This document shows positions 1-64,000 of a stretch of 64,000 bases of DNA, piece by piece. The DNA comes from Tsukamurella asaccharolytica (GTDB taxonomy: Bacteria > Actinomycetota > Actinomycetes > Mycobacteriales > Mycobacteriaceae): NCBI RefSeq assembly GCF_007858435.1, contig NZ_VIGW01000002.1, positions 62,001 to 126,000 on the forward strand, given 5' to 3'. Positions within the stretch are counted from its first letter, which is position 1; every line of letters starts with the position of its first letter. The translations under genes were made by a program, and so were the position numbers. The notes under the pieces are model-generated. The model made no database searches, had not been told where the DNA came from, and saw only the letters and a program-made list of their open reading frames with translations.

Positions 1-339
1 GTCGCCGACGTCGAGGTTCTGGACGCGGGTCTCGAGGTTGGCCTTCACCTTGTTCTCGTAGCCCGCGTAGGTGTGGATGACGTACCAGTCGCCAGGAGCG
101 GTCCGCAGCTGCGCCTTGAGCTCTTCGACGGGGTCGATCTCCTCCTCGGCCTCTTCCTCGACGAGTTCGGCGCCGTCACCGGCGGCCGCATCCTCCTCGG
201 GGGTGCCGAAGACGCCCTCCTCGACCTCGATGAGCGCCTCGTCCTCGGCCGCCTCGACCTCGGTCGCCACGGCAGCGTCATCGACCTGCGCGTCCGCCTG
301 GACGTGCAGCTCTGCCTCGTTGTGCTCCGGGGTGCTCAC
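1..339 (-). CDS. nusG: Transcription termination/antitermination protein NusG (N-terminal part)
   Basis: NusG binds RNA polymerase, suppresses pausing and links transcription to ribosomes and Rho. Only the first 113 codons are inside the window; the gene runs off its left edge. The product starts at a GTG codon. It has the long acidic N-terminal extension typical of actinobacterial NusG (about 75 residues rich in Glu, Ala and Asp), followed by the start of the NGN domain, with the [15 protein letters not shown] signature at about residues 85-99. It lies 42 bases downstream of secE, the usual secE-nusG pair. The family assignment is firm. The C-terminal KOW domain is not visible. Confidence 0.95.
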
Positions 340-381
340 AGCGCCGAAGTTCCTTCCGTCTCGTCTATCCGTGCGGTTCGG

Positions 382-771
382 CTACTTGCCGAACGCCCAC
401 AACATCAGCTTCGCGAAGCCGAGGTCGATGAGGCTGATCATCGCGGTGAGAACCACCACGAACACCAGCACGATGATCGTGTAGTTGATCATCTGGCTCC
501 GGGTCGGCCAGATGACCTTCCGCAGCTCCGCGATGACCTGGCGGATGAACAGCCAGATGGCGGCGAACGGGTTGCGCGAGCGCTTCGCCTCCGCCGGCTT
601 CTTCGCGGCGCCGGACTCGACCGCCGAACCGGGCTCCGGCGCCTCGGCGAGCGCGGTGCGGCCGCGACGGCCGCTGGAGCGCTTACCGGAGGGGCGGGCC
701 TGCTGGGCGTCGTCGACGCCGCTGTCGCCGGCGTTCTTGCCGGTGGTCGCGTCGTCCTTGTCGTCGCTCAC
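382..771 (-). CDS. secE: Preprotein translocase subunit SecE
   Basis: SecE is the small clamp subunit of the SecYEG protein-conducting channel in the plasma membrane. The 129-residue product begins at GTG. A polar N-terminal tail of about 65 residues, rich in Lys, Arg, Ser and Ala, is followed by the conserved amphipathic segment (AELRKVIWPTRSQM) and one transmembrane helix near the C-terminus. A long tail before the single-helix core is normal for actinobacteria. The gene lies between tRNA-Trp and nusG, the same order as trpT-secE-nusG in mycobacteria. Confidence 0.96.
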   Translation of the reverse strand: MSDDKDDATTGKNAGDSGVDDAQQARPSGKRSSGRRGRTALAEAPEPGSAVESGAAKKPAEAKRSRNPFAAIWLFIRQVIAELRKVIWPTRSQMINYTIIVLVFVVVLTAMISLIDLGFAKLMLWAFGK

Positions 772-847
772 GCACTTCCCTCCGCTGGATCTTCCAGCGG
801 GCGTCGGCCCGCCGATTTCGACAGCCGGGCCGGGGGCCCGCGCTATG

Positions 848-920
848 CAGGGGCGACAGGACTCGAACCTGCGACCTGCGGTTTTGGAGACCGCTGCTCT
901 ACCAACTGAGCTACACCCCT
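848..920 (-). tRNA. trpT: tRNA-Trp (anticodon CCA)
   Basis: A complete 73-nt cloverleaf can be folded. Acceptor strand AGGGGTG pairs with CGCCCCT, with discriminator G. The anticodon loop carries CCA between GCGGT/ACCGC-type stem arms, and the T-loop GTTCGAA is standard. The 3' CCA is not encoded. It lies directly upstream of secE, as in mycobacteria, and is probably co-transcribed with secE-nusG. Confidence 0.97.
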
Positions 921-999
921 TTGCGGGACCTTCCGGCCCCGCACCCGCACCGTCCGAAGGGCGCGCTTTCGCACGCCCGCCGTTCTACGCGGACAGTTC

Positions 1000-1029
1000 A
1001 GTGTACGGCACGTCGGTGCCGCACCTCAA
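1000..1029 (-). promoter_or_regulatory. Candidate sigma-A-type promoter for trpT-secE-nusG
   Basis: On the minus strand a TTGAGG hexamer (1024-1029) lies 18 bases upstream of TACACT (1000-1005), both close to the housekeeping consensus. The -10 box ends about 80 bases before the tRNA-Trp 5' end. The spacer also contains a CGGCAC/GTGCCG inverted repeat. This is inferred from motif match only. Confidence 0.45.
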
Positions 1030-1066
1030 AACGCACCGGTCATGCGGCCTGACGGGCCGCGGACCG

Positions 1067-1492
1067 TCAGGCGAACTGGACGGTGGCGACCGGCTTGCCG
1101 AAGATCTTGCGCTCACCCTGCTTCACGGTGAGGAAGACGACGCCCGTCTTGGTCTCCTCGTCGAGGGACTTGACCTTGCCCGAGTAGACGAGCTCGGCCT
1201 TCTGGTCGGCGGCGACGTACACCGGCGCGGTGAAGCGCACGCTGTACTCCTTGAGCGCGCCCGGATCGCCTAGCCACTCGGTGATGTAGTTCGAACCGAG
1301 GCTCATCGTGAGCATGCCCTGCGCGACGACGTCCTCCATGCCGGCCAGCTTCACGATGTGATCGGACCAGTGGATCGGGTTCGGGTCGCCGGTGACGCCG
1401 GCGTAGTTCACCAGATCGCCGCGGGTCAGCTCGAAGATGCGCTCCGGGAGCTCCTCGCCCACCGTCACGTCCGCGAAGTTACGAAGCGCCAT
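1067..1492 (-). CDS. hadB: (3R)-hydroxyacyl-ACP dehydratase subunit HadB
   Basis: HadB is the catalytic hot-dog-fold subunit of the FAS-II dehydratase that removes water from beta-hydroxyacyl-ACP during mycolic acid elongation. The 141-residue product has the hydratase motif around residues 31-43. Asp36 and His41 fall at the same positions as the catalytic dyad of M. tuberculosis HadB. The gene overlaps the end of hadA by 14 bases, so translation is probably coupled. HadA supplies the substrate-binding half of the heterodimer. Downstream comes tRNA-Trp, where M. tuberculosis has hadC; no hadC is present here. Confidence 0.95.
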   Translation of the reverse strand: MALRNFADVTVGEELPERIFELTRGDLVNYAGVTGDPNPIHWSDHIVKLAGMEDVVAQGMLTMSLGSNYITEWLGDPGALKEYSVRFTAPVYVAADQKAELVYSGKVKSLDEETKTGVVFLTVKQGERKIFGKPVATVQFA

Positions 1493-2045
1493 ACATCATC
1501 ACCTTTTCCATTGCACTGACGAACTCGGCGTCCTCGTCCTCGCCCGACCGGCCGGCCAGGGTGGTCCACGAGGTGACCAGGTGATTGCCGTCCTGGTCGG
1601 AGATCTCGTTGCGCGTCGTGATCAGGTCCACACCCGCGATCTGACGGAACGAGTCGAAGTGCACGTGCGTCGTCAGGATCATTCCCGCCACGATCGGGGC
1701 GTGGAACTGCGCCTTCTGCTCCGTCTGCATCACGGGACGGCGGCCGTAGCCGACGATCGCGTTCTCGAACAGCGGGCGATGCGCGATGATGCCGATCAGC
1801 GAGAACATGATCGGCGGCGCCACGATGTCGGCGTACCCGGCAGCGCGGGCCGCTTCCACGTCGTGGTGCACCGGGTCCAGCAGCTGGCTCGCGTTGGCGA
1901 ACTCGTGGATCTTCTCGCGGCTGACCACGTACTTCTCTTCGAACTCGTAGTTGTAGCCGACCGCTGCGCGCGTGCGCTCCGCGACCTCGTCGGGGCTGAG
2001 CTGCTCGGTGACCGGTCCCCCCGGCACATCGATGTCCTTGCTCAC
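1479..2045 (-). CDS. hadA: (3R)-hydroxyacyl-ACP dehydratase subunit HadA
   Basis: HadA is the non-catalytic, substrate-channel subunit of the FAS-II beta-hydroxyacyl-ACP dehydratase used for mycolate chain extension. The 188-residue product starts at GTG (protein start MSKDIDV). It has the N-terminal MaoC-like hot-dog domain, with the YVVSREKIHEFANA segment at about residues 39-52 and the central HHDVEAARAAGY region, but lacks the full Asp/His catalytic motif of HadB. The order hadA-hadB with overlapping ends matches the mycobacterial operon. A hairpin separates it from rpmG upstream, so it probably has its own promoter. Confidence 0.94.
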   Translation of the reverse strand: MSKDIDVPGGPVTEQLSPDEVAERTRAAVGYNYEFEEKYVVSREKIHEFANASQLLDPVHHDVEAARAAGYADIVAPPIMFSLIGIIAHRPLFENAIVGYGRRPVMQTEQKAQFHAPIVAGMILTTHVHFDSFRQIAGVDLITTRNEISDQDGNHLVTSWTTLAGRSGEDEDAEFVSAMEKVMMYGAS

Positions 2046-2090
2046 GTAACGAACCTACCTATCGTGAATGGGCTGAAGGGCAGTATGCCA

Positions 2091-2126
2091 AAGGGGAGGG
2101 CATCCGCCGTGGATGCCCTCCCCCTT
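2091..2126 (-). terminator. Hairpin terminator after rpmG
   Basis: An inverted repeat pairs AAGGGGAGGGCATCC with GGATGCCCTCCCCCTT across a 5-base loop, with one bulged C. It lies between the rpmG stop codon and the hadA start. Read on the minus strand it is followed by a short TTT run. It probably ends the rpmG transcript and isolates hadAB. Confidence 0.6.
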
Positions 2127-2139
2127 GTCGACGTCGGCG

Positions 2140-2307
2140 TCAGCGCGACTCTCGGTGCGCCTGGTGCGATCCGCAGTTCGGGCAGAACTTCTTCAGCTCG
2201 AGACGATCAGGATCGTTGCGACGGTTCTTCTTGGTGATGTAGTTACGGTGCTTGCACACCTCGCACGCCAAGGTGATCTTGGGGCGGACATCTGTCGACG
2301 AAGCCAC
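2140..2307 (-). CDS. rpmG: 50S ribosomal protein L33 (bL33), zinc-binding type
   Basis: This small basic ribosomal protein belongs to the large subunit. The 55-residue product starts at GTG. It keeps two CxxC pairs, CEVC near residue 15 and CPNC near residue 42, so it is the zinc-containing (C+) form and not the zinc-free form made under zinc starvation. The YITKKNRRN segment is diagnostic. A purine-rich ribosome site (AGAGGGAC) precedes the start. It lies upstream of hadA, as rpmG2 does in M. tuberculosis. Confidence 0.95.
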
Positions 2308-2341
2308 GACGGTCCCTCTTTCGCAAATCTCTTGTCAGTTG

Positions 2342-2415
2342 TAGCGGTGGGGGGGCTCGATCCCCCGACCTCACGATTATGAGTCGTGCGCTCTAACCAG
2401 CTGAGCTACACCGCC
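2342..2415 (-). tRNA. tRNA-Met (anticodon CAT, elongator type)
   Basis: A complete 74-nt cloverleaf is present. Acceptor GGCGGTG pairs with CACCGCT (first pair G-T), and the discriminator is A. The anticodon loop CTCATAA gives CAT. The first acceptor pair and a D-arm without initiator features suggest elongator methionine tRNA. CCA is not encoded. Confidence 0.95.
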
Positions 2416-2447
2416 CTGAGCTATCAGCACATTGCACTGGTCTAGCG

Positions 2448-2520
2448 AGCCCCCTGACGGAATCGAACCGTCGACCTTTTCCTTACCATGGAAACGCTCT
2501 GCCGACTGAGCTAAGGGGGC
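2448..2520 (-). tRNA. tRNA-Thr (anticodon GGT)
   Basis: A 73-nt cloverleaf has acceptor GCCCCCT paired with AGGGGGC and discriminator T. The TTTCC/GGAAA anticodon stem encloses the loop ATGGTAA, giving GGT, which reads ACC and ACT. The T-loop GTTCGATTC is standard. CCA is not encoded. Confidence 0.96.
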
Positions 2521-2651
2521 GTGTCTCAGCGCGCCGAACCGGCGCTCCAAGAGCCTCAACGAGATTACACACCGCGGCGGAGTTCATCCAAATCCGCAGG
2601 TCAGCTCGTTACCGCTGCGACCCCCGACGCAAGGACGTCAGGGGTCGCAGC

Positions 2652-2736
2652 TGGTGGCACGTGTAGGATTCGAACCTACGTAGGCAAAGCCGACGGATTT
2701 ACAGTCCGCTCCCATTGGCCGCTCGGGCAACGTGCC
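2652..2736 (-). tRNA. tRNA-Tyr (anticodon GTA)
   Basis: A class II tRNA with a long variable arm. Acceptor GGCACGT pairs with ACGTGCC, discriminator A. The anticodon loop CTGTAAA gives GTA. Unlike the other three tRNAs in this cluster, the 3' CCA is encoded (2652-2654). It lies directly upstream of and divergent from the YajQ-family gene. Confidence 0.96.
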
Positions 2737-2830
2737 GTGCACTGCCGGTGAAGGCAGCGGAGAGTAGAGTACAACGGCCCCGTAGGGGGCGCGCAAACCT
2801 GCAGGTCAATGGAGTAGGAGTCCCGCCGAG

Positions 2831-3322
2831 ATGGCTGATTCGTCGTTCGACGTCGTGAGCAAGATCGATCGCCAGGAGGTCGCCAACGCCCTCAACCAGG
2901 CTTCGAAGGAGCTCAGCCAGCGGTACGACTTCCGCGGCACGAACACCACCGTCGAGGCGTCGGGCGAGGACAAGATCGTGATCACCTCCGACGCCGAGGA
3001 GCGCGCGAAGGCCGGCCTCGAGGTCTTTCAGGAGAAGCTCATCAAGCGCGGCCTCTCGCTCAAGGCCTTCGACGCCGGCGACCCCGTCGCCTCCGGCAAG
3101 ACGTACAAGATCACCGGCACGCTGGTCGAGGGCATCACCAGCGAGAACGCCAAGAAGATCAGCAAGCTCATCCGCGACGAGGGCCCCAAGTCCGTCAAGG
3201 CGCAGATCCAGGGCGACGAGCTGCGCGTGACCAGCAAGTCGCGCGACGACCTGCAGGCCGTCCAGTCGCTGCTCAAGAACGCCGACCTCGACATCGCGGT
3301 GCAGTTCGTCAACTACCGCTGA
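2831..3322 (+). CDS. YajQ-family nucleotide-binding protein
   Basis: YajQ-family proteins (DUF520) bind nucleotides; members in other bacteria bind cyclic di-GMP and act through a transcription factor. The 163-residue product has the family's full length. It shows the N-terminal [14 protein letters not shown] segment, the central [11 protein letters not shown] strand and the C-terminal [11 protein letters not shown] ending. A GGAGTAGGAG ribosome site precedes the ATG. M. tuberculosis Rv0566c is the likely counterpart and lies near htpX there too. The ligand in actinobacteria is not established, so only the family is firm. Confidence 0.92.
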
Positions 3323-3335
3323 TCCCGGTTCGTTC

Positions 3336-3441
3336 GTCCCCCGCTCCGCGCCGATTCCCCACCCAGAAGTTCCGTCCCCCACCAGACGCCGCCCCTCGGG
3401 TGGGGGCTCGAACGTCCCCCGCTCGACGACCGGTCCCCCAC
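3336..3441. repeat. 106-bp direct repeat, left copy
   Basis: This segment recurs at 4581-4686 in the same orientation with only three substitutions and no gaps. The two copies flank a single gene encoding a DUF559/AbiEi-like protein. Internally it is built from short C-rich motifs (GTCCCCC, TTCCCCAC) spaced 18-41 bases apart. No transposase or terminal inverted repeats accompany it. Confidence 0.85.
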
Positions 3442-3562
3442 TAGACGCCAGCTCTCCCCCCAGCAGAAGCCGCACCGCCGGGTGGGGGCTCGAACGTCCC
3501 CCGCTCGACGACCGGTCCCCCACCACACGTCAGCTCTCCCCAAGCAGAAGCCGACTCCCCCA
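3399..3562. repeat. Two tandem copies of an 82-bp C-rich unit
   Basis: The unit at 3399-3480 is repeated at 3481-3562. The first 43 bases are identical in both units (GGTGGGGGCTCG to CGGTCCCCCAC) and the rest is diverged (CAGCTCTCCCC, AGCAGAAGCCG shared). The 43-base core occurs a third time inside the right 106-bp repeat at 4644-4686. This fills the gap between the YajQ gene and the DUF559 gene. Confidence 0.8.
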
Positions 3563-3578
3563 CCGGGCGCCCGGGGTT

Positions 3579-4547
3579 CTACGCCGAGAGGAGGCCGTGG
3601 CGGGCAAGGGTCGCGGTCAGCTTGTTGCGCAGGCGAACGTCGACGAGCAGGTCGTCCCAGTCCCACCGCACGACCTCGAAGCCGGCATCGACGAACAGCG
3701 CGTGCCGGTCCTTCTCCGCTTCGAGCGCCGCGGCGCGCTCGGCGTCGGTGGTGCCGTACTTGCCCTTGCCGTCGAACTCGCCGATGAGCGATCCCCATTC
3801 GAAGTCGGCGAACACCTGACGTCCGCCGAAGTCGAACGGAGTCTGCAGCCGCGGCACCGGCAGGCCCCACGAGTGGATCAACACCCGTGACCAGGACTCT
3901 CCCGGCGATTCGGCGCAGTCCACGGACATCGCCAGCGCGCGACGGGCTGTCGCCGAACCGCGTCGCCGCCCCAGCCGATCGAGGCACTCCGTCAGCGCCG
4001 CCAGCGACACCGGCGGCGGATCCGTCGGCTTCGGAAACCGCGGCACGAGACGCACCGCGTCGATCGCGGCGACCCCGCGGACCAGGTCTCCGGTCATGGC
4101 GACGTCGATCGGCGTCCGGACCCGGGAGGTCACCCGCACCCCGTCGACCTCCAGGATCTCCTCGGCGACGAGTGGCCGCGGATGGACGTGGATCCCCGGC
4201 CGCCGGCCGCCGCCGTGGACCCGGTCGACGGTGAGATGCACGTCCTTCCGCTCCGGCCGCAGGTACGGAACGTCGAGCAGGACCGTCGCGCTCTCGTGGC
4301 TGAGCACCCCGCTGCACGACCTCGCGGCCGCCAGCACTCGCATTCGGTACAGGTCGGGCGCCGAGTAGTCCGCACCGAGCGCGTAGACGCCCTTCGCCAG
4401 CCAGATCAGCTCGCCCCGGTCCACGGCGCGACTGATCTCCGCGCTGCTCCGACCCGTGGCGAGGAGATAGTTCCTTGTCAGCAGCTCCCCCATGCACCAC
4501 ATTCCATCAGTGCGGGGAGTCGGGTTCGGCTCCGCAGGCCCGTTCAT
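3579..4547 (-). CDS. AbiEi-like N-terminal domain / DUF559 nuclease-fold protein
   Basis: Function unknown. Residues about 20-60 resemble the winged-helix N-terminal domain of AbiEi-type antitoxins (GRSSAEISRAVDRGEL, then AKGVYALG). The C-terminal third is a DUF559 domain with the Vsr/PD-(D/E)xK nuclease fold: Glu217 in SPGESWSR, Asp248, then Glu257 and Lys261 as the ExxxK variant, ending in RWDWDDLL. All expected acidic and lysine positions are present. The listed start gives 322 residues; ATG codons at residues 16 and 19 are equally plausible and no strong ribosome site decides. No partner toxin gene is adjacent. The gene is enclosed by 106-bp direct repeats, which suggests a movable or recombining cassette. 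Confidence 0.75.
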   Translation of the reverse strand: MNGPAEPNPTPRTDGMWCMGELLTRNYLLATGRSSAEISRAVDRGELIWLAKGVYALGADYSAPDLYRMRVLAAARSCSGVLSHESATVLLDVPYLRPERKDVHLTVDRVHGGGRRPGIHVHPRPLVAEEILEVDGVRVTSRVRTPIDVAMTGDLVRGVAAIDAVRLVPRFPKPTDPPPVSLAALTECLDRLGRRRGSATARRALAMSVDCAESPGESWSRVLIHSWGLPVPRLQTPFDFGGRQVFADFEWGSLIGEFDGKGKYGTTDAERAAALEAEKDRHALFVDAGFEVVRWDWDDLLVDVRLRNKLTATLARHGLLSA

Positions 4548-4580
4548 CCACAGGCTACCGGCGAGTACTCACAGCTTTTC

Positions 4581-4686
4581 GTCCCCCGCTCCGCGCCGAT
4601 TCCCCACCCAGAGGTTCCGTCCCCCACCGGACGCCGCACCTCGGGTGGGGGCTCGAACGTCCCCCGCTCGACGACCGGTCCCCCAC
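4581..4686. repeat. 106-bp direct repeat, right copy
   Basis: It matches 3336-3441 at 103 of 106 positions in the same orientation, offset by 1245 bases. It lies just upstream of the start of the DUF559-protein gene and downstream of the htpX-like gene. The three differences are single substitutions. Recombination between the copies would excise the gene and leave one repeat. Confidence 0.85.
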
Positions 4687-4759
4687 CACACGCCGCCGCC
4701 AGTCGCCGAGACCACACGCCGCCGACGGGCCGGCCGACACGCCGCCGCGGACCGTCGGG

Positions 4760-5620
4760 CTACGACGTGAGCGCCTGCAGGCGCGCGACGCGGCGGTCGA
4801 CGCGCGGCTGGGTGCGGAAGATCCGGCCCATGCGGTCGCTGGCGAGGAACGGGCACACCAGCATGGTGTTGGCGTGCACCGCGATCTCGGGCTCGGGCGG
4901 CAGGGGGGCGCGGGCGGCACCGTCGGAAACCTTCTCCAGGGCCCGGGCCAGCGTGGACGGGGCGCCGGTGAGGAGCGCGCCCGCGTGGTCCGCGCGGTAG
5001 TCGACGGTCCGCGACACGCCCAGGCGGATCAGCGCGCCGGCGACCGGGGCGAGCACCGACAGCATGGCGTCGACGACCCGGCTGCGCCGGGCGCCGCCGT
5101 CGCCGAAGCCGAGCAGGTAGCCGAAACCGGCGAAACCACAGATCACGGCGCCGAGAGCCCCGGCGACGGACGCGGTCAGAGTGTCCCGCGAACCGATTCG
5201 TGCGAGCTGGTGCGCCAGGACGGCGCGCAGCTCGTCCTCCGAGAGCAGCTCCTGCAGGCCGACCGTGACGCACACCGCGGCGTGCGCGGGGCCGTGGCCG
5301 GTGGCGAAGGCGGTGGGCGCGGCGGTGGGTGAGACGTAGATCGCGGGCATCGGCAGCCGCGCGGAGGTCGACAGCTCGCGGACCATCCGGAACAGGGCGG
5401 GTTGATGCAGCTCGGAAACGCTGCGCGCGTGCATGGCGCGCAGCGGCAGCGACGGCCCGCTGACGTAGAGGTAGGCGCACACGCCGGCAGCCAGCACGAT
5501 CGAAAGCAGGAAGGCCGTCTGCCCGAAGACCGCGCCGGTCGCCATCAGGAACCCCGCGACCAGCGCCAGCAGCAGCGCGGTGCGGATCTGATTGCCGGTC
5601 CTACTCCCCAGGCCCTGCAC
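4760..5620 (-). CDS. HtpX/M48-family membrane protein with degenerate protease motif
   Basis: The product is 286 residues and resembles HtpX zinc metalloproteases: two hydrophobic segments near residues 13-55, then the peptidase-like domain and further hydrophobic helices at about 150-175 and 185-200. The HExxH zinc motif reads HQLAR at residues 137-141, so the catalytic Glu and the second His are both replaced. The downstream acidic ligand region reads VDYRAD, with Asp207 where Glu is usual. It is therefore probably not a protease. It follows the polyprenyl synthase gene by 11 bases and appears to be in the men operon. The equivalent M. tuberculosis gene, Rv0563, is annotated as a protease. 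Confidence 0.8.
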   Translation of the reverse strand: MQGLGSRTGNQIRTALLLALVAGFLMATGAVFGQTAFLLSIVLAAGVCAYLYVSGPSLPLRAMHARSVSELHQPALFRMVRELSTSARLPMPAIYVSPTAAPTAFATGHGPAHAAVCVTVGLQELLSEDELRAVLAHQLARIGSRDTLTASVAGALGAVICGFAGFGYLLGFGDGGARRSRVVDAMLSVLAPVAGALIRLGVSRTVDYRADHAGALLTGAPSTLARALEKVSDGAARAPLPPEPEIAVHANTMLVCPFLASDRMGRIFRTQPRVDRRVARLQALTS

Positions 5621-5631
5621 TTCCGGGAACC

Positions 5632-6624
5632 TCAGCCCAGGCGGGCGACCGTGAAGGTGACCAAGGATTCGAGGGAGGAGCGGGGCTCGGATTCCGGCAG
5701 TTCGGCCAGCTCGGCGCGGGCGTCGTCGGCGTAGCGGGCCAGCGTGGCCTGCGCCTCCTTCATTCCCGCGGAGCGGCCGAGGAGCTCGATGGCCTCGTCG
5801 ACGAGCGCATCGTCGGTGACGGGGCCGACGAGGATCTCCCGCAGCCGGTCCGCCTCCGGGCCCTCGTCACGCAGCGCGTAGAGGACCGGCAGGGTGAAGA
5901 CGCCCTCGCGCAGGTCGGTGCCCGGCGTCTTGCCGGAGTCCTGCGCCACGGAGCTGATGTCGATGATGTCGTCGCTGATCTGGAAGGCGATGCCGATCGC
6001 GGAGCCGATGCGGTACATCCGCTGCGCCGTCTCCTCGTCGGCGCCGCCGTGCAGCGCGCCGAGCAGGCCGCACGTGGCGATGAGGCTGCCGGTCTTGCCC
6101 CAGATGGTGTCCAGGTAGTGCTGCACCGGATCGGAGTCCTGGGCGCCCTTGAGCTCGAGCATCTGGCCCGTGACCAGCTCACCGAAGCACTGCGCGATGA
6201 CGCCCACGGCGCGCGGGCCGAGGTCGGCGCCGTACGACGAGGCGCGGGCGAACAGGTAGTCGCCGGCGAGGATGGCGATCGAGTTGCCCCACCGCGCATT
6301 GGCCGACGGTGCGCCGCGGCGCGTGTCCGCCTCGTCCATCACGTCGTCGTGGTACAGCGTCGCGAGATGGGTCAGCTCCATCGCCGCCGCCGCGGTGATG
6401 ACCTGGTCCGACGGTGCGCCGCCGATGCGACCGGAAAGGATCGTGAACATGGGCCGGAACCGCTTGCCGCCGGCCTGGAAGAGGTGGAGAGCCTCCTCGA
6501 TCACGCACCCGTCGGCCTCGGCGATCCCCTCCGCGATGACCTGTTCCACGCGGGCCAGATCCGCGCGGACCCCGGCCGCGAACTCGTCGGATCCCAGCGA
6601 GACCCCGGCTACCGTCTTCTCCAC
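5632..6624 (-). CDS. Polyprenyl diphosphate synthase (GrcC-like)
   Basis: This trans-isoprenyl diphosphate synthase extends allylic diphosphates with isopentenyl diphosphate, here most likely to make the menaquinone side chain. The 330-residue product shows both Asp-rich motifs, DDVMD at residues 93-97 and DDIID at 218-222, the GGKRFRP segment at about 52-58 and the GKTGSL segment near 176-181. It begins 4 bases after menG ends, so it is clearly in the same transcript. It corresponds to grcC1 (Rv0562). Chain length cannot be read from the sequence with certainty; a nonaprenyl product would fit the genus guess. Confidence 0.92.
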   Translation of the reverse strand: MEKTVAGVSLGSDEFAAGVRADLARVEQVIAEGIAEADGCVIEEALHLFQAGGKRFRPMFTILSGRIGGAPSDQVITAAAAMELTHLATLYHDDVMDEADTRRGAPSANARWGNSIAILAGDYLFARASSYGADLGPRAVGVIAQCFGELVTGQMLELKGAQDSDPVQHYLDTIWGKTGSLIATCGLLGALHGGADEETAQRMYRIGSAIGIAFQISDDIIDISSVAQDSGKTPGTDLREGVFTLPVLYALRDEGPEADRLREILVGPVTDDALVDEAIELLGRSAGMKEAQATLARYADDARAELAELPESEPRSSLESLVTFTVARLG

Positions 6625-6628
6625 AGGT

Positions 6629-7318
6629 TCAGCCTAGCGGGCGGGTCGCGGTGTGCAGCGCGACGATGCCGCCCGTCAGGTTCGTCCAGGCCACATCGCC
6701 CCAGCCCGCCTCGCGGACGAGGTCCGCGAGCTCGGCCTGCGCCGGCCAGTTCCGGATCGACTCCGCGAGGTAGCTGTAGGCCTCCGGGTTCGACGATCCC
6801 TTCGCCACCACCTGGATGGCCTCCAGCGCGACCTTCTCGTACAGCGCGCGGAAGGCGCCGTTACTGGGGGTGGAGAACTCGCAGACCACGAGGCGACCGC
6901 CCGGCCGCACGACGCGGGCCATCTCCCGCAGCCCCGCGACGGTGTCCTGCACGTTGCGCAGGCCGAAGGAGATGGTGGCGGCGTCGAAGGAGGCGTCGGC
7001 CAGCGGCAGCGCCATGGCGTCGCCCGCGACCATCGGCACCCGCCGGAACGCGCCGGCCTGCAGCATTCCCGTCGAGAAGTCGCAGGCCGCGACCCACGCG
7101 CCGGAGCGGGCCAGGTCGACCGTCGAGACGCCGGTGCCGGCGGCGAGGTCGAGCACGCGGTCCCCCGGCCGGAGGCCGAGCGCGCGCCGCGTGCGGGCGC
7201 GCCAGTACCGGTCCAGCCCGCCCGTCATGAGCGTGTTGGTCCGGTCGTACCGGCGCGCGACACCGTCGAACATCGACGCGACGTCGCCCGGCTTCTTGTC
7301 GAGGGAGGCCCTTGCCAT
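6629..7318 (-). CDS. menG: Demethylmenaquinone methyltransferase
   Basis: MenG (UbiE family) transfers a methyl group from S-adenosylmethionine to demethylmenaquinone, the last step of menaquinone synthesis. The 229-residue product has the class I SAM-binding motif [16 protein letters not shown] at about residues 57-72 and the UbiE signatures [13 protein letters not shown] near the N-terminus and ISFGLRNV in the middle. It lies between mgtA and the polyprenyl synthase gene in a minus-strand series that also contains menD, so ring and side-chain steps are co-located. Confidence 0.95.
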
Positions 7319-7340
7319 GCCCCGAAAACTACACGAAATC

Positions 7341-8492
7341 TCAGACGGCCCGGCCCACCGAGAACCCGCGAGGCCCGGCGATCACCTCGGCGTAATGCCC
7401 GAACAGCTGGTCGCACAGGGCCGGCCAGGTGCGGGCCAGGACGGACTTGCGGGCGGCCTCGCCGAACCGGGCGCGCAGCGCGGGATCGGCCAGGGTGTCG
7501 ATGACGCCGGGCAGCAGCTCGGCGAACTCGGCGGTCGGCAGGAGGTAACCGTTGCGGCAGTGCGCGACGAGGTCGCGCGGACCGCCCTGGTCGGGCGCGA
7601 TCGACGGGACGCCCGACGCGAGCGCCTCCTGCACGGCCTGGCAGAAGGTCTCGTGCTCGCCGGCGTGGACGAAGACGTCGAGCGAGGCGTAGGCGGCACC
7701 CAGGTCGGCGCCGCCCAGCTGGCCGGTGAACACGGCGTGCGGCAGCAGCTTCTCGAGCCGGGCGCGCTCGGGGCCGTCGCCCACGATGACGAGCTGCACG
7801 TCGTCGCGGTGGGCGAGGCCGGCGAGCCGCTCGACGTGCTTCTCCGCGGCGAGCCGCCCGACGAAGCCGACGACCAGCCGGTCGGGCCGGTCGCCCAGCC
7901 AGGAGGCGCGCAGCGCGGGCGAGCGGTGCGCCGGTGCGAAGCGCTCCGCGTCGACGCCCCGCGCCCAGGTCTGCACGCGGGGGATGCGGTGCGCCTCGAG
8001 GTCCGCGACCGACGCCGACGACGGCGCCAGGGTCAGGTCGCACTGCTTGTGCATCTGCCGCGTCCACCACCACGCGGCGCGCTGCAGCGGGCGGAGTCCG
8101 TAGGAGCCGGCGAACCCGGCGACGTCGGTCTGGAAGATCGCGACGGTGGGGATGCCGAGCCGCTTCGCCGCGGCGAGGCCGCCCGCGCCCAGGAAGTAGG
8201 GCGAGGCGAGGTGCACCACGTCGGGCCGGAAGTCGCGCAGCACGTCGACGATGAGCATGGAGGGCTGCCCGACCGGCAGCGACGAGATCTTCGGCAGCAT
8301 CCGCGCGGGCACCCGGTACACGGGGAAGCCGAGGTGCTCGAACGGCGCCGGCTCCTCGCCCGCGACCGTATCGGGCGCGATGACGATCGCCTCCGCGCCG
8401 GTGCGGCGGCAGTGCTCGAGGACCCGGAGCACCGAGTTGGTGACCCCGTTGACGTTCGGCAGGAAGGACTCGGCCACGATCGCGATTCGCAC
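7341..8492 (-). CDS. mgtA: GDP-mannose-dependent alpha-mannosyltransferase MgtA
   Basis: This GT-B fold, GT4-family glycosyltransferase corresponds to mycobacterial MgtA (Rv0557), which mannosylates a glucuronosyl diacylglycerol to form an alternative anchor for lipomannan-type glycolipids. The 383-residue product begins [20 protein letters not shown], typical of the subgroup. It has [14 protein letters not shown] in the middle and the [16 protein letters not shown] nucleotide-sugar motif (E-x7-E) near residue 285. It lies between the DUF3592 gene and menG, the same order as Rv0556-Rv0558. Family is firm; the exact acceptor is by analogy. Confidence 0.9.
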
Positions 8493-8530
8493 GTCAGCAG
8501 TGTGCCGCGGGGCGGTGACCGTGAGGTTCC

Positions 8531-8983
8531 CTACCGGTCGACGGTGCGCGGAACGTCAGGTGAACTCTCACCCCGGTGGTATCCGGCGGCGATGAGCAGC
8601 ATGACCGCCCCCACCACCAGCCACGTCCCCGCGGCGACGGACGCGGCGGGCAGCACCGCGACGGCGGCGGACCGTCCGGCGACGCGCACCAGCTCCGGCT
8701 CGGAGCGGCTGTACTCGACCTGGATGCGGTCGCCGACGTTGAGCTCGCTGGGGTACAGGACGCCGAGCGGAGGATTGTGGTTGACGCCGTCGGTCGTGTA
8801 GAAGCTGATCGTCGAGCGGCGGGGCCCGGCGGAGAGCACCTCGGCGGTCGCGGTGCCGCGATCGGCCTCGATGGTGCGGTCGTCGCGCCACGCGGCCGCG
8901 ACCAGCACCACGCAGAGCCCGGTGATGAGGATCGCCGCGCTCAGCAGGACGATCTGCACGCGCCGCAGCGCGGTGCGGCTCAC
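8531..8983 (-). CDS. DUF3592 membrane protein
   Basis: A 150-residue membrane protein of unknown function. A transmembrane helix lies at about residues 10-30, a soluble beta-rich segment follows ([20 protein letters not shown], then [19 protein letters not shown]), and a second helix lies at about 115-138. This helix-beta domain-helix layout is that of DUF3592. The GTG start overlaps the menD stop codon (GTGA), so translation is coupled to menD. It corresponds in position to Rv0556. The co-occurrence with menD is conserved but its meaning is unknown. Confidence 0.85.
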
Positions 8984-10647
8984 GCGCCCTCCCCCGCCGC
9001 CGCCGCGCTGATCCGGGCCCGCATCCCGGCGTGCAATGCGCGCAGCCCGGTGCGTTCGGTGCGCACCTCGGCCACCCGCAGGCCGTCGGCGCGGGTCGCG
9101 CCGACGAGGTCGTCGTCCAGCTCGGCGCGCACGTACTCGACGCCGTAGGCGGCGCACAGCGCGCCGATGTCGGTGCCGTGCGGCGTGCCGAAGACGCGGG
9201 CGGCGGCCCCGTCGTACTCCGCGCCGGAATACCGCTCCTCGCCCTGCTCGAGCAGGTTGAAGATGCCGCCCCCGTTGTCGTTGGCGACGACGACGGTGAG
9301 GTTCCGCGGGCGCGGCTCCTCGGGGCCGATGAGCAGGCCGGAGGCGTCGTGCACGAAGGTCAGGTCGCCCATCAGCGCGACGGTGCGCCGGTCCGGGAAG
9401 GCGAGCGCGGCGCCGACGGCGGTGCTGACGGTGCCGTCGATGCCCGCGACGCCGCGGTTGGAGAGCACGCGGACGCCGCGCGGGACGTCGCCGGCGAGCG
9501 CGACGTCGCGGACGGGGTTGGACGCGCCGACCACCAGCTGGTCGCCGGTGCGCAGCGCCGCGCAGACGGCGCGGGCGACGTGCAGGCCGGTCACGGGCTC
9601 CGCCGCGAGGCCCTCGGCGACCGCCTCGCGCGCGGCGGCGTCGGCGGCGGCGCACCGCTCGAGCCAGGCCGGGTCGGGCTCGCCGACGGGCACGACCCGC
9701 GTCCCCGTCGCGGCGACGTTGCCGGAGACGTCGGGCCAGCGCGGCCCCGTCGTGACCGCGTAGACGGTGACCCCGGGGTCGGCGAGCAGGGCGCTCACCT
9801 CGCGGTGCAGGGTCGGACGGCCGCAGATGATGGCCTGCCGCGGCTTCAGGGCCGGCAGCGCCCAGGGGTGCAGGGCGTTCTCGGGCGACGGTGCCGTCGG
9901 CTCGGCGACGGTGGGCAGCCCGGCGAGGGCAGGGTTCTCCCCCGCGCCGTGCCCGGAGATCACGACGGTGTCGGGGGTCAGGTCGATGGGCAGCGGCACG
10001 TCGAGGGTGGCGACGGGCGCGACGGTCCACGGGCCGCCGTCGGACCGGCCGTGCGCGAACTCGGGCGACGGATCGTCGGGGACGAGGGGCTCGCGCAGCG
10101 GGATGTCGAACTGGACGGGGCCGGCGTTGCCGGTGCGGGCGCCGCGGGCGGCCGCGAGGGCGCGGCAGACGGCGCTGCGCCACTGCGAGTTGCGGTCGAG
10201 ACCGGGTTCGGCGAGCCCGAGCGAGAGCGACGCGCGGACCTGCGTGCCGAAGATGCCGAGCTGCTCGACGGTCTGATTCGCGCCCGAGCCGAGCAGCTCG
10301 TAGGGCCGGTTCGCACTCACGACCAGCAGCGGGACGCGGGCGTAGTTGGCCTCGTAGACGGCCGGCGCGAGGTTCGCGACGGCGGTGCCGGAGGTCATGA
10401 TGATCGCGACGGGGCGCCGGGCGGCGGCCGCGAGGCCGACGGCGAGGAAGCCGGCGGTGCGCTCGTCGATGCGCACGTGCAGCCGCAGCTCGCCACGCTT
10501 GTCCGCCGCGTGGACGGCGAAGGCGAGCGGCGCGTTGCGCGAGCCGGGGCACAGCACCACGTCGGTGACGCCGCCGCGCACCAGCTCGTCCACGATCACG
10601 CGCGCCTGGAGCGTGGACGGGTTCGGCGGCTTCTGCATGCGGACCAC
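8980..10647 (-). CDS. menD: 2-succinyl-5-enolpyruvyl-6-hydroxy-3-cyclohexene-1-carboxylate synthase
   Basis: MenD is a thiamine-diphosphate enzyme that joins 2-oxoglutarate, after decarboxylation, to isochorismate, the first committed step of menaquinone synthesis. The 555-residue product has the N-terminal [15 protein letters not shown] motif, a Glu in RIDERTAGF for cofactor activation, and the C-terminal diphosphate-binding region ([13 protein letters not shown], then [18 protein letters not shown]). It is the first gene of a long minus-strand run. The shorter ATG four codons in (MQKPPN) is an alternative start. Confidence 0.96.
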
Positions 10648-10726
10648 CTTACGACCGCATTCCCGGTTGCCCGTGCGCGCGGCGGGTCATTACCGTCGTG
10701 GACGACCGCTACAGCGAGGAGTCGAG

Positions 10727-11243
10727 ATGCCCGCGATCACCGTCGCCGACCTCGCGCGCGTCGTGTACTCCTCCGGCAAGGTCTTCGACGGGCTGTCGAC
10801 GGGCCGTCTCGATACCGAGAACTTCTTGCGATCGGGCAGCACCGACGGCATCACTTCCCGGGCCGACCTCGCTCTGCTCGAGGACCTGCGCGACGTCGCC
10901 ACTGCCATCCTCGACGAGCCGGCGCGCCCCACGGACGCGTCCTTCGTCCGCGATCTGAACGCGCGCCTCACCCGCAGCGCGGCCCTTCACCCGGGCCGGT
11001 TGCGCACGCCCGAACAGGGCATCGGCGTACGCACCCGGTACGGCCGGCACGCCCCCGATGCGGTCTCCGCCACCGAGTTGCAGGGCCTTGTCGAGGCGGC
11101 TGTCGGGGTTGACCCGATCGAATCCGCACGACGATCCGTCGGTCGCGGACACGTTCAACGATCTCCTCGCCCGCGCCTACGTCTTCGGAGACGACGACGG
11201 GATCAAGAACCTGTTGCGCGCGGACGGCGTCGTCGACCTGTAG
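10727..11243 (+). pseudogene. Fic/Doc-like remnant with frameshift
   Basis: An ATG after GAGGAG opens a frame with good codon usage. The middle part (FVRDLNARLTRSAALHPG, then LRTPEQGIGV) resembles the region that precedes the catalytic loop in Fic proteins, and VDPIESA resembles the segment just before HPFxxGNGR. The catalytic motif is absent. Near 11115-11130 the coding signal moves to another frame, which continues as DPSVADTFNDLLARAYVFGDDDGIKNL and ends at TAG 11241-11243. This implies one extra base or two lost bases. The combined product would be about 172 residues. The Fic link rests on weak similarity seen by eye. Confidence 0.4.
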
Positions 11244-11288
11244 ACCGCGACTCCCCCACGCCCCTGCGAACACCGCTAACATCGCGGT

Positions 11289-12554
11289 ATGACAGCAGGC
11301 ACCCGGGAATTCGACCTCATCGTCTTCGGCGCGACGGGCTTCGTCGGCGCACTGACGGCGCGCCACCTCGCCGCGCACGCACCCGACGGCGTGCGCATCG
11401 CGCTCGCCGGCCGCACGCAGGCCAAGCTGGAGAAGGTGCGCGCCGGGCTGGGTGAGGGCGCGCGGGACTGGGGCATCGTCGTCGCCGACGTGGACCGCCC
11501 CTCGACGCTCGATTCCATGGCCGCCCGCACGACGGTGCTGTGCAGCACCGTCGGGCCGTATGCGCTGTACGGCGAGACGGTGGTGGGCGCGTGCGTCAAC
11601 GCCGGCACGCACTACACCGACCTCACCGGCGAGGTGCTCTTCGCGCGCCGCTCGATCGACAAGTTCCACGAGCAGGCCGTCGCCAACGGCACGAAGATCG
11701 TGCACTCCTGCGGCTTCGACTCCATCCCGTCCGACCTCGGTACATTCCTCGTCTACGAGAAGGCCCGGTCCGACGGCGCCGGCACTCTCGGCTCGACCAC
11801 CCTGGTCATGCGCGACCTGCGCGGCGGCGCGAGCGGCGGCACCATCGCCTCCGCGATCGGCCTCGCCGACGAGGTGAGCGCCGACCGGGACGCGCGCCGC
11901 GTCGCCGGGCGCCCGCACTCGCTGAGCGTCGACCACACCCGAGAGACGCCGAAGCAGCCGGGGGACCTGTCCGTCGTCGACGCGAAGACCGTCGATCCGT
12001 CGCTGACCGGGAAGCTCGCACCGTTCTTCATGGCCAGCTACAACACCCGCGTGGTGCGCCGCTCCAACGGCCTGCTCGACTTCGCCTACGGCCCGGACTT
12101 CACGTACCGGGAGACGATGGCCGTGCCCGGCCCGCCCGTCGTCAAGGCCGTGGCCGCCCACGCCGTGCAGGGCGCGCTCGCGGTGGGCATGGCGGCGCTC
12201 GCGATCAAGCCGTTGCGCCCCGTGCTGGACCGGATCCTCCCGTCGCCCGGCGAGGGCCCGAGCGAGAAGTCGCAGGCCAAGGGCTCGTTCATCGCCGACG
12301 TGTACACCCGCACGACGAGCGGCCGCCGCTACCGCGCGACCATCGGCGCACGCCTGGACCCCGGCTACAGCGGCACCGCGGTCATGCTGGGCGAGTCCAG
12401 CCTGGCGCTGGCGCTGGACGGCGACACCGCCCGCGGCGGCGCAGCGCTCCCCGACCGGGCGGGCGTCCTCACGCCGGCCGTCGCGCTGGGCGACGTGCTC
12501 GCGGACCGCCTGCGCGCGCGGGACTTCACCGTCACGGTCGACGAGGTGCGCTAG
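11289..12554 (+). CDS. Saccharopine dehydrogenase-like / trans-acting enoyl reductase family protein
   Basis: A 421-residue NAD(P)-dependent oxidoreductase of the family that includes M. tuberculosis Rv2449c and the trans-acting enoyl reductase Rv2953. The N-terminal Rossmann motif is FGATGFVGALTARHL (residues 13-27). The HYTDLTGEVLF segment near residue 110 and SCGFDSIPSDLG near 140 are family hallmarks. The C-terminal part has a hydrophobic stretch at about 285-310 that may touch the membrane. Its substrate is unknown; partners in polyketide lipid synthesis are not nearby. It stands alone on the plus strand. Confidence 0.8.
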   Translation: MTAGTREFDLIVFGATGFVGALTARHLAAHAPDGVRIALAGRTQAKLEKVRAGLGEGARDWGIVVADVDRPSTLDSMAARTTVLCSTVGPYALYGETVVGACVNAGTHYTDLTGEVLFARRSIDKFHEQAVANGTKIVHSCGFDSIPSDLGTFLVYEKARSDGAGTLGSTTLVMRDLRGGASGGTIASAIGLADEVSADRDARRVAGRPHSLSVDHTRETPKQPGDLSVVDAKTVDPSLTGKLAPFFMASYNTRVVRRSNGLLDFAYGPDFTYRETMAVPGPPVVKAVAAHAVQGALAVGMAALAIKPLRPVLDRILPSPGEGPSEKSQAKGSFIADVYTRTTSGRRYRATIGARLDPGYSGTAVMLGESSLALALDGDTARGGAALPDRAGVLTPAVALGDVLADRLRARDFTVTVDEVR

Positions 12555-12580
12555 CCGCGGCGTTCGCCGGCGCGCGGGGG

Positions 12581-14014
12581 CTAGGAGATGCGCGCGAAGG
12601 GGCGGAGCTCCTCCACCTCGTAGGCGAGCTCGAGCAGCGTCGTCTCCATCCCCGCCGGCCCGGCGAACTGGGCACCCAGCGGGAGCCCGGCATCGTCGAA
12701 ACCGCAGGGCACGGAGATCGCGGGGCCACCGGAGACGTTGTTCAGCGGGGTGATCCCCACCATGGCGATGGTGCGGGCCATGAACTCGTCGAAGGGCTGG
12801 GTCGGATCGAGGTGGCCGATCCGCGGGGTCGTGCTCGTCATGGTGGGCGAGAGCATCGCGTCGACGCCGCGCTCGACGAACATCCGCTCGTAGTTCCCGG
12901 CCACCCGGCGCAGCCGCGAGATCGCCCCCGGGATCGACGGCGCGCCGCGCACGCCGGAACGCAGCAGGCTGCGTGTCACGGGGTCGAGAGCCGAGTAGGA
13001 GCTGCGGCCGCGCGCCGCGATGGCCGTCCCGGCCACCTCGATCCCCGCGAGCAGGCTCCAGTAGCGCAGGAAGTCGTCGACGAAGCCGGCGTCGATGCGC
13101 AGGTCGGCCATGCTCAGCTCGACGATCTCGTGCCCCTGGCCGGCCAGCTCGTCGGCGAGGCTGCGCACGGGCGCGAGGCACTCGTCGGCGATGCCGAAGG
13201 CGGTGACCGACTCGGTGACCAGCCCGATCCGCCGGCGCCGGCCCGGCCCACGCACGTGCCCGACCGGCGGCAGCGCCGGGTTCCGGTGGTGCCGCTCGGC
13301 CGCGGCGAAGTAGCGCGCGGTGTCGCGGACGGTGCGCGTGAGCACGCCCTCGCAGACGATGTTGACGGGCAGCACCTTGAGCTCGGGCATCTCGACGAGG
13401 CGGCCCCGGGTGCCCTTGAGCCCGACGAGGCCGTTGAGGGCCGCGGGGATGCGGATCGATCCGCCGCCGTCGTTGCCGTGCGCGATCGGCAGCGCGCCGG
13501 AGGCCACGAGCGCCGCGGAACCCGACGAGGATCCGCCCACGCTGTAGTCGGTGTTCCACGGATTGCGGGCGGGCGCGCGGCCGGCGAACTCCGCGCTCGC
13601 GGTCATCCCGAACTCCGGCATCACCGTCGAGGCCAGGACGTTCACGCCGGTCGCGGCGAACTGCTCGCCGACGGGCCCGGACCGCTCGGCGGGCGTGGCG
13701 GGCAGAGCGGCCGACCCCATCGTGGTGGGCAGGCCCGCGAAGGCGGTGTTCTCCTTGACCGCCGCCGGGACGCCGTAGAACGCGGCGTCCGCGGGTGCCT
13801 GCGGGCCGGCACCCCCCTCGGGCAGCCACCAGCGCACCGCCCGCGTCGCCGGGTCGACGGTGCGGATCCGCTCCGTCGCGGCCGCGGCCGCCTCGGCGGC
13901 ACCGAGGGTGCCGGCTGCGATCGCCTCGGCGACGCCCGTGGCGTCGAGGGTGCCCAGCGCGTCGTCGGTGAAAGCGTTCACCCGGGTGCCGGGGCGGGTG
14001 GTGTCCGTGGTCAT
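12581..14014 (-). CDS. Amidase (amidase signature family)
   Basis: The product is a 477-residue amidase-signature hydrolase that uses a Ser-cisSer-Lys triad to cleave amide bonds. The Lys is in AAVKENTAF (near residue 91), the cis-Ser in YSVGGSSSGSAALVASG (near 160) and the nucleophilic Ser in GNDGGGSIRIPAA. A GGAGGAG ribosome site lies a few bases before ATG 14014; longer in-frame extensions have no such site. It is divergent from a TetR-family gene, with palindromes in the shared upstream region. The substrate is unknown. Confidence 0.9.
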   Translation of the reverse strand: MTTDTTRPGTRVNAFTDDALGTLDATGVAEAIAAGTLGAAEAAAAATERIRTVDPATRAVRWWLPEGGAGPQAPADAAFYGVPAAVKENTAFAGLPTTMGSAALPATPAERSGPVGEQFAATGVNVLASTVMPEFGMTASAEFAGRAPARNPWNTDYSVGGSSSGSAALVASGALPIAHGNDGGGSIRIPAALNGLVGLKGTRGRLVEMPELKVLPVNIVCEGVLTRTVRDTARYFAAAERHHRNPALPPVGHVRGPGRRRRIGLVTESVTAFGIADECLAPVRSLADELAGQGHEIVELSMADLRIDAGFVDDFLRYWSLLAGIEVAGTAIAARGRSSYSALDPVTRSLLRSGVRGAPSIPGAISRLRRVAGNYERMFVERGVDAMLSPTMTSTTPRIGHLDPTQPFDEFMARTIAMVGITPLNNVSGGPAISVPCGFDDAGLPLGAQFAGPAGMETTLLELAYEVEELRPFARIS

Positions 14015-14039
14015 GTCAGCTCCTCCGGCCCGCTGGCCG

Positions 14040-14053
14040 AGTTTGTACAAACT
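14040..14053. promoter_or_regulatory. 14-bp palindrome between amidase and TetR genes
   Basis: AGTTTGTACAAACT is a perfect palindrome located 26 bases upstream of the amidase start. A related half-site with TTTGTACA recurs at 14086-14093. Placement next to a divergent TetR gene makes it a likely operator. Confidence 0.6.
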
Positions 14054-14074
14054 TACAGAAATAGACGATAGCCC

Positions 14075-14098
14075 AAGTCTGGAAATTTGTACAGACTT
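14075..14098. promoter_or_regulatory. Second inverted repeat in the amidase/TetR intergenic region
   Basis: AAGTCTG (14075-14081) is mirrored by CAGACTT (14092-14098). The right arm overlaps a TTTGTACAGAC element similar to the 14-bp palindrome at 14040. It lies just upstream of the TetR gene and would suit autorepression. Confidence 0.5.
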
Positions 14099-14121
14099 TT
14101 GTCGCGCCCTAGACTGCGGGA

Positions 14122-14754
14122 GTGGAGGAGCGCAGACACCGGCGGAGCACGCTCGAGCGCAAGCGCGCGCTGCTCGAGGCGACCGTCGCAACGGTCGGCG
14201 AATCGGGCTACGCCTCGGTGACGCATCGCGCCGTGACCGCCCGCGCGGGCCTGCCCACCACCACGATCGGCTACTTCTTCGCGTCCATCGACGACCTCAC
14301 GAACGAGGCGATGCGCACCTTCGTGGCCGAGGAGTTCGAGCGGCTCGCGGCGTTGTCGGCCTTCCTCGAGAACACCTCCGCGAGTCCCGGCGAGGTGATC
14401 GCCGCCTTCGCCGCATCTTCCGCGGCGCGCGGCACCGAGTCCCTCGCGCTCGTCGAGGCCTACCTGCGCGCCGCGCGCGACCCGGCCTCGCGTGTCCTGG
14501 TCGAGGAGTACCTGCGCGCCGCCGACGCGGTGGCGCAGGGCGCGGCCGCGCTCGCCGGCGCCGACATCGACCCCGAGACCGCCCGGGGCGTGGTCGCGCT
14601 GATCAACGGCTTCACGATGCTCGACTCCGCGCTGCCGGACGCCGCCGACGTCGCGATCAAGATGCGTGCCCTGCGCACGATGCTGATCGGCGCCCTGTTC
14701 GAGCAGGGCCACGAGGACGCCGCGCGGGCGCTGCGGGACGGCGCACAGGACTAG
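14122..14754 (+). CDS. TetR-family transcriptional regulator
   Basis: A 210-residue repressor-type protein starting at GTG. The N-terminal helix-turn-helix covers about residues 15-60 (ALLEATVATVGESGYASVTH, then RAGLPTTTIGYFF), and the all-helical ligand domain fills the rest. It is divergent from the amidase gene. The shared 107-bp region contains two TTTGTACA-type inverted repeats, so it probably controls the amidase and itself. The inducer may be an amidase substrate or product; this is inference. Its 3' end overlaps the converging gene at 14751 by 4 bases. Confidence 0.88.
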   Translation: MEERRHRRSTLERKRALLEATVATVGESGYASVTHRAVTARAGLPTTTIGYFFASIDDLTNEAMRTFVAEEFERLAALSAFLENTSASPGEVIAAFAASSAARGTESLALVEAYLRAARDPASRVLVEEYLRAADAVAQGAAALAGADIDPETARGVVALINGFTMLDSALPDAADVAIKMRALRTMLIGALFEQGHEDAARALRDGAQD

Positions 14755-15227
14755 CTGAGCTCCGGCGCCAGCGTTCGGGTGCTGTCCGCCGCGGCGATGC
14801 GCGCGGCCATCCGCTCCTGCGCCTCGCGGATCCCGGTGGCGTAGGCGGGATCGATCGCCGTATCGAGCGCGAAGTCGAACTCGCGGCTGGTCTGCAGCCG
14901 GTCCGCCGCGTCGGTGAAGCGGCCCTGGCGGCGGTAGCCCTCCGCGAGGTTGAGGTGCAGCGACGGCATGAAGCCCGCCACACTGAGCGACGGGTGGATG
15001 GCCTGCAGCTGCGCGTCCGAGACGTGCGCCGACTCCGCGAGCGACACCTCGTCCCACTCCACCTCGGCGTCCAGATCCTCCTGCACGTCCGCGATGTAGT
15101 GCGCGGCGATGCACCGCGCCGCGTGATCACCGGGCGCGATCCGCGCCCACGTCGACTCGAGCTTCTGCTTCCGCTCGGCGGGCTCGCCCGTCATCGCGGC
15201 ACCGAGCTCCGTCATCAGGTTCTCCAT
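14751..15227 (-). CDS. Hypothetical TPR-like helical protein
   Basis: A 158-residue soluble protein of unknown function. It is mostly helical; the segment HLNLAEGYRRQGRFTDAADRL resembles one tetratricopeptide unit. There is no signal peptide or membrane segment. Similar short proteins occur widely in actinobacteria without an assigned role. It converges on the TetR gene and overlaps its last codons by 4 bases. Confidence 0.7.
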   Translation of the reverse strand: MENLMTELGAAMTGEPAERKQKLESTWARIAPGDHAARCIAAHYIADVQEDLDAEVEWDEVSLAESAHVSDAQLQAIHPSLSVAGFMPSLHLNLAEGYRRQGRFTDAADRLQTSREFDFALDTAIDPAYATGIREAQERMAARIAAADSTRTLAPELS

Positions 15228-15323
15228 ACCCGCACCCTAGTCCCCGCCACCGACAGGAAACTCCCAGCCGACGTCGACCGCGAAATCCCCCGGATGCGGC
15301 ATACGTAGGACTACAAAGAATTG

Positions 15324-15791
15324 ATGAGACGCACCCTGGCGACCGCCGTCCTGTCCACGCTGATGCTCGCGCTGGTGGTCGCGCCGCCGGTGCAGGCGGC
15401 CGGCGTCGAGGCGGCGATCGCGCGCGGCATGACGCTGGTCGGCACCGATACCTTCGGCGAGTACGGCTGCGAGGACTTCGTGGACTTCGCCTACGGTCGC
15501 ACCGTCGCCACCGGCATCCCCCACGACTCCGCACGGTCCTTCTACGCGAATCTCGCCGCCAAGGGCCTCGGCCACTCCTCGCTCCCCGCGCCGCGCGGCG
15601 CGCTCGTCTTCTCCCAGAGCGACTACGGCTACCACGTGGACATCTCGCTCGGCGACGGCACCTACCTCAGCGGAGGCGTCCAGGGGCTGTCCGCCGGGTG
15701 GGGCGACGGCTCGCAGATCCAGGTCATCCCGGAGCCCGATATCGCGCCCAACTCCAGCGTGCTGGGCTGGGCGTACGCCCCCTGGAAGTAG
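15324..15791 (+). CDS. Small secreted NlpC/P60-like protein
   Basis: The product is 155 residues. A signal peptide covers about residues 1-25 (RRTLATAVLSTLMLALVV, cleavage likely after VQA). The mature part resembles a small cysteine peptidase or CHAP/NlpC-P60 domain: a candidate catalytic Cys in EYGCEDFVDFAYG and a candidate His in YGYHVDISLGDGTYLSGG. It is much shorter than typical cell-wall hydrolases and has no binding domain. ATG 15324 is chosen; a TTG codon immediately precedes it. Its stop codon abuts the stop of the converging menC gene. Confidence 0.65.
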   Translation: MRRTLATAVLSTLMLALVVAPPVQAAGVEAAIARGMTLVGTDTFGEYGCEDFVDFAYGRTVATGIPHDSARSFYANLAAKGLGHSSLPAPRGALVFSQSDYGYHVDISLGDGTYLSGGVQGLSAGWGDGSQIQVIPEPDIAPNSSVLGWAYAPWK

Positions 15792-16766
15792 CTAGGGCAG
15801 CAGCGTGTGGCATCGCCGGAGGCGGTCGAGCCACCAGTCCCGGCGCTCCCCCGTCACCTCGACCGCCGCCAGCCGCTCCTCGGTCGGCGCGACGGCCCGT
15901 ACCCGCAACGCGCCGTCGACGAGCGGATGCTCGCCGAGGTCCGCGGCGAAGAACCCGCCGGTGCCCAGGCCCGCGGCATTGCCGTCGGGGATGCACGCCG
16001 CGGCCGCGATCCCGGCCGACAACCCGACGGCCGTGTCCAGCGCCGAGGACACCGTCACCCGCACGCCCGCAGCCGCTTTCAGCGCGGCGGCCACGTCGAG
16101 CACCGCCCGGACACCGCCCAGTGGTGCCACCTTCACCACCGCGACGTCGGCGGCGGCGAGTTCCGCCACGCGCATCGGATCGTCGGCGCGGCGGATCGAC
16201 TCGTCGGCGGCGATCTCGCAGGCGCCGTCCAGCCGGCGGCGCACCTCGGCCAGTTCCTCGACCGTCGCGCAGGGCTGTTCGGCGTAGTCGAGCGGGCCGC
16301 CCTCGAGCAGCCGCAGGAGCGCCCGCTCGGCCTGATCGATCGTCCAGCCGCCGTTGGCGTCCACCCGTACTGCGCCGCCGGGCATCGCCTCCCGCACGGC
16401 CGCGACGCGATCCAGATCCTGGGCGAGTGCCTGCCCGGCCTCGGCCACCTTGACCTTCGCGACGCGGCAGCCGGGGAACCGCGCGAGCACCTCGGGGACC
16501 CGGTCGGGCGGGACGGCGGGCACCGTCGCGTTCACCGGCACAGCGGTGCGCAGCGGCTCCGGGAAGCCGAGGTAGGCCGCCTCGATCCCGGCCCGCAACC
16601 AGTGCGCGGCCTCGGCGTCGCCGTACTCGGGGAAGGGCCCGAACTCGCCCCACCCCTCCGGACCCTCGAAGACGACGGCCTCGCGGGTCGTGATTCCGCG
16701 GAACCGCACCCGCATCGGCAGGCGCACCACCCGCGCCGCGGCCACCAGTTCGTCGACGTCCACCAC
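15792..16766 (-). CDS. menC: o-succinylbenzoate synthase
   Basis: MenC, an enolase-superfamily enzyme, dehydrates SHCHC to o-succinylbenzoate in menaquinone synthesis. The 324-residue product has the KxK catalytic lysine (VAKVKVAEAG) and metal ligands Asp in VRVDANGGW, Glu in YAEQP and Asp in IAADES, then the second catalytic Lys in VVKVAPLGG. Length matches MenC of M. tuberculosis. GTG 16766 is taken as the start; the next codon is also GTG. It is divergent from menB, 24 bases apart, so the two share a compact promoter region. Confidence 0.93.
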   Translation of the reverse strand: MVDVDELVAAARVVRLPMRVRFRGITTREAVVFEGPEGWGEFGPFPEYGDAEAAHWLRAGIEAAYLGFPEPLRTAVPVNATVPAVPPDRVPEVLARFPGCRVAKVKVAEAGQALAQDLDRVAAVREAMPGGAVRVDANGGWTIDQAERALLRLLEGGPLDYAEQPCATVEELAEVRRRLDGACEIAADESIRRADDPMRVAELAAADVAVVKVAPLGGVRAVLDVAAALKAAAGVRVTVSSALDTAVGLSAGIAAAACIPDGNAAGLGTGGFFAADLGEHPLVDGALRVRAVAPTEERLAAVEVTGERRDWWLDRLRRCHTLLP

Positions 16767-16790
16767 GACCCCAACAGTAGAGTCGGTCGG

Positions 16791-17717
16791 GTGACTTTCA
16801 ACCCGGAGCTGTGGCAGCCGGTCCCCGGATTCGAGGACCTCACCGACATCACGTACCACCGGCACATCACGCAGGGCACCGTCCGCGTGGCTTTCGATCG
16901 GCCGGAGGTGCGCAACGCCTTCCGGCCGCACACCGTCGACGAGCTGTACCGCGCGCTGGACCACGCGCGACGGTCCGCCGATGTGGGCGCGGTCCTGCTC
17001 ACCGGCAACGGCCCCGCGCCCAAGGACGGCGTCTGGTCGTTCTGTTCGGGCGGCGACCAGCGCATTCGCGGTCGCTCCGGGTACCAGTACGCGACGAGCC
17101 ACGACTCCGATGTCGAGGCGGCGACCGCGGACGGCGTCGACGAGGCGCGGGTGAAGGCCGAGGGCGGCCGGCTGCACATTCTGGAGGTGCAGCGCCTCAT
17201 CCGGTTCATGCCGAAGGTGGTGATCGCCCTGGTCAACGGCTGGGCCGCGGGCGGCGGCCACTCGCTACACGTGACCTGCGACCTCACGCTCGCGAGCCGC
17301 GAACACGCCAAGTTCAAGCAGACCGACGCCGACGTGGGCAGCTTCGACGCCGGGTACGGCAGCGCCTACCTCGCCAAGCAGGTGGGCAACAAGTTCGCCC
17401 GCGAGATCTTCTTCCTGGGCGATGTGTACAGCGCCGAGGACATGCACCGCATGGGCGCCGTGAACCGCGTCGTCGACCACGACCAGCTCGAGGACGTCGC
17501 GCTCGAGTGGACCGCCAAGATCCTCGGCAAGAGCCCGCAGGCGCAGCGGATGCTCAAGTACGCCTTCAACCTCCCCGACGACGGACTCGTCGGGCAACAG
17601 CTCTTCGCCGGCGAGGCCACGCGGCTGGCGTACATGACCGACGAGGCCGTCGAGGGCCGCGACTCCTTCCTGGAGAAGCGCGCCCCCGACTGGTCGCCGT
17701 TCCCCTACTACTACTGA
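16791..17717 (+). CDS. menB: 1,4-dihydroxy-2-naphthoyl-CoA synthase
   Basis: MenB, of the crotonase family, closes the second ring of the naphthoquinone by Claisen condensation of o-succinylbenzoyl-CoA. The 308-residue product starts at GTG. It shows the oxyanion-hole segments FCSGGDQRIRGRSGY at about residues 83-97 and VNGWAAGGGHSLHVTCDLT near 147-165, and the conserved FDAGYGSAYLA loop. The C-terminal tail ends in PFPYYY, as in other MenB proteins. The HIT gene follows 6 bases later. Confidence 0.96.
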   Translation: MTFNPELWQPVPGFEDLTDITYHRHITQGTVRVAFDRPEVRNAFRPHTVDELYRALDHARRSADVGAVLLTGNGPAPKDGVWSFCSGGDQRIRGRSGYQYATSHDSDVEAATADGVDEARVKAEGGRLHILEVQRLIRFMPKVVIALVNGWAAGGGHSLHVTCDLTLASREHAKFKQTDADVGSFDAGYGSAYLAKQVGNKFAREIFFLGDVYSAEDMHRMGAVNRVVDHDQLEDVALEWTAKILGKSPQAQRMLKYAFNLPDDGLVGQQLFAGEATRLAYMTDEAVEGRDSFLEKRAPDWSPFPYYY

Positions 17718-17723
17718 GTCATC

Positions 17724-18143
17724 ATGGCGCCGTGCGTGTTCTGCGCCATTGTCGCGGGTGAGGCGCCCGCGGCGGTGGTCTTCGAGACCGACGAGGTGAT
17801 CGCCTTCCTCGACGTCCGCCCCGTCAGCGAGGGCCACACCCTCGTCGTGCCGAAGCGGCACGCGGGGCGCCTCGCCGACCTCCCCGCCGATGACGGCACG
17901 CGGATGTTCGCGCTCGGCCACCGTCTGGCCCGGGCCGCGCAGGAGGGCGGGCTCCGGGCGGACGGGGCGAACCTGGTCCTCAACGACGGCCGGGCCGCCT
18001 TCCAGACCGTCGATCACGTTCACCTGCATGTGATCCCACGCTTCGCGGGCGACCGGCGCGCCCTGCTCGGCAGGTTCCTCCGCCGCCGGCCCCGCACATC
18101 CGACGGCGCCGCCGCCCTCCTCCGCGAGGCGCTGCCGGACTGA
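17724..18143 (+). CDS. HIT-family hydrolase
   Basis: A 139-residue histidine-triad protein; the family hydrolyses or transfers nucleotidyl groups from substrates such as AppppA or adenylated small molecules. The N-terminus CVFCAIVAGEAPA and the triad HVHLHVIPR (residues about 98-106) are intact. It starts 6 bases after menB and is probably co-transcribed. The specific substrate is unknown. Confidence 0.92.
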   Translation: MAPCVFCAIVAGEAPAAVVFETDEVIAFLDVRPVSEGHTLVVPKRHAGRLADLPADDGTRMFALGHRLARAAQEGGLRADGANLVLNDGRAAFQTVDHVHLHVIPRFAGDRRALLGRFLRRRPRTSDGAAALLREALPD

Positions 18144-18174
18144 CGCTCGACGACGCCAGCAGGCCCCAGCACGA

Positions 18175-19314
18175 CTACTCCTCGATCACGCGGAACCGGA
18201 AGGTGGAGCGGCCGAGGGTGAGCTCGTCACCGTCGGACAGGGGGTGCTGGCCGGCGACGCGGCGTTCCCCGACGTAGGTGCCGTTCGACGAGTGCAGGTC
18301 GCGCACGGCGAAGCCGCTGACGGAGCCGGTGATCACGGCGTGCTCACGGGAGACCTTGGTGTCGTCGATACTGATGTCGTTGTCGGGGAGGCGGCCGAGC
18401 CGGACCTCGCCGTGCACCACGTATTCCGTGCCGTCCTCGGCGGTCAGCGTGCCTCGGGGACCGGCCCCGGCGATGGTCACGTCGGTCTCGGTCTTCTCGA
18501 AGGCCCGCCCGTCGCCCGGCTGCGCCGCGGGCCGCGCGGCGGTGAACGCCAGCTGCTCCTGCCGCAGCACCTTGCCCTCCAGCTCGACGAGGGCCGGCGT
18601 CGGATCGGCACCGAGCTCGTCGGCGAGGGTGCGGCGCAGGTCGCGCGCAGCCTCGAGGGCGTCCGCCTGGCGTCCGGAGACGTAGAGCGCGGTGATCAGC
18701 TGCCCCCAGAGGGGCTCCTGCAGCGGATGCTCGGAGACGAGGCGCCGCAGGTCGCCGATGACGGACGCGGCGCGGCCGGCGGCGATCTCCGCGTCGTACA
18801 TCGCGGACTGGACCGCGGCCCGCTCCTCCGCCATGCCGATGGCGAAGGTGTCGGCGAACTGCAGGCCCCGCAGGTCGGCCACGGCGTCGCCGCGGAACTC
18901 GGAGAGCGCGGAGGCGAAGGCCAGCGACGCCTGGTCGTACCGTCCGGCGGCGGCGAGTTCGGCGCCGCGGCGCCGAGCCGCCTCGAACCTCCCGATGTCG
19001 GACTGCTCCGGCTCGAGGTCGAGGCGGTAGGTGGAGCCGGAGGTGACCAACAGGCCGTCGAGGCCCGAACCGGCCCCGGGGCCGCGCAGCGCCTTGCGCA
19101 GCCCGCTGACGAAGACCTGCAGGCTGGCGCGCGCGGAGGCGGGCGGGTTGCCGTCCCACACCTGTTCGCTGAGCGAGTCGACGGTGAGGGCGCGACCGCG
19201 GTTCATCACGAGCAGCGCGAGCACGGAGCGCGGCTTCACCCCCGACACCTCGTTCGGCGCGCCGTCCACGGAAAGCGAGACCTGGCCCAGCACGCGGATA
19301 TCCAAAGACGCCAT
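18175..19314 (-). CDS. EmbR-like transcriptional regulator (winged helix, BTAD, FHA)
   Basis: A 379-residue regulator with three domains in the order seen in M. tuberculosis EmbR. An OmpR-type winged helix occupies about residues 1-95, a bacterial transcriptional activation domain about 98-245, and a forkhead-associated domain about 285-375. In the FHA domain the phosphothreonine-contact residues are present (GRLPDND, SREHAVI, HSSNGTYVGERR). EmbR is phosphorylated by Ser/Thr kinases and activates arabinosyltransferase genes; no emb genes or kinase genes are nearby here, so the target is open. An upstream ATG (19341) is an alternative start. It is divergent from pitA. Confidence 0.85.
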   Translation of the reverse strand: MASLDIRVLGQVSLSVDGAPNEVSGVKPRSVLALLVMNRGRALTVDSLSEQVWDGNPPASARASLQVFVSGLRKALRGPGAGSGLDGLLVTSGSTYRLDLEPEQSDIGRFEAARRRGAELAAAGRYDQASLAFASALSEFRGDAVADLRGLQFADTFAIGMAEERAAVQSAMYDAEIAAGRAASVIGDLRRLVSEHPLQEPLWGQLITALYVSGRQADALEAARDLRRTLADELGADPTPALVELEGKVLRQEQLAFTAARPAAQPGDGRAFEKTETDVTIAGAGPRGTLTAEDGTEYVVHGEVRLGRLPDNDISIDDTKVSREHAVITGSVSGFAVRDLHSSNGTYVGERRVAGQHPLSDGDELTLGRSTFRFRVIEE

Positions 19315-19363
19315 GCGCAGATAGTAGTCACGGCGCGTCATTCGACCCGCAGGGCGCCACTGA

Positions 19364-19397
19364 AACGATATAAAACGGACAAATCCGTGATATCGTT
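19364..19397. promoter_or_regulatory. Nested inverted repeats between EmbR-like gene and pitA
   Basis: AACGATAT (19364-19371) is mirrored exactly by ATATCGTT (19390-19397). Inside lies a second, slightly offset pair ACGGA/TCCGT. The region is strikingly AT-rich for this genome and lies in the 207-bp divergent spacer. It is a candidate operator for the EmbR-like protein or another regulator. Confidence 0.5.
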
Positions 19398-19411
19398 AAG
19401 AGCGCCCTGAA

Positions 19412-19427
19412 TGAACACTGAGTGAAC
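19412..19427. promoter_or_regulatory. PHO-box-like direct repeat upstream of pitA
   Basis: TGAAC occurs at 19412 and 19423, exactly 11 bases apart. Read on the minus strand this is GTTCA-n6-GTTCA, the spacing and core of actinobacterial PhoP/RegX3 boxes. It lies about 95 bases before the phosphate transporter gene. Only two units are clear. Confidence 0.4.
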
Positions 19428-19521
19428 GCTTTCCCGACGCGAGCGAACTTGCAGGTCAGAAGGGTTCCGCACCCGCCTCCGATGTTTGGTGGAACGGGCA
19501 CTTCGGCCGCACTATTTTTCC

Positions 19522-20769
19522 ATGAACAGCGAACTCATCATCCTGCTGTTGGTGATCGTGACGGCCCTCGCCTTCGACTTCACCAACGGCTTCCACGACA
19601 CGGGCAACGCGATGGCGACCTCCATCGCGACCGGTGCCCTCAAGCCCAAGACCGCCGTCACTCTCGCAGCGGTCCTGAACCTGGTGGGCGCCTTCCTCTC
19701 CGTCGAGGTGGCGCTCACCGTCACCAACGCGGTGATCAAGATCCAGAACAAGGACGGCTCACCCAAGACCGAGTTCACGGTGCAGCACGGCCGCGCCCTG
19801 CTGATCATCGTGCTGGCCGGCCTCATCGGCGGCATCATCTGGAACCTGCTGACCTGGCTGCTCGGCCTGCCCAGCTCCAGTTCGCACGCGCTGTTCGGCG
19901 GCCTGATCGGTGCCGCGCTCGCGTCGGGCGCCGGCGTCGTCTGGGTCGGCCAGGGCAAGCTCGACGGTGTCGTCGGCAAGGTGATCATGCCCGCGCTGTT
20001 CGCGCCGATCGTCGCCGGCATCGTCGCCGCCGTCGGCACCTTCCTGATCTTCCGGATCGTCGCCGGCGTCGCCGCGCGGTTCACCGAGGAGGGCTTCCGC
20101 TGGGGCCAGATCGGTACCGCCTCGCTCGTCTCGCTGGCGCACGGCACCAACGACGCGCAGAAGACGATGGGCGTCATCACCCTCGCGCTCCTCGCGTACA
20201 GCGCGTCCACTCCCGACTCGACGGGCCTGTTCGCCTGGCACGACACCCAGGGCGTGCCGTTCTGGGTCAAGGTCGCGTGTGCCGTGGCGATCGCCCTCGG
20301 CACCTACCTCGGCGGCTGGCGCATCATCCGCACCCTCGGCAAGGGCCTGATCGAGATCAGCTCGCCGCAGGGTATGGCCGCCGAGGCTTCGTCGGCCACG
20401 ATCATCCTGGCCTCCAGCCACCTCGGCTTCGCGCTCTCCACCACGCACGTCGCCACCGGCTCGATCCTCGGCTCGGGCGTCGGCAAGCCGGGCGCCAAGG
20501 TGCGGTGGAACGTCGCCGGCCGCATGGTCGCCGCGTGGGTCATCACCCTTCCCGCTGCCGCCGTCGTGGGCGCGATCACGTGGGTGGTCGCCGCCAAGAT
20601 CCCGACGCTGGCCGGCCCGCTGGTCGCCTTCGCGATCCTGGTCGCGCTCTCGGGCTACATGTACTGGCGCGCGCAGCAGCAGAAGGTCGACTCCAACAAC
20701 GTCAACGCCGACTGGGACGACGAGAACAACTCCGTCGTGCCCGCCGATCAGAAGATTGCGAAGGTCTAA
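19522..20769 (+). CDS. pitA: Low-affinity inorganic phosphate transporter PitA
   Basis: The product is a 415-residue Pit-family symporter that moves metal phosphate with protons across the plasma membrane. It has around ten transmembrane helices and the two family repeats, with signatures FDFTNGFHDTGNAMATSIATG near the N-terminus and SLAHGTNDAQKTMGVIT in the middle. ATG 19522 starts directly at the first helix; no good ribosome site is visible. It heads a four-gene series that matches pitA-Rv0544c-Rv0543c-menE of M. tuberculosis. The divergent spacer has a PHO-box-like repeat. Confidence 0.93.
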   Translation: MNSELIILLLVIVTALAFDFTNGFHDTGNAMATSIATGALKPKTAVTLAAVLNLVGAFLSVEVALTVTNAVIKIQNKDGSPKTEFTVQHGRALLIIVLAGLIGGIIWNLLTWLLGLPSSSSHALFGGLIGAALASGAGVVWVGQGKLDGVVGKVIMPALFAPIVAGIVAAVGTFLIFRIVAGVAARFTEEGFRWGQIGTASLVSLAHGTNDAQKTMGVITLALLAYSASTPDSTGLFAWHDTQGVPFWVKVACAVAIALGTYLGGWRIIRTLGKGLIEISSPQGMAAEASSATIILASSHLGFALSTTHVATGSILGSGVGKPGAKVRWNVAGRMVAAWVITLPAAAVVGAITWVVAAKIPTLAGPLVAFAILVALSGYMYWRAQQQKVDSNNVNADWDDENNSVVPADQKIAKV

Positions 20770-20772
20770 GAC

Positions 20773-21075
20773 ATGGAAACCCTTTCCCTCGCCCTCGATG
20801 CGGTCTGGAGGGTCCTCCTCGTGGGCCTTCTCCTCGGCGCCGGCCTGCCCGCCCTGTTCGCCGTCGGCGTCCGCGGACTCGCGATCGGTAACGGTCACGA
20901 ACGGGAGGACGGCACCGTCCACCAGCCGAACCCGCTCGGCAACGTGCTCGCCATCGTCGCCTTCGTCGTCGTCGTCGCCGCCGTGCTCCTCGGCATCGCG
21001 ATGATCGTCGCGTCGGGCTTCAAGTACGAGCTCACTTTCGACAACATCTACCCGTGGTTCGAGAAGAAGGCGTAG
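20773..21075 (+). CDS. Small membrane protein (Rv0544c-like)
   Basis: A 100-residue protein with two transmembrane helices (about residues 11-35 and 56-82) joined by a polar linker (GNGHEREDGTVHQPNPLG). It starts 3 bases after pitA ends and always accompanies pitA in related genomes, so it may assist phosphate uptake. That role is inference; no domain is recognised. Confidence 0.82.
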   Translation: METLSLALDAVWRVLLVGLLLGAGLPALFAVGVRGLAIGNGHEREDGTVHQPNPLGNVLAIVAFVVVVAAVLLGIAMIVASGFKYELTFDNIYPWFEKKA

Positions 21076-21082
21076 GCCCCCG

Positions 21083-21397
21083 ATGACCACCGAGAACACC
21101 CAGGACAGCAACGTCCTCGTCCAGGTCCTCGACTGGCTCCGCGCCGGCTATCCCGAGGGCGTTCCGCCGAAGGACTACTTCCCCCTGCTCGCGCTGCTCA
21201 AGAAGCAGCTGTCGGAGACCGAGGTCGACGCGGTGATCGGCCGCATCCTCGCCCAGCGTCCCGACGAGGTCCACAAGGACGAGATCGAGGCGGCGATCAC
21301 CAAGGTGACGCAGGCTGAGCCGAGCGACGAGGATCTGCGCAACGTCGCGAGCAAGCTCGCCGCGGGCGGCTGGCCGCTCACCGGCTTCGCCCGCTGA
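21083..21397 (+). CDS. DUF3349 protein, first copy
   Basis: A 104-residue soluble helical protein of the DUF3349 family, function unknown. The N-terminal VLDWLRAGYPEGVPPKDYFPLLALL segment is shared with the second copy at 21547. It follows the small membrane-protein gene by 7 bases. A strong hairpin follows at 21442-21473. It corresponds to Rv0543c. Confidence 0.85.
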   Translation: MTTENTQDSNVLVQVLDWLRAGYPEGVPPKDYFPLLALLKKQLSETEVDAVIGRILAQRPDEVHKDEIEAAITKVTQAEPSDEDLRNVASKLAAGGWPLTGFAR

Positions 21398-21441
21398 CCC
21401 GCGAGCGCTCAGCCGTCGCTCCACAGCGCCGCACGCGGTCC

Positions 21442-21473
21442 GGCCCCCTATCCTGGAACACAGATAGGGGGCC
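21442..21473 (+). terminator. Hairpin terminator after the pitA operon
   Basis: GGCCCCCTATC pairs exactly with GATAGGGGGCC across a 10-base loop, followed by GTTCCGTTT. It ends the pitA transcript before the second DUF3349 gene and menE. Confidence 0.65.
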
Positions 21474-21546
21474 GTTCCGTTTCGGTGTCCGCATCGACGG
21501 CACAACCGCGCCCGTAGGGCGCATCCCGCACCGGAGGTGGGTCTTC

Positions 21547-21906
21547 ATGAGTTCGAGGTCGAGTCCGGGCTTCCTGGCCAGGATCATCGATTGGCTGCGC
21601 GCCGGGTATCCCGACGGCGTACCCGGCACCGACTACCAGCCGCTCCTCGCGCTGCTCGACCGGCAGCTGACGAAGGAGGAGCTGCGGGAGGTCACCCGCG
21701 AGCTGATCGACGACGTGAACCTCTCCCCGGAGGGAGTCGAACCCATCACCCGCGTCGACGCAGGCGTCGCCATCAGCGGCCACACCCACGAGATGCCGCT
21801 CGAGAAGGACATCCTGCGCGTCCGCGAGCGCCTCGAGCGCAAGGGCTGGCCCTTCGACGACGCCCCGCTCAACCCGGACGGATGCCCCAGGTCCGAGGGC
21901 GAGTGA
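21547..21906 (+). CDS. DUF3349 protein, second copy
   Basis: A 119-residue paralogue of the product at 21083-21397. The first 35 residues align closely (IIDWLRAGYPDGVPGTDY, PLLALLDRQL). The middle differs and carries an insert around residues 60-85. A GGAGG ribosome site precedes the ATG. Its TGA stop overlaps the GTG start of menE, so it is translationally coupled to menE rather than to pitA. Function unknown. Confidence 0.85.
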   Translation: MSSRSSPGFLARIIDWLRAGYPDGVPGTDYQPLLALLDRQLTKEELREVTRELIDDVNLSPEGVEPITRVDAGVAISGHTHEMPLEKDILRVRERLERKGWPFDDAPLNPDGCPRSEGE

Positions 21907-23051
21907 ACCTCGAACCGCTGCCGATCGACACCGTCGAATCCGCCCTGCCACAGCTCTCGGCCCTGCTCGAGGGCGCGGCGCCCCCGTGGCTGCCCGTGCC
22001 CGCGCACGACCCGCGCGAGGCCGAGCGGCTCACCGGCGCGCTCGCCGCGGGCAGCCCGATCGACGAGCGCGCGGCCCTCGTGGTCGCCACGTCCGGCACG
22101 ACGGGCACCCCCAAGGGGGCGATGCTCACCCGCGCGGCCCTGGTCGCCAGCGCCGCGGGCACGCACGCGCGGCTCGGCGGGCCGGGGCAGTGGCTGCTCG
22201 CGATGCCGCCGTACCACGTCGCCGGGGTCCAGGTGATGCTGCGCTCCCTCGCCGCGGGCCACGCGCCCGCGCAGGTCGACGTGCGCGCCGGCTTCGACCC
22301 CACCGCCCTCGCCGGGGCCCACGCGCGCATGACCGCGGACCGTCGGTACGTCTCCCTCGTCCCGACCCAGCTGGTCAAGGTCCTCGCCGATCCCGCCGCG
22401 ACGGAGGCCCTCGCGCGCTTCGACGGGGTGCTCATCGGCGGTGCCGCGTGTCCCGCCCCGGTCCGCGAGGCGGCGCTCGCCGCCGGTATCCGCATGGTCC
22501 GCACGTACGGGATGAGCGAGACCGCCGGCGGGTGCGTGTACGACGGTGCGCCCCTCCCGGGCGTTCGGATCCGCCTCGACGGCCCGCAGTCGCGCGTCGT
22601 TCTCGGCGGCCCGACGGTGGCCCTCGGCTACCGCAACCTGCCCGAGCACCCCGCCTTCGCCGAACCCGGGTGGTTCCGCACCGACGACGCGGGGACGCTC
22701 ACGGACGGCGTTCTCACCGTTACCGGCCGGCTCGACGAGGCCATCTCGACCGGCGGACTGACGGTGCTCCCCCAGGTGGTGGAGGAGGTGCTCGCGCGGG
22801 TGCCCGGCGTGTCCGAGGTCGCCGTGTTCGCCCAGCCCGATCCGCGGCTCGGGCAGCGGGTGGCCGCGGCGGTCGTGCCTGCGCAGGGCGCGGAGGTCAC
22901 CGTCGAGCTGCTACGGGCGGCCGTCGAAGCCGAACTGGACCGAACGGCGGCCCCGCGCGCGCTGTACCTCGTCGACGAGCTGCCCCGGCGCGGACCGGGG
23001 AAGATCGACCGCGGGGCGCTAGCGGCGCAGATCACAAATATTCACGGCTGA
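21903..23051 (+). CDS. menE: o-succinylbenzoate-CoA ligase
   Basis: MenE, an acyl-adenylate-forming enzyme, activates o-succinylbenzoate to its CoA thioester, the substrate of MenB. The 382-residue product is short for the superfamily, as is usual for actinobacterial MenE. It has the P-loop VATSGTTGTPKGAML at about residues 62-76, YGMSETAGG near 203, RTDDAGTL and the C-terminal adenylation Lys in RGPGKIDRGAL. The GTG start overlaps the preceding stop (GTGA). Confidence 0.94.
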   Translation: MNLEPLPIDTVESALPQLSALLEGAAPPWLPVPAHDPREAERLTGALAAGSPIDERAALVVATSGTTGTPKGAMLTRAALVASAAGTHARLGGPGQWLLAMPPYHVAGVQVMLRSLAAGHAPAQVDVRAGFDPTALAGAHARMTADRRYVSLVPTQLVKVLADPAATEALARFDGVLIGGAACPAPVREAALAAGIRMVRTYGMSETAGGCVYDGAPLPGVRIRLDGPQSRVVLGGPTVALGYRNLPEHPAFAEPGWFRTDDAGTLTDGVLTVTGRLDEAISTGGLTVLPQVVEEVLARVPGVSEVAVFAQPDPRLGQRVAAAVVPAQGAEVTVELLRAAVEAELDRTAAPRALYLVDELPRRGPGKIDRGALAAQITNIHG

Positions 23052-23068
23052 AGGAATAGCGGCTAAAG

Positions 23069-23082
23069 TTACCGCCCAGTAA
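23069..23082. promoter_or_regulatory. TTAC-N6-GTAA inverted repeat upstream of acyl-CoA dehydrogenase gene
   Basis: TTAC (23069-23072) and GTAA (23079-23082) are mirrored across six bases, 36 bases before the GTG start. Such short AT-rich repeats are typical binding sites of TetR-type fatty-acid regulators. No regulator gene is adjacent. Confidence 0.35.
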
Positions 23083-23117
23083 GATCACTCCGCAGAATCA
23101 GCCCCGATCGGAGAATC

Positions 23118-24911
23118 GTGAAGCAGAACATCGCAGCGCAGACCCCGCTGCTCAACCCCCGCGACGTCGACTTCCTGCTCTACGAGTGGCTGCACGCGGA
23201 GGACCTCACCAAGCGCGAACCCTTCTCGGATCATTCGAAGGAGACCTTCGACGCCGCGCTCGATCTCGCGGCCGACATCGCGGTGCAGAAGCTGTCGAAC
23301 CACTACAAGGACGCCGACGCGAACGAGCCGACGATCCAGCCCGACGGCACCGCGAAGACCCTCCCCGCGACCAAGGCCGGGCTCGACGCGATCGCCGCAT
23401 CGGGCCTGACCTTCGGCGAACTCCCCGCCGAGGAGGGCGGCATCGGCCTGCCCTCGCTGATCAGCAAGGCCGCCTTCGCGTGGATGCAGGCCGCCAACGT
23501 TTCGACCACCGTCTATTCGGGCCTCACCCTGGGCAACGGCAACGTCATCCGCTCGTTCGGCACCGACGAGCAGAAGCGCCTGTTCCTCGAGCCGATGATC
23601 GAGGGCCGGTTCACGGGGACCATGTGCCTCTCCGAACCCGACGCCGGCTCCGCGCTCGCCGACATCACCGCCAAGGCCGAGCCCCGCGAGGACGGCAGCT
23701 ACGCCATCACCGGCACCAAGATGTGGATCACCGGCGGCGACCACGAGATGAGCGAGAACATCGTCCACCTCGTGCTCGCGAAGGTCCCGGGCGCGCCGAA
23801 CGGGGTCAAGGGCATCTCGCTCTTCATCGTCCCGAAGTACCTGGTGAACGACGATCAGTCGGTCGGCGAGCGCAACGCCGTCACCCTGGTGAGTCTGAAC
23901 CACAAGATGGGCAACAAGGGCACCACCAACTGCCTACTCTCGCTCGACGGCGCCACCGGATACCTGGTGGGCGAGGAGAACCGCGGCCTGGTGCAGATGT
24001 TCCAGATGATGAACGAGGCGCGCGTCGCCGTGGGCCTGGCGTCGTCGGCGATCGGCTACACCGGCTACCTCCAGTCGCTCGAGTATGCGAAGACCCGCGT
24101 GCAGGGCCGGCCCGTGACCGCCCCGACGGGGCCGCAGGTGCCGATCATCGAGCACCCCGACGTGCGCCGCATGCTGCTCGCGCAGAAGAGTTACGTCGAG
24201 GGCGGCCTGGCCCTCGCGCTGTTCGGGGCGCGCCTGGTGGACGACGCCGAGACCGCCGACTCCGAGGAGGAGCGGACCGCCGCCGGGCAGCTGCTCGACT
24301 TCCTCACCCCGATCATCAAGAGCTGGCCCAGCGAATGGGCCACCAAGGCCAACGATTTCGCGATCCAGATCCACGGCGGCTACGGCTACACGCGCGAGTT
24401 CAACGTCGAGCAGCTGTACCGGGACAACCGGCTCAACGCGATCCACGAGGGCGCCAAGGCGATCCACGGCCTTGATCTGCTCGGTCGCAAGGTGCCGCAG
24501 CACGGCGGCGCCGCGTTCGGTGCGCTCCTCGGCCGGATCGAGGCGACGGCCGCCCGCGCCGACAAGGTCGAGGAGCTAGCGCCGCACGCCGCCGCACTGC
24601 GGACGGCCGCGCAGCGCGCCGTCGAGGTCACGATGGCGCTGGGCGGCACCGGCGACCCGGCGCTGTCGCTGGCGAATGCGACGTCGTACCTCGACGGCCT
24701 CGGGCACGTCGTGGTGGCGTGGCTGTGGCTGGACCAGGCCCTCGCGACGTACGCCGAGGACGGCACCGCGCGAGAAGATGCGTTCTACCGCGGCAAGCGG
24801 GCCGCCACGCAGTACTTCTTCGTGTACGAACTGCCGAAGGCGCACACGGAGTTCGACCTGCTGGCCACGCTCGACCGCACCACGCTCGACCTGGACACCT
24901 CAGTCCTGTAG
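23118..24911 (+). CDS. Acyl-CoA dehydrogenase (FadE5-like)
   Basis: A 597-residue flavoenzyme that would introduce the trans-2 double bond in acyl-CoA at the first step of beta-oxidation. It has the long-form architecture: N-terminal helical extension, helical domain, beta-domain with CLSEPDAGSALADI and MWITGGDHE, helical domain with IQIHGGYGYTREF, and a C-terminal extension. The catalytic Glu is expected in AIHEGAKAIHGLD. The form is like M. tuberculosis FadE5. It starts at GTG with a TTAC-N6-GTAA repeat upstream. Substrate range cannot be read from sequence. Confidence 0.9.
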   Translation: MKQNIAAQTPLLNPRDVDFLLYEWLHAEDLTKREPFSDHSKETFDAALDLAADIAVQKLSNHYKDADANEPTIQPDGTAKTLPATKAGLDAIAASGLTFGELPAEEGGIGLPSLISKAAFAWMQAANVSTTVYSGLTLGNGNVIRSFGTDEQKRLFLEPMIEGRFTGTMCLSEPDAGSALADITAKAEPREDGSYAITGTKMWITGGDHEMSENIVHLVLAKVPGAPNGVKGISLFIVPKYLVNDDQSVGERNAVTLVSLNHKMGNKGTTNCLLSLDGATGYLVGEENRGLVQMFQMMNEARVAVGLASSAIGYTGYLQSLEYAKTRVQGRPVTAPTGPQVPIIEHPDVRRMLLAQKSYVEGGLALALFGARLVDDAETADSEEERTAAGQLLDFLTPIIKSWPSEWATKANDFAIQIHGGYGYTREFNVEQLYRDNRLNAIHEGAKAIHGLDLLGRKVPQHGGAAFGALLGRIEATAARADKVEELAPHAAALRTAAQRAVEVTMALGGTGDPALSLANATSYLDGLGHVVVAWLWLDQALATYAEDGTAREDAFYRGKRAATQYFFVYELPKAHTEFDLLATLDRTTLDLDTSVL

Positions 24912-24931
24912 CGACTGCATAGGCTGGGCGC

Positions 24932-25807
24932 ATGGCAACCGCAGCGCAGTGGCTCGAAGGGGCTCGGCCCCGCACGCTCCCGAACGCGATCGCCCCGGTG
25001 ATCGCGGGCACGGGGGCGGCGGGCTTCCTGGGCGAGGCGGTCTGGTGGAAGGCGCTCCTGGCGCTCGTGGTGTCGTTGTCGCTGATCGTGGGCGTGAACT
25101 TCGCCAACGACTACTCCGACGGCATTCGCGGCACCGACGACGACCGGGTGGGCCCGCTGCGGCTCGTCGGTGCGGGGCTCGCCTCGCCCGCGGCGGTGAA
25201 GCGCGCGGCGTTCGCGTGCTTCGGGGTCGGCGGCGTGGCCGGCGTGGTGCTGTCGCTGACGTCGGCGCCGTGGCTGATCCTCGTGGGCCTGGCCTGCGTC
25301 GCCGGGGCGTGGTTCTACACCGGCGGGACGAGGCCCTACGGCTACCTCGGTTTCGGCGAGATCGCGGTGTTCGTGTTCTTCGGCCTGGTGGCCGTGCTGG
25401 GCACCGAGTTCGTCCAGGCCGGGCGGATCGACGCATCCGGCGTGCTCGCCGCCTGCGCTGTGGGCTCGTACAGCTCCGCGGTGCTCGTCGCCAACAATCT
25501 GCGCGACATCCCCACCGACCGCGAGTCCGGCAAGATCACCCTCGCCGTCCGGCTCGGGGACTCCCGCACCCGCGTGCTCTTCGCCGTCCTCGTCGCCGTC
25601 CCGACGGTGCTGGGCCTGGCCCTCGCGGCCGTCGCCACGCCGTGGGCGCTGCTCACGCTCCTGTCGCTGCCGCTCGCCGTCCGCGCCGCACGTCCCGTGG
25701 TCCGCGGCGGTCAGGGCCCCGCCCTGATCCCCGCCCTCGCCCAGACCGGCCTCGCCATGCTCGTCTGGTCCATCGGCGCCGCAGTCGGCCTGTTCCTGGG
25801 CGCGTGA
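24932..25807 (+). CDS. menA: 1,4-dihydroxy-2-naphthoate polyprenyltransferase
   Basis: MenA is a membrane prenyltransferase (UbiA superfamily) that joins the polyprenyl chain to dihydroxynaphthoate. The 291-residue product has about eight or nine transmembrane helices. The first Asp-rich motif is in [17 protein letters not shown] (residues about 54-70), and the second region is [14 protein letters not shown] near 188-201. It lies 20 bases after the acyl-CoA dehydrogenase gene. Its prenyl donor is probably made by the synthase encoded at 5632-6624. Confidence 0.95.
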
Positions 25808-25934
25808 CGCTCACGGCCGCCGGACCGGACGTAGTCGATCGGGCGAGCCATGCGGCCCGCGCATGCCGTCCGCTGGGGGACCGACCCGCGCCGCCGCGAC
25901 CGTTCTCGTCAGTGGCCGGCGGTACCGTCCCGGC

Positions 25935-26486
25935 ATGTCAGACATCGAACGGTTGCGGGTGGTGGCGACGGTGGCCCGCACGCACAGCATCAGCGAGGCG
26001 GCCCGGGTGCACGGGGTCGCGCAGTCCACGGTCACGCGGGCCGTGGCGGCGGCGGAGGAACTCGTGGGCTTCCCCCTGTTCCGGCGCACCGTGGAGGGCG
26101 CGCAGCCGCCCGCGGGCGCGCGATCGGCGATCGGCCTGATCGAGCGGATCGTCGGCGGTTTCGACGAGCTGCGGGTGCTCGGCGCGGACCGCCCCGCGGC
26201 GTTCCGCCTCGCGCATCGCGCGAACCTACCGGTCCCGGCCCGCCTCGAGGACACGGTCGTCCTGTGGAACCGCGAGAACACGCCCGCGGTGGAGCCGATC
26301 GTCGTCGAGGATCCGGTCGCGGCGATCCGCGCCGGCGAGGCCTCCTTCGCGCTCGTGGCCAACAGCGGTCCGCTGCTCCCGGACCTCGAGACGGTGATGG
26401 TGCGGGTGACGCGTCTCGAACGGATCGAGCTGCTGCACCTGCCCGAGCCGCCCACCGAGGCGGCCGCGTTCGTCGCCCGCGTCTGA
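25935..26486 (+). CDS. Short LysR-type regulator
   Basis: A 183-residue protein with a LysR-type winged helix-turn-helix at the N-terminus (RLRVVATVARTHSISEAARV, then VAQSTVTRAVAAAEELVG). Full LysR regulators are about 300 residues; here only a reduced effector part follows, about 115 residues. The reading frame is clean, so this is a compact form or an old truncation, not a recent break. ATG 25935 sits directly at the HTH domain; upstream starts lack homology. The target is unknown. Confidence 0.7.
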   Translation: MSDIERLRVVATVARTHSISEAARVHGVAQSTVTRAVAAAEELVGFPLFRRTVEGAQPPAGARSAIGLIERIVGGFDELRVLGADRPAAFRLAHRANLPVPARLEDTVVLWNRENTPAVEPIVVEDPVAAIRAGEASFALVANSGPLLPDLETVMVRVTRLERIELLHLPEPPTEAAAFVARV

Positions 26487-26606
26487 TCACCGCACCGGCG
26501 CGCTCGTCATCAGGCCATGCGCCCGACGCATGGACCGATCCCGAAAAACAGCTCCTGAACTGCGCAGATTCCATCCATGCGTGGCGCGCATGGCTTCCCG
26601 CAGCGA

Positions 26607-27467
26607 CTACCCGCCCTGCCTCCCGCTCGCGCTGGCCGGCGCGGCACCCACGACGGAGAGCAACTGCAGCTTCTCGTAGCTCTCCGATCCGGGCTGCGCG
26701 GTGTACACGAGCAGCAGGTGCGACTGCTCCGGGTCAACGAGGTGCTGACAGTCGAGCTCGAGCGCCCCGACCTCCGTGTGGATGAAGCGCTTCACCGCGC
26801 TCGGGCGGATCCCCACAGGATGCGCCTCCCACAGCGCCGCGAACTCAGCACTGCGCGCGAGCAACAACTCCGCGTACTCCGCCGCGCGGGAACCGGGCCC
26901 CCGGAGCCCCGCCACCCCGCGCAGGCCCGAGACGAACATTGACGACAGGAACGCGTGATCGTCCGGATGGTGGATCGCGCGGCTCGCCGGGTCGGTGAAC
27001 CACCGGTACCCGACGCTGCGTGCGGGGCCGGTGTAGCCGGTGGTGTCACCCGTCAGGGCCACCGAGAGCGGCGTCTGTCGCAGGGTCTCCCCCAACTCGG
27101 TGACGATCTCCGCCGGAGTGTCGGACAGGCGATCCAGGACGCGAGCCAACCCGGGACTGATGTGATCGCCCGTCGAACCCCGGGGCGGGGCGTGCTGCCC
27201 GGCCAACCGGAAGAGGTGATCGCGCTCGTCGAGGCTCAGGTGCAGGCCCTGCGCGATGGCTGCGATCATCTGCGGCGACGGGTGCGGGCCGCGCTGCCGT
27301 TCGAGCCGGGTGTAGTAGTCGACCGACATGTGGGACAGCGCCGCCACCTCCTCCCGCCGGAGGCCCTGCGTCCGCCGCCGCTGTCCCCGTGGGAGTCCGA
27401 CGTCCTCCGGCTGCAGAGCCTCCCGCCGCCGGCGGAGGAACTCCGCGAGCCCTTCTCGGTCGATCAT
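26607..27467 (-). CDS. XRE-family regulator with MmyB-like ligand domain
   Basis: A 286-residue regulator. Helix-turn-helix at about residues 8-75 ([34 protein letters not shown]), then an MmyB-like PAS-fold domain at about 105-270 (RWFTDPASR, then [15 protein letters not shown]), a family that can bind fatty acids. AGGAGG five bases before ATG 27467 supports this start over the GTG two codons upstream. It is divergent from an SDR gene, the common arrangement in which this regulator controls the neighbouring oxidoreductase. Confidence 0.88.
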
Positions 27468-27585
27468 CCGCACCTCCTGTCGACGACGCTACTGGGGCCG
27501 GATCGATCGCGGGTCCTGGGCGGCGTCCTCATCCGGGGATCGACGATCCCTGGCTCCGCGCCGGAGACCCTGCGAGGGTGAAGCC

Positions 27586-28524
27586 ATGAAGCGAACCCCG
27601 ATCGACCTCACCCTCCCCGATCTCACCGGCAAGCGCGCCGTCGTCACCGGCGGCACCGACGGCATCGGCCTCGTCATCGCGCGGCGCCTCGCCGCGGCCG
27701 GCGCGGAGGTCGTCCTGCCCGCGCGGAACGCCGCGAAGGCCGAGTCCGCGATCGCAGCGATCGGCGCCGCTGCGCCGGCGGCGGCCGTCTCCACACACCC
27801 CCTCGACCTGTCGTCCCTCGCGTCGGTGGAGGCGCTCGGCCGCACGCTGCTCGACGACGGCCGCCCCATCGACCTGCTCATCAACAACGCCGGCGTGATG
27901 ACCCCGCCCACCCGGCAGACGACCGCCGACGGCTTCGAGCTCCAGTTCGGGACCAACCACCTCGGCCACGTCGCGCTGGTCGCGCACCTCCTGCCGCTGC
28001 TCCGCGAGTCGCGGGCCCGCGTCACGTCGCAGATCAGCATCGCCGCCAACGAGGGGGCGATCAACTGGGACGACCTGAACTGGGAGGCGTCGTACAAGGG
28101 CTCCGGCGCCTACAGCCAGTCCAAGATCGCCTTCGGCCTGTTCGGGCTCGAACTGGACCGGATGAGCCGGGAGCGGGGCTGGGGAATCACCAGCACTCTG
28201 TCCCACCCCGGGGTCGCCCCGACCAGCCTCCTGGCGGCGCGACCGGAGATCGGCCGGGACGGCGACACGCTGGGGGTGCGGATCATCCGACGGTTGTCGT
28301 CGCTGGGGCTCGTCGTCGGTACCGCGGAGACCGCCGCACTCCCCGCCCTCCTGGCCGCGACGACGCCGGACGCGGGAGGCCGGTTGTACGGCCCCAAGGG
28401 CGTGATGCACCTCGGCGGCCCGCCCGCAGTACAGCCCCTCTACAGCAGGCTCCGCAGCGAGGACGAGGCCCGCCGCATGTGGCAGATCTCGCAACGCATG
28501 ACCGGGGTCGCCTTCCCGGACTGA
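27586..28524 (+). CDS. Short-chain dehydrogenase/reductase
   Basis: A 312-residue NAD(P)-dependent oxidoreductase. The cofactor motif is [15 protein letters not shown] (residues about 21-35), NNAGVM lies near 102, and Tyr and Lys of the active site are in YSQSKIAFG near 170. The usual catalytic Ser region reads SQISIAAN, which is slightly unusual. It resembles retinol dehydrogenase-like SDRs of actinobacteria. It is divergent from the XRE/MmyB-type regulator gene and is its probable target. Substrate unknown. Confidence 0.88.
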
Positions 28525-28559
28525 CCCGGCGACCGCCGGCGCGGCACCCACGACGGCCC

Positions 28560-29660
28560 CTACTCCTGCCACGTCCCGTCGGCGAGGAAGCGCTCGACGG
28601 TGAGCGTGGGCGAGGCGAGATCGAAGCCCTTCCGCTGCACCCAGCTGTCGTCGAAGTAGGTGTCCAGGTACCGGTCCCCGTCGTCCGCGAGGAGGGTGAC
28701 GACGCTGCCGGAGCGGCCCGCCTGCAGCATCTCGGCGATCACGCCGAACGCGCCCCACAGGTTGGTGCCGGTCGAGCCGCCCACGCGGCGGCCGAGCACG
28801 GCCGAGGCGACGCGGGCCGCGGCGATCGAACCGGCGTCGGGTACCCCGACCATCCGATCGACGATCTCCGGGATGAACGAGGGCTCCACCCGTGGGCGAC
28901 CGATGCCCTCGATGCGGGAGGACTGCCCCGTCTGCACCGTGCAGTCGCCGGCGACGAACCCGGGCAGGAAACTGGAGTTCTCCGGGTCCACCACGCACAG
29001 GCGGGTCGCGTGCCGGCGGTAGCGGATGTAGCGGCCGATGGTCGCCGAGGTGCCACCCGTGCCCGCGCCGACCACGATCCACGCCGGCTCGGAGTGCCTC
29101 TCGAGCGAGAGCTGCGAGAAGATCGACTCGGCGATGTTGTTGTTGCCACGCCAGTCCGTCGCGCATTCGGCGTGCGTGAACTGATCCATGTAGTGGCCGC
29201 CGCGCTCAGCGGCGAGCCGGGCGGCCTCGGTGTACACCTCGTCGGCGCGGTCGACAAAATGGCACGTGCCGCCCTCGCGCTCGATGAGCGCCACCTTCGC
29301 GGGCGACGTCGAGCGCGTCATCACCGCGATGAAGGGCAACCCCAGCAGCTTCGCGAAGTACGCCTCCGACACCGCCGTAGAGCCCGACGAGGCCTCGATC
29401 ACCGTCGTACCTTCGCGGACCCAACCGTTGCACAGGGAGTACAGGAACAGGGACCGGGCCAGGCGATGCTTGAGACTGCCGGTGATGTGCGTGGTCTCGT
29501 CCTTGAGGTACAGGTCGATACCCGCGTCCCACGACCACTCCCGCAGCGGGAAGCGCAGCAGGTGCGTATCGGCACTGCGACGGGCGTCGGCCTCGATCAG
29601 GCGGACGGCGTTGTCCACCCACGACCGGTCCGCGGACCGGTCGTGGACGCTGGTCCTCAC
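28560..29660 (-). CDS. PLP-dependent cysteine synthase family protein (CysK2-like)
   Basis: The product is a 366-residue fold-type II PLP enzyme. The Schiff-base Lys is in [12 protein letters not shown] (near residue 64). The Asn-loop reads [12 protein letters not shown] and the phosphate-binding Gly-rich loop [14 protein letters not shown]. It most resembles M. tuberculosis CysK2 (Rv0848), which makes S-sulfocysteine from O-phosphoserine and thiosulfate. The GTG start overlaps the DUF4229 gene's stop, so the two are coupled. No serine acetyltransferase gene is nearby. Confidence 0.85.
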
Positions 29661-29956
29661 TCGTCCGCGCCCTGGAGCCGCCGTCGGAAGTCGTCACGCT
29701 TGGCCTTGCGCGCCTCGTCGATCACGGCCGCGCTCTCGTTCACCCTCGTGCGCAGCTTCTTACCCAGCACCATCGACAGGGGCAGCGAGACCACGAGCGC
29801 GAACAGGAAGACGGGAACGGGCGGCACCTCGTCGAGGACGAGGTACCCGATGCCGTAGAGCACCGCGAAGACGGCGACGACGAGTCCCAGGCGGAACAGC
29901 GTATAGAAAAAGATGTCGCGCACCAGGGCCCGCTTGGCCGTACTCGTCTCGGTCAT
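29657..29956 (-). CDS. DUF4229 membrane protein
   Basis: A 99-residue protein with two transmembrane helices (about residues 16-40 and 47-66) and a charged C-terminal tail ([20 protein letters not shown]). DUF4229 proteins are small actinobacterial membrane proteins of unknown role, often near menA or cytochrome c genes. ATG 29956 begins just before the first helix; upstream extensions cross an AT-rich promoter-like stretch. Confidence 0.82.
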
Positions 29957-30055
29957 GAGCAACAGTTTACTCCCCGCCCGAAATACGACTTTACCAATTC
30001 TTGGCACTCCGATAGAGGTTCGAGTACTCGGGCAAATCGCTGCATACTGGGCATC

Positions 30056-30295
30056 ATGACCACGGCACACCCGAATCTCGCCCAGCGCGCAGCGGACCCG
30101 CGGACCGCTGCTCCCCGTCAGCCCGAGCGGCTCATGACCCCAGGCCAGGTGGCCTCACTGTTCAACGTGAACCCCAAGACCGTCACCCGATGGGCCGGCG
30201 CGGGCCTGCTCGGCTCCGTTCGGACGCCGGGCGGACACCGTCGCTTCCGCGCATCGGAAGTCTTTGCTCTGTTGAACCAGAACACCACCGCGTAG
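30056..30295 (+). CDS. BldC-like small MerR-type DNA-binding protein
   Basis: A 79-residue protein: a disordered N-terminus of about 25 residues followed by a single MerR-type winged helix-turn-helix (LMTPGQVASLFNVNPKTVTR, RTPGGHRRFRASEV). This is the BldC architecture, without effector or dimerisation domain. BldC of Streptomyces binds direct repeats cooperatively and controls development. A strong terminator follows at once. A second small HTH protein of related type is encoded at 63273. Confidence 0.88.
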   Translation: MTTAHPNLAQRAADPRTAAPRQPERLMTPGQVASLFNVNPKTVTRWAGAGLLGSVRTPGGHRRFRASEVFALLNQNTTA

Positions 30296-30311
30296 TTCTC
30301 GTCAACGCCGG

Positions 30312-30356
30312 CGGGCGCCGCTCCACCGAGGTCCTCGGCGGGGCGGCGCCCGTTTT
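30312..30356 (+). terminator. Hairpin terminator after the BldC-like gene
   Basis: CGGGCGCCGC (30312-30321) pairs with GCGGCGCCCG (30343-30352), followed by TTTTC. The loop contains a second small stem (CCGAGG/CCTCGG). It lies between two converging genes and may serve both. Confidence 0.65.
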
Positions 30357-30379
30357 CGTCGATGAGCGCGCGAGCGGGC

Positions 30380-31378
30380 TCAGCCGGCGTAGGAGTGCAG
30401 GCTGCCCGTCGCGAAGTAGTTGATGACGAACAGGTTGAAGACCATCACCGCGAAGCCGAGCAGGTTCAGGTACGGCGCGGCCTTGCGCCACACCGACGTG
30501 GCCCGGGCGTGCAGGTACGCCGCGTAGAAGACCCACGCGATGAACGAGGTGGTCTCCTTCGGGTCCCAGGCCCACGGTCGGCCCCACGCGGCCTCGGCCC
30601 AGATCGCGCCGCAGATGACGCCGGCGCTGAACAGCGGGAAAGCGACGATCACGGTGCCGTAGGCCACGCGATCGAGCACCTGCGTGGGCGGGATGGCCTG
30701 CAGCAGCCGGCCGCCGGCGCCGGAGGTGACCGTGACGGAACCGTCGGGCAGCTCGAACCGCCGGCGGATCAGGTACAGCAGGCTGGCCACGCCGGAGACC
30801 AGGAAGATGCCGGCACCGATCGAGACGATCGAGACGTGGATCGCGAGCCAGTACGACTTCAGCGAGGGCACCACGGGACCGGCGGTCGTGTACAGGACGG
30901 CCTCGGCGATAAACATGAAGATGAGGATCGGGACCAGCACGAACCCGAGGATCGGCCGGGCCTCAGGCTTGCGCAGCAACACCAGCGAGGCCAAGACCGC
31001 GCCCGCGCACATGATGGACATGAACTCGTACATGTTGCCCCAGGGCATGCGCTCGGTGGCGACGCCGCGAAGCACGATCGAGGTCGCGTGTACGAGCAGT
31101 CCGGCAACGACCAGGGCGTACCCCATGCGGCCGATCCGCTCGGACTTCGAGCGACGGGGCGTGTCGTCGACCACCCGCCCGGGAGCGGAGTCGGTGGCGA
31201 TCGGGCCGCCGCCGGCGGCGACGAGCTCGCGCTTGCGGTCGCGCGCGGTGGAAGCGTCCACCCGCGACGTCGCGAGCTCGACGACCATCAGGACCAGCGC
31301 GAGCGCGTAGATCCCGGTGGCGCTGGTGAACAGCACATCGGCGAAGTTCGCCAGGTCGACGTTCGTCTCGGTTCCCAT
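30380..31378 (-). CDS. ccsB: Cytochrome c biogenesis protein CcsB (CcsA/CcmC-type haem handling protein)
   Basis: This polytopic membrane protein delivers and attaches haem to apocytochrome c in the system II (Ccs) pathway, working with ResB. The 332-residue product has about eight helices. The haem-binding tryptophan-rich motif is WGRPWAWDPKETTSFIAW near residue 260, with flanking His residues (LLVHATS, LAIHVSIVS, YLHARATS). ATG 31378 is used; a GTG two codons upstream overlaps the resB stop. It corresponds to Rv0529. Confidence 0.93.
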   Translation of the reverse strand: MGTETNVDLANFADVLFTSATGIYALALVLMVVELATSRVDASTARDRKRELVAAGGGPIATDSAPGRVVDDTPRRSKSERIGRMGYALVVAGLLVHATSIVLRGVATERMPWGNMYEFMSIMCAGAVLASLVLLRKPEARPILGFVLVPILIFMFIAEAVLYTTAGPVVPSLKSYWLAIHVSIVSIGAGIFLVSGVASLLYLIRRRFELPDGSVTVTSGAGGRLLQAIPPTQVLDRVAYGTVIVAFPLFSAGVICGAIWAEAAWGRPWAWDPKETTSFIAWVFYAAYLHARATSVWRKAAPYLNLLGFAVMVFNLFVINYFATGSLHSYAG

Positions 31379-31380
31379 GG

Positions 31381-32973
31381 TCACGCCACTTTCTCACCGT
31401 TGGGGCCGACCAGGCGGTCGGCCAGTGCTTCGAAGTCCTCGGTCCATCCGGCCAGGTCGGTGCGGGCCAGGCCGGCGATCTCCATCACCGTACCGCCGTG
31501 CTCGCGCGGGGTCAGCCGGACGAACACCCGCCGACGGCGCACGGTGAGCGAGACGATGAGCCCGCCCAGCATCCCGATCGAGAAGATCAGCGTCCAGTTC
31601 TGCGCCGGGTTGTGGCTGACCTGCAGGGCCGCGAAGTTGGTCACCCCGTCGAACCGGACCTGGGTGCCGCCCTCGATGGTCGTCGACTGCCCGACGGAGA
31701 GGTTCACCCGCGCCTTCTTCGCGAGCCGGCCGGAGTCGATCTGATCGCGGCTGAGCGAGAAGATGTTCTGCGGCTTGCCGGTGTCGAGCCCGGTGTCGCC
31801 CTCGTAGATGTCCACCGCGACGGCCGGATCGTTCGCCGCGGGGAACCGCGAGGTGAGCAGCGTCCCGTCGAGCTGCTTGGTGGGGGCGAGCAACCCCTCG
31901 ATCCCGATCTGTTTGGTGCGCCGCTCCTCCTCGGAGGGGTAGAGCTCGGCGGGCGGATCGAAGCGCAGGGCGCCGGAGGAGAGGAAGTTGATCCTGTCCT
32001 GCGGGGCGAACTGCATGGTCTGCTTCCGCACCGCACCGTTCGGGTAGGTCACGGTGAAGGTGGCGGCGTAGCCGTGACCGAGCATGTAGACGCGCACGCC
32101 GTCCATGCGGAGAGGCTTGTTGACCTCGATCTCGTACTGCTTCCACGTGCCGTCGCGCAGTCCCTCACGATCCTGGTACGAGGCCGTCGTGCGGAACATG
32201 TCGGGCTGCGCGTTCGGCAGGAAGGTGGCCAGCACCTTGTCGGCCTTGAGGCAGAAGGGCGCGAGCCCGGTGCCGTCGACGAGGTTGCCGGAGCGGAAGT
32301 TGTCGTAGTTCGACGAGATGTTGCAGAAGCCGTCGTCGCCTGCGATCACGATGCGCGAGCCCTCGTAGGAGAACTGCTGGCCGACGCCGATCGCGATGAG
32401 GATCCCCACCAGCGAGATGTGGAAGACCAGGTTGCCGGCCTCGCGGAGGTAGCCCTTCTCGGCGGAGACGGTGACGGTGCCCTCGGCCTCGTTCGCGCCG
32501 CCGACACGGGAGATCTTGCGCCAGCCCTTGAGCCCCGCGAGCACGGTCTGCGCGGCGGTCTCCGGGTCCTCGTCACTCTCGCGGGTGGTGTGCCGCGGCA
32601 GCCGCGACAGATTGCGCGGGGTCGCGACGGGCGGGGTGCGCAGGGCGCGGAAGTGCTCGAAACACCGCGGCACGATGCAGCCGACGAGCGAGACGAACAG
32701 GAGTGCGTAGATCGACGTGAACCACACCGACTTGAAGACGCCGAAGAGCTGGAGCTTGTCCATGATCTCGGCGACGGTGCCGTGCTCGGCGATGTAGTTC
32801 GCGGTGGCCTCGGCCTCGACGTCGCGCTGGGGTAGCAGCGCACCGGGCATGGCCGCGACGGCCAGGAGGAAAAGCAGCACCAGCGCGGTCTTCATCGACG
32901 TGAGCGAGCGCCATGCGTTGCGGACTGCGGCGAGGGCGCGGCGGAGCGGGGACTGCGTGCGGGAGGTACTCAT
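31381..32973 (-). CDS. resB: Cytochrome c biogenesis protein ResB
   Basis: ResB is the membrane partner of CcsB in the system II cytochrome c synthetase. The 530-residue product has three transmembrane helices near the N-terminus (about residues 26-46, 85-105 and 180-200), a large extracytoplasmic domain and a final helix at about 450-470. The N-terminal WRSLTSMKTALVLLFLLAV segment is typical. Its ATG overlaps the ccdA stop (ATGA), giving a tightly coupled operon. It corresponds to Rv0528. Confidence 0.93.
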   Translation of the reverse strand: MSTSRTQSPLRRALAAVRNAWRSLTSMKTALVLLFLLAVAAMPGALLPQRDVEAEATANYIAEHGTVAEIMDKLQLFGVFKSVWFTSIYALLFVSLVGCIVPRCFEHFRALRTPPVATPRNLSRLPRHTTRESDEDPETAAQTVLAGLKGWRKISRVGGANEAEGTVTVSAEKGYLREAGNLVFHISLVGILIAIGVGQQFSYEGSRIVIAGDDGFCNISSNYDNFRSGNLVDGTGLAPFCLKADKVLATFLPNAQPDMFRTTASYQDREGLRDGTWKQYEIEVNKPLRMDGVRVYMLGHGYAATFTVTYPNGAVRKQTMQFAPQDRINFLSSGALRFDPPAELYPSEEERRTKQIGIEGLLAPTKQLDGTLLTSRFPAANDPAVAVDIYEGDTGLDTGKPQNIFSLSRDQIDSGRLAKKARVNLSVGQSTTIEGGTQVRFDGVTNFAALQVSHNPAQNWTLIFSIGMLGGLIVSLTVRRRRVFVRLTPREHGGTVMEIAGLARTDLAGWTEDFEALADRLVGPNGEKVA

Positions 32974-33758
32974 CAGATCGGCATCACTGTGTTGGAGATG
33001 AAGAGGCGGCGCACCAGGTCGATGAACTCGGCCCAGTAGCCGGTGACCAGGGCGATGCCGACGGCGATCATCAGCACGCCGCCGACGACCTGGATGCGGC
33101 GCGAGTTTCGGCGCATCCACCCGACGGCGCGGACGGCCACCGTCGACCCGAGGGCCAGGACGATGAAGGGCAGGCCGAGCCCCGCGCAGTAGGCGACGAT
33201 GAGGATCGCGCCGCGGGCGGGCTCGGCGTCGGTGCCGACGACGATGGACAGGATCCCGGCCAGCGTCGGCCCGATGCACGGGGTCCAGCCGAGTGCGAAG
33301 ACGCCGCCGAGCAGCGGCGCGCCCGCGAGGGTGGTCCACTGCCGAGGCGCGAACCGGACGTCGCGCTCGAGCATCGGGACCAGGCCGATGAAGGCGAGGC
33401 CCATGACGATGGTGATGACGCCGCCGATCCGCATGAGCGTCTCGGCGTTGAGCCGGATCGAGGCGGCGAGCCCGAAGACCGACATCGTCATCAGCAGGAA
33501 GACCGCGGTGAAGCCCGCGACGAAGAGCACCGCGGCGCCCAGGACCCGCCAGCGGCCCGCTCGCGCGCCGGCCCGCGCCTCGTCGACGGTGGCGGCGGGC
33601 GCCTCGGCCCCGACCAGCCCGGCCAGGTACGACAGGTAACCCGGCACGAGGGGCACGATGCACGGCGAGGCGAAGGAGACGAGTCCGGCGAGCAGGCAGG
33701 CGCCGAGCGCGAGCAGCAGCGGGCCCGAGACGGCGGCGTTGGCGAAGGCGTCCCCCAT
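32973..33758 (-). CDS. ccdA: Cytochrome c biogenesis protein CcdA
   Basis: CcdA carries reducing power across the membrane to the thioredoxin-like protein that keeps apocytochrome c thiols reduced. The 261-residue product has about six helices with the two conserved Cys-containing segments, [19 protein letters not shown] and [15 protein letters not shown]. Both Cys residues are present. It lies directly after the thioredoxin-like lipoprotein gene, with which its start overlaps by one base. It corresponds to Rv0527. Confidence 0.95.
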
Positions 33759-34378
33759 CAGCCCTCCCCCAGGACCTTCTCGATCGTGGCGGTGAGTTCC
33801 TGCTCGCCGACGGTCGTGAGATAGGCGGCGGCCACGCGGTGCTGCCGGTCGAGCACGAAGGTCATCGGCACCACGGTGGTCGGATACTCCTCGCCGATGG
33901 CGAGCAGGGTCTTCCCCGGCGGGTCGTAGATCGACGGGTACGTCAGGCCCTGCGAGGCGATGAAGTCGCGGGCGGCGTCGTCACCGGCGGTCTCGCGGAC
34001 GTTGATGCCGAGGAACTGCACGCCCTTGTCCTTGGTGGCGACGAAGGTCCGCTCGAGCTCGGGGGATTCGATGCGGCACGGCGCGCACCAGCTGCCCCAC
34101 ACGTTGACCACGACGACCTTGCCCGCGTAGTCGGAGAGCCTCAGGGTCGTGTTCGGGTCGGTCACGCTGCGCCCGGACAGGTTCTCGACGGCGCTGCGCT
34201 GCCCGGGCTCGTAGAACTGCCGGACCTTGCCGCCGGGCGCGATCACGCCGCCCTTGGCGGCCTGATCGGAGAGCTGGACGCAGCCGGAGGTGCCGAACGC
34301 GACCGCGCCGGCGACGAGGAGCGCGGCGGCGCGGCGGACGATCGCGGAGCGCCCGGCGCCGCGGCGGGCGCGGCTCAC
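33758..34378 (-). CDS. TlpA/ResA-like thiol-disulfide lipoprotein
   Basis: The product is a 206-residue extracytoplasmic thioredoxin-fold protein that would reduce the CxxCH site of apocytochrome c. An N-terminal hydrophobic segment ([15 protein letters not shown]) ends in a lipobox-like sequence, so it is probably a lipoprotein. The redox site is WCAPC in [15 protein letters not shown] near residue 95. The GTG start overlaps the stop of the phosphatase gene. It feeds electrons from CcdA to the ResB-CcsB substrate. It corresponds to Rv0526. Confidence 0.9.
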
Positions 34379-35013
34379 GCTCCGCGCACCAGCGGGTCCG
34401 TGGCGCCCGCCGGCTCGGAGTAGACGATGTCGACGAGCTCGTCGCCCTCGTAGACGAGGCTGGTGAGCGAGGCGAGCGAGCACTGCCGGTTGCGCGGGTC
34501 GTGCCAGAGCCGCTTGCCCTCGAGGTGGCGGCGCAGGGTCACGACGGGCAGCTGGTGGCTCACGAGCACGGCCTCGTGGCCGCGGGCCCGCTCGCGGGCG
34601 ATGTCGACGACGCCGACCATGCGGTGGGCGATCTGCAGGTAGGGCTCGCCCCACGACGGGGTGAACGGGTCGCGCAGCTTGGGCCAGTGCTTGGGCTGGC
34701 GCAGGGCACCGTCGCCGACGGCCACCTTGAGGCCCTCGAACTGGTTCCCCGCCTCGATGAGCTCCTCGTCGGTGATGATGGTCAGTCCGTGGGATTCGGC
34801 GATGGGGGTCGCGGTCTCCTGGGCGCGCTGCAGCGGCGAGGCGAAGACGGCGGTGATGTCGTGGTCGGCGAGCGCGTCGGCGACCGTCTGTGCCTGGGCC
34901 CGGCCCTTCTCGGACAGGCGGAACCCGGGGAGGCGCCCGTAGAGGATGCCGTCGGGGTTGTGCACCTCGCCGTGCCGCATCACGTGCACGATCGTCGTTT
35001 CCTTGGCGGTCAT
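34375..35013 (-). CDS. Histidine phosphatase family protein
   Basis: A 212-residue phosphoglycerate mutase-like phosphatase. The RHG motif VMRHGEVHNPDG (residues about 11-22) supplies the phosphohistidine, and the second His is in VLVSHQLPVV near 150. Glu for proton transfer is near ASPLQRAQETA. It lies between hemL and the cytochrome c maturation genes, the conserved place of Rv0525. The substrate is unknown; linkage suggests a role tied to haem or cytochrome supply, but that is inference. Confidence 0.88.
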   Translation of the reverse strand: MTAKETTIVHVMRHGEVHNPDGILYGRLPGFRLSEKGRAQAQTVADALADHDITAVFASPLQRAQETATPIAESHGLTIITDEELIEAGNQFEGLKVAVGDGALRQPKHWPKLRDPFTPSWGEPYLQIAHRMVGVVDIARERARGHEAVLVSHQLPVVTLRRHLEGKRLWHDPRNRQCSLASLTSLVYEGDELVDIVYSEPAGATDPLVRGA

Positions 35014-35020
35014 AGGGCCC

Positions 35021-36337
35021 TCACTCTGTCGCCGCGGCGGCCGCGCGGGCGGCGGCGGGCAGTGCCGCCTCGATGGATGCGAAGTTGTCGTCGCTGAGCG
35101 CGGCGGAGACGAACCACGCCTCGAAGGCGCTGGGCGGCGGGTAGATCCCCTGTTCGAGCAGGGAATGGAAGAAGGGCGCGAAGCGGAACGTCTCGGCTGC
35201 CTTGGCCTGCGCGTAGTCGGCGACGGGGCCGTCGCTGAAGAAGACGGAGACGAGGTTGCCGGCGTACTGGACGTGGTGCCGCACGCCCTCCGCGGTGAGC
35301 GCGTCGCCGATGAGCCCGCCGAGGCGGATCGCGTTGGCGTTGAGCTTCGAGTACACCTCGTCGGTGGCGTTCCGCAGCGTCGCGAGGCCCGCGGCCACGG
35401 CGACGGGGTTCCCGGACAGCGTGCCTGCCTGGTAGACGGGGCCGAGCGGCGCCAGATGCCCCATGACCTCGGCCGAGCCGCCGAAGGCCGCGGCCGGGAG
35501 CCCACCCGACATGACCTTGCCGAAGGTGAACAGGTCGGCGTCGACGGGATCGAGGCCGTACCAGCCGGACGGGCTGACGCGGAAGCCCGTCATCACCTCG
35601 TCGAGGATGAGGAGGGCGCCGTCGGCGCGGGTGACCTCGCGCAGGCCCTCGTTGAAGCCCGGCCGGGGCGGAACGGCGCCCATGTTCCCGGCGGCGGCCT
35701 CGGTGATGACGGCGGCGATCTGCCCGGGGTACTGGGCGAAGGCCTCGCGCACCGCGGCGAGGTCGTTGTAGGGCAGGACGACGGTGTCGGCCGCTTGCGC
35801 GCCGGTCACGCCGGGGCTGGTGGGCAGGCCGAGGGTGGCGACGCCGGAGCCGGCGTCGGCGAGCAGGGCGTCGACGTGGCCGTGGTAGCAGCCGGCGAAC
35901 TTGATGATCTTGGCGCGCCCGGTGACGCCGCGCGCCAGGCGGACGGCGCTCATGGTGGCCTCCGTGCCGGAGTTGACCAGGCGCACCCGCTCGACGGGCG
36001 CGACGCGGGCGATGATCTCCTCGGCGAGCGCGACCTCGGCCTCGGTGGGGGCGCCGAAGCTCAGGCCGGTGGTGGCGGCGCTCTGCACCGCCTCGACGAC
36101 GGCGGGGTGCGCGTGGCCCAGGATCATCGGGCCCCAGCTGGCGACGAGGTCCACGTAACGCTTGCCGTCGGCGTCGACGAGCTGCGCGCCGGACGCCGAG
36201 ACGATGAACCGCGGGGTGCCGCCGACGGCCGAGAAGGCGCGCACCGGAGAGTTCACGCCACCCGGGATCGAGCGGGCCGCGCGGTCGAACAACACAGCGC
36301 TCGCAGGGGCCGCGCCGGGGGCTTCGGGAGAACTCAC
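35021..36337 (-). CDS. hemL: Glutamate-1-semialdehyde 2,1-aminomutase
   Basis: HemL moves the amino group within glutamate-1-semialdehyde to give 5-aminolevulinate, the step after HemA in the C5 haem pathway. The 438-residue product has the PLP Lys in [18 protein letters not shown] (near residue 280), [10 protein letters not shown] at the N-terminus and the DEVMTGFR cofactor segment. GTG 36337 is chosen; a -10-like box ends only 7 bases upstream, so the mRNA may be leaderless. It is divergent from a toxin-antitoxin pair. Confidence 0.95.
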
Positions 36338-36344
36338 GGCCTCC

Positions 36345-36372
36345 AGTGTCCCAGGCGGCACCAAATCGTCAA
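36345..36372 (-). promoter_or_regulatory. Candidate hemL promoter
   Basis: On the minus strand TTGACG (36367-36372) lies 16 bases upstream of GACACT (36345-36350). The -10 box is 7 bases from the GTG start, the distance expected for a leaderless transcript. A CTACA/TGTAG inverted repeat (36373-36385) abuts the -35 box. Confidence 0.4.
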
Positions 36373-36424
36373 CTACAGGGTGTAGGAGACGCCGGATCCG
36401 CATCGACGGCCGCGAAGGAAAGCC

Positions 36425-36441
36425 GATACCACAGTGGTATC
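36425..36441. promoter_or_regulatory. Palindromic operator upstream of the antitoxin gene
   Basis: GATACCAC and GTGGTATC form a perfect 8-bp inverted repeat around a central A, 20 bases before the antitoxin ATG. Position and symmetry suit autorepression by the ribbon-helix-helix antitoxin. Confidence 0.65.
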
Positions 36442-36461
36442 AGCGCGCGTACGGTGGAGTC

Positions 36462-36665
36462 ATGGCCATGACGCTCCGCCTCACCGATGACGACGACGCC
36501 GCACTCACCGCACTCGCCGCGGCCGAGGGGGTCAGCAAGCAGGAGGCCGCTCTGCGGGCCATCCGGGAGAAGTCCGCGCAGCTGAGCCGCGAGACGCAGG
36601 TGCGACGCCTGACGCGCGACGCAGTGGCGCGGTACGGCCCCCTCCTCGACCGACTCGCACAGTGA
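36462..36665 (+). CDS. Antitoxin of a Doc-type module (ribbon-helix-helix-like)
   Basis: A 67-residue acidic-to-mixed charge protein. The N-terminal strand MTLRLTDDDDAAL and helices (TALAAAEGVSKQEAALRAI) resemble a ribbon-helix-helix DNA-binding domain. The C-terminal tail (RETQVRRLTRDAVARYGPLLDRL) would bind the toxin. A second ATG lies two codons in. The stop codon overlaps the toxin start (GTGA). A 17-bp palindrome upstream suggests autorepression. Confidence 0.8.
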   Translation: MAMTLRLTDDDDAALTALAAAEGVSKQEAALRAIREKSAQLSRETQVRRLTRDAVARYGPLLDRLAQ

Positions 36666-37063
36666 CCGTCCACCTCGACCTCGGCCTCCTGCGCGCGATC
36701 GCCGACGAGGCAGACCTCCCCGGGATCCGCGACGCGGGCCTTCTCGAGGCAGCGGCGATGCGGCCGCGTACTTCGGTGTTCGGCGAGGACGCGTATCCGA
36801 CCCTGGACGAGAAGGCAGCGGCGCTCCTGGAGTCGATCGTCCGCAACCATCCCCTCATCGACGAAAACAAGCGCTTGGGCTGGCTCGCGACGGTGATCTT
36901 CTACGCGCTCAACGGCGTCGACCTGGACGCGCCGGAGGCCCCCGCGTACGACCTGGTCATCGGAATTGCCGAGGGTCGCATCGACTACCGGGCGAGCGCC
37001 GCGGCGCTCGCCGCGTGGACGAATCCCTGGCCCGCGCCGCACCGGGGCGCCCAGCCCTTATAG
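36662..37063 (+). CDS. Doc-family (Fic-fold) toxin
   Basis: A 133-residue Doc-type death-on-curing toxin. The active loop reads HPLIDENKR at residues 63-71, matching the Doc pattern H-x-F-x-D-x-N-K-R with Leu at the Phe position. In known Doc, Lys instead of Gly in this loop makes the enzyme a kinase that phosphorylates EF-Tu; this product has that Lys. The N-terminal LGLLRAIADE and the segment AAAMRPRTSVFGEDAYPTL are also Doc-like. It is translationally coupled to the antitoxin gene. Confidence 0.85.
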   Translation: MTVHLDLGLLRAIADEADLPGIRDAGLLEAAAMRPRTSVFGEDAYPTLDEKAAALLESIVRNHPLIDENKRLGWLATVIFYALNGVDLDAPEAPAYDLVIGIAEGRIDYRASAAALAAWTNPWPAPHRGAQPL

Positions 37064-37123
37064 TGGGCGGTGTCCGCTGACTGCAGCCGCACATCACCAC
37101 TGACACACCTCGGGGGCGCGCAC

Positions 37124-38541
37124 ATGGAACGACTCAGTGGACTGGATGCCTCCTTCCTGTACCTCGAGTCGCGGTCGCAGTTGATGCACGTGAGCGGGAT
37201 CCTCGAACTGGACCCCGGCACCGTCGACGGCGGCTACCGCTTCGAAGACCTGCGCAGCGAGCTCGCCCGACGGGTCACCGCGATGCCCGCATTCCGCCGG
37301 AAGCTGCACGACGCGGTGGCCAACCTGGATCACCCGGTGTGGGTGGAGGACGAGTCCTTCGACATCGAGGCGCACGTGCACCGCATCGCGGTCCCCGCCC
37401 CCGTGGCGATCACGAGCTCGCCGACCTCTGCGCGCACATCGCGGGCCAGGTGCTGGACCGGAGCAAGCCGCTGTGGGAGATGTGGGTCATCGAGGGCCTG
37501 GCCGACGGCCGGATCGCGATCATGATGCGCATGCACCACGCGGCCGTCGACGGCGTGACCGGCGCCGGGCTCCTGGCGCAGCTGTGCTCGCTCACGCCCG
37601 AGCCGCCCCCGCTCGACCCCGCGATGGTGGGCAAATCCACCGGAGGCGCGCCACTGCTGGCGCTCGCGACGGAGGGCGCGAAGAACGTCCTGCTCCGCCC
37701 GCTGTCGCTGGTCTCGCTGCTGCCGCGCACCCTGCCGGTGCCCGTCCGGTGGTGGACCCGCTCACGCCGCGGGGCCGCCATGCCGGCCCCGTTCAGCGCA
37801 CCCCGCACCTCGCTCAACAGCTCGATCACCGGCCGGCGCTCCATCGCCTTCGCCTCCGTGCCGCTGCCCGACGTCAAGAAGATCAAGAACCACTTCGGCG
37901 TCAAGGTCAACGACGTGGTGCTGGCGGCGTGCTCCGGCGCGATGCGCGAGTTCCTGCACGACCGCGGCGAGCTCCCCGCGCAGCCGCTCATCGCGATGAT
38001 CCCCGTCTCGGTCCACGAGGCCGAGGTCGGCGCGACGCTCACGGAGGGCACCAACAAGGTCACGGGCATGTTCACCCGGATGACCACCGACGTCGACACC
38101 CCCGTCGCTCGGCTGGAGGCGATCCGCGAGCGAGTCGCGACGAGCAAGGAGCACCACGGCGAACTCGACGACAACCTGCTCCGCTCCTGGGCGCAGTTCG
38201 CCCCCGCGTCGATCATGCACCTCGGCGCGCGGCTCTACGGCGACAAGAACCTGCCCGAACTGCACCCGGTGATCTACAACCTGGTGATCTCCAACGTGCC
38301 CGGCCCCGACATCCCGCTGTACTTCCTGGGCGCGCGGATCCACTCGATGTATCCGCTGGGGCCGGTGTTCCACGGCGCGGGCCTGAACATCACGGTCTTC
38401 TCCCAGGAGGGCACACTGAACATCGGTGTCATCGCCTGCAAGTCGCAGGTACCCGACCCGTGGCCGATCGTCCGCGCCTTCGAGCGCGAGATCGCGGCCC
38501 TGGTCGCGGCCGTCGACGCGGCGGGCACCAAGGAAGGCTGA
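37124..38541 (+). pseudogene. Wax ester synthase/diacylglycerol acyltransferase (WS/DGAT), frameshifted
   Basis: WS/DGAT enzymes esterify fatty acyl-CoA to diacylglycerol or alcohols for storage lipid. The frame from ATG 37124 (MERLSGLDASFLYLES) reads through HVHRIAVPAPV near 37400, then loses similarity. Coding continues in another frame (GDHELADLCAHIAGQVL) to 38541, with the active-site motif HHAAVDG at 37536-37556. Family members read PAPG-GDHELADLC here, so one G appears to be missing around 37399. The rest, about 470 residues, is intact. It may be a sequencing error or a true null allele. Confidence 0.85.
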
Positions 38542-38543
38542 CC

Positions 38544-40034
38544 ATGACCGACGGCCCGCGGGTGCACATCGACAGCGGCGAGATCTCCGGCCGCGACCAG
38601 GGAACAGTGCACGCCTACCGCGGCATCCCCTACGCCCAGCCGCCCGTCGGGCCCCTGCGGTACCGCGCGCCGCTGCCCGTCGAGCCGTGGGAGGGTGTCC
38701 GCCCGGCGACGGAGTTCAGCGCTGCGGCGCCGCAGAACAAGAAGTACACGCTGGTCGGCTTCCGCGAGTACCAGCCCACCAGCGAGGATTCGCTCACCCT
38801 CAACGTGGTCACCCCGGCGCGGGAGGCCACGGCGCCCCGGCCGGTGATGGTCTTCATCCACGGCGGCGCCTATCTCATGGGCAGCTCGGCGACGCCGTTG
38901 TATTACGGCAACTCGTTGGTCGAGCGCGGCGACGTGGTCTTCGTCTCGATCAACTACCGCCTCGGCGCCCTCGGCTACCTCGACCTCACGGATTTCTCCA
39001 CCGCGGAGCGTCCGATCGACGGCAACCTCGGCCTGCGCGACCAGGTCGCGGCGCTGGAGTGGGTGCACCGCAACATCGCTGCCTTCGGCGGCGATCCGGG
39101 CAACGTCACGATCTTCGGCGAGAGCGCGGGCGGCAACGCCGTCACCACGCTGCTCGCGACGCCCGCCGCCCGGGGCCTGTTCCACCGCGCCATCGCGCAG
39201 AGCTCGGCTCCCGGGCTCACCGTCGACGCGGTCACCGCCCGCGGCTGGGGAAAGCGCTTCGTCGAGATCGTCGGCGGCCCCGAGCACCTCGACGCGGCCA
39301 CCTCGGAGGAGCTCGGCCGCGCGGGCAACCGCCTCATGGGCGAGCTCAACCGGGCGCAGCTGGGCGTGGTGCCCTTCGGCCCCACGGTCGACGGTGACTA
39401 CCTCCCGGAGGATCCCGAGGTCGCGATCGCGGCCGGACGGGGCGCGCAGGTGCCACTCATCATCGGCACGAATCGCACCGAGGCGACGTTGTTCACGAAG
39501 ATGCCGGGCATGGGCAAGCCGTCGGCCGAGCGGGCCGCGCACACCCTGGGCGCGACGCCGGAGACGTTCGCTCCGCTCGCCGCGGCGTACCCGGGCTTCC
39601 CCGGCGTGGCGGCGCTGAACCGGATCATCGGCGACTACATGTTCTGGGCGCCGTCGCTGCGGATCGCGCAGGCGCACGCCAAGCACGCGCCGACCTACTT
39701 CTACCGCTACGACTTCTCCCCGAAGACGCTGGACCTGTTGGGCTACGGCCCGACCCACGCCTCCGAGCTGATGGCCGTCTTCGGCGTCTACCACGGCACG
39801 ACGGGGTGGGTGCTCGGTGCGCTCGGCGACCGCCGTATCGCGATGCGCGTCTCCGACGGCATGCAGCGCGACTGGATCACCTTCGCCCGCACCGGCCATC
39901 CCGCGGGCGAGTGGCCGACGTACAACGGCACCTCCCGCGCGACGCTGGTGATCGACGACCGCAACCGCATCGTCTACGACCCCTCCCCCGAGATCCGCCG
40001 CGCCTGGGACGCGTTCGAGGCCGCCCGCCGCTGA
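38544..40034 (+). CDS. Type B carboxylesterase/lipase
   Basis: The product is a 496-residue alpha/beta hydrolase of the carboxylesterase family. The nucleophile Ser194 is in FGESAGGNAV, the oxyanion-hole loop is FIHGGAYLMG near residues 104-113, and the acid and His are in the C-terminal half (HASELMAVFG is the usual His region). There is no signal peptide, so it acts in the cytoplasm. It starts 2 bases after the WS/DGAT gene, suggesting linked neutral-lipid turnover. Substrate unknown. Confidence 0.9.
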   Translation: MTDGPRVHIDSGEISGRDQGTVHAYRGIPYAQPPVGPLRYRAPLPVEPWEGVRPATEFSAAAPQNKKYTLVGFREYQPTSEDSLTLNVVTPAREATAPRPVMVFIHGGAYLMGSSATPLYYGNSLVERGDVVFVSINYRLGALGYLDLTDFSTAERPIDGNLGLRDQVAALEWVHRNIAAFGGDPGNVTIFGESAGGNAVTTLLATPAARGLFHRAIAQSSAPGLTVDAVTARGWGKRFVEIVGGPEHLDAATSEELGRAGNRLMGELNRAQLGVVPFGPTVDGDYLPEDPEVAIAAGRGAQVPLIIGTNRTEATLFTKMPGMGKPSAERAAHTLGATPETFAPLAAAYPGFPGVAALNRIIGDYMFWAPSLRIAQAHAKHAPTYFYRYDFSPKTLDLLGYGPTHASELMAVFGVYHGTTGWVLGALGDRRIAMRVSDGMQRDWITFARTGHPAGEWPTYNGTSRATLVIDDRNRIVYDPSPEIRRAWDAFEAARR

Positions 40035-40123
40035 GCCATCCCTGGCGCAGCCCCGGCGACGCGTTCACCGCGTGCTCATGTCGGCGACGTGCCCGCGTCA
40101 CCCCGGGAGGGCACCGTGCAGGC

Positions 40124-41698
40124 ATGCCCTCACCGTTCGTTTCCCGTCGTACCTTCCTCCTCGGCGCCGCGGGCGCGGCGGCGCTCGGGAGCGTCGGCTG
40201 TGCCCCGGGCGGCGATCCCGCCCCGGGCACCTCGCCCAGCGCGACGCCGCGCGGCGATCTGTTCGCGCTCGGCGTCGCGTCGGGTGATCCCACGCCAGAC
40301 GGTGCCGTGCTCTGGACCCGGCTCGCACGCGATCCGCTGGCCGACGACGGCATGGGCGGCATCCCGGCGCGAGCCTTCCCCGTGCAGTGGGAGGTGGCCG
40401 AGGACGAGCGGTTCACGAAGGTCGTGCAGCGCGGCGATGCGACCGCCGCGCCCGAGGCCGGCCACAGCGTCCACGTCGAGCTGGCGGGCCTGCGCCCCGG
40501 ACGGGAGTACTTCTACCGCTTCCGCGCCGAGGGCGCGCTGTCGCAGACCGGGCGCACGCACACCACGCCGGAGCCCGGGGCGATGACGCCGCTGGCGATG
40601 GCTTTCGCCAGCTGCTCGCAGTACGAGCACGGCTACTTCACCGCGTACCGGCACCTCGCGGAGGAGCGCCCGCACCTGATCCTGCACCTCGGTGACTACC
40701 AGTACGAGTACGAAGCCGGCGGCTACGAGCTCAAGACCGGGAACGTGCGCGACCACCGCGGCCCGGAGACCGTCACGCTGGCGAACTACCGGCAGCGGTA
40801 CGCGCAGTACAAGTCCGATCCGGACCTCCAGCTCGCGCACGCCGCCGCGCCGTGGGTGGCCGTGTGGGACGACCACGAGGTCGACAACAACTGGGCCGGC
40901 GAGGTCTACGAGAAGCCCGAGAAGCCGCAGCCCGACTTCCTGGAGCGCCGCCGCGCAGCGTTCCAGGCCTATTACGAGAACATGCCGCTGCGCCGCGCGC
41001 AGGTGCCGAACGGGCTGTCGCTGCGCCTGTTCCGCCGCGTGCAATGGGGCGACCTCGCCACCTTCCACATGTTGGACACCCGTCAGTACCGCGACGACCA
41101 GGTGGGCAACGACACCGTGCCGGCCACCGACCCCGAGAACCGGAATCCCACGCGCAGCCTCACCGGCGCCGAGCAGGAGCGGTGGCTTCTCGACGGGCTG
41201 CACGCCTCGCGGGCGCGCTGGGACGTGCTGGGGCAGCAGGTGATGTTCGCCCCCATCGACTATGACCCCACCGAAGCCACCGGTTACAACCCCGACGCCT
41301 GGGACGGCTACGTCGGCTCGCGCGACCGGGTCATGGACGGCTGGCAGGCCGCGGGCACGCGCAACCCCCTGGTGCTCACCGGCGATGTGCACACCCACTA
41401 CGCGAACGACATCCGACGCGGCGACGCCGTGGTCGCCTCCGAGCTGACGGCGACGTCGATCACCAGCGGCGGCGACGGCTCCGCGGACCACAGTGAGCGG
41501 GAGACGGCGCAGCTGCGCGACAACCCGCACATCCGGCTGCTGCGTAACCAGCGCGGCTACATCAGCACCCGGATCACGCCCGAGACCGTCCGTGCGGATT
41601 ATCGTGTGCTGCCGTACGTCTCGAAGCCCGGGGCGCCGGTGGAGACCGCGGCTTCGTTCACCATCCACGACGGGGTGCGCGGCCTGCAGCAGGTCTGA
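40124..41698 (+). CDS. phoD: PhoD-family alkaline phosphatase/phosphodiesterase (Tat lipoprotein)
   Basis: A 524-residue secreted metallophosphatase. The N-terminus has a twin-arginine signal, SRRTFLLGAAGAAALGSVGC, whose end is also a lipobox-like sequence. The PhoD N-terminal domain (FALGVASGDPTPDGAVLWTRL) is followed by the calcineurin-like metal site: HLGDYQYE, WDDHEVDNNWAGE and LTGDVHTHYAND. It would release phosphate from phosphodiesters or monoesters outside the membrane. No PHO box is clear upstream. Confidence 0.92.
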   Translation: MPSPFVSRRTFLLGAAGAAALGSVGCAPGGDPAPGTSPSATPRGDLFALGVASGDPTPDGAVLWTRLARDPLADDGMGGIPARAFPVQWEVAEDERFTKVVQRGDATAAPEAGHSVHVELAGLRPGREYFYRFRAEGALSQTGRTHTTPEPGAMTPLAMAFASCSQYEHGYFTAYRHLAEERPHLILHLGDYQYEYEAGGYELKTGNVRDHRGPETVTLANYRQRYAQYKSDPDLQLAHAAAPWVAVWDDHEVDNNWAGEVYEKPEKPQPDFLERRRAAFQAYYENMPLRRAQVPNGLSLRLFRRVQWGDLATFHMLDTRQYRDDQVGNDTVPATDPENRNPTRSLTGAEQERWLLDGLHASRARWDVLGQQVMFAPIDYDPTEATGYNPDAWDGYVGSRDRVMDGWQAAGTRNPLVLTGDVHTHYANDIRRGDAVVASELTATSITSGGDGSADHSERETAQLRDNPHIRLLRNQRGYISTRITPETVRADYRVLPYVSKPGAPVETAASFTIHDGVRGLQQV

Positions 41699-41708
41699 CC
41701 GACCGCCG

Positions 41709-43091
41709 TCAGGCGCGGAGCAGCGCGACGACGGCGGCGGCGTGGGTCTCGGGGATGAGCGCGAAGGACAGCAGCAGCGCGGTGTCGTCGACGTCGCCGT
41801 CGGTCAGGGCGTGCTCGGCGAGAGTCGAGACGCGGTAGCGGTGCCGGGCCAGGGTCGCCGTCGCGGCGGCGAGCGCCGCCTCGGAGCCCAGGTCCACAGT
41901 GAGGTGTAGGCCCGCGTCGGCGCCGAGAACGAGCGCATTCGGGAGGTACTCCGCGAGCGCCCGCCGGACGGCGGCGCGGCGAGCGCCGTAGGTGCGGGCC
42001 GCCCGGGCGACGTGGGCGTCCCAGGCGCCGGAGTCGAGGAAGTGAGCCAGCATCGAGGCCGCGGCACCGTCGACGCCCGCGCTCGAGCTGTGCCCGGCGT
42101 GCGGCAGCCCACGCAGCGACTCGGGGATCGCGGCCCATGCGAGCCGCAGCTGCGGACTCAGCGCTTTCGAGGCGGTGCCGAGGTAGACGACCCGGTCGGA
42201 CGCGAGGGTCTGCAGCGCGGGCAGCGGCGCCACGTCGTAGGAGAATTCACCGTCGTAGTCGTCCTCGACGATCACGCTGCCCGTCTCGCGCGCCCAGTCG
42301 ACGAGGTCGAGCCGACGAGCCATCGAGAGCCGCACACCGGTCGGGTACTGGTGCGCCGGGGTCGTGTAGACGAGGCATCTGCGGCGCGGCAACCGGTCGA
42401 CGACAAGTCCGGCGGTGTCGACGGGTACGCCCACAACTTCGCTACCCGTCGCACGGAAGGCGTCGAAGGCCCGACGGTAGCCGGGCGTCTCCACCACGAC
42501 CGGGGCGCCGAACTCCCCGGCGATCGTCGCCAGGGCCGGATTCACGCCCGGAAACAGGCGCAGGTCACGGGGCGCGGTCCGCACCGCGCGCCGGCGCCTC
42601 AGGTGCACGGCGAGCGCCTCCTGCAGCGCCGCGACGTGCGGCGCCGTCGAGGTCGAGGGCGGGAGTGCGGTCGCGTGCCGCCACGATCGCCGCCACCGGC
42701 GCTCGTCGATGAGGCCCACGTCGGGCACGCCCGGCACGAGAATCGTGTCCCACGGGTCCGACGGTGCCTCCTCCGCGCACCGCGGGGCGGACGCGGCGTG
42801 CAGCGCGTGCGCGAACCGGTCGGTTCCCGGCGCGATCCTGGTGCCACTGCCGGGGACCGCGGCCGTGACACCCATTGCGGCGAGAGTGTCGTAGGCGGCG
42901 ATCACCGTGTTCCGGGCGACGCCCAGACCGGCGGCGAGCGCCCGCGAGGACGGCAGCATGTCACCTGGATGCAGAGCGCCCCGGTCGAGCCCGTCGAGCA
43001 CGGCGTCAACGATCGCGGCGCCGGGGAGCGGGTCGCCGGCGTGCGCGAGCGCGATCCAGAAGTCCGGAAGGGACGCGGGTAGGCGGGCCAC
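41709..43091 (-). CDS. MocR/PdxR-type regulator (GntR HTH fused to aminotransferase domain)
   Basis: A 460-residue regulator starting at GTG. The GntR winged helix covers about residues 15-80 (GALHPGDMLPSSRALAAGLG, VARNTVIAAYDTL), followed by a fold-type I aminotransferase domain with the PLP Lys in LGTASKALSPQLRLAW near residue 290 and EDDYDGEFSYD. Such proteins sense pyridoxal phosphate or amino compounds. It is divergent from a pyridoxamine-phosphate-oxidase-like gene, the classical target type. Confidence 0.88.
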   Translation of the reverse strand: MARLPASLPDFWIALAHAGDPLPGAAIVDAVLDGLDRGALHPGDMLPSSRALAAGLGVARNTVIAAYDTLAAMGVTAAVPGSGTRIAPGTDRFAHALHAASAPRCAEEAPSDPWDTILVPGVPDVGLIDERRWRRSWRHATALPPSTSTAPHVAALQEALAVHLRRRRAVRTAPRDLRLFPGVNPALATIAGEFGAPVVVETPGYRRAFDAFRATGSEVVGVPVDTAGLVVDRLPRRRCLVYTTPAHQYPTGVRLSMARRLDLVDWARETGSVIVEDDYDGEFSYDVAPLPALQTLASDRVVYLGTASKALSPQLRLAWAAIPESLRGLPHAGHSSSAGVDGAAASMLAHFLDSGAWDAHVARAARTYGARRAAVRRALAEYLPNALVLGADAGLHLTVDLGSEAALAAATATLARHRYRVSTLAEHALTDGDVDDTALLLSFALIPETHAAAVVALLRA

Positions 43092-43101
43092 GCACCGAGA
43101 A

Positions 43102-43130
43102 TACTGGTTCTTAGAATCGAGGAATTCTGG
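43102..43130. promoter_or_regulatory. Candidate MocR binding region
   Basis: TACTGG (43102-43107) and TTCTGG (43125-43130) form a 23-bp-spaced direct repeat, and AGAAT/ATTCT (43113-43117, 43124-43128) an inverted repeat, in the 69-bp divergent spacer. MocR regulators often bind direct repeats, but the match is only suggestive. Confidence 0.3.
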
Positions 43131-43160
43131 ATCTTTCGGTGCACCGGTATCCAGTTCAGG

Positions 43161-43805
43161 ATGGGTGTCATGGATACGCTCACCCGATACCCCGAGCGCG
43201 GCGGCGACCGCCGCCTCCTCGACGAGATCCTGGACGAGGGCATGGTCGCCGTGCTGTCGACGATCGCCGACGGACTCCCATGGTCGGTGCCGATCGCCTA
43301 CGCCCGCCTCGGCGATAGAATCGTCGTGCACGGCTCGACGGGGGCCGGCGCCCTGCGGCACGTCGCTGCGGGCGCCCCTGCCACGCTCACCGTGACTCAC
43401 CTCGATGCCCTGGTCGTGGCCGACACTGCCTTCGGCCACTCGATGAACTACCGCTCGGCGGTACTGCGCGGCGCACTCACCGCGGAGGTCGACGGCACGG
43501 ACCTGCTCGACTCGTTCATCGACAAGATACTTCCCGGCCGCAGCGCCGAGATTCGCACCAACACCCGCAAGGAGCTCGCCGCGACGACCGTGCTCACCTT
43601 CCCGATCACGGCAGACAACTGGATCGCTAAGGCGCGCACTGGAGGAGCCCCGTCGACCGAGGGAGGATGGTCGGGCGTACTGCCACTCAGGAAGGGCTAC
43701 GCCCGTATCGAGCCCACCCCCGGTCGTGAAACCCCGGTGCCCGCGTCGGTCCGCGCGGCGGTCGACGCGAGTGGCCCAGGGGCGTGCTGCGCTCCGACCT
43801 CGTGA
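43161..43805 (+). CDS. Pyridoxamine 5'-phosphate oxidase-like flavin-binding protein
   Basis: A 214-residue protein with the split-barrel FMN-binding fold. Residues about 24-60 (EGMVAVLSTIADGLPWSVPIAYAR) and MNYRSAVLRGAL are typical of the NimA/flavin-nucleotide-binding group and not of true PdxH. The C-terminus ends in a Cys pair (GACCAPTS). ATG 43161 or 43170 may be the start. It is divergent from the MocR-type regulator gene and probably controlled by it. Confidence 0.82.
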   Translation: MGVMDTLTRYPERGGDRRLLDEILDEGMVAVLSTIADGLPWSVPIAYARLGDRIVVHGSTGAGALRHVAAGAPATLTVTHLDALVVADTAFGHSMNYRSAVLRGALTAEVDGTDLLDSFIDKILPGRSAEIRTNTRKELAATTVLTFPITADNWIAKARTGGAPSTEGGWSGVLPLRKGYARIEPTPGRETPVPASVRAAVDASGPGACCAPTS

Positions 43806-43855
43806 TTCCCCTCTCGGAACGGGCACAAATCACCCGCGCTGGGTACGGTTGAACT

Positions 43856-45829
43856 ATGAGTGCTCCGACCTCGTCATCATCGTCGCCCGAACTGACCGCA
43901 GCGCTGCGCGCCATCCTGGACGGCCGGTGGGCCGCGACGAAGGACGTGGTACGCGAGCAGATCCAGGACGGAAACGTCGTCCCGAAAACGGGGCTGAGCC
44001 TGGACGAGTACCGCGAGCTGATGCTCTCGCAGATGAAGGACATGGTGCCGCTGGGCTTTCCGGCCGACGGCTTCAAGTCCGACCACGGTGGCACGGGCGA
44101 CGTGGGGGCCGCGGTCAGCGCGATCGAGACGCTGGGCTACGGCGATCTGTCGCTGATGGTCAAGGCGGGCGTGCAGTGGGGCCTGTTCGGCGGCGCCGTG
44201 GAGAACCTCGGCACGCAATACCACCACGACACGTACGTCAAGGGGCTGATCGACCTCGACGTGCTCGGCTGTTTCGCCATGACCGAGACCGGACACGGCT
44301 CCAACGTGCAGGAGCTGGAGACCACCGCGACCTATTTCCCGGAGACCGGCGAGTTCGAGATCCACTCCCCCACCTCCAGCGCCCGCAAGGACTACATCGG
44401 CGGCGCCGCCGCGCACGCGCGCTGGGCCACCGTGTTCGCCCAGCTCATCACCGCGGGCCCCGGCGAGGAGCCGACGGGCCGCGGCGTGCACTGCTTCGTC
44501 GTGCCGATCCGCGACGAGAACGGCAACGACCTGCCCGGCATCACCACCTCCGACTGCGGCTACAAGGGTGGCCTGCCCGGCGTGGACAACGGCCGCATCG
44601 TCTTCGACCGCGTGCGCATCCCCCGGCGCGAGCTGCTGAACCGCTACGCGGACGTCGCGGAGGACGGAACCTATTCCAGCCCCATCGAATCCGACAATAA
44701 GCGCTTCTTCACGATGCTCGGCACCCTGATCCGCGGCCGCGTGACCGTCGGCGCCGCGGCGGGCGCTGCGGGTCGCCTCGGCATCACCCTCGCCACCAAG
44801 TACGCGCTGGTGCGCCGCCAGTTCGACGCGCCGGGGGGCGACAACGAGCTATTGCTGCTGGACTACCGCACCCACCAGCGCCGACTGCTACCGCTGGTCG
44901 CACGGGCCTACGCCTTCGCGATCGCGCAGAACGAGCTCACCGCCGAACTGCACGAGCTGCAGACCGCCGATCCCAACGACGTCGATCCCGACTACGCCCG
45001 CGAGATCGAAGGCAAGGCCGCCGCGATCAAGGCCGGCCACACCCGCCTCGCCTCGGACGCGATCAGCGCGGCCCGCGAGGCCTGCGGCGGCGCCGGCTAC
45101 CTCTCGGAGAACCGGCTTCCGTTGCTGCGTGGCGACATCGACGTCTTCACCACGTTCGAGGGCGACAACCTGGTACTCACGCAGCTCGTCGCCAAGGAGC
45201 AGCTGACCGCGTACGCAGCCGATGTCCAGGGCCTCGACGCCGTGGGCTGGGTGCGCTTCGTCGCCGAGATGGCGCGCGATGTGGTGCTCGAGAAGACCGC
45301 TGCCCGCCAAGTCGTGCAGACGCTGCTCGACGACTCGAACGAGGACACCGAGGAGAGCGAGCTCACCCACCCCGGCACCCAACTGCGCCTGCTGCGCAAT
45401 CGGGAGGATCACCTGCTGCGCACCGCCGCCGCCCGCATGCGTCGCGCCAAGGAGGAAGACGCCGACCCGCTCGAGGTCTTCACGGAGACGCAGGACCACC
45501 TGATCAAGGTGGGCGAGGCCCACATCGAGCGGATCGTTCTCGAGGCCTTCGTCGATGCGATCACCGACGTGCAGGACCGTGCGACGCGCGACGCGCTCAA
45601 GCTCATGCGCAACCTGTACGTGTACTCGTTGCTCGAGCGCGACCTGGGCTGGTTCCTCATGCACCGGCAGATCTCGGTGGAGCGCGCCAAGGCGATCCGC
45701 CGCGGTGTGAACGAGCTGTGCGGCAAGGCGCGGCCACTGGCCGACTCGCTGGTGGACGCCTTCGGCGTTCCCGCCGTCGCCCTCGACGTGCCGCTGCTCG
45801 ACCCCGCGAACAGCGTCGCCGTCCGCTAG
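43856..45829 (+). CDS. Acyl-CoA dehydrogenase/acyl-CoA oxidase-like protein
   Basis: A 657-residue flavoenzyme with the long four-domain form of acyl-CoA oxidases. The FAD/substrate region has CFAMTETGHGSNVQELETTATY (residues about 140-161), then SDCGYKGGLPGVDNGRI, REACGGAGYL and DIDVFTTFEGDN, where the catalytic Glu is expected. The C-terminal helical domain of about 180 residues is acyl-CoA oxidase-like. Whether oxygen or an electron-transfer protein is the acceptor cannot be told from sequence. Confidence 0.85.
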   Translation: MSAPTSSSSSPELTAALRAILDGRWAATKDVVREQIQDGNVVPKTGLSLDEYRELMLSQMKDMVPLGFPADGFKSDHGGTGDVGAAVSAIETLGYGDLSLMVKAGVQWGLFGGAVENLGTQYHHDTYVKGLIDLDVLGCFAMTETGHGSNVQELETTATYFPETGEFEIHSPTSSARKDYIGGAAAHARWATVFAQLITAGPGEEPTGRGVHCFVVPIRDENGNDLPGITTSDCGYKGGLPGVDNGRIVFDRVRIPRRELLNRYADVAEDGTYSSPIESDNKRFFTMLGTLIRGRVTVGAAAGAAGRLGITLATKYALVRRQFDAPGGDNELLLLDYRTHQRRLLPLVARAYAFAIAQNELTAELHELQTADPNDVDPDYAREIEGKAAAIKAGHTRLASDAISAAREACGGAGYLSENRLPLLRGDIDVFTTFEGDNLVLTQLVAKEQLTAYAADVQGLDAVGWVRFVAEMARDVVLEKTAARQVVQTLLDDSNEDTEESELTHPGTQLRLLRNREDHLLRTAAARMRRAKEEDADPLEVFTETQDHLIKVGEAHIERIVLEAFVDAITDVQDRATRDALKLMRNLYVYSLLERDLGWFLMHRQISVERAKAIRRGVNELCGKARPLADSLVDAFGVPAVALDVPLLDPANSVAVR

Positions 45830-45877
45830 CGTCTCCCCGGTGTCGCCCCGCCCGCGGCGGAGCGACAGGGGCGGCCC

Positions 45878-46798
45878 CTACAGCGGCAGCAGGATGTCCT
45901 TCACGCGCGGATCGGTACGCAGGAAATCCTGTACCGCGGGATCTTTGAACGCCGCGACCAGGTTCGTGATGTTCTCGGTGTCCTTCCAGCGCGTGCCGAT
46001 GGTCAGCTGCCCGGCGAACTCGTCGGGGGCGGGCGGCGCGAAGATCTCCTTGTCGATGCTCACGCCGGCGGCGAGGTAGTACTCGGTGTAGCCGACGGCG
46101 GCGTCGAGGTCGGGCAGCGCGCGGGTCTGTGCGGCGAAGTCGAGCAGGGGGAACTGCAGGTTCTTCGGGTTCGTCGCGATGTCCTTGACGGTGGCCTGCC
46201 ACTTGTTCACGCCGGGCTTGAGGGTGATGAGCCCTGCGCGCTCGAGGAACCACAGCCCCTGGGCCTCGTTCGCCGGGTCCGAGTACAGCGACACCTTGGC
46301 GTTCTGCGGGAGTTGCTGCGGGTCGGTGTACTTGTCGGAGAACAGCCCGAAGCCCCACCGGAAGACGGGCGTCGCGGCCTCCTCCTGGAAGTCCGGATTG
46401 GCCTGCAGCACTTGGCCGAGCCACAGTTTGTGCTGGTAGATGGTGGCGGCCACCTCGCCCTCGCTGACGGCACGGTTGATCGTGGTGGAGTCGGCGAGGC
46501 CCTTGAAGGCGACCTTGATGCCGTGCCGCGGGGCCACGTCCCGCGCGATGAACTCGATGAGAGCCTTCTCCGCCGCATTGCCTTCGGTGGTGGCGACCAG
46601 CAGGGTCGCTCCGGCGGTCTCGTTGGCGGTCTTCGCGTCCGACCCGCCGAGGGCGCGCCACCCCACGAATCCGGCCACCACGAGCGCCACGAGGACGACG
46701 GCGCCGATGATCAGGGGACGGCGCGAGCCGCGCGTGGTGAAGCCGTGATCGTCGTCCGCGGAGGATTCTGCGGGCGTGGGGGTCTGGGTGTCGCTCAT
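45878..46798 (-). CDS. metQ: Methionine ABC transporter substrate-binding protein (NlpA/MetQ family)
   Basis: The product is a 306-residue periplasmic-type binding protein for D/L-methionine or a related ligand. The NlpA-family domain (VATTEGNAAEKALIEFIARD, then DSTTINRAVSEGEVAATIYQHKLWLGQ) starts near residue 65. It has no lipobox: a hydrophilic stretch of about 27 residues precedes one helix (PLIIGAVVLVALVVAGFVGW), so the protein looks anchored by a transmembrane helix. The ATG overlaps the metI stop. Confidence 0.9.
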   Translation of the reverse strand: MSDTQTPTPAESSADDDHGFTTRGSRRPLIIGAVVLVALVVAGFVGWRALGGSDAKTANETAGATLLVATTEGNAAEKALIEFIARDVAPRHGIKVAFKGLADSTTINRAVSEGEVAATIYQHKLWLGQVLQANPDFQEEAATPVFRWGFGLFSDKYTDPQQLPQNAKVSLYSDPANEAQGLWFLERAGLITLKPGVNKWQATVKDIATNPKNLQFPLLDFAAQTRALPDLDAAVGYTEYYLAAGVSIDKEIFAPPAPDEFAGQLTIGTRWKDTENITNLVAAFKDPAVQDFLRTDPRVKDILLPL

Positions 46799-47505
46799 GC
46801 GAGGGCCTTTCGGAGGACGGTCTGTTCGGGGGTGAGGTAGCGCACGAGGGCGTCGCCGGTCAGCTGGATCGCGGTGACCACGACGATGAGCACGACGATG
46901 GTGGCGATCATGACGCCGTGGTCGAAGCGCTGGTAACCGTAGGTCACGGCGACGTACCCGAGGCCGCCCGCGCCGATGGTGCCGGCGATCGTGGAGTACT
47001 CGATCATGGCGATGGTGTTGATGGTGAGGCCGCCGACGATGCCGGGAAGCGCCTCGGGGATCTGTGCGCCCCAAATGATCTGGGCATTCGATCCGCCCGA
47101 TGCCTTGGCCACGGTCACGACGTCGGGAGGCAGGGCGCGCAGGCTGTTCTCGACGATGCGCGCGAAGAACGCGATACCCGCGATGGACATCGGGACGACC
47201 GCGGCGGCGATCCCGATGTTGGTGCCCGTGACGAACCGGGTGAACGGGATGATCGCCGTCATCAGCACGAGGAAGGGCAGCGACCGCCCGATGCTGATGA
47301 CCCACGTGAGCGGTTGGTGCAGCGACGGTTTCGCGAGCAGCCCGCCGGGTGCGAGATTGTGCACCAGGGCACCGAGCGGCACCCCCACGACGAGCACGAT
47401 CACCATGACGAGGCCGACCATGATCACCGTGTCACGCAGCGCGGGCAACACCAGGTCAGGGATCTCGTTGATCGGCACGGTGATCCCGGAGGCGAGGAGG
47501 GTCAT
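46795..47505 (-). CDS. metI: Methionine ABC transporter permease
   Basis: A 236-residue membrane permease of the MetI family with five or six helices. The ABC-interaction loop is EALPGIVGGLTINTIAMIEYS near residue 155, with the preceding ALPPDVVTVAKASGGSNAQI segment. It overlaps metN and metQ by 4 bases at each end (ATGA), which shows a single coupled operon. Confidence 0.93.
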   Translation of the reverse strand: MTLLASGITVPINEIPDLVLPALRDTVIMVGLVMVIVLVVGVPLGALVHNLAPGGLLAKPSLHQPLTWVISIGRSLPFLVLMTAIIPFTRFVTGTNIGIAAAVVPMSIAGIAFFARIVENSLRALPPDVVTVAKASGGSNAQIIWGAQIPEALPGIVGGLTINTIAMIEYSTIAGTIGAGGLGYVAVTYGYQRFDHGVMIATIVVLIVVVTAIQLTGDALVRYLTPEQTVLRKALA

Positions 47506-48497
47506 GCCGCCACCACCTCGCGCGAGGCGGCATCGGTGCGCAGGCCGAGGGCGCGTGCCGCCTCGAGGACGCGGGGCAGGTCACCGTCGTCCACGCCGAC
47601 GGTGACGGTCCCGACCGTGACACCCCCGACGGCCTGCACGGACGCCGCGAGCAGCGCGACGGCGGCCCCGGTTTCGAGAGTGACGCGGCTGAGCCAGTCG
47701 GCCGGTACCGCCGTGTCGTAGGTCAGTCGCACCGTCGCCTGGCCCGACGGTGCGCTCGCCGCGGGTCCGGCGGCGCGCAGGGCCTCGCCGAGCACCGATT
47801 CCGGGTCGGTGAGCAGGTCGACGAGGGCGCCCTGCTCGGCGAGGACGCCGTGGTCGAGGCGGGCGGCGCTGTCCGCGACGCGGACGATGGTGTCCATCTC
47901 GTGCGTGATGAGCACGACGGCGAGGTTCAGCTCGTCGCGCACGTCGCGGAGCAGGTCGAGGTACTGCGCGGTGGCCTCGGGGTCGAGGCCCGACGTGGCC
48001 TCGTCGGAGAGTAGGACCTTGGGCCTCAGCGCCAGGGCGCGGGCGATCCCGACGCGCTGCCGCTGGCCGCCGGAGAGCTGGTACGGATAGTGTCCGGCTT
48101 TGTCTGCCAGGCCCACTCGGTCCAGCAGCTCGGCGACCCGGGCCCGCGCCTCCCCTTTCGTGACGCCCAGGTACTCGAGCGGCAGCGCGACGTTCTCGGC
48201 CGCGGTGCGGCGGCGCAACAGGCTCGATGCCTGGAAGACGGTGCCGATCCGGCGGCGCGCCGCCCGCAGCTCCCCCTCCGGCAGCGCTGTCAGGTCCTGC
48301 CCGCCGATCACGACGGTGCCGCTCGTCGGCCGCTCCAGCAGGTTCAGGCACTGGGCGAGCGTCGACTTCCCTGCGCCGCTGGGGCCGACGACGGCGAAGA
48401 TCTCGCCCGCGGCCACGGTGAAGCCCACGTCGCGCAGCACGGGCGTCGCCGCCGCGCCGGTCCCGTAGGTCTTGGTGAGGTTGCGCACCTCGATCAT
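47502..48497 (-). CDS. metN: Methionine ABC transporter ATP-binding protein
   Basis: A 331-residue ATPase. Walker A is GPSGAGKSTLAQCL (near residue 40), the signature motif LSGGQRQRVGIARAL, and Walker B is VLLSDEATSGLD. The C-terminal 80 residues form a NIL domain that senses methionine. A GAGGAGGAC ribosome site precedes the ATG. No SAM riboswitch is visible in the 88-base leader, so control of the operon is open. Confidence 0.94.
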   Translation of the reverse strand: MIEVRNLTKTYGTGAAATPVLRDVGFTVAAGEIFAVVGPSGAGKSTLAQCLNLLERPTSGTVVIGGQDLTALPEGELRAARRRIGTVFQASSLLRRRTAAENVALPLEYLGVTKGEARARVAELLDRVGLADKAGHYPYQLSGGQRQRVGIARALALRPKVLLSDEATSGLDPEATAQYLDLLRDVRDELNLAVVLITHEMDTIVRVADSAARLDHGVLAEQGALVDLLTDPESVLGEALRAAGPAASAPSGQATVRLTYDTAVPADWLSRVTLETGAAVALLAASVQAVGGVTVGTVTVGVDDGDLPRVLEAARALGLRTDAASREVVAA

Positions 48498-48585
48498 CTG
48501 TCCTCCTCGCGATGTGAGGAGAACAGTGCGGCACCCGCCCCGGCGAGAGAACGGTTGCGGTCACCTGATTCGGGGCCGCCCCGGG

Positions 48586-49302
48586 TCAGGCGCCGGCCGG
48601 GGGGATCGTCGCCGCGCTGGATCCGGCCTCATCACCGCGCAGTGACCGGATGAGCGCGAGGGCGCCGGCACCGTCGGGCAGCTCGTCCATCCCGGCGGTG
48701 AGGGCGATCCCCAGGCACGCGCCACTGATCACGCGGTCGGCGTACTCCAACGGGTCGCCCCACGGCAGGAAGGGCTTGGCGACGAGCAGCGAGGCGACGC
48801 CGTGCACCACGGTGAGCATGCGCAGCGCGATGGGCTGCGGATCGCCGGGCGGGTAGTAGCCCAGCGCCTGGAGGTCGCGCACGTTCTGCTCGAGGTGCGC
48901 GAAGGCCGCGGTGTTGAGCACGATGTCGACGTCGGAGGCGTCCTCCGACGGGGTCATCGCCGCGAGCCGGTACAGCTCGGGCGTCCCGAGCGCGAACCGC
49001 ACGTACGCCAGCCCCTGCGCCCGCGCGGCGTCGAGCGGGGTCGGCGCGCCCGCCGCGGCCTCGCTGAGCGCGTCGTCGAGCTGCCCCAGGTACCGCGCGA
49101 CGACGGCGGTGAGCAGCGCGTGCTTGTCCGGGTAGTGCAGGTAGATCGACGGCGGAGTGACGCCGGCGCGCTGCGCCACCGCCCGGATCGAGACCGCCTC
49201 GGCGCTGCCCGTCGCGATGAGCAGATCGGTGGCGGCGTCGAGGATCTCGGCCGCCAGCCGCTCCCCGTCGCCGCGCTTGTTGCGTCGTCGTCGCTGCTCC
49301 AT
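48586..49302 (-). CDS. TetR-family regulator of the MMPL operon
   Basis: A 238-residue TetR-type repressor. The N-terminal HTH covers about residues 15-62 (LAAEILDAATDLLIATGSAE, QRAGVTPPSIYLHYPDKHAL), followed by a TetR_C helical ligand domain. It starts 4 bases after the MMPL gene ends, so the two share one transcript, and the operon promoter holds a 37-bp palindrome. Autoregulated control of the transporter is the likely role. Confidence 0.88.
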   Translation of the reverse strand: MEQRRRRNKRGDGERLAAEILDAATDLLIATGSAEAVSIRAVAQRAGVTPPSIYLHYPDKHALLTAVVARYLGQLDDALSEAAAGAPTPLDAARAQGLAYVRFALGTPELYRLAAMTPSEDASDVDIVLNTAAFAHLEQNVRDLQALGYYPPGDPQPIALRMLTVVHGVASLLVAKPFLPWGDPLEYADRVISGACLGIALTAGMDELPDGAGALALIRSLRGDEAGSSAATIPPAGA

Positions 49303-49306
49303 CGCC

Positions 49307-51472
49307 CTACGATTCTCGCAGACCGACGCGGTCGTACAGCCGCTTCATCGGGGCCGGCGCCCACCAGTTCCACACGCCCGCCACGCGCATGAACGCGGGC
49401 ACGAGGAGCATGCGGATCAGGGTGGCGTCCAGCAGCACCGCGATCATCATGCCCACGCCGAACATCTTCATGAAGGAGACGCCGGCGAAACCGATGGCGG
49501 CGAAGACGATCGCCATGAGCAGCGCGGCGGCGGTCACCACCCGGCCGGTGCGGGTGATGCCCATCGCCACGGCCTCGTTGTTGGCGGCGTGGTCCTTCGT
49601 CTCCGAGTGGTCCCAGAACTCCTTGATCCGGGAGAGCAGGAAGACCTCGTAGTCCATCGAGAGCCCGAAGGCGATGCAGAACATCAGCACCGGCATGTTC
49701 GCGATGATCGCGCCGGTCACCGTCGTGTCGAGCCCGCCGAACCAGCCCCACTGGAAGATCGCGACCAGCGCGCCGAATACCGCCGACAGCGAGATCACGT
49801 TCATCACCAGCGCCTTGATCGGCAGGACCAGCGAGCCGGTGAGCAGGAACAGCAGCAGGAAGGTGGTCACCGCGATCACGATGAGCACCGTCGGCAGGGT
49901 GTCGAGGATCGATTCCACCGAGTCCCGGTTGAGCTGCGCGGAGCCGCCGAAGGTCGGGGGCGCGGGAGCCTGCACCTCGTGCAGCCGGTCGAGCTGATCG
50001 GACGCGGCCTGCGACAGCGGATCGAGCTTCGACGAGACCAACAGCAGCACAGTCCCGTTCGCGGCCCGCGCGGTCGGGTCACCGTCGGCGACGCGCTGCC
50101 CGGCGAGGTACGTGCCCGACGGCGCCACGACCGCCCCGGTGTCCGGGACCCGCGACAGGCGCACGGCGTAGTCGGCTACGGCGCCGTCGTCGGCGGGAGC
50201 GGTCAGCACCACGCTCACCTGGCCCGAGGCGTCCTCGGCGAAGTCGGAGCGGATGGTGTCGCCCACCTGGTGCGAGCTCGACGAGGACGGCAGCACCCGA
50301 TCGTCGGGGAATCCGAAATGTATGCTCAGGAAAGGTGTTCCGAGAATCAGCAACAGCGCCACGAGCGCGAGGCCGATGGGTACGGCGCGGCGCAGGACGG
50401 CGCGGGTGAGCCGGTAGAAGAGGCTGTCGCGCGGGGCGGGTTCGGCGCGGCGGCGGCCGATCTTCAGGGCGTCCACGCGGTCGCCGAGCACCGTGAGGAT
50501 CGCGGGCGTGAGGATCAGCGTCGCGAGCGCGGCGAAGACGACCACGGCGACGCCGGCGTAGGCGAAGGACCGCAGGAAGTACATCGGGAAGAGCGCCATC
50601 GCGGCCAACGAGAGGCCGACGATCACCGCCGAGAAGAGCACCGTTCGGCCCGCGGTGTTCATGGTGCGACGCAGGGCCTCCGGCCGGTCGCCGCCCGCGG
50701 CCACCTCCTCGCGGTAGCGGGAGATGACGAGCAGTGTGTAGTCGATCGCGAGGGCGAGCCCCATCGCGGTGGTGAGGTTGAGTGCGAAGATCGAGACGTC
50801 GGTGAATTCGGTGAAGGCGCGCAGGATGCCGGAGGTCGCGATGATCGAGGCGACGCCGATGAGTACGGGGATCGCCGCGGCCACCAGCCCGCCGAAGACC
50901 CAGACCAGCACGAGGAACGTGATGGGGATGGCGACGGCCTCTGCCAGCAGCAGGTCCCGCGAGGACTGGTCGTTGATCTGCGCGTAGCTGTAGGCCTGTC
51001 CGCCGGGCGTCATGGTGATCGACGGGGGCGGCTGCGGCAGGTCGCCGACGATGGCCTTGGCGTTGAGCGGGGCCTGGGACTCGCCGCCGGCGATCGCGGC
51101 CACGATGAGCGCGGTGCGCTTGTCCTCGCTGAGCAGCATCGGCGTCGGGGTGGTGAAGCCGTCCATCACGTTCTCGACGCGACCGTCGGACTTCAGCCGG
51201 TCCACCAGGGCACGGCCGTACTCGCCCGCGGCGGCCTCCTGCCCCTCGGGGATCGAGACGGCGAGCACCAGCGGCAGCCCGCCGCGATGGAAGTCGTCGG
51301 CCATACGGTTGTACGTCTGCATGGCCTCGGCCTGCGGGTCGACATAGCCGCCGGCCTGCAGTTTGTCGGCGACGCCGACGCCCGCGAAACCCAGCGCCGC
51401 GAGCAGGACCACGGCCAGCAGAAGCACGGATTTCGCGCGGCGCGTGACGAAGCGGGTCAGTGCGTCGATCAT
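49307..51472 (-). CDS. MMPL-family RND transporter
   Basis: The product is a 721-residue membrane transporter of the MMPL type with two 6-helix bundles and two extracytoplasmic domains. The proton-relay Asp-Tyr pairs are present in both halves: LALAIDYTLLVISRYREE (near residue 215) and FGLSMDYEVFLLSRIKEF (near 570). MMPL proteins export cell-envelope lipids or drugs using the proton gradient. There is no lipid-synthesis gene nearby, and a TetR gene is co-transcribed, so drug or lipid stress export is possible. The substrate is unknown. Confidence 0.92.
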   Translation of the reverse strand: MIDALTRFVTRRAKSVLLLAVVLLAALGFAGVGVADKLQAGGYVDPQAEAMQTYNRMADDFHRGGLPLVLAVSIPEGQEAAAGEYGRALVDRLKSDGRVENVMDGFTTPTPMLLSEDKRTALIVAAIAGGESQAPLNAKAIVGDLPQPPPSITMTPGGQAYSYAQINDQSSRDLLLAEAVAIPITFLVLVWVFGGLVAAAIPVLIGVASIIATSGILRAFTEFTDVSIFALNLTTAMGLALAIDYTLLVISRYREEVAAGGDRPEALRRTMNTAGRTVLFSAVIVGLSLAAMALFPMYFLRSFAYAGVAVVVFAALATLILTPAILTVLGDRVDALKIGRRRAEPAPRDSLFYRLTRAVLRRAVPIGLALVALLLILGTPFLSIHFGFPDDRVLPSSSSSHQVGDTIRSDFAEDASGQVSVVLTAPADDGAVADYAVRLSRVPDTGAVVAPSGTYLAGQRVADGDPTARAANGTVLLLVSSKLDPLSQAASDQLDRLHEVQAPAPPTFGGSAQLNRDSVESILDTLPTVLIVIAVTTFLLLFLLTGSLVLPIKALVMNVISLSAVFGALVAIFQWGWFGGLDTTVTGAIIANMPVLMFCIAFGLSMDYEVFLLSRIKEFWDHSETKDHAANNEAVAMGITRTGRVVTAAALLMAIVFAAIGFAGVSFMKMFGVGMMIAVLLDATLIRMLLVPAFMRVAGVWNWWAPAPMKRLYDRVGLRES

Positions 51473-51488
51473 CGAGCGTGCCCTTCTG

Positions 51489-51525
51489 TTGTATTAACGA
51501 CGTTAAGTTAACATCGTTAATACAA
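51489..51525. promoter_or_regulatory. 37-bp palindromic operator upstream of the MMPL gene
   Basis: TTGTATTAACGA (51489-51500) is mirrored exactly by TCGTTAATACAA (51514-51525) around a GTTAAGTTAAC core. Only one base pair and the central base break symmetry. It lies 16 bases upstream of the MMPL ATG, overlapping the expected promoter. It is AT-rich against a GC-rich background and contains repeated TTAACG-type half-sites. Confidence 0.8.
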
Positions 51526-51580
51526 GGCGCGTCAACCGCCCCGGGAAGGAGATCTCCGGCCGGAGGGCGGGAGGGGTTCG

Positions 51581-52204
51581 CTACACGCCGCCGAGACGGT
51601 TCTCGCCGAGGCTGTGCACGAAGCGCGGGCCGAGCAGGGCCAGCTCGCGGGCGTAGGTCTCGGACCAGCCGCCGAAGGGGACGTGCGCGAGGTACTCATT
51701 GCGGAAGCGCTCGTCCTCGGAGACCTCGGTCGCACAGAAGTCGGGGATCGCGAGGTCCACGACGGGGCCTCCGCGCTCCACCTCCGCCATCACGAGCGGG
51801 GCGTTGGCGCCCAGGAAGTCGTCGATGATCCAGCCGTCCTCGCCCAGCCACATGGAGTAGCGGACCTTCGCGACCACGTGCTCGGCGCGGCGGACTATCT
51901 GGCCTGCCACGAGTGCGTCGAGTTCGCGCTCGGCCTCGTACCGGGTGCCGCTCACCGCTGGCCCCTTCGCGGTCATGGTGCCGGTGGTCACGCCGTCGAG
52001 GGCATCGACCAGCACGCCGGGGTCGTCGGTCAGCTCCGACGGTGCCGGCCCCTGCACGCGGACCCGGACGGCGTAGCCGTCGGCGGCGAACAGGTAGGCC
52101 TGCACGATCAGGGTCGGCGCCGGGTCGAGGGCAGCGGCCTCGGGAACCTCGCGCACGAAGAACTTGCGCTCGAACTCGAAGTCCCCGAAACCCTGCTCAG
52201 ACAT
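51581..52204 (-). CDS. CYTH-domain protein
   Basis: A 207-residue triphosphate-tunnel-type protein. The N-terminal signature FEFERKFFV (residues about 9-17) is the ExExK motif of CYTH enzymes. Later charged strands (VRVRVQGPAP, MTAKGPAVSGTRYEAERELD, KVRYSMWLGEDGWIIDDFLG) line the tunnel. Members hydrolyse inorganic triphosphate or thiamine triphosphate, or make cAMP. Which applies here cannot be told. It stands alone on the minus strand. Confidence 0.85.
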   Translation of the reverse strand: MSEQGFGDFEFERKFFVREVPEAAALDPAPTLIVQAYLFAADGYAVRVRVQGPAPSELTDDPGVLVDALDGVTTGTMTAKGPAVSGTRYEAERELDALVAGQIVRRAEHVVAKVRYSMWLGEDGWIIDDFLGANAPLVMAEVERGGPVVDLAIPDFCATEVSEDERFRNEYLAHVPFGGWSETYARELALLGPRFVHSLGENRLGGV

Positions 52205-52252
52205 GCTTCCACCGTAGACGGTCGGGGCCGCGATCCGTGGGAAGCGGCCCGC

Positions 52253-52459
52253 TCAGACCAGCGTGTAGCCGGCCTCCGCGACGGCGGCCTCGACGGCGTC
52301 CCGGGTCAGCTCGGCCTCGCTGGCGACGGTGACGGCGCCGGTCTCGACGTCCACCTCGACGCCGGTGACGCCGCCGATCTCCGAGATCTCCTCACGCACC
52401 GAGGACGCGCAGTGCCCGCAGGTCATGCCGGTCACGGTGTAGGTGGTCTCCACTGCCAT
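52253..52459 (-). CDS. Copper chaperone CopZ-like heavy-metal-associated protein
   Basis: A 68-residue single HMA-domain protein. The metal motif GMTCGHC lies at residues 10-16, and the ferredoxin-like fold is complete (VTGVEVDVETGAVTV, then AVAEAGYTLV). It would carry Cu(I) in the cytoplasm. AAGGAG precedes ATG 52459. No copper ATPase or CsoR gene is adjacent, which is unusual. A TACCCC-N3-GGGGTA palindrome 56 bases upstream looks like a copper-responsive operator. Confidence 0.88.
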   Translation of the reverse strand: MAVETTYTVTGMTCGHCASSVREEISEIGGVTGVEVDVETGAVTVASEAELTRDAVEAAVAEAGYTLV

Positions 52460-52514
52460 ATCTCGCTCCTTCAACACTCGCACGCGATCGTCGTTCGTCG
52501 CGCGCCGTCAACGC

Positions 52515-52529
52515 TACCCCCTAGGGGTA
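52515..52529. promoter_or_regulatory. CsoR/RicR-like operator upstream of the copper chaperone gene
   Basis: TACCCC and GGGGTA flank a CTA centre to form a 15-bp near-palindrome; CsoR-family operators have this G-tract/C-tract form. It lies in the spacer between the divergent copZ-like and NUDIX genes. Confidence 0.6.
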
Positions 52530-52619
52530 TCACTCGCCATCGCGGCGGTGCGGCGATCCGGTCGGCGAGCCCGCTGCACCCCTCGCACACCCGACCGGTT
52601 CTGTACGTACGCTCACAGC

Positions 52620-53150
52620 ATGCCCATTCCCGAGTACGTCCGCAGCATCCGCGAGAAGATCGGCACCGACCTGCTGTGGCTGCCCGGCGTCGCGGCGGTG
52701 GTGGTGAACGACGCCGGGGAGGTCCTGCTCGGCCGGCGCGCCGACACCGGAGAGTGGGCGGCGATCGCGGGGATCCTCGAGCCCGGCGAGCAGCCCGCGG
52801 AGGCGATCGTCCGTGAGATCCGGGAGGAGGCCGGCGTCGAGGCCGAGGTGATCGACCTGCTCGCGCTGCGCACCGACGAGCCCGTCCGCTACCCGAACGG
52901 CGATGCGGCGCAGTACCTCACGCTGCTGTTCCTGTGCCGGTACGTCTCCGGCGACGCGCACGTCGCCGACGACGAGTCCCTCGAGGTCGGGTGGTCCGTC
53001 CCGAGGCGCTGCCCCCGATGTCCGTGCGGCAGCGCGAGCGCGTGCACCGGGGCCTCGCCGCCCTCCGCGGCGACACCCGCCCCGCCTGGCTCTGACCGCG
53101 TCCCGAAATTACGGTCCAGCCGGCGTCGGCGGCATGATCGCCTGCGTTAG
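52620..53150 (+). CDS. NUDIX hydrolase with frameshifted C-terminus
   Basis: A NUDIX-fold pyrophosphohydrolase. The Nudix box runs from GILEPGEQPAEAIVREI to REEAGVE (about residues 57-79) and is intact. The listed frame gives 176 residues, but after SLEVGW (near 52995) its tail is an unnatural Arg/Pro/Cys-rich sequence that runs into the converging gene. Another frame from there reads RPEALPPMSVRQRERVHRGL and stops at TGA 53093-53095, a normal ending for this family. One T therefore seems to be missing around 52995, and the true gene would end at 53095. Confidence 0.8.
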   Translation: MPIPEYVRSIREKIGTDLLWLPGVAAVVVNDAGEVLLGRRADTGEWAAIAGILEPGEQPAEAIVREIREEAGVEAEVIDLLALRTDEPVRYPNGDAAQYLTLLFLCRYVSGDAHVADDESLEVGWSVPRRCPRCPCGSASACTGASPPSAATPAPPGSDRVPKLRSSRRRRHDRLR

Positions 53151-53620
53151 CGGGCGAGCAGCGGCTCCAGGGCCGCGCGCAGCGCGTAGTCGTTGCGGGC
53201 CCAGGCCTGCACGATCGAGCCGTCGACGAGCTGGATCCCCATGCCGTAGCGGCGCCGCGGCACGGTGCGCAGCCGCCCCATCGCACGGGCCGAGGACCAT
53301 GCCGGGAAGTCCTCCGGCTTGGCCTTGCGCGGGTGGTCGGGGGCCTTGCCGGGCAGGATGCGCGCGATCTCGGCGACGGGGATCGTCTCCTCGCCGCAGC
53401 GCAGCTCGTCAGGGGTGAGCTCCACGGAGACGTGCGTGCGTCCCGCGGTGACCTGCAGCCAGACGAAGCCCTGCGTCGCCAGGCCCAGCAGCAACCAGAT
53501 CCACCAATCCGAGGTGCGACCGGCGAGCAGCCACTGGGTGAGGATCATCCCCACCGTCGCGAGCGGCACGAGCAGCAGCCACCCGCGGGAGAGCCCCCGT
53601 TCGGCGTACAGCGGCGTCAC
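53147..53620 (-). CDS. DUF3093 membrane protein
   Basis: A 157-residue protein starting at GTG. Two transmembrane helices (about residues 16-36 and 42-60) precede a cytoplasmic PH-like domain (VSVELTPDELRCGEETIPVA, then MGIQLVDGSIVQAWARND). This is the DUF3093 layout. It overlaps the upstream membrane-protein gene by 4 bases. Function unknown. Confidence 0.78.
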   Translation of the reverse strand: MTPLYAERGLSRGWLLLVPLATVGMILTQWLLAGRTSDWWIWLLLGLATQGFVWLQVTAGRTHVSVELTPDELRCGEETIPVAEIARILPGKAPDHPRKAKPEDFPAWSSARAMGRLRTVPRRRYGMGIQLVDGSIVQAWARNDYALRAALEPLLAR

Positions 53621-54198
53621 CGGCTGGCCGCCGCGGATCCCGGGTTGAAGTACGCGAGCGATTCGCGGCTGTTCGCCGTGATGATCGCCCCCACGACGGC
53701 GATGGCCGCGAGAATCGCCGGGATCGCGATCGTCGCGTTCCCGGAGAAGAATGCGAGCACGCCCTGCACCAGCACGAACGCGGCGGCGAACTGCAGCACC
53801 AGACGCGCCCAGCCGTGCCCGCGCCACAGGAGGTAGACAAGGACCGCCGCGACGGCGACACCCACGACCACCATCACGACGGCGAGCACGAAGGTCGTGG
53901 TGTCGAACTGCTCGAAGGTCGTGTACTGCTCGCGGGAGGTTCGCGCGATGATGCCGTCGCCCTCACGCATCCGATCGAACTGCTCGCGCAGCGCGTCGGA
54001 GCCGCGGTTCGAGATCGCCTGCGCGATGCGGGAGATCGCCGACGCGATGAGCACGAAGACCCACAGCTGCACGCAGAGCTTCACGTCGTCGGGTCGCGGG
54101 CCGCGCTCCGGCTTCGGCGCGGGCGGCGGCGCGGGCCACGTAGGCGGCTGCGGACCGAGACCGGGCCAGACGGGACCCTGATGCTGCATGTTCACCAC
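53617..54198 (-). CDS. Proline-rich membrane protein next to hemB (Rv0513-like)
   Basis: The product is 193 residues. A Pro-rich N-terminus (residues about 8-35) is followed by four transmembrane helices, with a polar loop of about 45 residues after the first (SNRGSDALREQFDRMREGDG). GTG 54198 with AGGGAG upstream is chosen; ATG 54189 is an alternative. The place directly after hemB is the same as for Rv0513 in M. tuberculosis. Function unknown. Confidence 0.78.
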   Translation of the reverse strand: MVNMQHQGPVWPGLGPQPPTWPAPPPAPKPERGPRPDDVKLCVQLWVFVLIASAISRIAQAISNRGSDALREQFDRMREGDGIIARTSREQYTTFEQFDTTTFVLAVVMVVVGVAVAAVLVYLLWRGHGWARLVLQFAAAFVLVQGVLAFFSGNATIAIPAILAAIAVVGAIITANSRESLAYFNPGSAAASR

Positions 54199-54253
54199 TG
54201 CGCTCCCTCTGTCCGGCGGCCGCGGGCCGAATCGTCGTGTACGGGGCTCGCGT

Positions 54254-55246
54254 TCACCATGTTCCCTTCGTCAGCCACCGTGCGGCCTCGACGGCCCAGT
54301 AGGTGAGAACGATGTCGGCGCCGGCGCGCCGGATCGACAGAAGCGACTCGCGGACCGCCGCGTCGCGGTCGATCCACCCGTTCTGCGCCGCGGCGGTGAT
54401 CATCGCGTACTCGCCCGAGATCTGATAGGCGGCGACGGGCACCGGCGAGGCGGCGGCGACGTCCGCCAGCACGTCGAGATAGCTCATCGCGGGCTTGACC
54501 ATCACGATGTCGGCGCCCTCGGCGAGGTCGAGTTCCAGCTCGCGCAGCGACTCGCGCCGGTTCGCGGCGTCCTGCTGGTAGGTCCGGCGGTCGCCCTGCA
54601 GCGACGAGCCGACGGCCTCGCGGAACGGGCCGTAGAAGGGCGAGGCGTACTTCGCGGTGTAGGCGAGCAGCGAGACGTCCTGGTGTCCTGCGGTGTCCAG
54701 CGCGGAGCGCAGCACCCCGATCTGGCCGTCCATCATCCCCGACGGCCCCAGCATATGCGCCCCTGCGTCGGCCTGCGCCACGCCCATGAGGGCGTACCGC
54801 TCCAGGGTGGCGTCGTTGTCGACGCGCCCGGCACCGTCGAGCACGCCGCAGTGGCCGTGCGAGGTGAACTCGTCGAGGCACGTGTCGGCCATGATCACCG
54901 TGGCATCGCCGAGGTCGTCACGCAGCGCCCGCAGGCTGCGGTTGAGCACCCCGTCGGGATTCCACGACGCGCTGCCCTCGGCGTCCTTGTCGGCGTCGTC
55001 GGGAACGCCGAACAGCATGATCCCGCCCACGCCCTCGCGCACGGCCTCGTCCGCCGCGGCGCGGAGCGAGTCCGGCGTGTGCTGCACGACGCCCGGCATC
55101 GACGAGATGGGCAGCGGCGCGTCGATCCCGTCGCGCACGAACATCGGCAGCACGAGTTGCCGGGGTTCCACCGAGACCTCGGCGACGAGCCGCCGGACTG
55201 CGGGTGTGGCGCGCAGCCTGCGGGGACGGACGTGCGGAAAACTCAT
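54254..55246 (-). CDS. hemB: Delta-aminolevulinic acid dehydratase (porphobilinogen synthase)
   Basis: HemB condenses two 5-aminolevulinate molecules to porphobilinogen. The 330-residue product has the metal-site segment [17 protein letters not shown] (residues about 119-135), which keeps two of the Cys ligands of the zinc type, and both active lysines ([13 protein letters not shown] and [10 protein letters not shown]). The GEYAMI loop is intact. It is the last haem gene of the minus-strand run hemA-hemC-hemD-hemB. Confidence 0.96.
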
Positions 55247-55292
55247 GGTTCCAGCCTACGGACGGCGCCGGGAGCGAGGCGATCGGGCCGCG

Positions 55293-56990
55293 TCAGCTCC
55301 GCGAGCGACGCGGCTTCTTCCGCGGCGGGGGCAGGGCACCCTCCGCGCGGAGCTGCGAGGCGTGTGCGGCGAGGGCCTCCACGAGCGCCTCCACCGACGC
55401 GGTCTCCGGCTGCACGTCCACCCGCAGGCCGAACTCGATCGCGGTCTCGGCCGTCTTCGGGCCGATGCACGCGACGATGGTGCGGGCGTGCGGCTTGCCG
55501 GCGATGCCGACCAGGTTGCGCACCGTCGAGCTGGAGGTGAAGCAGACCGCGTCGAAGTCGCCGGACTTGATCATGTCGCGGGTCGCTGCGGGCGGCGGCG
55601 CGGCGCGCACCGTGCGGTACGCGGTCACGTCGTCGATCTCCCAGCCCCGGTCGCGCAGGCCCTCGGCGAGGGTCTCGGTAGCGATGTCGGCGCGCGGCAG
55701 CAGGACGCGGTTGACCGGGTCGAAGACGTCGTCGAAGGGCGGGAAGACCTCGAGCATGCCCAGGCTGGACTGCTCGCCCGTCGGCAGCAGCTCCGGCTCG
55801 ACGCCGAAGGCGCGGACCTTGGCCGCGGTCTGCTCGCCGACGCACGCGATCTTCACGCCGGAGAAGGCGCGGGCGTCCAGGCCGAACTCGATGAACTTCT
55901 CCCAGACGGCGCGCACGGCGTTCGTTGAGGTGAAGACCACCCACTGGTAGCGGCCGTCGACGAGGCCCTTGACCGCGCGCTCCATCTGCGCGGGGCTGCG
56001 GGGCGGCTCGACCGCGATGGTCGGGACTTCCATCGGGATGGAGCCGTGGGCACGCAGCCGGTTCGACATCTCGGCGGCCTGGTCCTTGGTGCGGGGCACG
56101 AGCACGGTCCAGCCGTACAGCGCGCGCGACTCCCACCAGGAGAGCTTGTTCCGCTGGCCCACGACCTTGCCGACGGTGACCACGAGCGGGCCCGGCAGGC
56201 CCGCCCCGGCCTCGTTCAGCGTGGCGAGGGTCGCCTCGACGGTCTTCTGCTTGCAGGTGGAGCCCTGCGCGGTGACGGCGACCGGGGTCTGCGGAGCGAG
56301 GCCGTTCTCGACCAGCGCGGAGGCGGTGTCGGCGAGGTGCTCGGCGGTCGCGCTCAGGACCAGGGGCGACGGGGCCGCGGCCAGCGCCGCCCAGTCGACC
56401 TCGCCGCGCACGTCGGCCTCGGTGTGCGCCGAGCCCAGCGCCATACCGGCGTAGGTGGGGACGGCGGTCGCGGGCGCCAGGCCCGGGACGATCTCGAAGG
56501 CGATCTGCGTGCGGGCCACGGCGTTGACCTCGGCGAGCACCGCGTCGGACGACAGCGGATCGCCGGCGACGAGGCGCACGACGTCGAGGCCGTGGCGGGC
56601 CTGCGCCAGCAGGGTCTTGGCGACCTCCGCGGGCTCGCCCAGCGCGGGCGCGACGGTGGCGGGGTTACGCACGGCGGGCTCGCCCTTGCGGCCCTTCGCG
56701 GCCGTCTCGGCGGCGTCCTCGTCGGCCTCGACGGGCTCGGGCGGCAGCGCCGTACCCACCATGTCGATGACCGCCTGCGGAACGTCGGGGTCGGTGTAGA
56801 CCGTCCGGGCGCCCGCGATAGTCTGCTCAGCGCGCAGGGTGAGGAGCCCTGGATCACCCGGTCCGGATCCCACGAAGGTGATGCGGCCCGGTGCCACCGC
56901 CCGGCCCCGGGCGGGCTTGTTCGACTTCGCGGCGCCGCGGGTGGACACCGTCTCGGTGTCGGCCTTCGCGGACTGTGCAGTGCGGCTCAT
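55293..56990 (-). CDS. hemD: Bifunctional uroporphyrinogen-III methyltransferase-like/uroporphyrinogen-III synthase
   Basis: A 565-residue fusion. The N-terminal half is a tetrapyrrole methylase-like domain (FVGSGPGDPGLLTLRAEQ near residue 40, VVRLVAGDPLSSDAVLAEV near 140). The C-terminal half is uroporphyrinogen-III synthase (VVFTSTNAVRAVWEKF, KIACVGEQTAAKVRAFG, VCFTSSSTVRNLVGIAG). The fusion closes and may methylate uroporphyrinogen, branching to sirohaem or corrinoids. The same fusion is Rv0511. A linker of about 45 acidic residues is inserted near 85-125. It follows hemC by 26 bases. Confidence 0.94.
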   Translation of the reverse strand: MSRTAQSAKADTETVSTRGAAKSNKPARGRAVAPGRITFVGSGPGDPGLLTLRAEQTIAGARTVYTDPDVPQAVIDMVGTALPPEPVEADEDAAETAAKGRKGEPAVRNPATVAPALGEPAEVAKTLLAQARHGLDVVRLVAGDPLSSDAVLAEVNAVARTQIAFEIVPGLAPATAVPTYAGMALGSAHTEADVRGEVDWAALAAAPSPLVLSATAEHLADTASALVENGLAPQTPVAVTAQGSTCKQKTVEATLATLNEAGAGLPGPLVVTVGKVVGQRNKLSWWESRALYGWTVLVPRTKDQAAEMSNRLRAHGSIPMEVPTIAVEPPRSPAQMERAVKGLVDGRYQWVVFTSTNAVRAVWEKFIEFGLDARAFSGVKIACVGEQTAAKVRAFGVEPELLPTGEQSSLGMLEVFPPFDDVFDPVNRVLLPRADIATETLAEGLRDRGWEIDDVTAYRTVRAAPPPAATRDMIKSGDFDAVCFTSSSTVRNLVGIAGKPHARTIVACIGPKTAETAIEFGLRVDVQPETASVEALVEALAAHASQLRAEGALPPPRKKPRRSRS

Positions 56991-57016
56991 GTATCGGCTC
57001 CCAGTAGTTGCGGGTG

Positions 57017-57967
57017 CTACGCGAGCAGGTCGCGTGCGCCCAGGTCGAGCAGCTCCCGTGCCAGCGCGATGCCCAGCGCGCCGGCGTCACCCACCGGACC
57101 GACCACGGAGGCGCGGACCGAATCGGAGCCGTCCGCCGCGAGCGCGATGCCGCGCAACGACAGCTCCTCGAAGATCCGACCGTCGTCGTCGAGGGATTCG
57201 ACGACTTCCGCGATCGCACCGACGGGTGCGGTACACCCGGCCTCCAGCTCGGCGAGGAGGGCGCGCTCGGCGGTGACCGCCGCGCGCGTGACCGGATCGT
57301 CCAGGCCGGAGAGCACGGAATGCAGTTCCGCATCGTCGCGTCGGCACTCCACCGCGAGCGCGCCCTGTGCGGGCGCCGGCAGCATCTGCACCGGATCCAG
57401 CGCCTCCGTCACCTCGTTGTGGCGACCGATCCGCTTGAGTCCGGCGAGGGCGACCACGATCGCGTCGAGTTCGCCGTCCGCTACTTTGCGTAACCGAGAG
57501 TCAAGATTGCCTCGTAGGGGGCGGATTTCCAAACCCAGACCCAGTGCGTTAAGCTGCGTGGCTCGCCGCGGGCTGGAGGTACCGATCACCGACCCCGCCG
57601 GCAGCTCCCCGAGCACCAGGCCGTCGCGCGCCACGAGGGCGTCGCGCGCGTCCTCGCGGGGCGGCACGGCGGGCATCGAGAGCCGCTCGTCGGGCGCGGT
57701 GGGCAGGTCCTTGTACGAGTGCACGGCCACGTCGACCTCGCCGTTCGCGAGCGCGTCGCGCAGCGCGGAGGTGAACACGCCCACCCCGATCTTCTCGACC
57801 GGATCGGAGCTCAGGTCGCCCGGCGTGGCCACGATGACCAGCTCGGCGGGGTGGCCCGCCGCGATCAGGGCGTCGCGCACGGTGCCGGCCTGCGTCGTCG
57901 CCAGCAGCGAGCCGCGGGTGCCGATGCGGATGAGGTCGGGAATCGGGGTGGAGGTCACTTCAGACAC
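57017..57967 (-). CDS. hemC: Porphobilinogen deaminase (hydroxymethylbilane synthase)
   Basis: HemC polymerises four porphobilinogen units to hydroxymethylbilane. The 316-residue product has the cofactor-binding Cys in [13 protein letters not shown] near residue 242, [10 protein letters not shown] at the N-terminus, the catalytic Asp in [12 protein letters not shown] and the [10 protein letters not shown] loop. It starts at GTG and overlaps the end of hemA by 8 bases, so translation is coupled. Confidence 0.96.
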
Positions 57968-59297
57968 TTCGGTCGTCGGATCCTTCGGTCGCGGAGACGG
58001 CGCCCGTAGCGCCCGGTTTGAGTTCGAAGAGCTCGCGCAGCGCCTCCGCGTAGGAGTCGCCCCCCGGAGTGGCGGCCAGTTGCTTGACGCGCACCGTCGG
58101 GGCGTGCAGGAGCTTGTCGACGACGCGGCGCACCGTCTGCGCCACCTCGTCCCGGTCCGCGCCCTCCAGGCCCGGAAGACGCGAATCCAGCCGCAGCAGT
58201 TCGGCTTCCACCACCTCGGCGGCGCGGCGACGCAGCGCCGTCACCGTCGGCGTGACCTCGGCCGAGCGCTGCGCGGAGAGGTACTCGGCCAGCTCGTCGG
58301 AGACGATCCGGCGGGCGTTCTCGGCATCCTCCTCCGCGGCCTGGGTGCCCGGCTCGCGGGAGAGCGCGTCGATGTCGATGACGGCCACGCCGGGCAGGCC
58401 GGCGACGGCCGGGTCCACGTCCCGGGGCAGGCCCAGGTCGCACACCACCAGATCGGTGCCGACGGTGCGCTGCGCCAGCGCGGAGTGCACGTCGGCGAGG
58501 CTGACGACGCTGCCGACGGCCCCGGTGCACGCGATGAGCACGTCGGCGTCGGCGAGGGCGGCGACGAGGCCTTCCATGGGGATGGACCGCGCATCGTCGA
58601 CCCCGGCGTCGAGGGCAGCCTGCGCGAGCCGCGCCGCCTTGTCCTCGGTGCGGTTGGCGACGGTCACGTCGACGACGCAGGCGCGGGCCAGGTGCGCGAC
58701 ACCGAGGCCGCCCATGGCGCCCGCGCCCACGACGACGGCGCGCTGCAACGAGCCGCCCTGCGCCCGGAGGATGGCCTGCGCGCGATCGAGGGCGACGGAG
58801 ACGACGGAGGCGCCGGCCTTGTCGATGCCGGTGTCGGTGTGTACGCGCTTACCCACGTGCAGGGCGCGCTGCGCGAGGTCGTGGACGACGCGGCCCGCGA
58901 CCCTGTGCTCGTCGGAGGCGGCGTAGGCGCCGCGGATCTGGCCGAGGATCTGCTGCTCGCCGACGACCATCGAATCGAGGCCCGAGGCCACGGAGAACAG
59001 GTGCTGGACCGCGGCCTCGGAGTAGCGCACGAAGGCGTGCTTGCTGAGCTCGTTGATCGTGAGGCCCGAGCGGGCGGAGAGGACATCGGAGACGGCTTCC
59101 AGCGCGGGGTGGAAGGCCTCGACGACGGCGTAGATCTCGACGCGGTTGCACGTGGTGACGACCATGACCTCGTCGATGTGCGGCGACTCCATGAGCTGCG
59201 CCAGCACCTTGGGACGGTCGGTCTCGGTGATCGCCAGCTTCTCGAGGATCGACACCGGCGCACTGCGGTGCGACGCGCCGAACAGCAGAACCGACAC
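57960..59297 (-). CDS. hemA: Glutamyl-tRNA reductase
   Basis: HemA reduces glutamyl-tRNA to glutamate-1-semialdehyde with NADPH, the first step of haem synthesis. With GTG 59297 the product is 445 residues and begins [15 protein letters not shown], as in other actinobacteria. AAGGAG lies 8-9 bases upstream, while the longer ATG start at 59321 has no ribosome site. The nucleophilic Cys is in [13 protein letters not shown], and the NADPH motif is [16 protein letters not shown] 30-bp palindrome lies 26 bases upstream, so control at this site is likely. Confidence 0.95.
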
Positions 59298-59322
59298 CCT
59301 CGACGCTCCTTCGAAGATCATG

Positions 59323-59352
59323 ACGGGAGAACTACGGTCCGTAGTTTCCCGT
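59323..59352. promoter_or_regulatory. 30-bp palindrome upstream of hemA
   Basis: AACTACGG-T-CCGTAGTT is a perfect core, extended by ACGGGA on the left and TCCCGT on the right with one extra G. It lies 26 bases upstream of the hemA start. It could be an operator or an RNA hairpin in the leader. It does not match the Rex operator known upstream of Streptomyces hemA. Confidence 0.7.
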
Positions 59353-59503
59353 TAAGGCACCGTACCTCGCATCCCCTGAAATGGGAAAACGCGCACAGCC
59401 TCGCCTCACCCGCAGAGGTGACGGGGATCACCCGCGCGGATCGTTCAGCCCAGGATATCGGCCCGGGCCTGCGGAGCGCACGCTCCGAACGGGCGCGGAC
59501 CAC

Positions 59504-59761
59504 TCACGGGCCGAGTTCCGCCCGCAGTCCTGCGGCATCCACGTCCCAGTAGCTGTGCACGGCCTCGTCGAGCAGGACCACGGGCAGCATGTCGCCGTAC
59601 TCCCCGCGATACTCGGTGTTGCCGGGCGCGTCGACGTCCAGCTGCCGGTACTCGACGGGGCGTTCGGCGGCGCGGAGTTCCTCGACGAGCGCGGTGAGCT
59701 CGTCGTGGGCGCGGGCACACATCCCGCACCCCTCCCTGGTGAGCAGCGTGATCACGGACAT
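59504..59761 (-). CDS. Glutaredoxin-like (DUF836) protein
   Basis: An 85-residue thioredoxin-fold protein. The redox pair is CGMC in [16 protein letters not shown] (residues 12-15), and the cis-Pro segment is [12 protein letters not shown]836 proteins are a glutaredoxin-like family without firm function. It lies just upstream of hemA in the same direction, as Rv0508 does. A role in protecting HemA's active Cys is possible but only inferred. Confidence 0.85.
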
Positions 59762-59844
59762 GTGCCGAGTGTCCCACCCCGAGCGCGGCGCGCGCCGCTA
59801 AGGTTGAGGGGACATCACGCACGTGGGATCACGCGAGTGGGGAG

Positions 59845-60738
59845 GTGCCCTTGTCCGACCAGGCCAACGCCGATGAACAACGGCAGAGTGCCGCGGGCGA
59901 GGCGAGCGCGGACGCGGCTCATTCGCTGCTGCTCGAGAAGGAGGGCCGCGAGGACGGCCAGGTGCCGCCCGATCTGACCGCGGCCGCCTTCTTCGACGTC
60001 GACAACACGATGGTGCAGGGCGCGTCGATCGTGCACTTCGCCCGCGGCCTCGCCGCGCGCAAGTACTTCTCCTACTCCGACCTGGCCTCGGCCGTGTGGG
60101 CGCAGGCCAAGTTCCGGTTCACGGGCAAGGAGAACAGCGACGACGTGGCCGCCGGGCGGGAGAAGGCACTGTCCTTCATCGCCGGCCGGTCCACCGAGGA
60201 GCTCAAGACCGTCGGCGAGGAGATCTACGACGAGATCATCGCCGACAAGATCTGGCCCGGGACGCGCGCGCTGGCGCAGATGCACCTCGACGCCGGCCAG
60301 CAGGTGTGGCTCGTGACGGCCACCCCGGTCGAGCTGGCGCAGACCATCGCTGACCGGCTCGGGCTCACGGGTGCGCTCGGCACGGTGGCGGAGTCGCAGG
60401 ACGGGGTGTTCACCGGCAAGCTCGTCGGCGACATCCTGCACGGCCTCGGCAAAGCGCACGCCGTCCGCTCACTGGCGATCCGCGAGGGCCTGAACCTCAA
60501 GCGCTGCACCGCCTACAGCGATTCGCACAACGACGTGCCGATGCTCTCCCTGGTGGGCACCGCCGTGGCGATCAACCCGGACTCCGACCTGCGCGACGTC
60601 GCGCGCGTGCGGGGCTGGGAGATCCGCGACTACCGGACCGGCCGCAAGGCGGCCAAGATCGGCGTCCCCACCGCCATCGGCGTCGGCATGGCCGTGGGCG
60701 GTGCCGCGGCGCTGATCAAGCACTTCAGCGACGACTAG
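59845..60738 (+). CDS. HAD-IB family hydrolase (SerB1-like)
   Basis: The product is a 297-residue HAD-superfamily phosphatase of subfamily IB. Motif I is [11 protein letters not shown] (residues about 51-61), motif II VTATP near 160, and motif III/IV the Lys region and [10 protein letters not shown] near 230. A hydrophobic C-terminal helix ([13 protein letters not shown]) may touch the membrane. It is annotated serB1 in M. tuberculosis (Rv0505c), but HAD-IB enzymes also act on lysophospholipids; the substrate is open. TTG 59851 has a better-spaced GGAGG and is a possible start. Confidence 0.85.
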
Positions 60739-60758
60739 GCCGATCACCGGCGGCCGCC

Positions 60759-60779
60759 ACCCGACCGCCCCCGTCGGGT
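60759..60779. terminator. Hairpin between converging phosphatase and acyltransferase genes
   Basis: ACCCGAC (60759-60765) pairs with GTCGGGT (60773-60779) across a C-rich loop, between two genes that converge. There is no clear T-run on either strand, so its strength is uncertain. Confidence 0.35.
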
Positions 60780-61846
60780 CAGAAGTCCTGGAAGATGTTC
60801 TTGCGGCGCGCGAGGATGCGGTACAGCGACTGCTGAATGGTCTCGCGAACGTTGTCGGTGAGCTCGAAGACGACCATGGGGTCGTCGGCGTCCGCCTCGG
60901 TGAAGCGATCCGTGGCGATGGGCTCGCCGAACTCGATGTGCCACTTCGACGGCAACGGGATCATGCCGAGCGGGCCGAGCCACGGGAACAGCGGCGTGAT
61001 CGGCGCGTACGGCAGGCCCAGCAGGCGTGCGACGGGCTTCACGTCGGCGAGCATCGGATAGATCTCCTCGGCGCCCACGATGGACACGGGAATGATCGGG
61101 ACCTGCGCGCGGATCGCGGCGGTCACGAAGCCGCCGCGGCCGAAGCGCTGCAGCTTGTACCGGTCGCGGTAGAGCTTGCCGATGCCCTTGAAGCCCTCCG
61201 GCCACACGGCGACGAGTTCGCCGCGGGTGAGCAGGGCCTCTGCGTCCGCGTTGCAGGCGACGGTCGCGCCCAGCTTGCGCGCGACCTCGCCGATGAACGG
61301 GTACTCGAAGGTCAGGTCGGCGGCCAGCAGGCGCAGGTGCCGCGCGTCGGGGTGGTTGTCGTGCACCGCGACCGCCGACATCAACCCGTCGAGGGGGATG
61401 ACGCCCGAGTGGTTCGCCACGAGCAGCGCGCCGCCCTCGCGGGGCAGGTTCTCGGCGCCGGTGGAATCCACGCGGAACCACTTGTCGTAGACGGGCCGCA
61501 GCGCCGGGAGGAACAGCGCGTCGGTGAGGTGCGGGTCGAAACCGAAGGAGTCGATGTCGTAGTCGCCGGTGAGCCGCTCGCGGACGAAGGCGGCACCGTC
61601 GGCCACCGACTCCGCGGCGCGCTCGCGCCAGCCCGGGCCGGGCTCGTCGGGCTGCGCGGCGGCGATGTAGTCGGGGTTGAGGGCGTGCACCGTGGCGTCG
61701 CGCCGCGGGGCGGCGGACGCCGGGGTGCCGGTGAGCGCGGACGGATGCCGCTGCTGCGCGCGCTCGCGCCCCTCGGTGCGAGCGGTGTCAATGGACACGG
61801 GCAGCTGCAGCACCTTCGCGTGCTGTGAGCCTGAAGCGTTGGTCAT
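60779..61846 (-). CDS. Lysophospholipid acyltransferase family protein (Rv0502-like)
   Basis: The product is 355 residues with a PlsC-like acyltransferase domain at about 110-330. The His motif reads LVANHSGVIPLDG, a spaced HX6D form characteristic of this actinobacterial group. The second motif is VWPEGFKGIGK and the third VPIIPVSIVGAEEIYP. An N-terminal extension of about 95 residues is poorly conserved. ATG 61846 is chosen. It is downstream of the galE2-like gene by 26 bases, as Rv0502 follows Rv0501. The acyl acceptor is unknown. Confidence 0.85.
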   Translation of the reverse strand: MTNASGSQHAKVLQLPVSIDTARTEGRERAQQRHPSALTGTPASAAPRRDATVHALNPDYIAAAQPDEPGPGWRERAAESVADGAAFVRERLTGDYDIDSFGFDPHLTDALFLPALRPVYDKWFRVDSTGAENLPREGGALLVANHSGVIPLDGLMSAVAVHDNHPDARHLRLLAADLTFEYPFIGEVARKLGATVACNADAEALLTRGELVAVWPEGFKGIGKLYRDRYKLQRFGRGGFVTAAIRAQVPIIPVSIVGAEEIYPMLADVKPVARLLGLPYAPITPLFPWLGPLGMIPLPSKWHIEFGEPIATDRFTEADADDPMVVFELTDNVRETIQQSLYRILARRKNIFQDF

Positions 61847-61872
61847 GTGTCTACCGTCCAGCCGTGCCGTGC

Positions 61873-62934
61873 TCAAGGAGCGATTCCCGCGAACCGTCGT
61901 GCTAGCGAGGCGACCCGCTGCTCGACGGCCACGATCGAGTCCACACCGATTGTAGGTTCTGCGCGCCCGTGGCGTGCGGCGTCTTCCATCGCCTGCCGCG
62001 TGGTGAAGCGCGGCTCGAAGCCGAGCTCCGCCCGCATCCGGGTGGTGTCGAAGGCGTTGCCGAAGCTGAGATACGCGAGCTGCACCTTGTCGGTGGTGCC
62101 GCGGCCCCGGCCGCGGATCGCCGCGACGGCCGGGCCGAAGGCGGGATTCGTGACCGGCAGCGGCACGCGCCCCGCAAGGCGGATGGCCTGCGACATCGAG
62201 ATCGCACCGTCGCCCGCGATGTTGTAGGTGCCGGGCTTTCCCGCCACCACCGCGTGCTCGAGGGCGCCCAGGGCGTCGTCCTGGTGCAACAGTTGCAGCC
62301 GCGCGTCACGGCCGATGATCGACGGCACGACGGGCCGCTCGAACAGCGAGCCGAGCAGCGTCTCGATGTTGGGGCCGAGGATGGGCGCGAGACGCAGAAT
62401 CGTGAGGTCGATGTCGCTGCGGCGGCGGGCCATGCTGCGGGCGTACGCCTCGGCGTCGAGCAGATCACGCGGGTGTCCGCTGGCCGCGCTGCCGCTCACC
62501 AGATCCTCGGTGACGAGGGCGGGGTTGCGCGAGCGGGAGCCGTACACCTGGGTCGACGAGCGCATCACGACCAGCTTCACCGTCTCCGACTTCTGGCACG
62601 CGGCGAACACCCGCATGGAGCCGAAGACGATCGCGTCCTTGGTGGACGCGGACGGGAAGTGGTTATCGGTGACCGATGTCGAGCAGTGCACGACGGTGTC
62701 GACCTCATTGGTCGCCATGATCTTGCCGAAGATGTGACTGCGGTAGTCGACACGGATGAATTCCGCGGGCTCCATCCGCCGGTGCATCGCCTTTGTCGGC
62801 GGGACGGCGTCCACGCCGATCACGCGCTCGATGTCGGGACGCTGCGCGAGCCGGCGCACGAGGTAGCCGCCCACGAAGGTCGACGCGCCCGTCACCATGA
62901 CGACGCGCGGCGCTGTGACCACCGACTCACTCAT
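61873..62934 (-). CDS. NAD-dependent epimerase/dehydratase family protein (GalE2-like)
   Basis: A 353-residue extended SDR protein. The Rossmann motif is VMVTGASTFVGGYLV (residues about 12-26). The catalytic Tyr-xxx-Lys is not obvious: VYGSRSRN stands where YxxxK is usual, so it may not be a classical epimerase. It corresponds to Rv0501, named galE2 by similarity. It lies between the bS22 gene and the acyltransferase gene. A link to envelope lipid or sugar metabolism is inferred only. Confidence 0.8.
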   Translation of the reverse strand: MSESVVTAPRVVMVTGASTFVGGYLVRRLAQRPDIERVIGVDAVPPTKAMHRRMEPAEFIRVDYRSHIFGKIMATNEVDTVVHCSTSVTDNHFPSASTKDAIVFGSMRVFAACQKSETVKLVVMRSSTQVYGSRSRNPALVTEDLVSGSAASGHPRDLLDAEAYARSMARRRSDIDLTILRLAPILGPNIETLLGSLFERPVVPSIIGRDARLQLLHQDDALGALEHAVVAGKPGTYNIAGDGAISMSQAIRLAGRVPLPVTNPAFGPAVAAIRGRGRGTTDKVQLAYLSFGNAFDTTRMRAELGFEPRFTTRQAMEDAARHGRAEPTIGVDSIVAVEQRVASLARRFAGIAP

Positions 62935-62957
62935 TACTGAAGAGTAACCGGAAACAC

Positions 62958-62988
62958 GAGAGCCCGCCCAGATCCTGGGCGGGCTCTC
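62958..62988 (-). terminator. Hairpin terminator after the bS22 gene
   Basis: GAGAGCCCGCCCAG pairs perfectly with CTGGGCGGGCTCTC across an ATC loop, a 14-bp stem. It lies between the bS22 stop and the galE2-like start. The T-run is weak (TTTCC), but the stem is very stable. Confidence 0.7.
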
Positions 62989-63009
62989 ATGAAAGTGTGA
63001 CCAGAAGGC

Positions 63010-63111
63010 CTACTTGCCGAGTTTTCTACGCTGCACTCGAGTGCGGCGGAGCAGCTTGCGGTGCTTCTTCTTCGACATGCGCTTGCGGCGCTTCTTGATC
63101 ACTGAACCCAT
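63010..63111 (-). CDS. 30S ribosomal protein bS22 (AURKAIP1/COX24-domain protein)
   Basis: A 33-residue, extremely basic protein: after [12 protein letters not shown] come [21 protein letters not shown]. It has about 20 Arg and Lys residues. This is the small ribosomal protein first seen in mycobacterial ribosome structures and annotated Rv0500B. Coding is on the minus strand with a stop at 63010-63012. It is too short for most gene finders. It lies between the small HTH gene and the galE2-like gene, the same place as in M. tuberculosis. Confidence 0.9.
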
Positions 63112-63272
63112 GGGTTCCTCACGTCTCTCTATCGAATTGCCATGTCCGGTGCGCGGCGGCCGGGTACCGATGAGCCCCCGCGTCCACGCAGCAGGCTTCT
63201 ACTTTACCCGTCGCGGTGGCCCAGGCGAAATCCGCCCGTGCCGCCACTGCCGCTGGAGCTGTCCGACGTGGC

Positions 63273-63518
63273 CTAGCCGGCGTCGAAGAACGAGGTCTGC
63301 AGGTAGTCGTGGACGGCCTTCTCGTGAACCCGGAAGGACCGGCCCACGCGGACCGCGGGGAGCTCCCCGTTGTGCACCAGGCGGTAGACCGTCATCTTCG
63401 ACACCCGCATGAGGGTGGCGACCTCGGCCACCGTCAGGAACGACGAGCCGGCGGCCTGGGGAGCCTGGGCCCCGGCACCGATCTCGGCGGGCTTCGTGTT
63501 CTTATTTGCAGACGCCAT
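63273..63518 (-). CDS. Small helix-turn-helix (excisionase/BldC-type) DNA-binding protein
   Basis: An 81-residue protein: an unstructured N-terminus of about 26 residues and one MerR/excisionase-type HTH (FLTVAEVATLMRVSKMTVYR, LPAVRVGRSFRVHEKAVHDY). GGAGG lies about 10 bases before ATG 63518. It corresponds to Rv0500A. It is related in architecture to the BldC-like protein at 30056 but has a different recognition helix. It sits between proC and the bS22 gene. Confidence 0.87.
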   Translation of the reverse strand: MASANKNTKPAEIGAGAQAPQAAGSSFLTVAEVATLMRVSKMTVYRLVHNGELPAVRVGRSFRVHEKAVHDYLQTSFFDAG

Positions 63519-63646
63519 GTAATCCCTAACCTCCGGCACGTGTCGCGCCGCCGGCTTCCCCTCCGGCGGACCTGACACGCACGTGCTTCGAGCAGCTTAG
63601 CGGTACCAATGGGAATAATGCGACGGGAGTGAGCTAACCGAACCTT

Positions 63647-64000
63647 CTACGCGAGGCGACCGAGCTCAGCCGATCGCTCGGCGCACGCCCTCGTCGCTGC
63701 GTAAAACGCAGTTCGGAGGCCATTTTTCTCCAGCTCGCGGATCGCGGCCGCCGTCGTGCCGCCCGGAGAAGTCACCGCCGCCCGGAGCTCCACGGGCGAC
63801 GAGGAAGTCTCAACCATTAGTGCACCCGCACCCGCGATCGTCTGCGTCGCGAGGGTCGTCGCCTGGTCCCGGGTGAGCCCCAGATCCACACCGGCGTCGA
63901 TCAGCGCCTCGGCGACGAGGAAGGCATAGGCGGGCCCGGAGCCGGACAACGCCGTGAGCGCGTCGAGCTTCGCCTCGGGCACGACGAGGGTCTGGCCCAC
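63647..64000 (-). CDS. proC: Pyrroline-5-carboxylate reductase (C-terminal part)
   Basis: ProC reduces pyrroline-5-carboxylate to proline with NAD(P)H. Only the last 117 codons are in the window; the gene continues past its right edge. The dimerisation domain signature [21 protein letters not shown] (split by a conserved loop, residues about 17-37 of the visible part) and [20 protein letters not shown] are both present, which is diagnostic. The N-terminal NAD(P) domain is not visible. Confidence 0.95.

Follow-up and report, generated by a model that had tools for sequence, protein, structure and literature searches.

The stretch of Tsukamurella asaccharolytica DNA that was analyzed, called the window below, is 64,000 nucleotides long and contains one gene enclosed by two arrays of repeated words in the gap between a yajQ gene and an M48 peptidase gene (Table 1). 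The preliminary description of this DNA had reported two direct repeats, differing at only 3 of 106 positions, that bracket exactly one gene. Both parts of that report hold: the repeats are real, 117 nt each and 96% identical, their alignment shows 5 differences in 117 positions with 3 of these within the first ~106, and a single open reading frame (ORF) coding for 322 amino acids lies between them. A third, partial copy (64% identical without gaps, 82% in a gapped match) lies directly beside the left copy and makes the left side a longer array. The word TCCCCC is found at positions 3337, 3375, 3415, 3434, 3455, 3497, 3516 and 3556 of the left array and at 4582, 4620, 4660 and 4679 of the right one. 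The window repeats are in direct orientation, and the gaps have diverged to a degree that leaves insertion junctions unresolvable. The translation start of the gene may lie at 4493, as suggested by a methionine (Met19) that is invariant in the family.

Table 1. Features of the locus, in positions of the window
Feature	Positions	Strand	Basis
DUF520 (YajQ) gene, border of the site	2831..3322	+	neighbor
Left word array	3333..3561	+	full copy 3333-3449, partial copy 3415-3531, TCCCCC words to 3561
Gene for AbiEi-like winged helix plus putative PD-(D/E)XK nuclease	3579..4547	-	ORF, domain search, alignment
Right word array	4578..4694	+	copy of 117 nt that matches the left copy at 96% identity
M48 peptidase gene, other border of the site	4760..5620	-	neighbor

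Flanking repeats were scored by comparing the 500 nt before with the 500 nt after each family gene, and a score of 45 or more was taken as positive. The window gene scored 209 and the 43 other window ORFs (44 in total from a rough caller) did not exceed 38, so that 0 of 43 were positive; 1 of 227 sliding placements within the window reached 59. Pseudo-flanks taken as controls in the same loci as the family genes were positive in 1 case of 142. Chance, or a purely local duplication, was rejected on account of these ORF and pseudo-flank controls and of the same arrangement at unrelated sites. Six neighbors of the window gene were scanned (DUF520, M48 peptidase, polyprenyl synthase and others) and belong to metabolic or housekeeping types. 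No transposase domain came to light in the window protein, in the families that 29 members match or in these six neighbors, in agreement with the earlier observation, and no AbiEii nucleotidyltransferase toxin gene was found among the six.

The protein had been described as an AbiEi-like winged helix joined to a DUF559 nuclease-fold domain with intact acidic and lysine positions. The nearest family model to the window protein is AbiEi_4, with 20.1 bits against a curated cut-off of 25, and no family model reached its curated cut-off for this protein. AbiEi_4 is matched by 18 of 29 family members at E<=0.1 and passed its cut-off in one (L048) of ten members scanned singly, while the AbiEi models of PADLOC match all 29; an AbiEi-like winged helix is consistent with these mostly sub-threshold matches. 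In the C-terminal half, E217, D248, E257, D259 and K263 are invariant in the 29-sequence alignment and form the pattern D-x8-E-x-D-G-x2-K, which we take to be a PD-(D/E)XK nuclease motif of the Vsr/DUF559 type. The label DUF559 itself is weak, with no match above the curated Pfam cut-off: DUF559 was found in one member of 29 (E=0.087; best score 13.1 bits, cut-off 20.6) and MTES_1575 as a weak partial match below cut-off in two of 29. We regard the C-terminal half as a putative PD-(D/E)XK nuclease on the basis of its invariant acidic and lysine residues and these sub-threshold Pfam matches. No solved structure is related by sequence to the family protein, and the Pfam matches of the window protein and of the 29 members include no HUH/Tyr (Y1) transposase. 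The gene is under purifying selection, with dN/dS of 0.12-0.28 in eight pairs of relatives and of 0.23 and 0.27 for the window gene against its orthologs L039 and L040.

The family is widespread in Actinobacteria, often with more than one gene per Tsukamurella genome; relatives outside the first search were taken as the best 80 of 520 confirmed relatives. Searches of phage records and phage protein families gave no family match. Carriage by plasmids or phages was discarded as an explanation, since the only records in a plasmid collection were three from Tsukamurella tyrosinosolvens (NZ_LR134465.1, NZ_LR134451.1 and NZ_LR134463.1) and none were in phages. These three records are listed as plasmids and carry family genes, one of them an 84% relative of the window gene, which suggests that they are pieces of chromosome. 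A 47% relative is encoded by a record titled Acidobacteriaceae (L122, CAJCHX010000568.1); its number is that of contig 568 of G011, a genome that the search places in this genus, and the title is therefore probably a mislabel.

Flanking repeats are a property of the family. They were found around 38 of 46 Tsukamurella family genes (27 of 31 from a first search and 11 of 15 further ones) and, among the best 80 of 520 relatives, around 32 of the 60 named loci outside Tsukamurella, mostly in Rhodococcus, Gordonia, Williamsia and Cryobacterium. The remaining 28 of these 60 other-genus genes have no flanking repeat at a score of 45 or more, which counts against a gene-plus-repeat system. The first 31 include the window gene and one remote partial match (L036) and leave out L034 (the same gene as L033), L037 (a 35-residue match) and L052 (30 nt of upstream flank); L035 and L038 had no match in the first Tsukamurella search. 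Three of the 15 further genes also belong to the named set of 80, in which 3 loci lack a flank and 17 are Tsukamurella loci (16 positive) that largely repeat genes already counted, and only the 60 non-Tsukamurella loci are therefore counted beside the 46. At the 48 named loci that are positive, the median distance is 107.5 nt from the end of the upstream array to the matched start and 7 nt from the stop codon to the beginning of the downstream array. Since many elements are near-palindromic, the direct orientation cannot be told cleanly from the inverted one; nor is direct orientation strict, the inverted alignment outscoring the direct one in L045, L050, L055, L057 and L062.

The repeats of different gene lineages are unrelated in sequence, as far as pairwise scores tell, and private to each lineage: none of 300 different-site pairs share a repeat type, and all 12 pairs of paralogs within a genome score 46 or less even with full 500-nt flanks. 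In a more distant clade of the family (L244, L245, L250, L251 and L252) a compact, AT-richer palindrome around TTCATAACG...CGTTATGAA sits directly at the stop codon and also upstream.

The arrays share a geometry in spite of their different words. Autocorrelation of 46 elements, a set in which only L054 (41) scores under 45, has its peak at lag 19 (z 15.4; next lag 2.9), and the peak stays at lag 19 for the 31 elements from outside Tsukamurella (z 16.4; next 3.6) and for one element from each of 35 sequence clusters (z 15.4; next 2.5). The flanks of the 28 other-genus genes scoring below 45 also peak at lag 19 (z 5.9 and 6.5), as do those of the 24 other-genus genes scoring 38 or less (z 6.7 and 7.6). 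There is no such peak in control flanks or gene bodies (z -2.6, -3.2 and -4.2) or in other intergenic DNA of the window (z -3.0) or of the other loci (z -0.8). In its own genome 36 of 46 spacings between TCCCCC words are 19, 38 or 40 nt (the two window arrays and 12 of 13 dispersed loci), and in Williamsia deligens 65 of 77 spacings between successive words in the same direction are 19 or 20 nt; the dispersed copies of genome G007 peak at lag 21 and then at 19. Lag analysis had replaced the counting of short words, which did little better than shuffles for many elements. These comparisons show an array geometry that is common to the family, as judged from the elements analyzed.

A hairpin was the conserved feature that we favored at first. 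Self-complementarity exceeds that of 30 shuffles in 35 of 46 elements, among which the window element does not count. The dyad of the Williamsia copies is real, because sliding the partner drops pairing below 49%, but paired cells reach 90.6% compared with 90.7% in shuffles and the stem has no excess of covariation. Folding against shuffles is ordinary for the window copies (z -0.01 and -1.21) and strong for five other types (z -3.8 to -9.7). The hairpin was dropped as the conserved feature in view of the Williamsia result and the ordinary folding of the window copies, in spite of the five types that fold well. Words at a fixed spacing appear to fit the conservation of the arrays best, and the stem as such is probably not what is conserved.

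The yajQ-M48 site was followed through 16 genomes of the genus (G000-G015): nine have the gene, five lack it and two hold other DNA. In the last two (G010 and G011; L092 400-4700 and L093) the gap consists of ~2.6 kb of other DNA with long ORFs. All nine gene-bearing sites have flanking repeats above shuffles, including that of G008 (direct 59, inverted 66), in which the family gene is inverted. When each left copy was compared with the nine right copies, its own was the best match in seven of nine genomes, and those of G012 and G003 were closer to a sister species. Protein identity at this site does not follow kinship, as seen in G008 and G009: in G008 the M48 peptidase is 95% and the polyprenyl synthase 96% identical but the family protein 67%, and in G009 the polyprenyl synthase is 89% and the family protein, in two pieces, 78-81% identical. 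The G009 gene (G009:C1:556605-557523; L046; L109, Tsukamurella sp. PLM1) is broken into two frames and has a single in-frame TAG; a sequencing error is possible, the genome being rated 83% complete.

What the repeat type does follow, at a given site, is the identity of the protein. Pairs at the same site share a repeat type in 26 of 26 cases at a protein identity of at least 70%, in 14 of 27 at 58-70% and in none of 25 below 58%. A first correlation between protein identity and flank similarity (Mantel r 0.73) was set aside as confounded by shared neighboring genes, and the comparison was therefore redone with repeats alone in same-site pairs; between pairs at different sites the correlation of identity with repeats is weak (Spearman 0.15). 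In one pair of different type, L059 and L058, the homology of the flanks (82%) ends 34 nt short of the upstream repeat and begins again, at 94% identity, 44 nt past the downstream repeat, with 68% identity in the coding stretch between. Three of six different-type pairs break on both sides, the two besides L059/L058 less close to the repeats; the other three have no downstream boundary because one alignment spans the gene into the downstream flank. These comparisons show a block of gene plus repeats that differs between species as a unit at fixed sites and whose boundaries are sharp only in part of the pairs.

A gap close to the window locus could be retrieved together with both of its flanks from 15 genomes of Tsukamurella, of which 14 were examined. 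Seven have no clear array (best score 21-41; those of G004 and G001 are maybe remnants) and seven have one, of GCACCC type in three (G012, G002 and G013) and of TCCCCC type in four. Against a type that has its gene in the same genome, the seven clear arrays score 42-98 with shuffled maxima of 24-34, a scoring that left out G010 and G011. Six of the seven have their best match in the flank of a gene from another species and not from their own genome, which counts against the system that we propose. In a gap of G009 near 567000 (L216), a TCCCCC array stands with a second palindrome that by eye resembles the type of another species' gene, L066. The comparison of the 14 genomes shows independent gains of unrelated arrays in one and the same gap.

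The repeat of the window is also dispersed in its own genome, with at least 13 further places at E<1e-3 (40 of 57 candidates were scored), and no dispersed copy of this type lies within 10 kb of other family matches there. The preliminary description had counted a repeat spread widely with no link to DUF559 genes as evidence against its reading, and dispersal in the own genome alone seems to present exactly that case; the comparison across genes reverses it, for the repeat is widespread but the types tested track their own gene lineage. It had also proposed a search of related genomes for the repeat with and without the gene. Scoring up to 40 candidates per genome, we found the window type at least 17 times in G000, 7 in G002, 2 in G003, 13 in G005, 11 in G008, 17 in G009, 6 in G012, 2 in G014 and 13 in G015, the nine genomes with the gene at the site, and at least 0, 2, 0, 0, 0, 0 and 1 times in the seven without it, that is, at least 2-17 copies compared with 0-2. 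The related type of G005 has, under the same limit and in the same order, at least 9, 3, 2, 22, 12, 12, 7, 1 and 11 copies with the gene and at least 0, 0, 1, 0, 0, 0 and 2 without it. A pattern count allowing two mismatches gave 14-66 with the gene and 2-16 without, over a background of 2-8. Kinship confounds the link between array number and gene, and arrays are few in G003 and G014 although both carry the gene.

Other types repeat this picture. The type around the G007 gene L065 occupies 9 places in G007 (two of which flank the gene) and none in 15 other Tsukamurella genomes; that of Williamsia deligens has 14 places in its own genome (two flanking the gene) and 0 or 1 weak match in each of 7 others, and that of Gordonia soli 5 places (two flanking the gene) and none in 8 others. 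The CCCTAGCGGG type has 6-13 matches in the six genomes with its gene and, among those without it, 7 in G013, 4 in G015, 3 in G008, 1 in G007 and 0 in six; arrays that persist in this way speak against a strict rule, and we read the copies in G013, G015 and G008 as relics. Thirty-one solo copies from three genomes lie between convergent genes (15), tandem genes (8) or divergent genes (1), with 7 flagged as coding by a rough ORF caller. In G003 two near-identical TCCCCC arrays 624 bp apart (G003:C1:1376250-1376979; L098 1251-1980) enclose DNA with no family match together with an unrelated palindrome, showing that array pairs can bracket other DNA.

Taken together, the flanking repeats, the private types and their tracking of protein identity strongly support, across genera, the earlier suggestion that gene and repeat belong together, and on these comparisons gene lineage and array type very probably go hand in hand. 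The idea of a gene cassette that moves with the repeat survives in part: the block does differ between species as a unit, but jumping by excision between the repeats does not agree with dispersed copies that are solo arrays. Cassette excision by recombination between repeats was rejected as the main process because the dispersed copies are solo and the one gap studied in detail has arrays and no gene. At the yajQ site, G006 has a solo array with a score of 80 when compared with the type of L047, the gene of that genome, and G001 has a remnant array without cognate gene, the sole case that looks like a possible deletion remnant.

We propose, with a probability of about 0.6, a two-part system in which an AbiEi-like/putative PD-(D/E)XK protein binds, cuts and spreads its own lineage-specific word arrays. 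The first part would be a lone protein, half AbiEi-like winged helix and half putative nuclease, and the second its own family of arrays, with a word of 5-8 bp every 19-20 bp, often turned around a central dyad. Typically, one array stands ~100 nt upstream of the matched gene start and another just a few nt past the stop codon, with solo copies in other intergenic gaps. The protein would bind its word as a multimer that reads sites two helical turns apart, each protein lineage reading a different word; such binding is what co-inheritance and the shared geometry lead us to infer. The nuclease would then cut at or between bound arrays and repair of the break would copy array DNA, so that flanking copies are kept alike and solo arrays spread in trans; RAYT proteins are believed to spread REP/REPIN elements in a similar way, with another chemistry. 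The shared 19-nt geometry, with words specific to each lineage, agrees with the earlier suggestion that the repeat is acted on by the nuclease; binding and cutting would be the conjectural steps of that reading. Spread in trans with the help of the protein we consider slightly more probable than the contrary; copying driven by nuclease cuts and repair we hold more tentatively, at something short of even odds. Also tentative, and rather less probable than the two-part system itself, is the wider view of a transposase-free class of self-propagating repeats, in which winged-helix/PD-(D/E)XK lineages would evolve new words on a fixed 19-bp geometry and spread and homogenize their arrays by cutting and repair-copying.

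The array upstream of the gene could instead be the operator of an AbiEi-type autorepressor and the solo arrays its regulon, with no movement of DNA. AbiEi proteins, in the accessible portion of PMC7319586, repress their own promoters through 23-bp inverted repeats that stand 3-13 bp apart, four of which are bound by Rv2827c; the PADLOC matches in 29 of 29 members agree with this, and words about two helical turns apart would suit a multimeric repressor. A regulator of this kind accounts poorly for a second array so close after the stop codon (median gap 7 nt, 48 loci) and for solo copies that, in the sample of 31 given above, are mostly in the wrong place for promoter control, and it leaves the invariant nuclease-like motif and the joint turnover of gene and both arrays unexplained; we consider it unlikely. 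That the same gaps receive unrelated arrays, and that an array pair can bracket other DNA in G003, would also be expected of ordinary MITE- or REP-like arrays moved by an unrelated transposase, with the family genes as bystanders at hot spots. Bystander genes would not lead one to expect that same-site repeat type follows protein identity (26 of 26 compared with 0 of 25), that the 19-nt period is the same across genera or that the 43 other window ORFs lack such flanks, and no transposase was found among the six scanned neighbors, which makes this explanation quite improbable.

Regular arrays resemble iterons or centromere-like sites. From this likeness, from the 5-14 places per genome of three types and from the purifying selection on the gene one could argue that the arrays are protein-bound sites for chromosome organization, replication or segregation, kept by selection, and that their turnover is a drift of specificity. 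We give such a host function little credence, since it is common within the genus for a genome to lack a given gene together with its arrays, a single genome can contain unrelated types, and the presence of arrays differs between species at the gap examined. A role in defense, with a nuclease that spares or is held by the chromosomal arrays and attacks DNA without, or with, the word, has in its favor the turnover of repeat types between lineages and the PADLOC matches in all 29 members, though those models describe antitoxins. Phage protein families and phage records contain no match and the six scanned neighbors are metabolic or housekeeping in type, and defense seems to us the most improbable of the readings considered. 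The two-part system remains our preferred reading. If it is true, many solitary actinobacterial genes for an "AbiEi antitoxin domain" would be engines of private repeat families and not antitoxins, and proteins whose sole annotation is AbiEi antitoxin or hypothetical would gain a function; they would also form a natural set of DNA-reading proteins that share one geometry and read many words, from which changes in winged-helix specificity could be learned.

Parts of the proposed system have counterparts elsewhere. The C-terminal half is like Vsr/DUF559/MTES_1575-type PD-(D/E)XK proteins in its D-x8-E-x-D-G-x2-K pattern and in its weak, partial matches to MTES_1575 and DUF559 below the cut-offs, and it is presumably linked to the EDxHD homing endonucleases. 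A homing endonuclease carries its own gene into a cognate site; what is dispersed here, by contrast, are solo arrays that lack the gene. Type IV toxin-antitoxin AbiEi proteins resemble the family in that its N-terminal half matches AbiEi models, and AbiEi, as far as the available text of PMC7319586 goes, binds multiple inverted repeats near its gene. The family differs in its extra nuclease-like C-terminal half, in the lack of AbiEii among the scanned window neighbors and in arrays that also stand downstream and dispersed, with a period of ~19 bp in place of those 23-bp repeats and their spacers. By analogy, the binding of inverted repeats at promoters by AbiEi may be the ancestral habit behind this system.

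REP and RAYT are the best-known case of a bacterial dispersed repeat with its own dedicated protein. RAYT genes, in the accessible text of PMC3116915 and PMC3733652, are single, distinctive copies flanked by their own repeat type, and REP repeats are dispersed between the genes of the same genome, possibly with more than one type per genome. The family gene shares this arrangement: its own repeat type stands on both sides of it and is also scattered between genes elsewhere in that genome. RAYT is a HUH/Tyr transposase, a match that the family protein lacks; the Williamsia arrays conserve words at 19-20 nt, and their stem has no covariation excess though the dyad is real; and copy numbers are lower here, with 5-14 places for three types compared with the over 1,000 REPs that the accessible part of PMC3116915 gives for P. 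fluorescens SBW25. The open-licence literature (subscription papers not covered), in its accessible text, held no description tying AbiEi, DUF559 or such nucleases to dispersed repeats, and for this reason we judge the system to be new. The comparison suggests a protein-plus-repeat system that is undescribed and works most like a REPtron, and which, present in several actinobacterial genera, would be a second and unrelated solution beside REP/RAYT.
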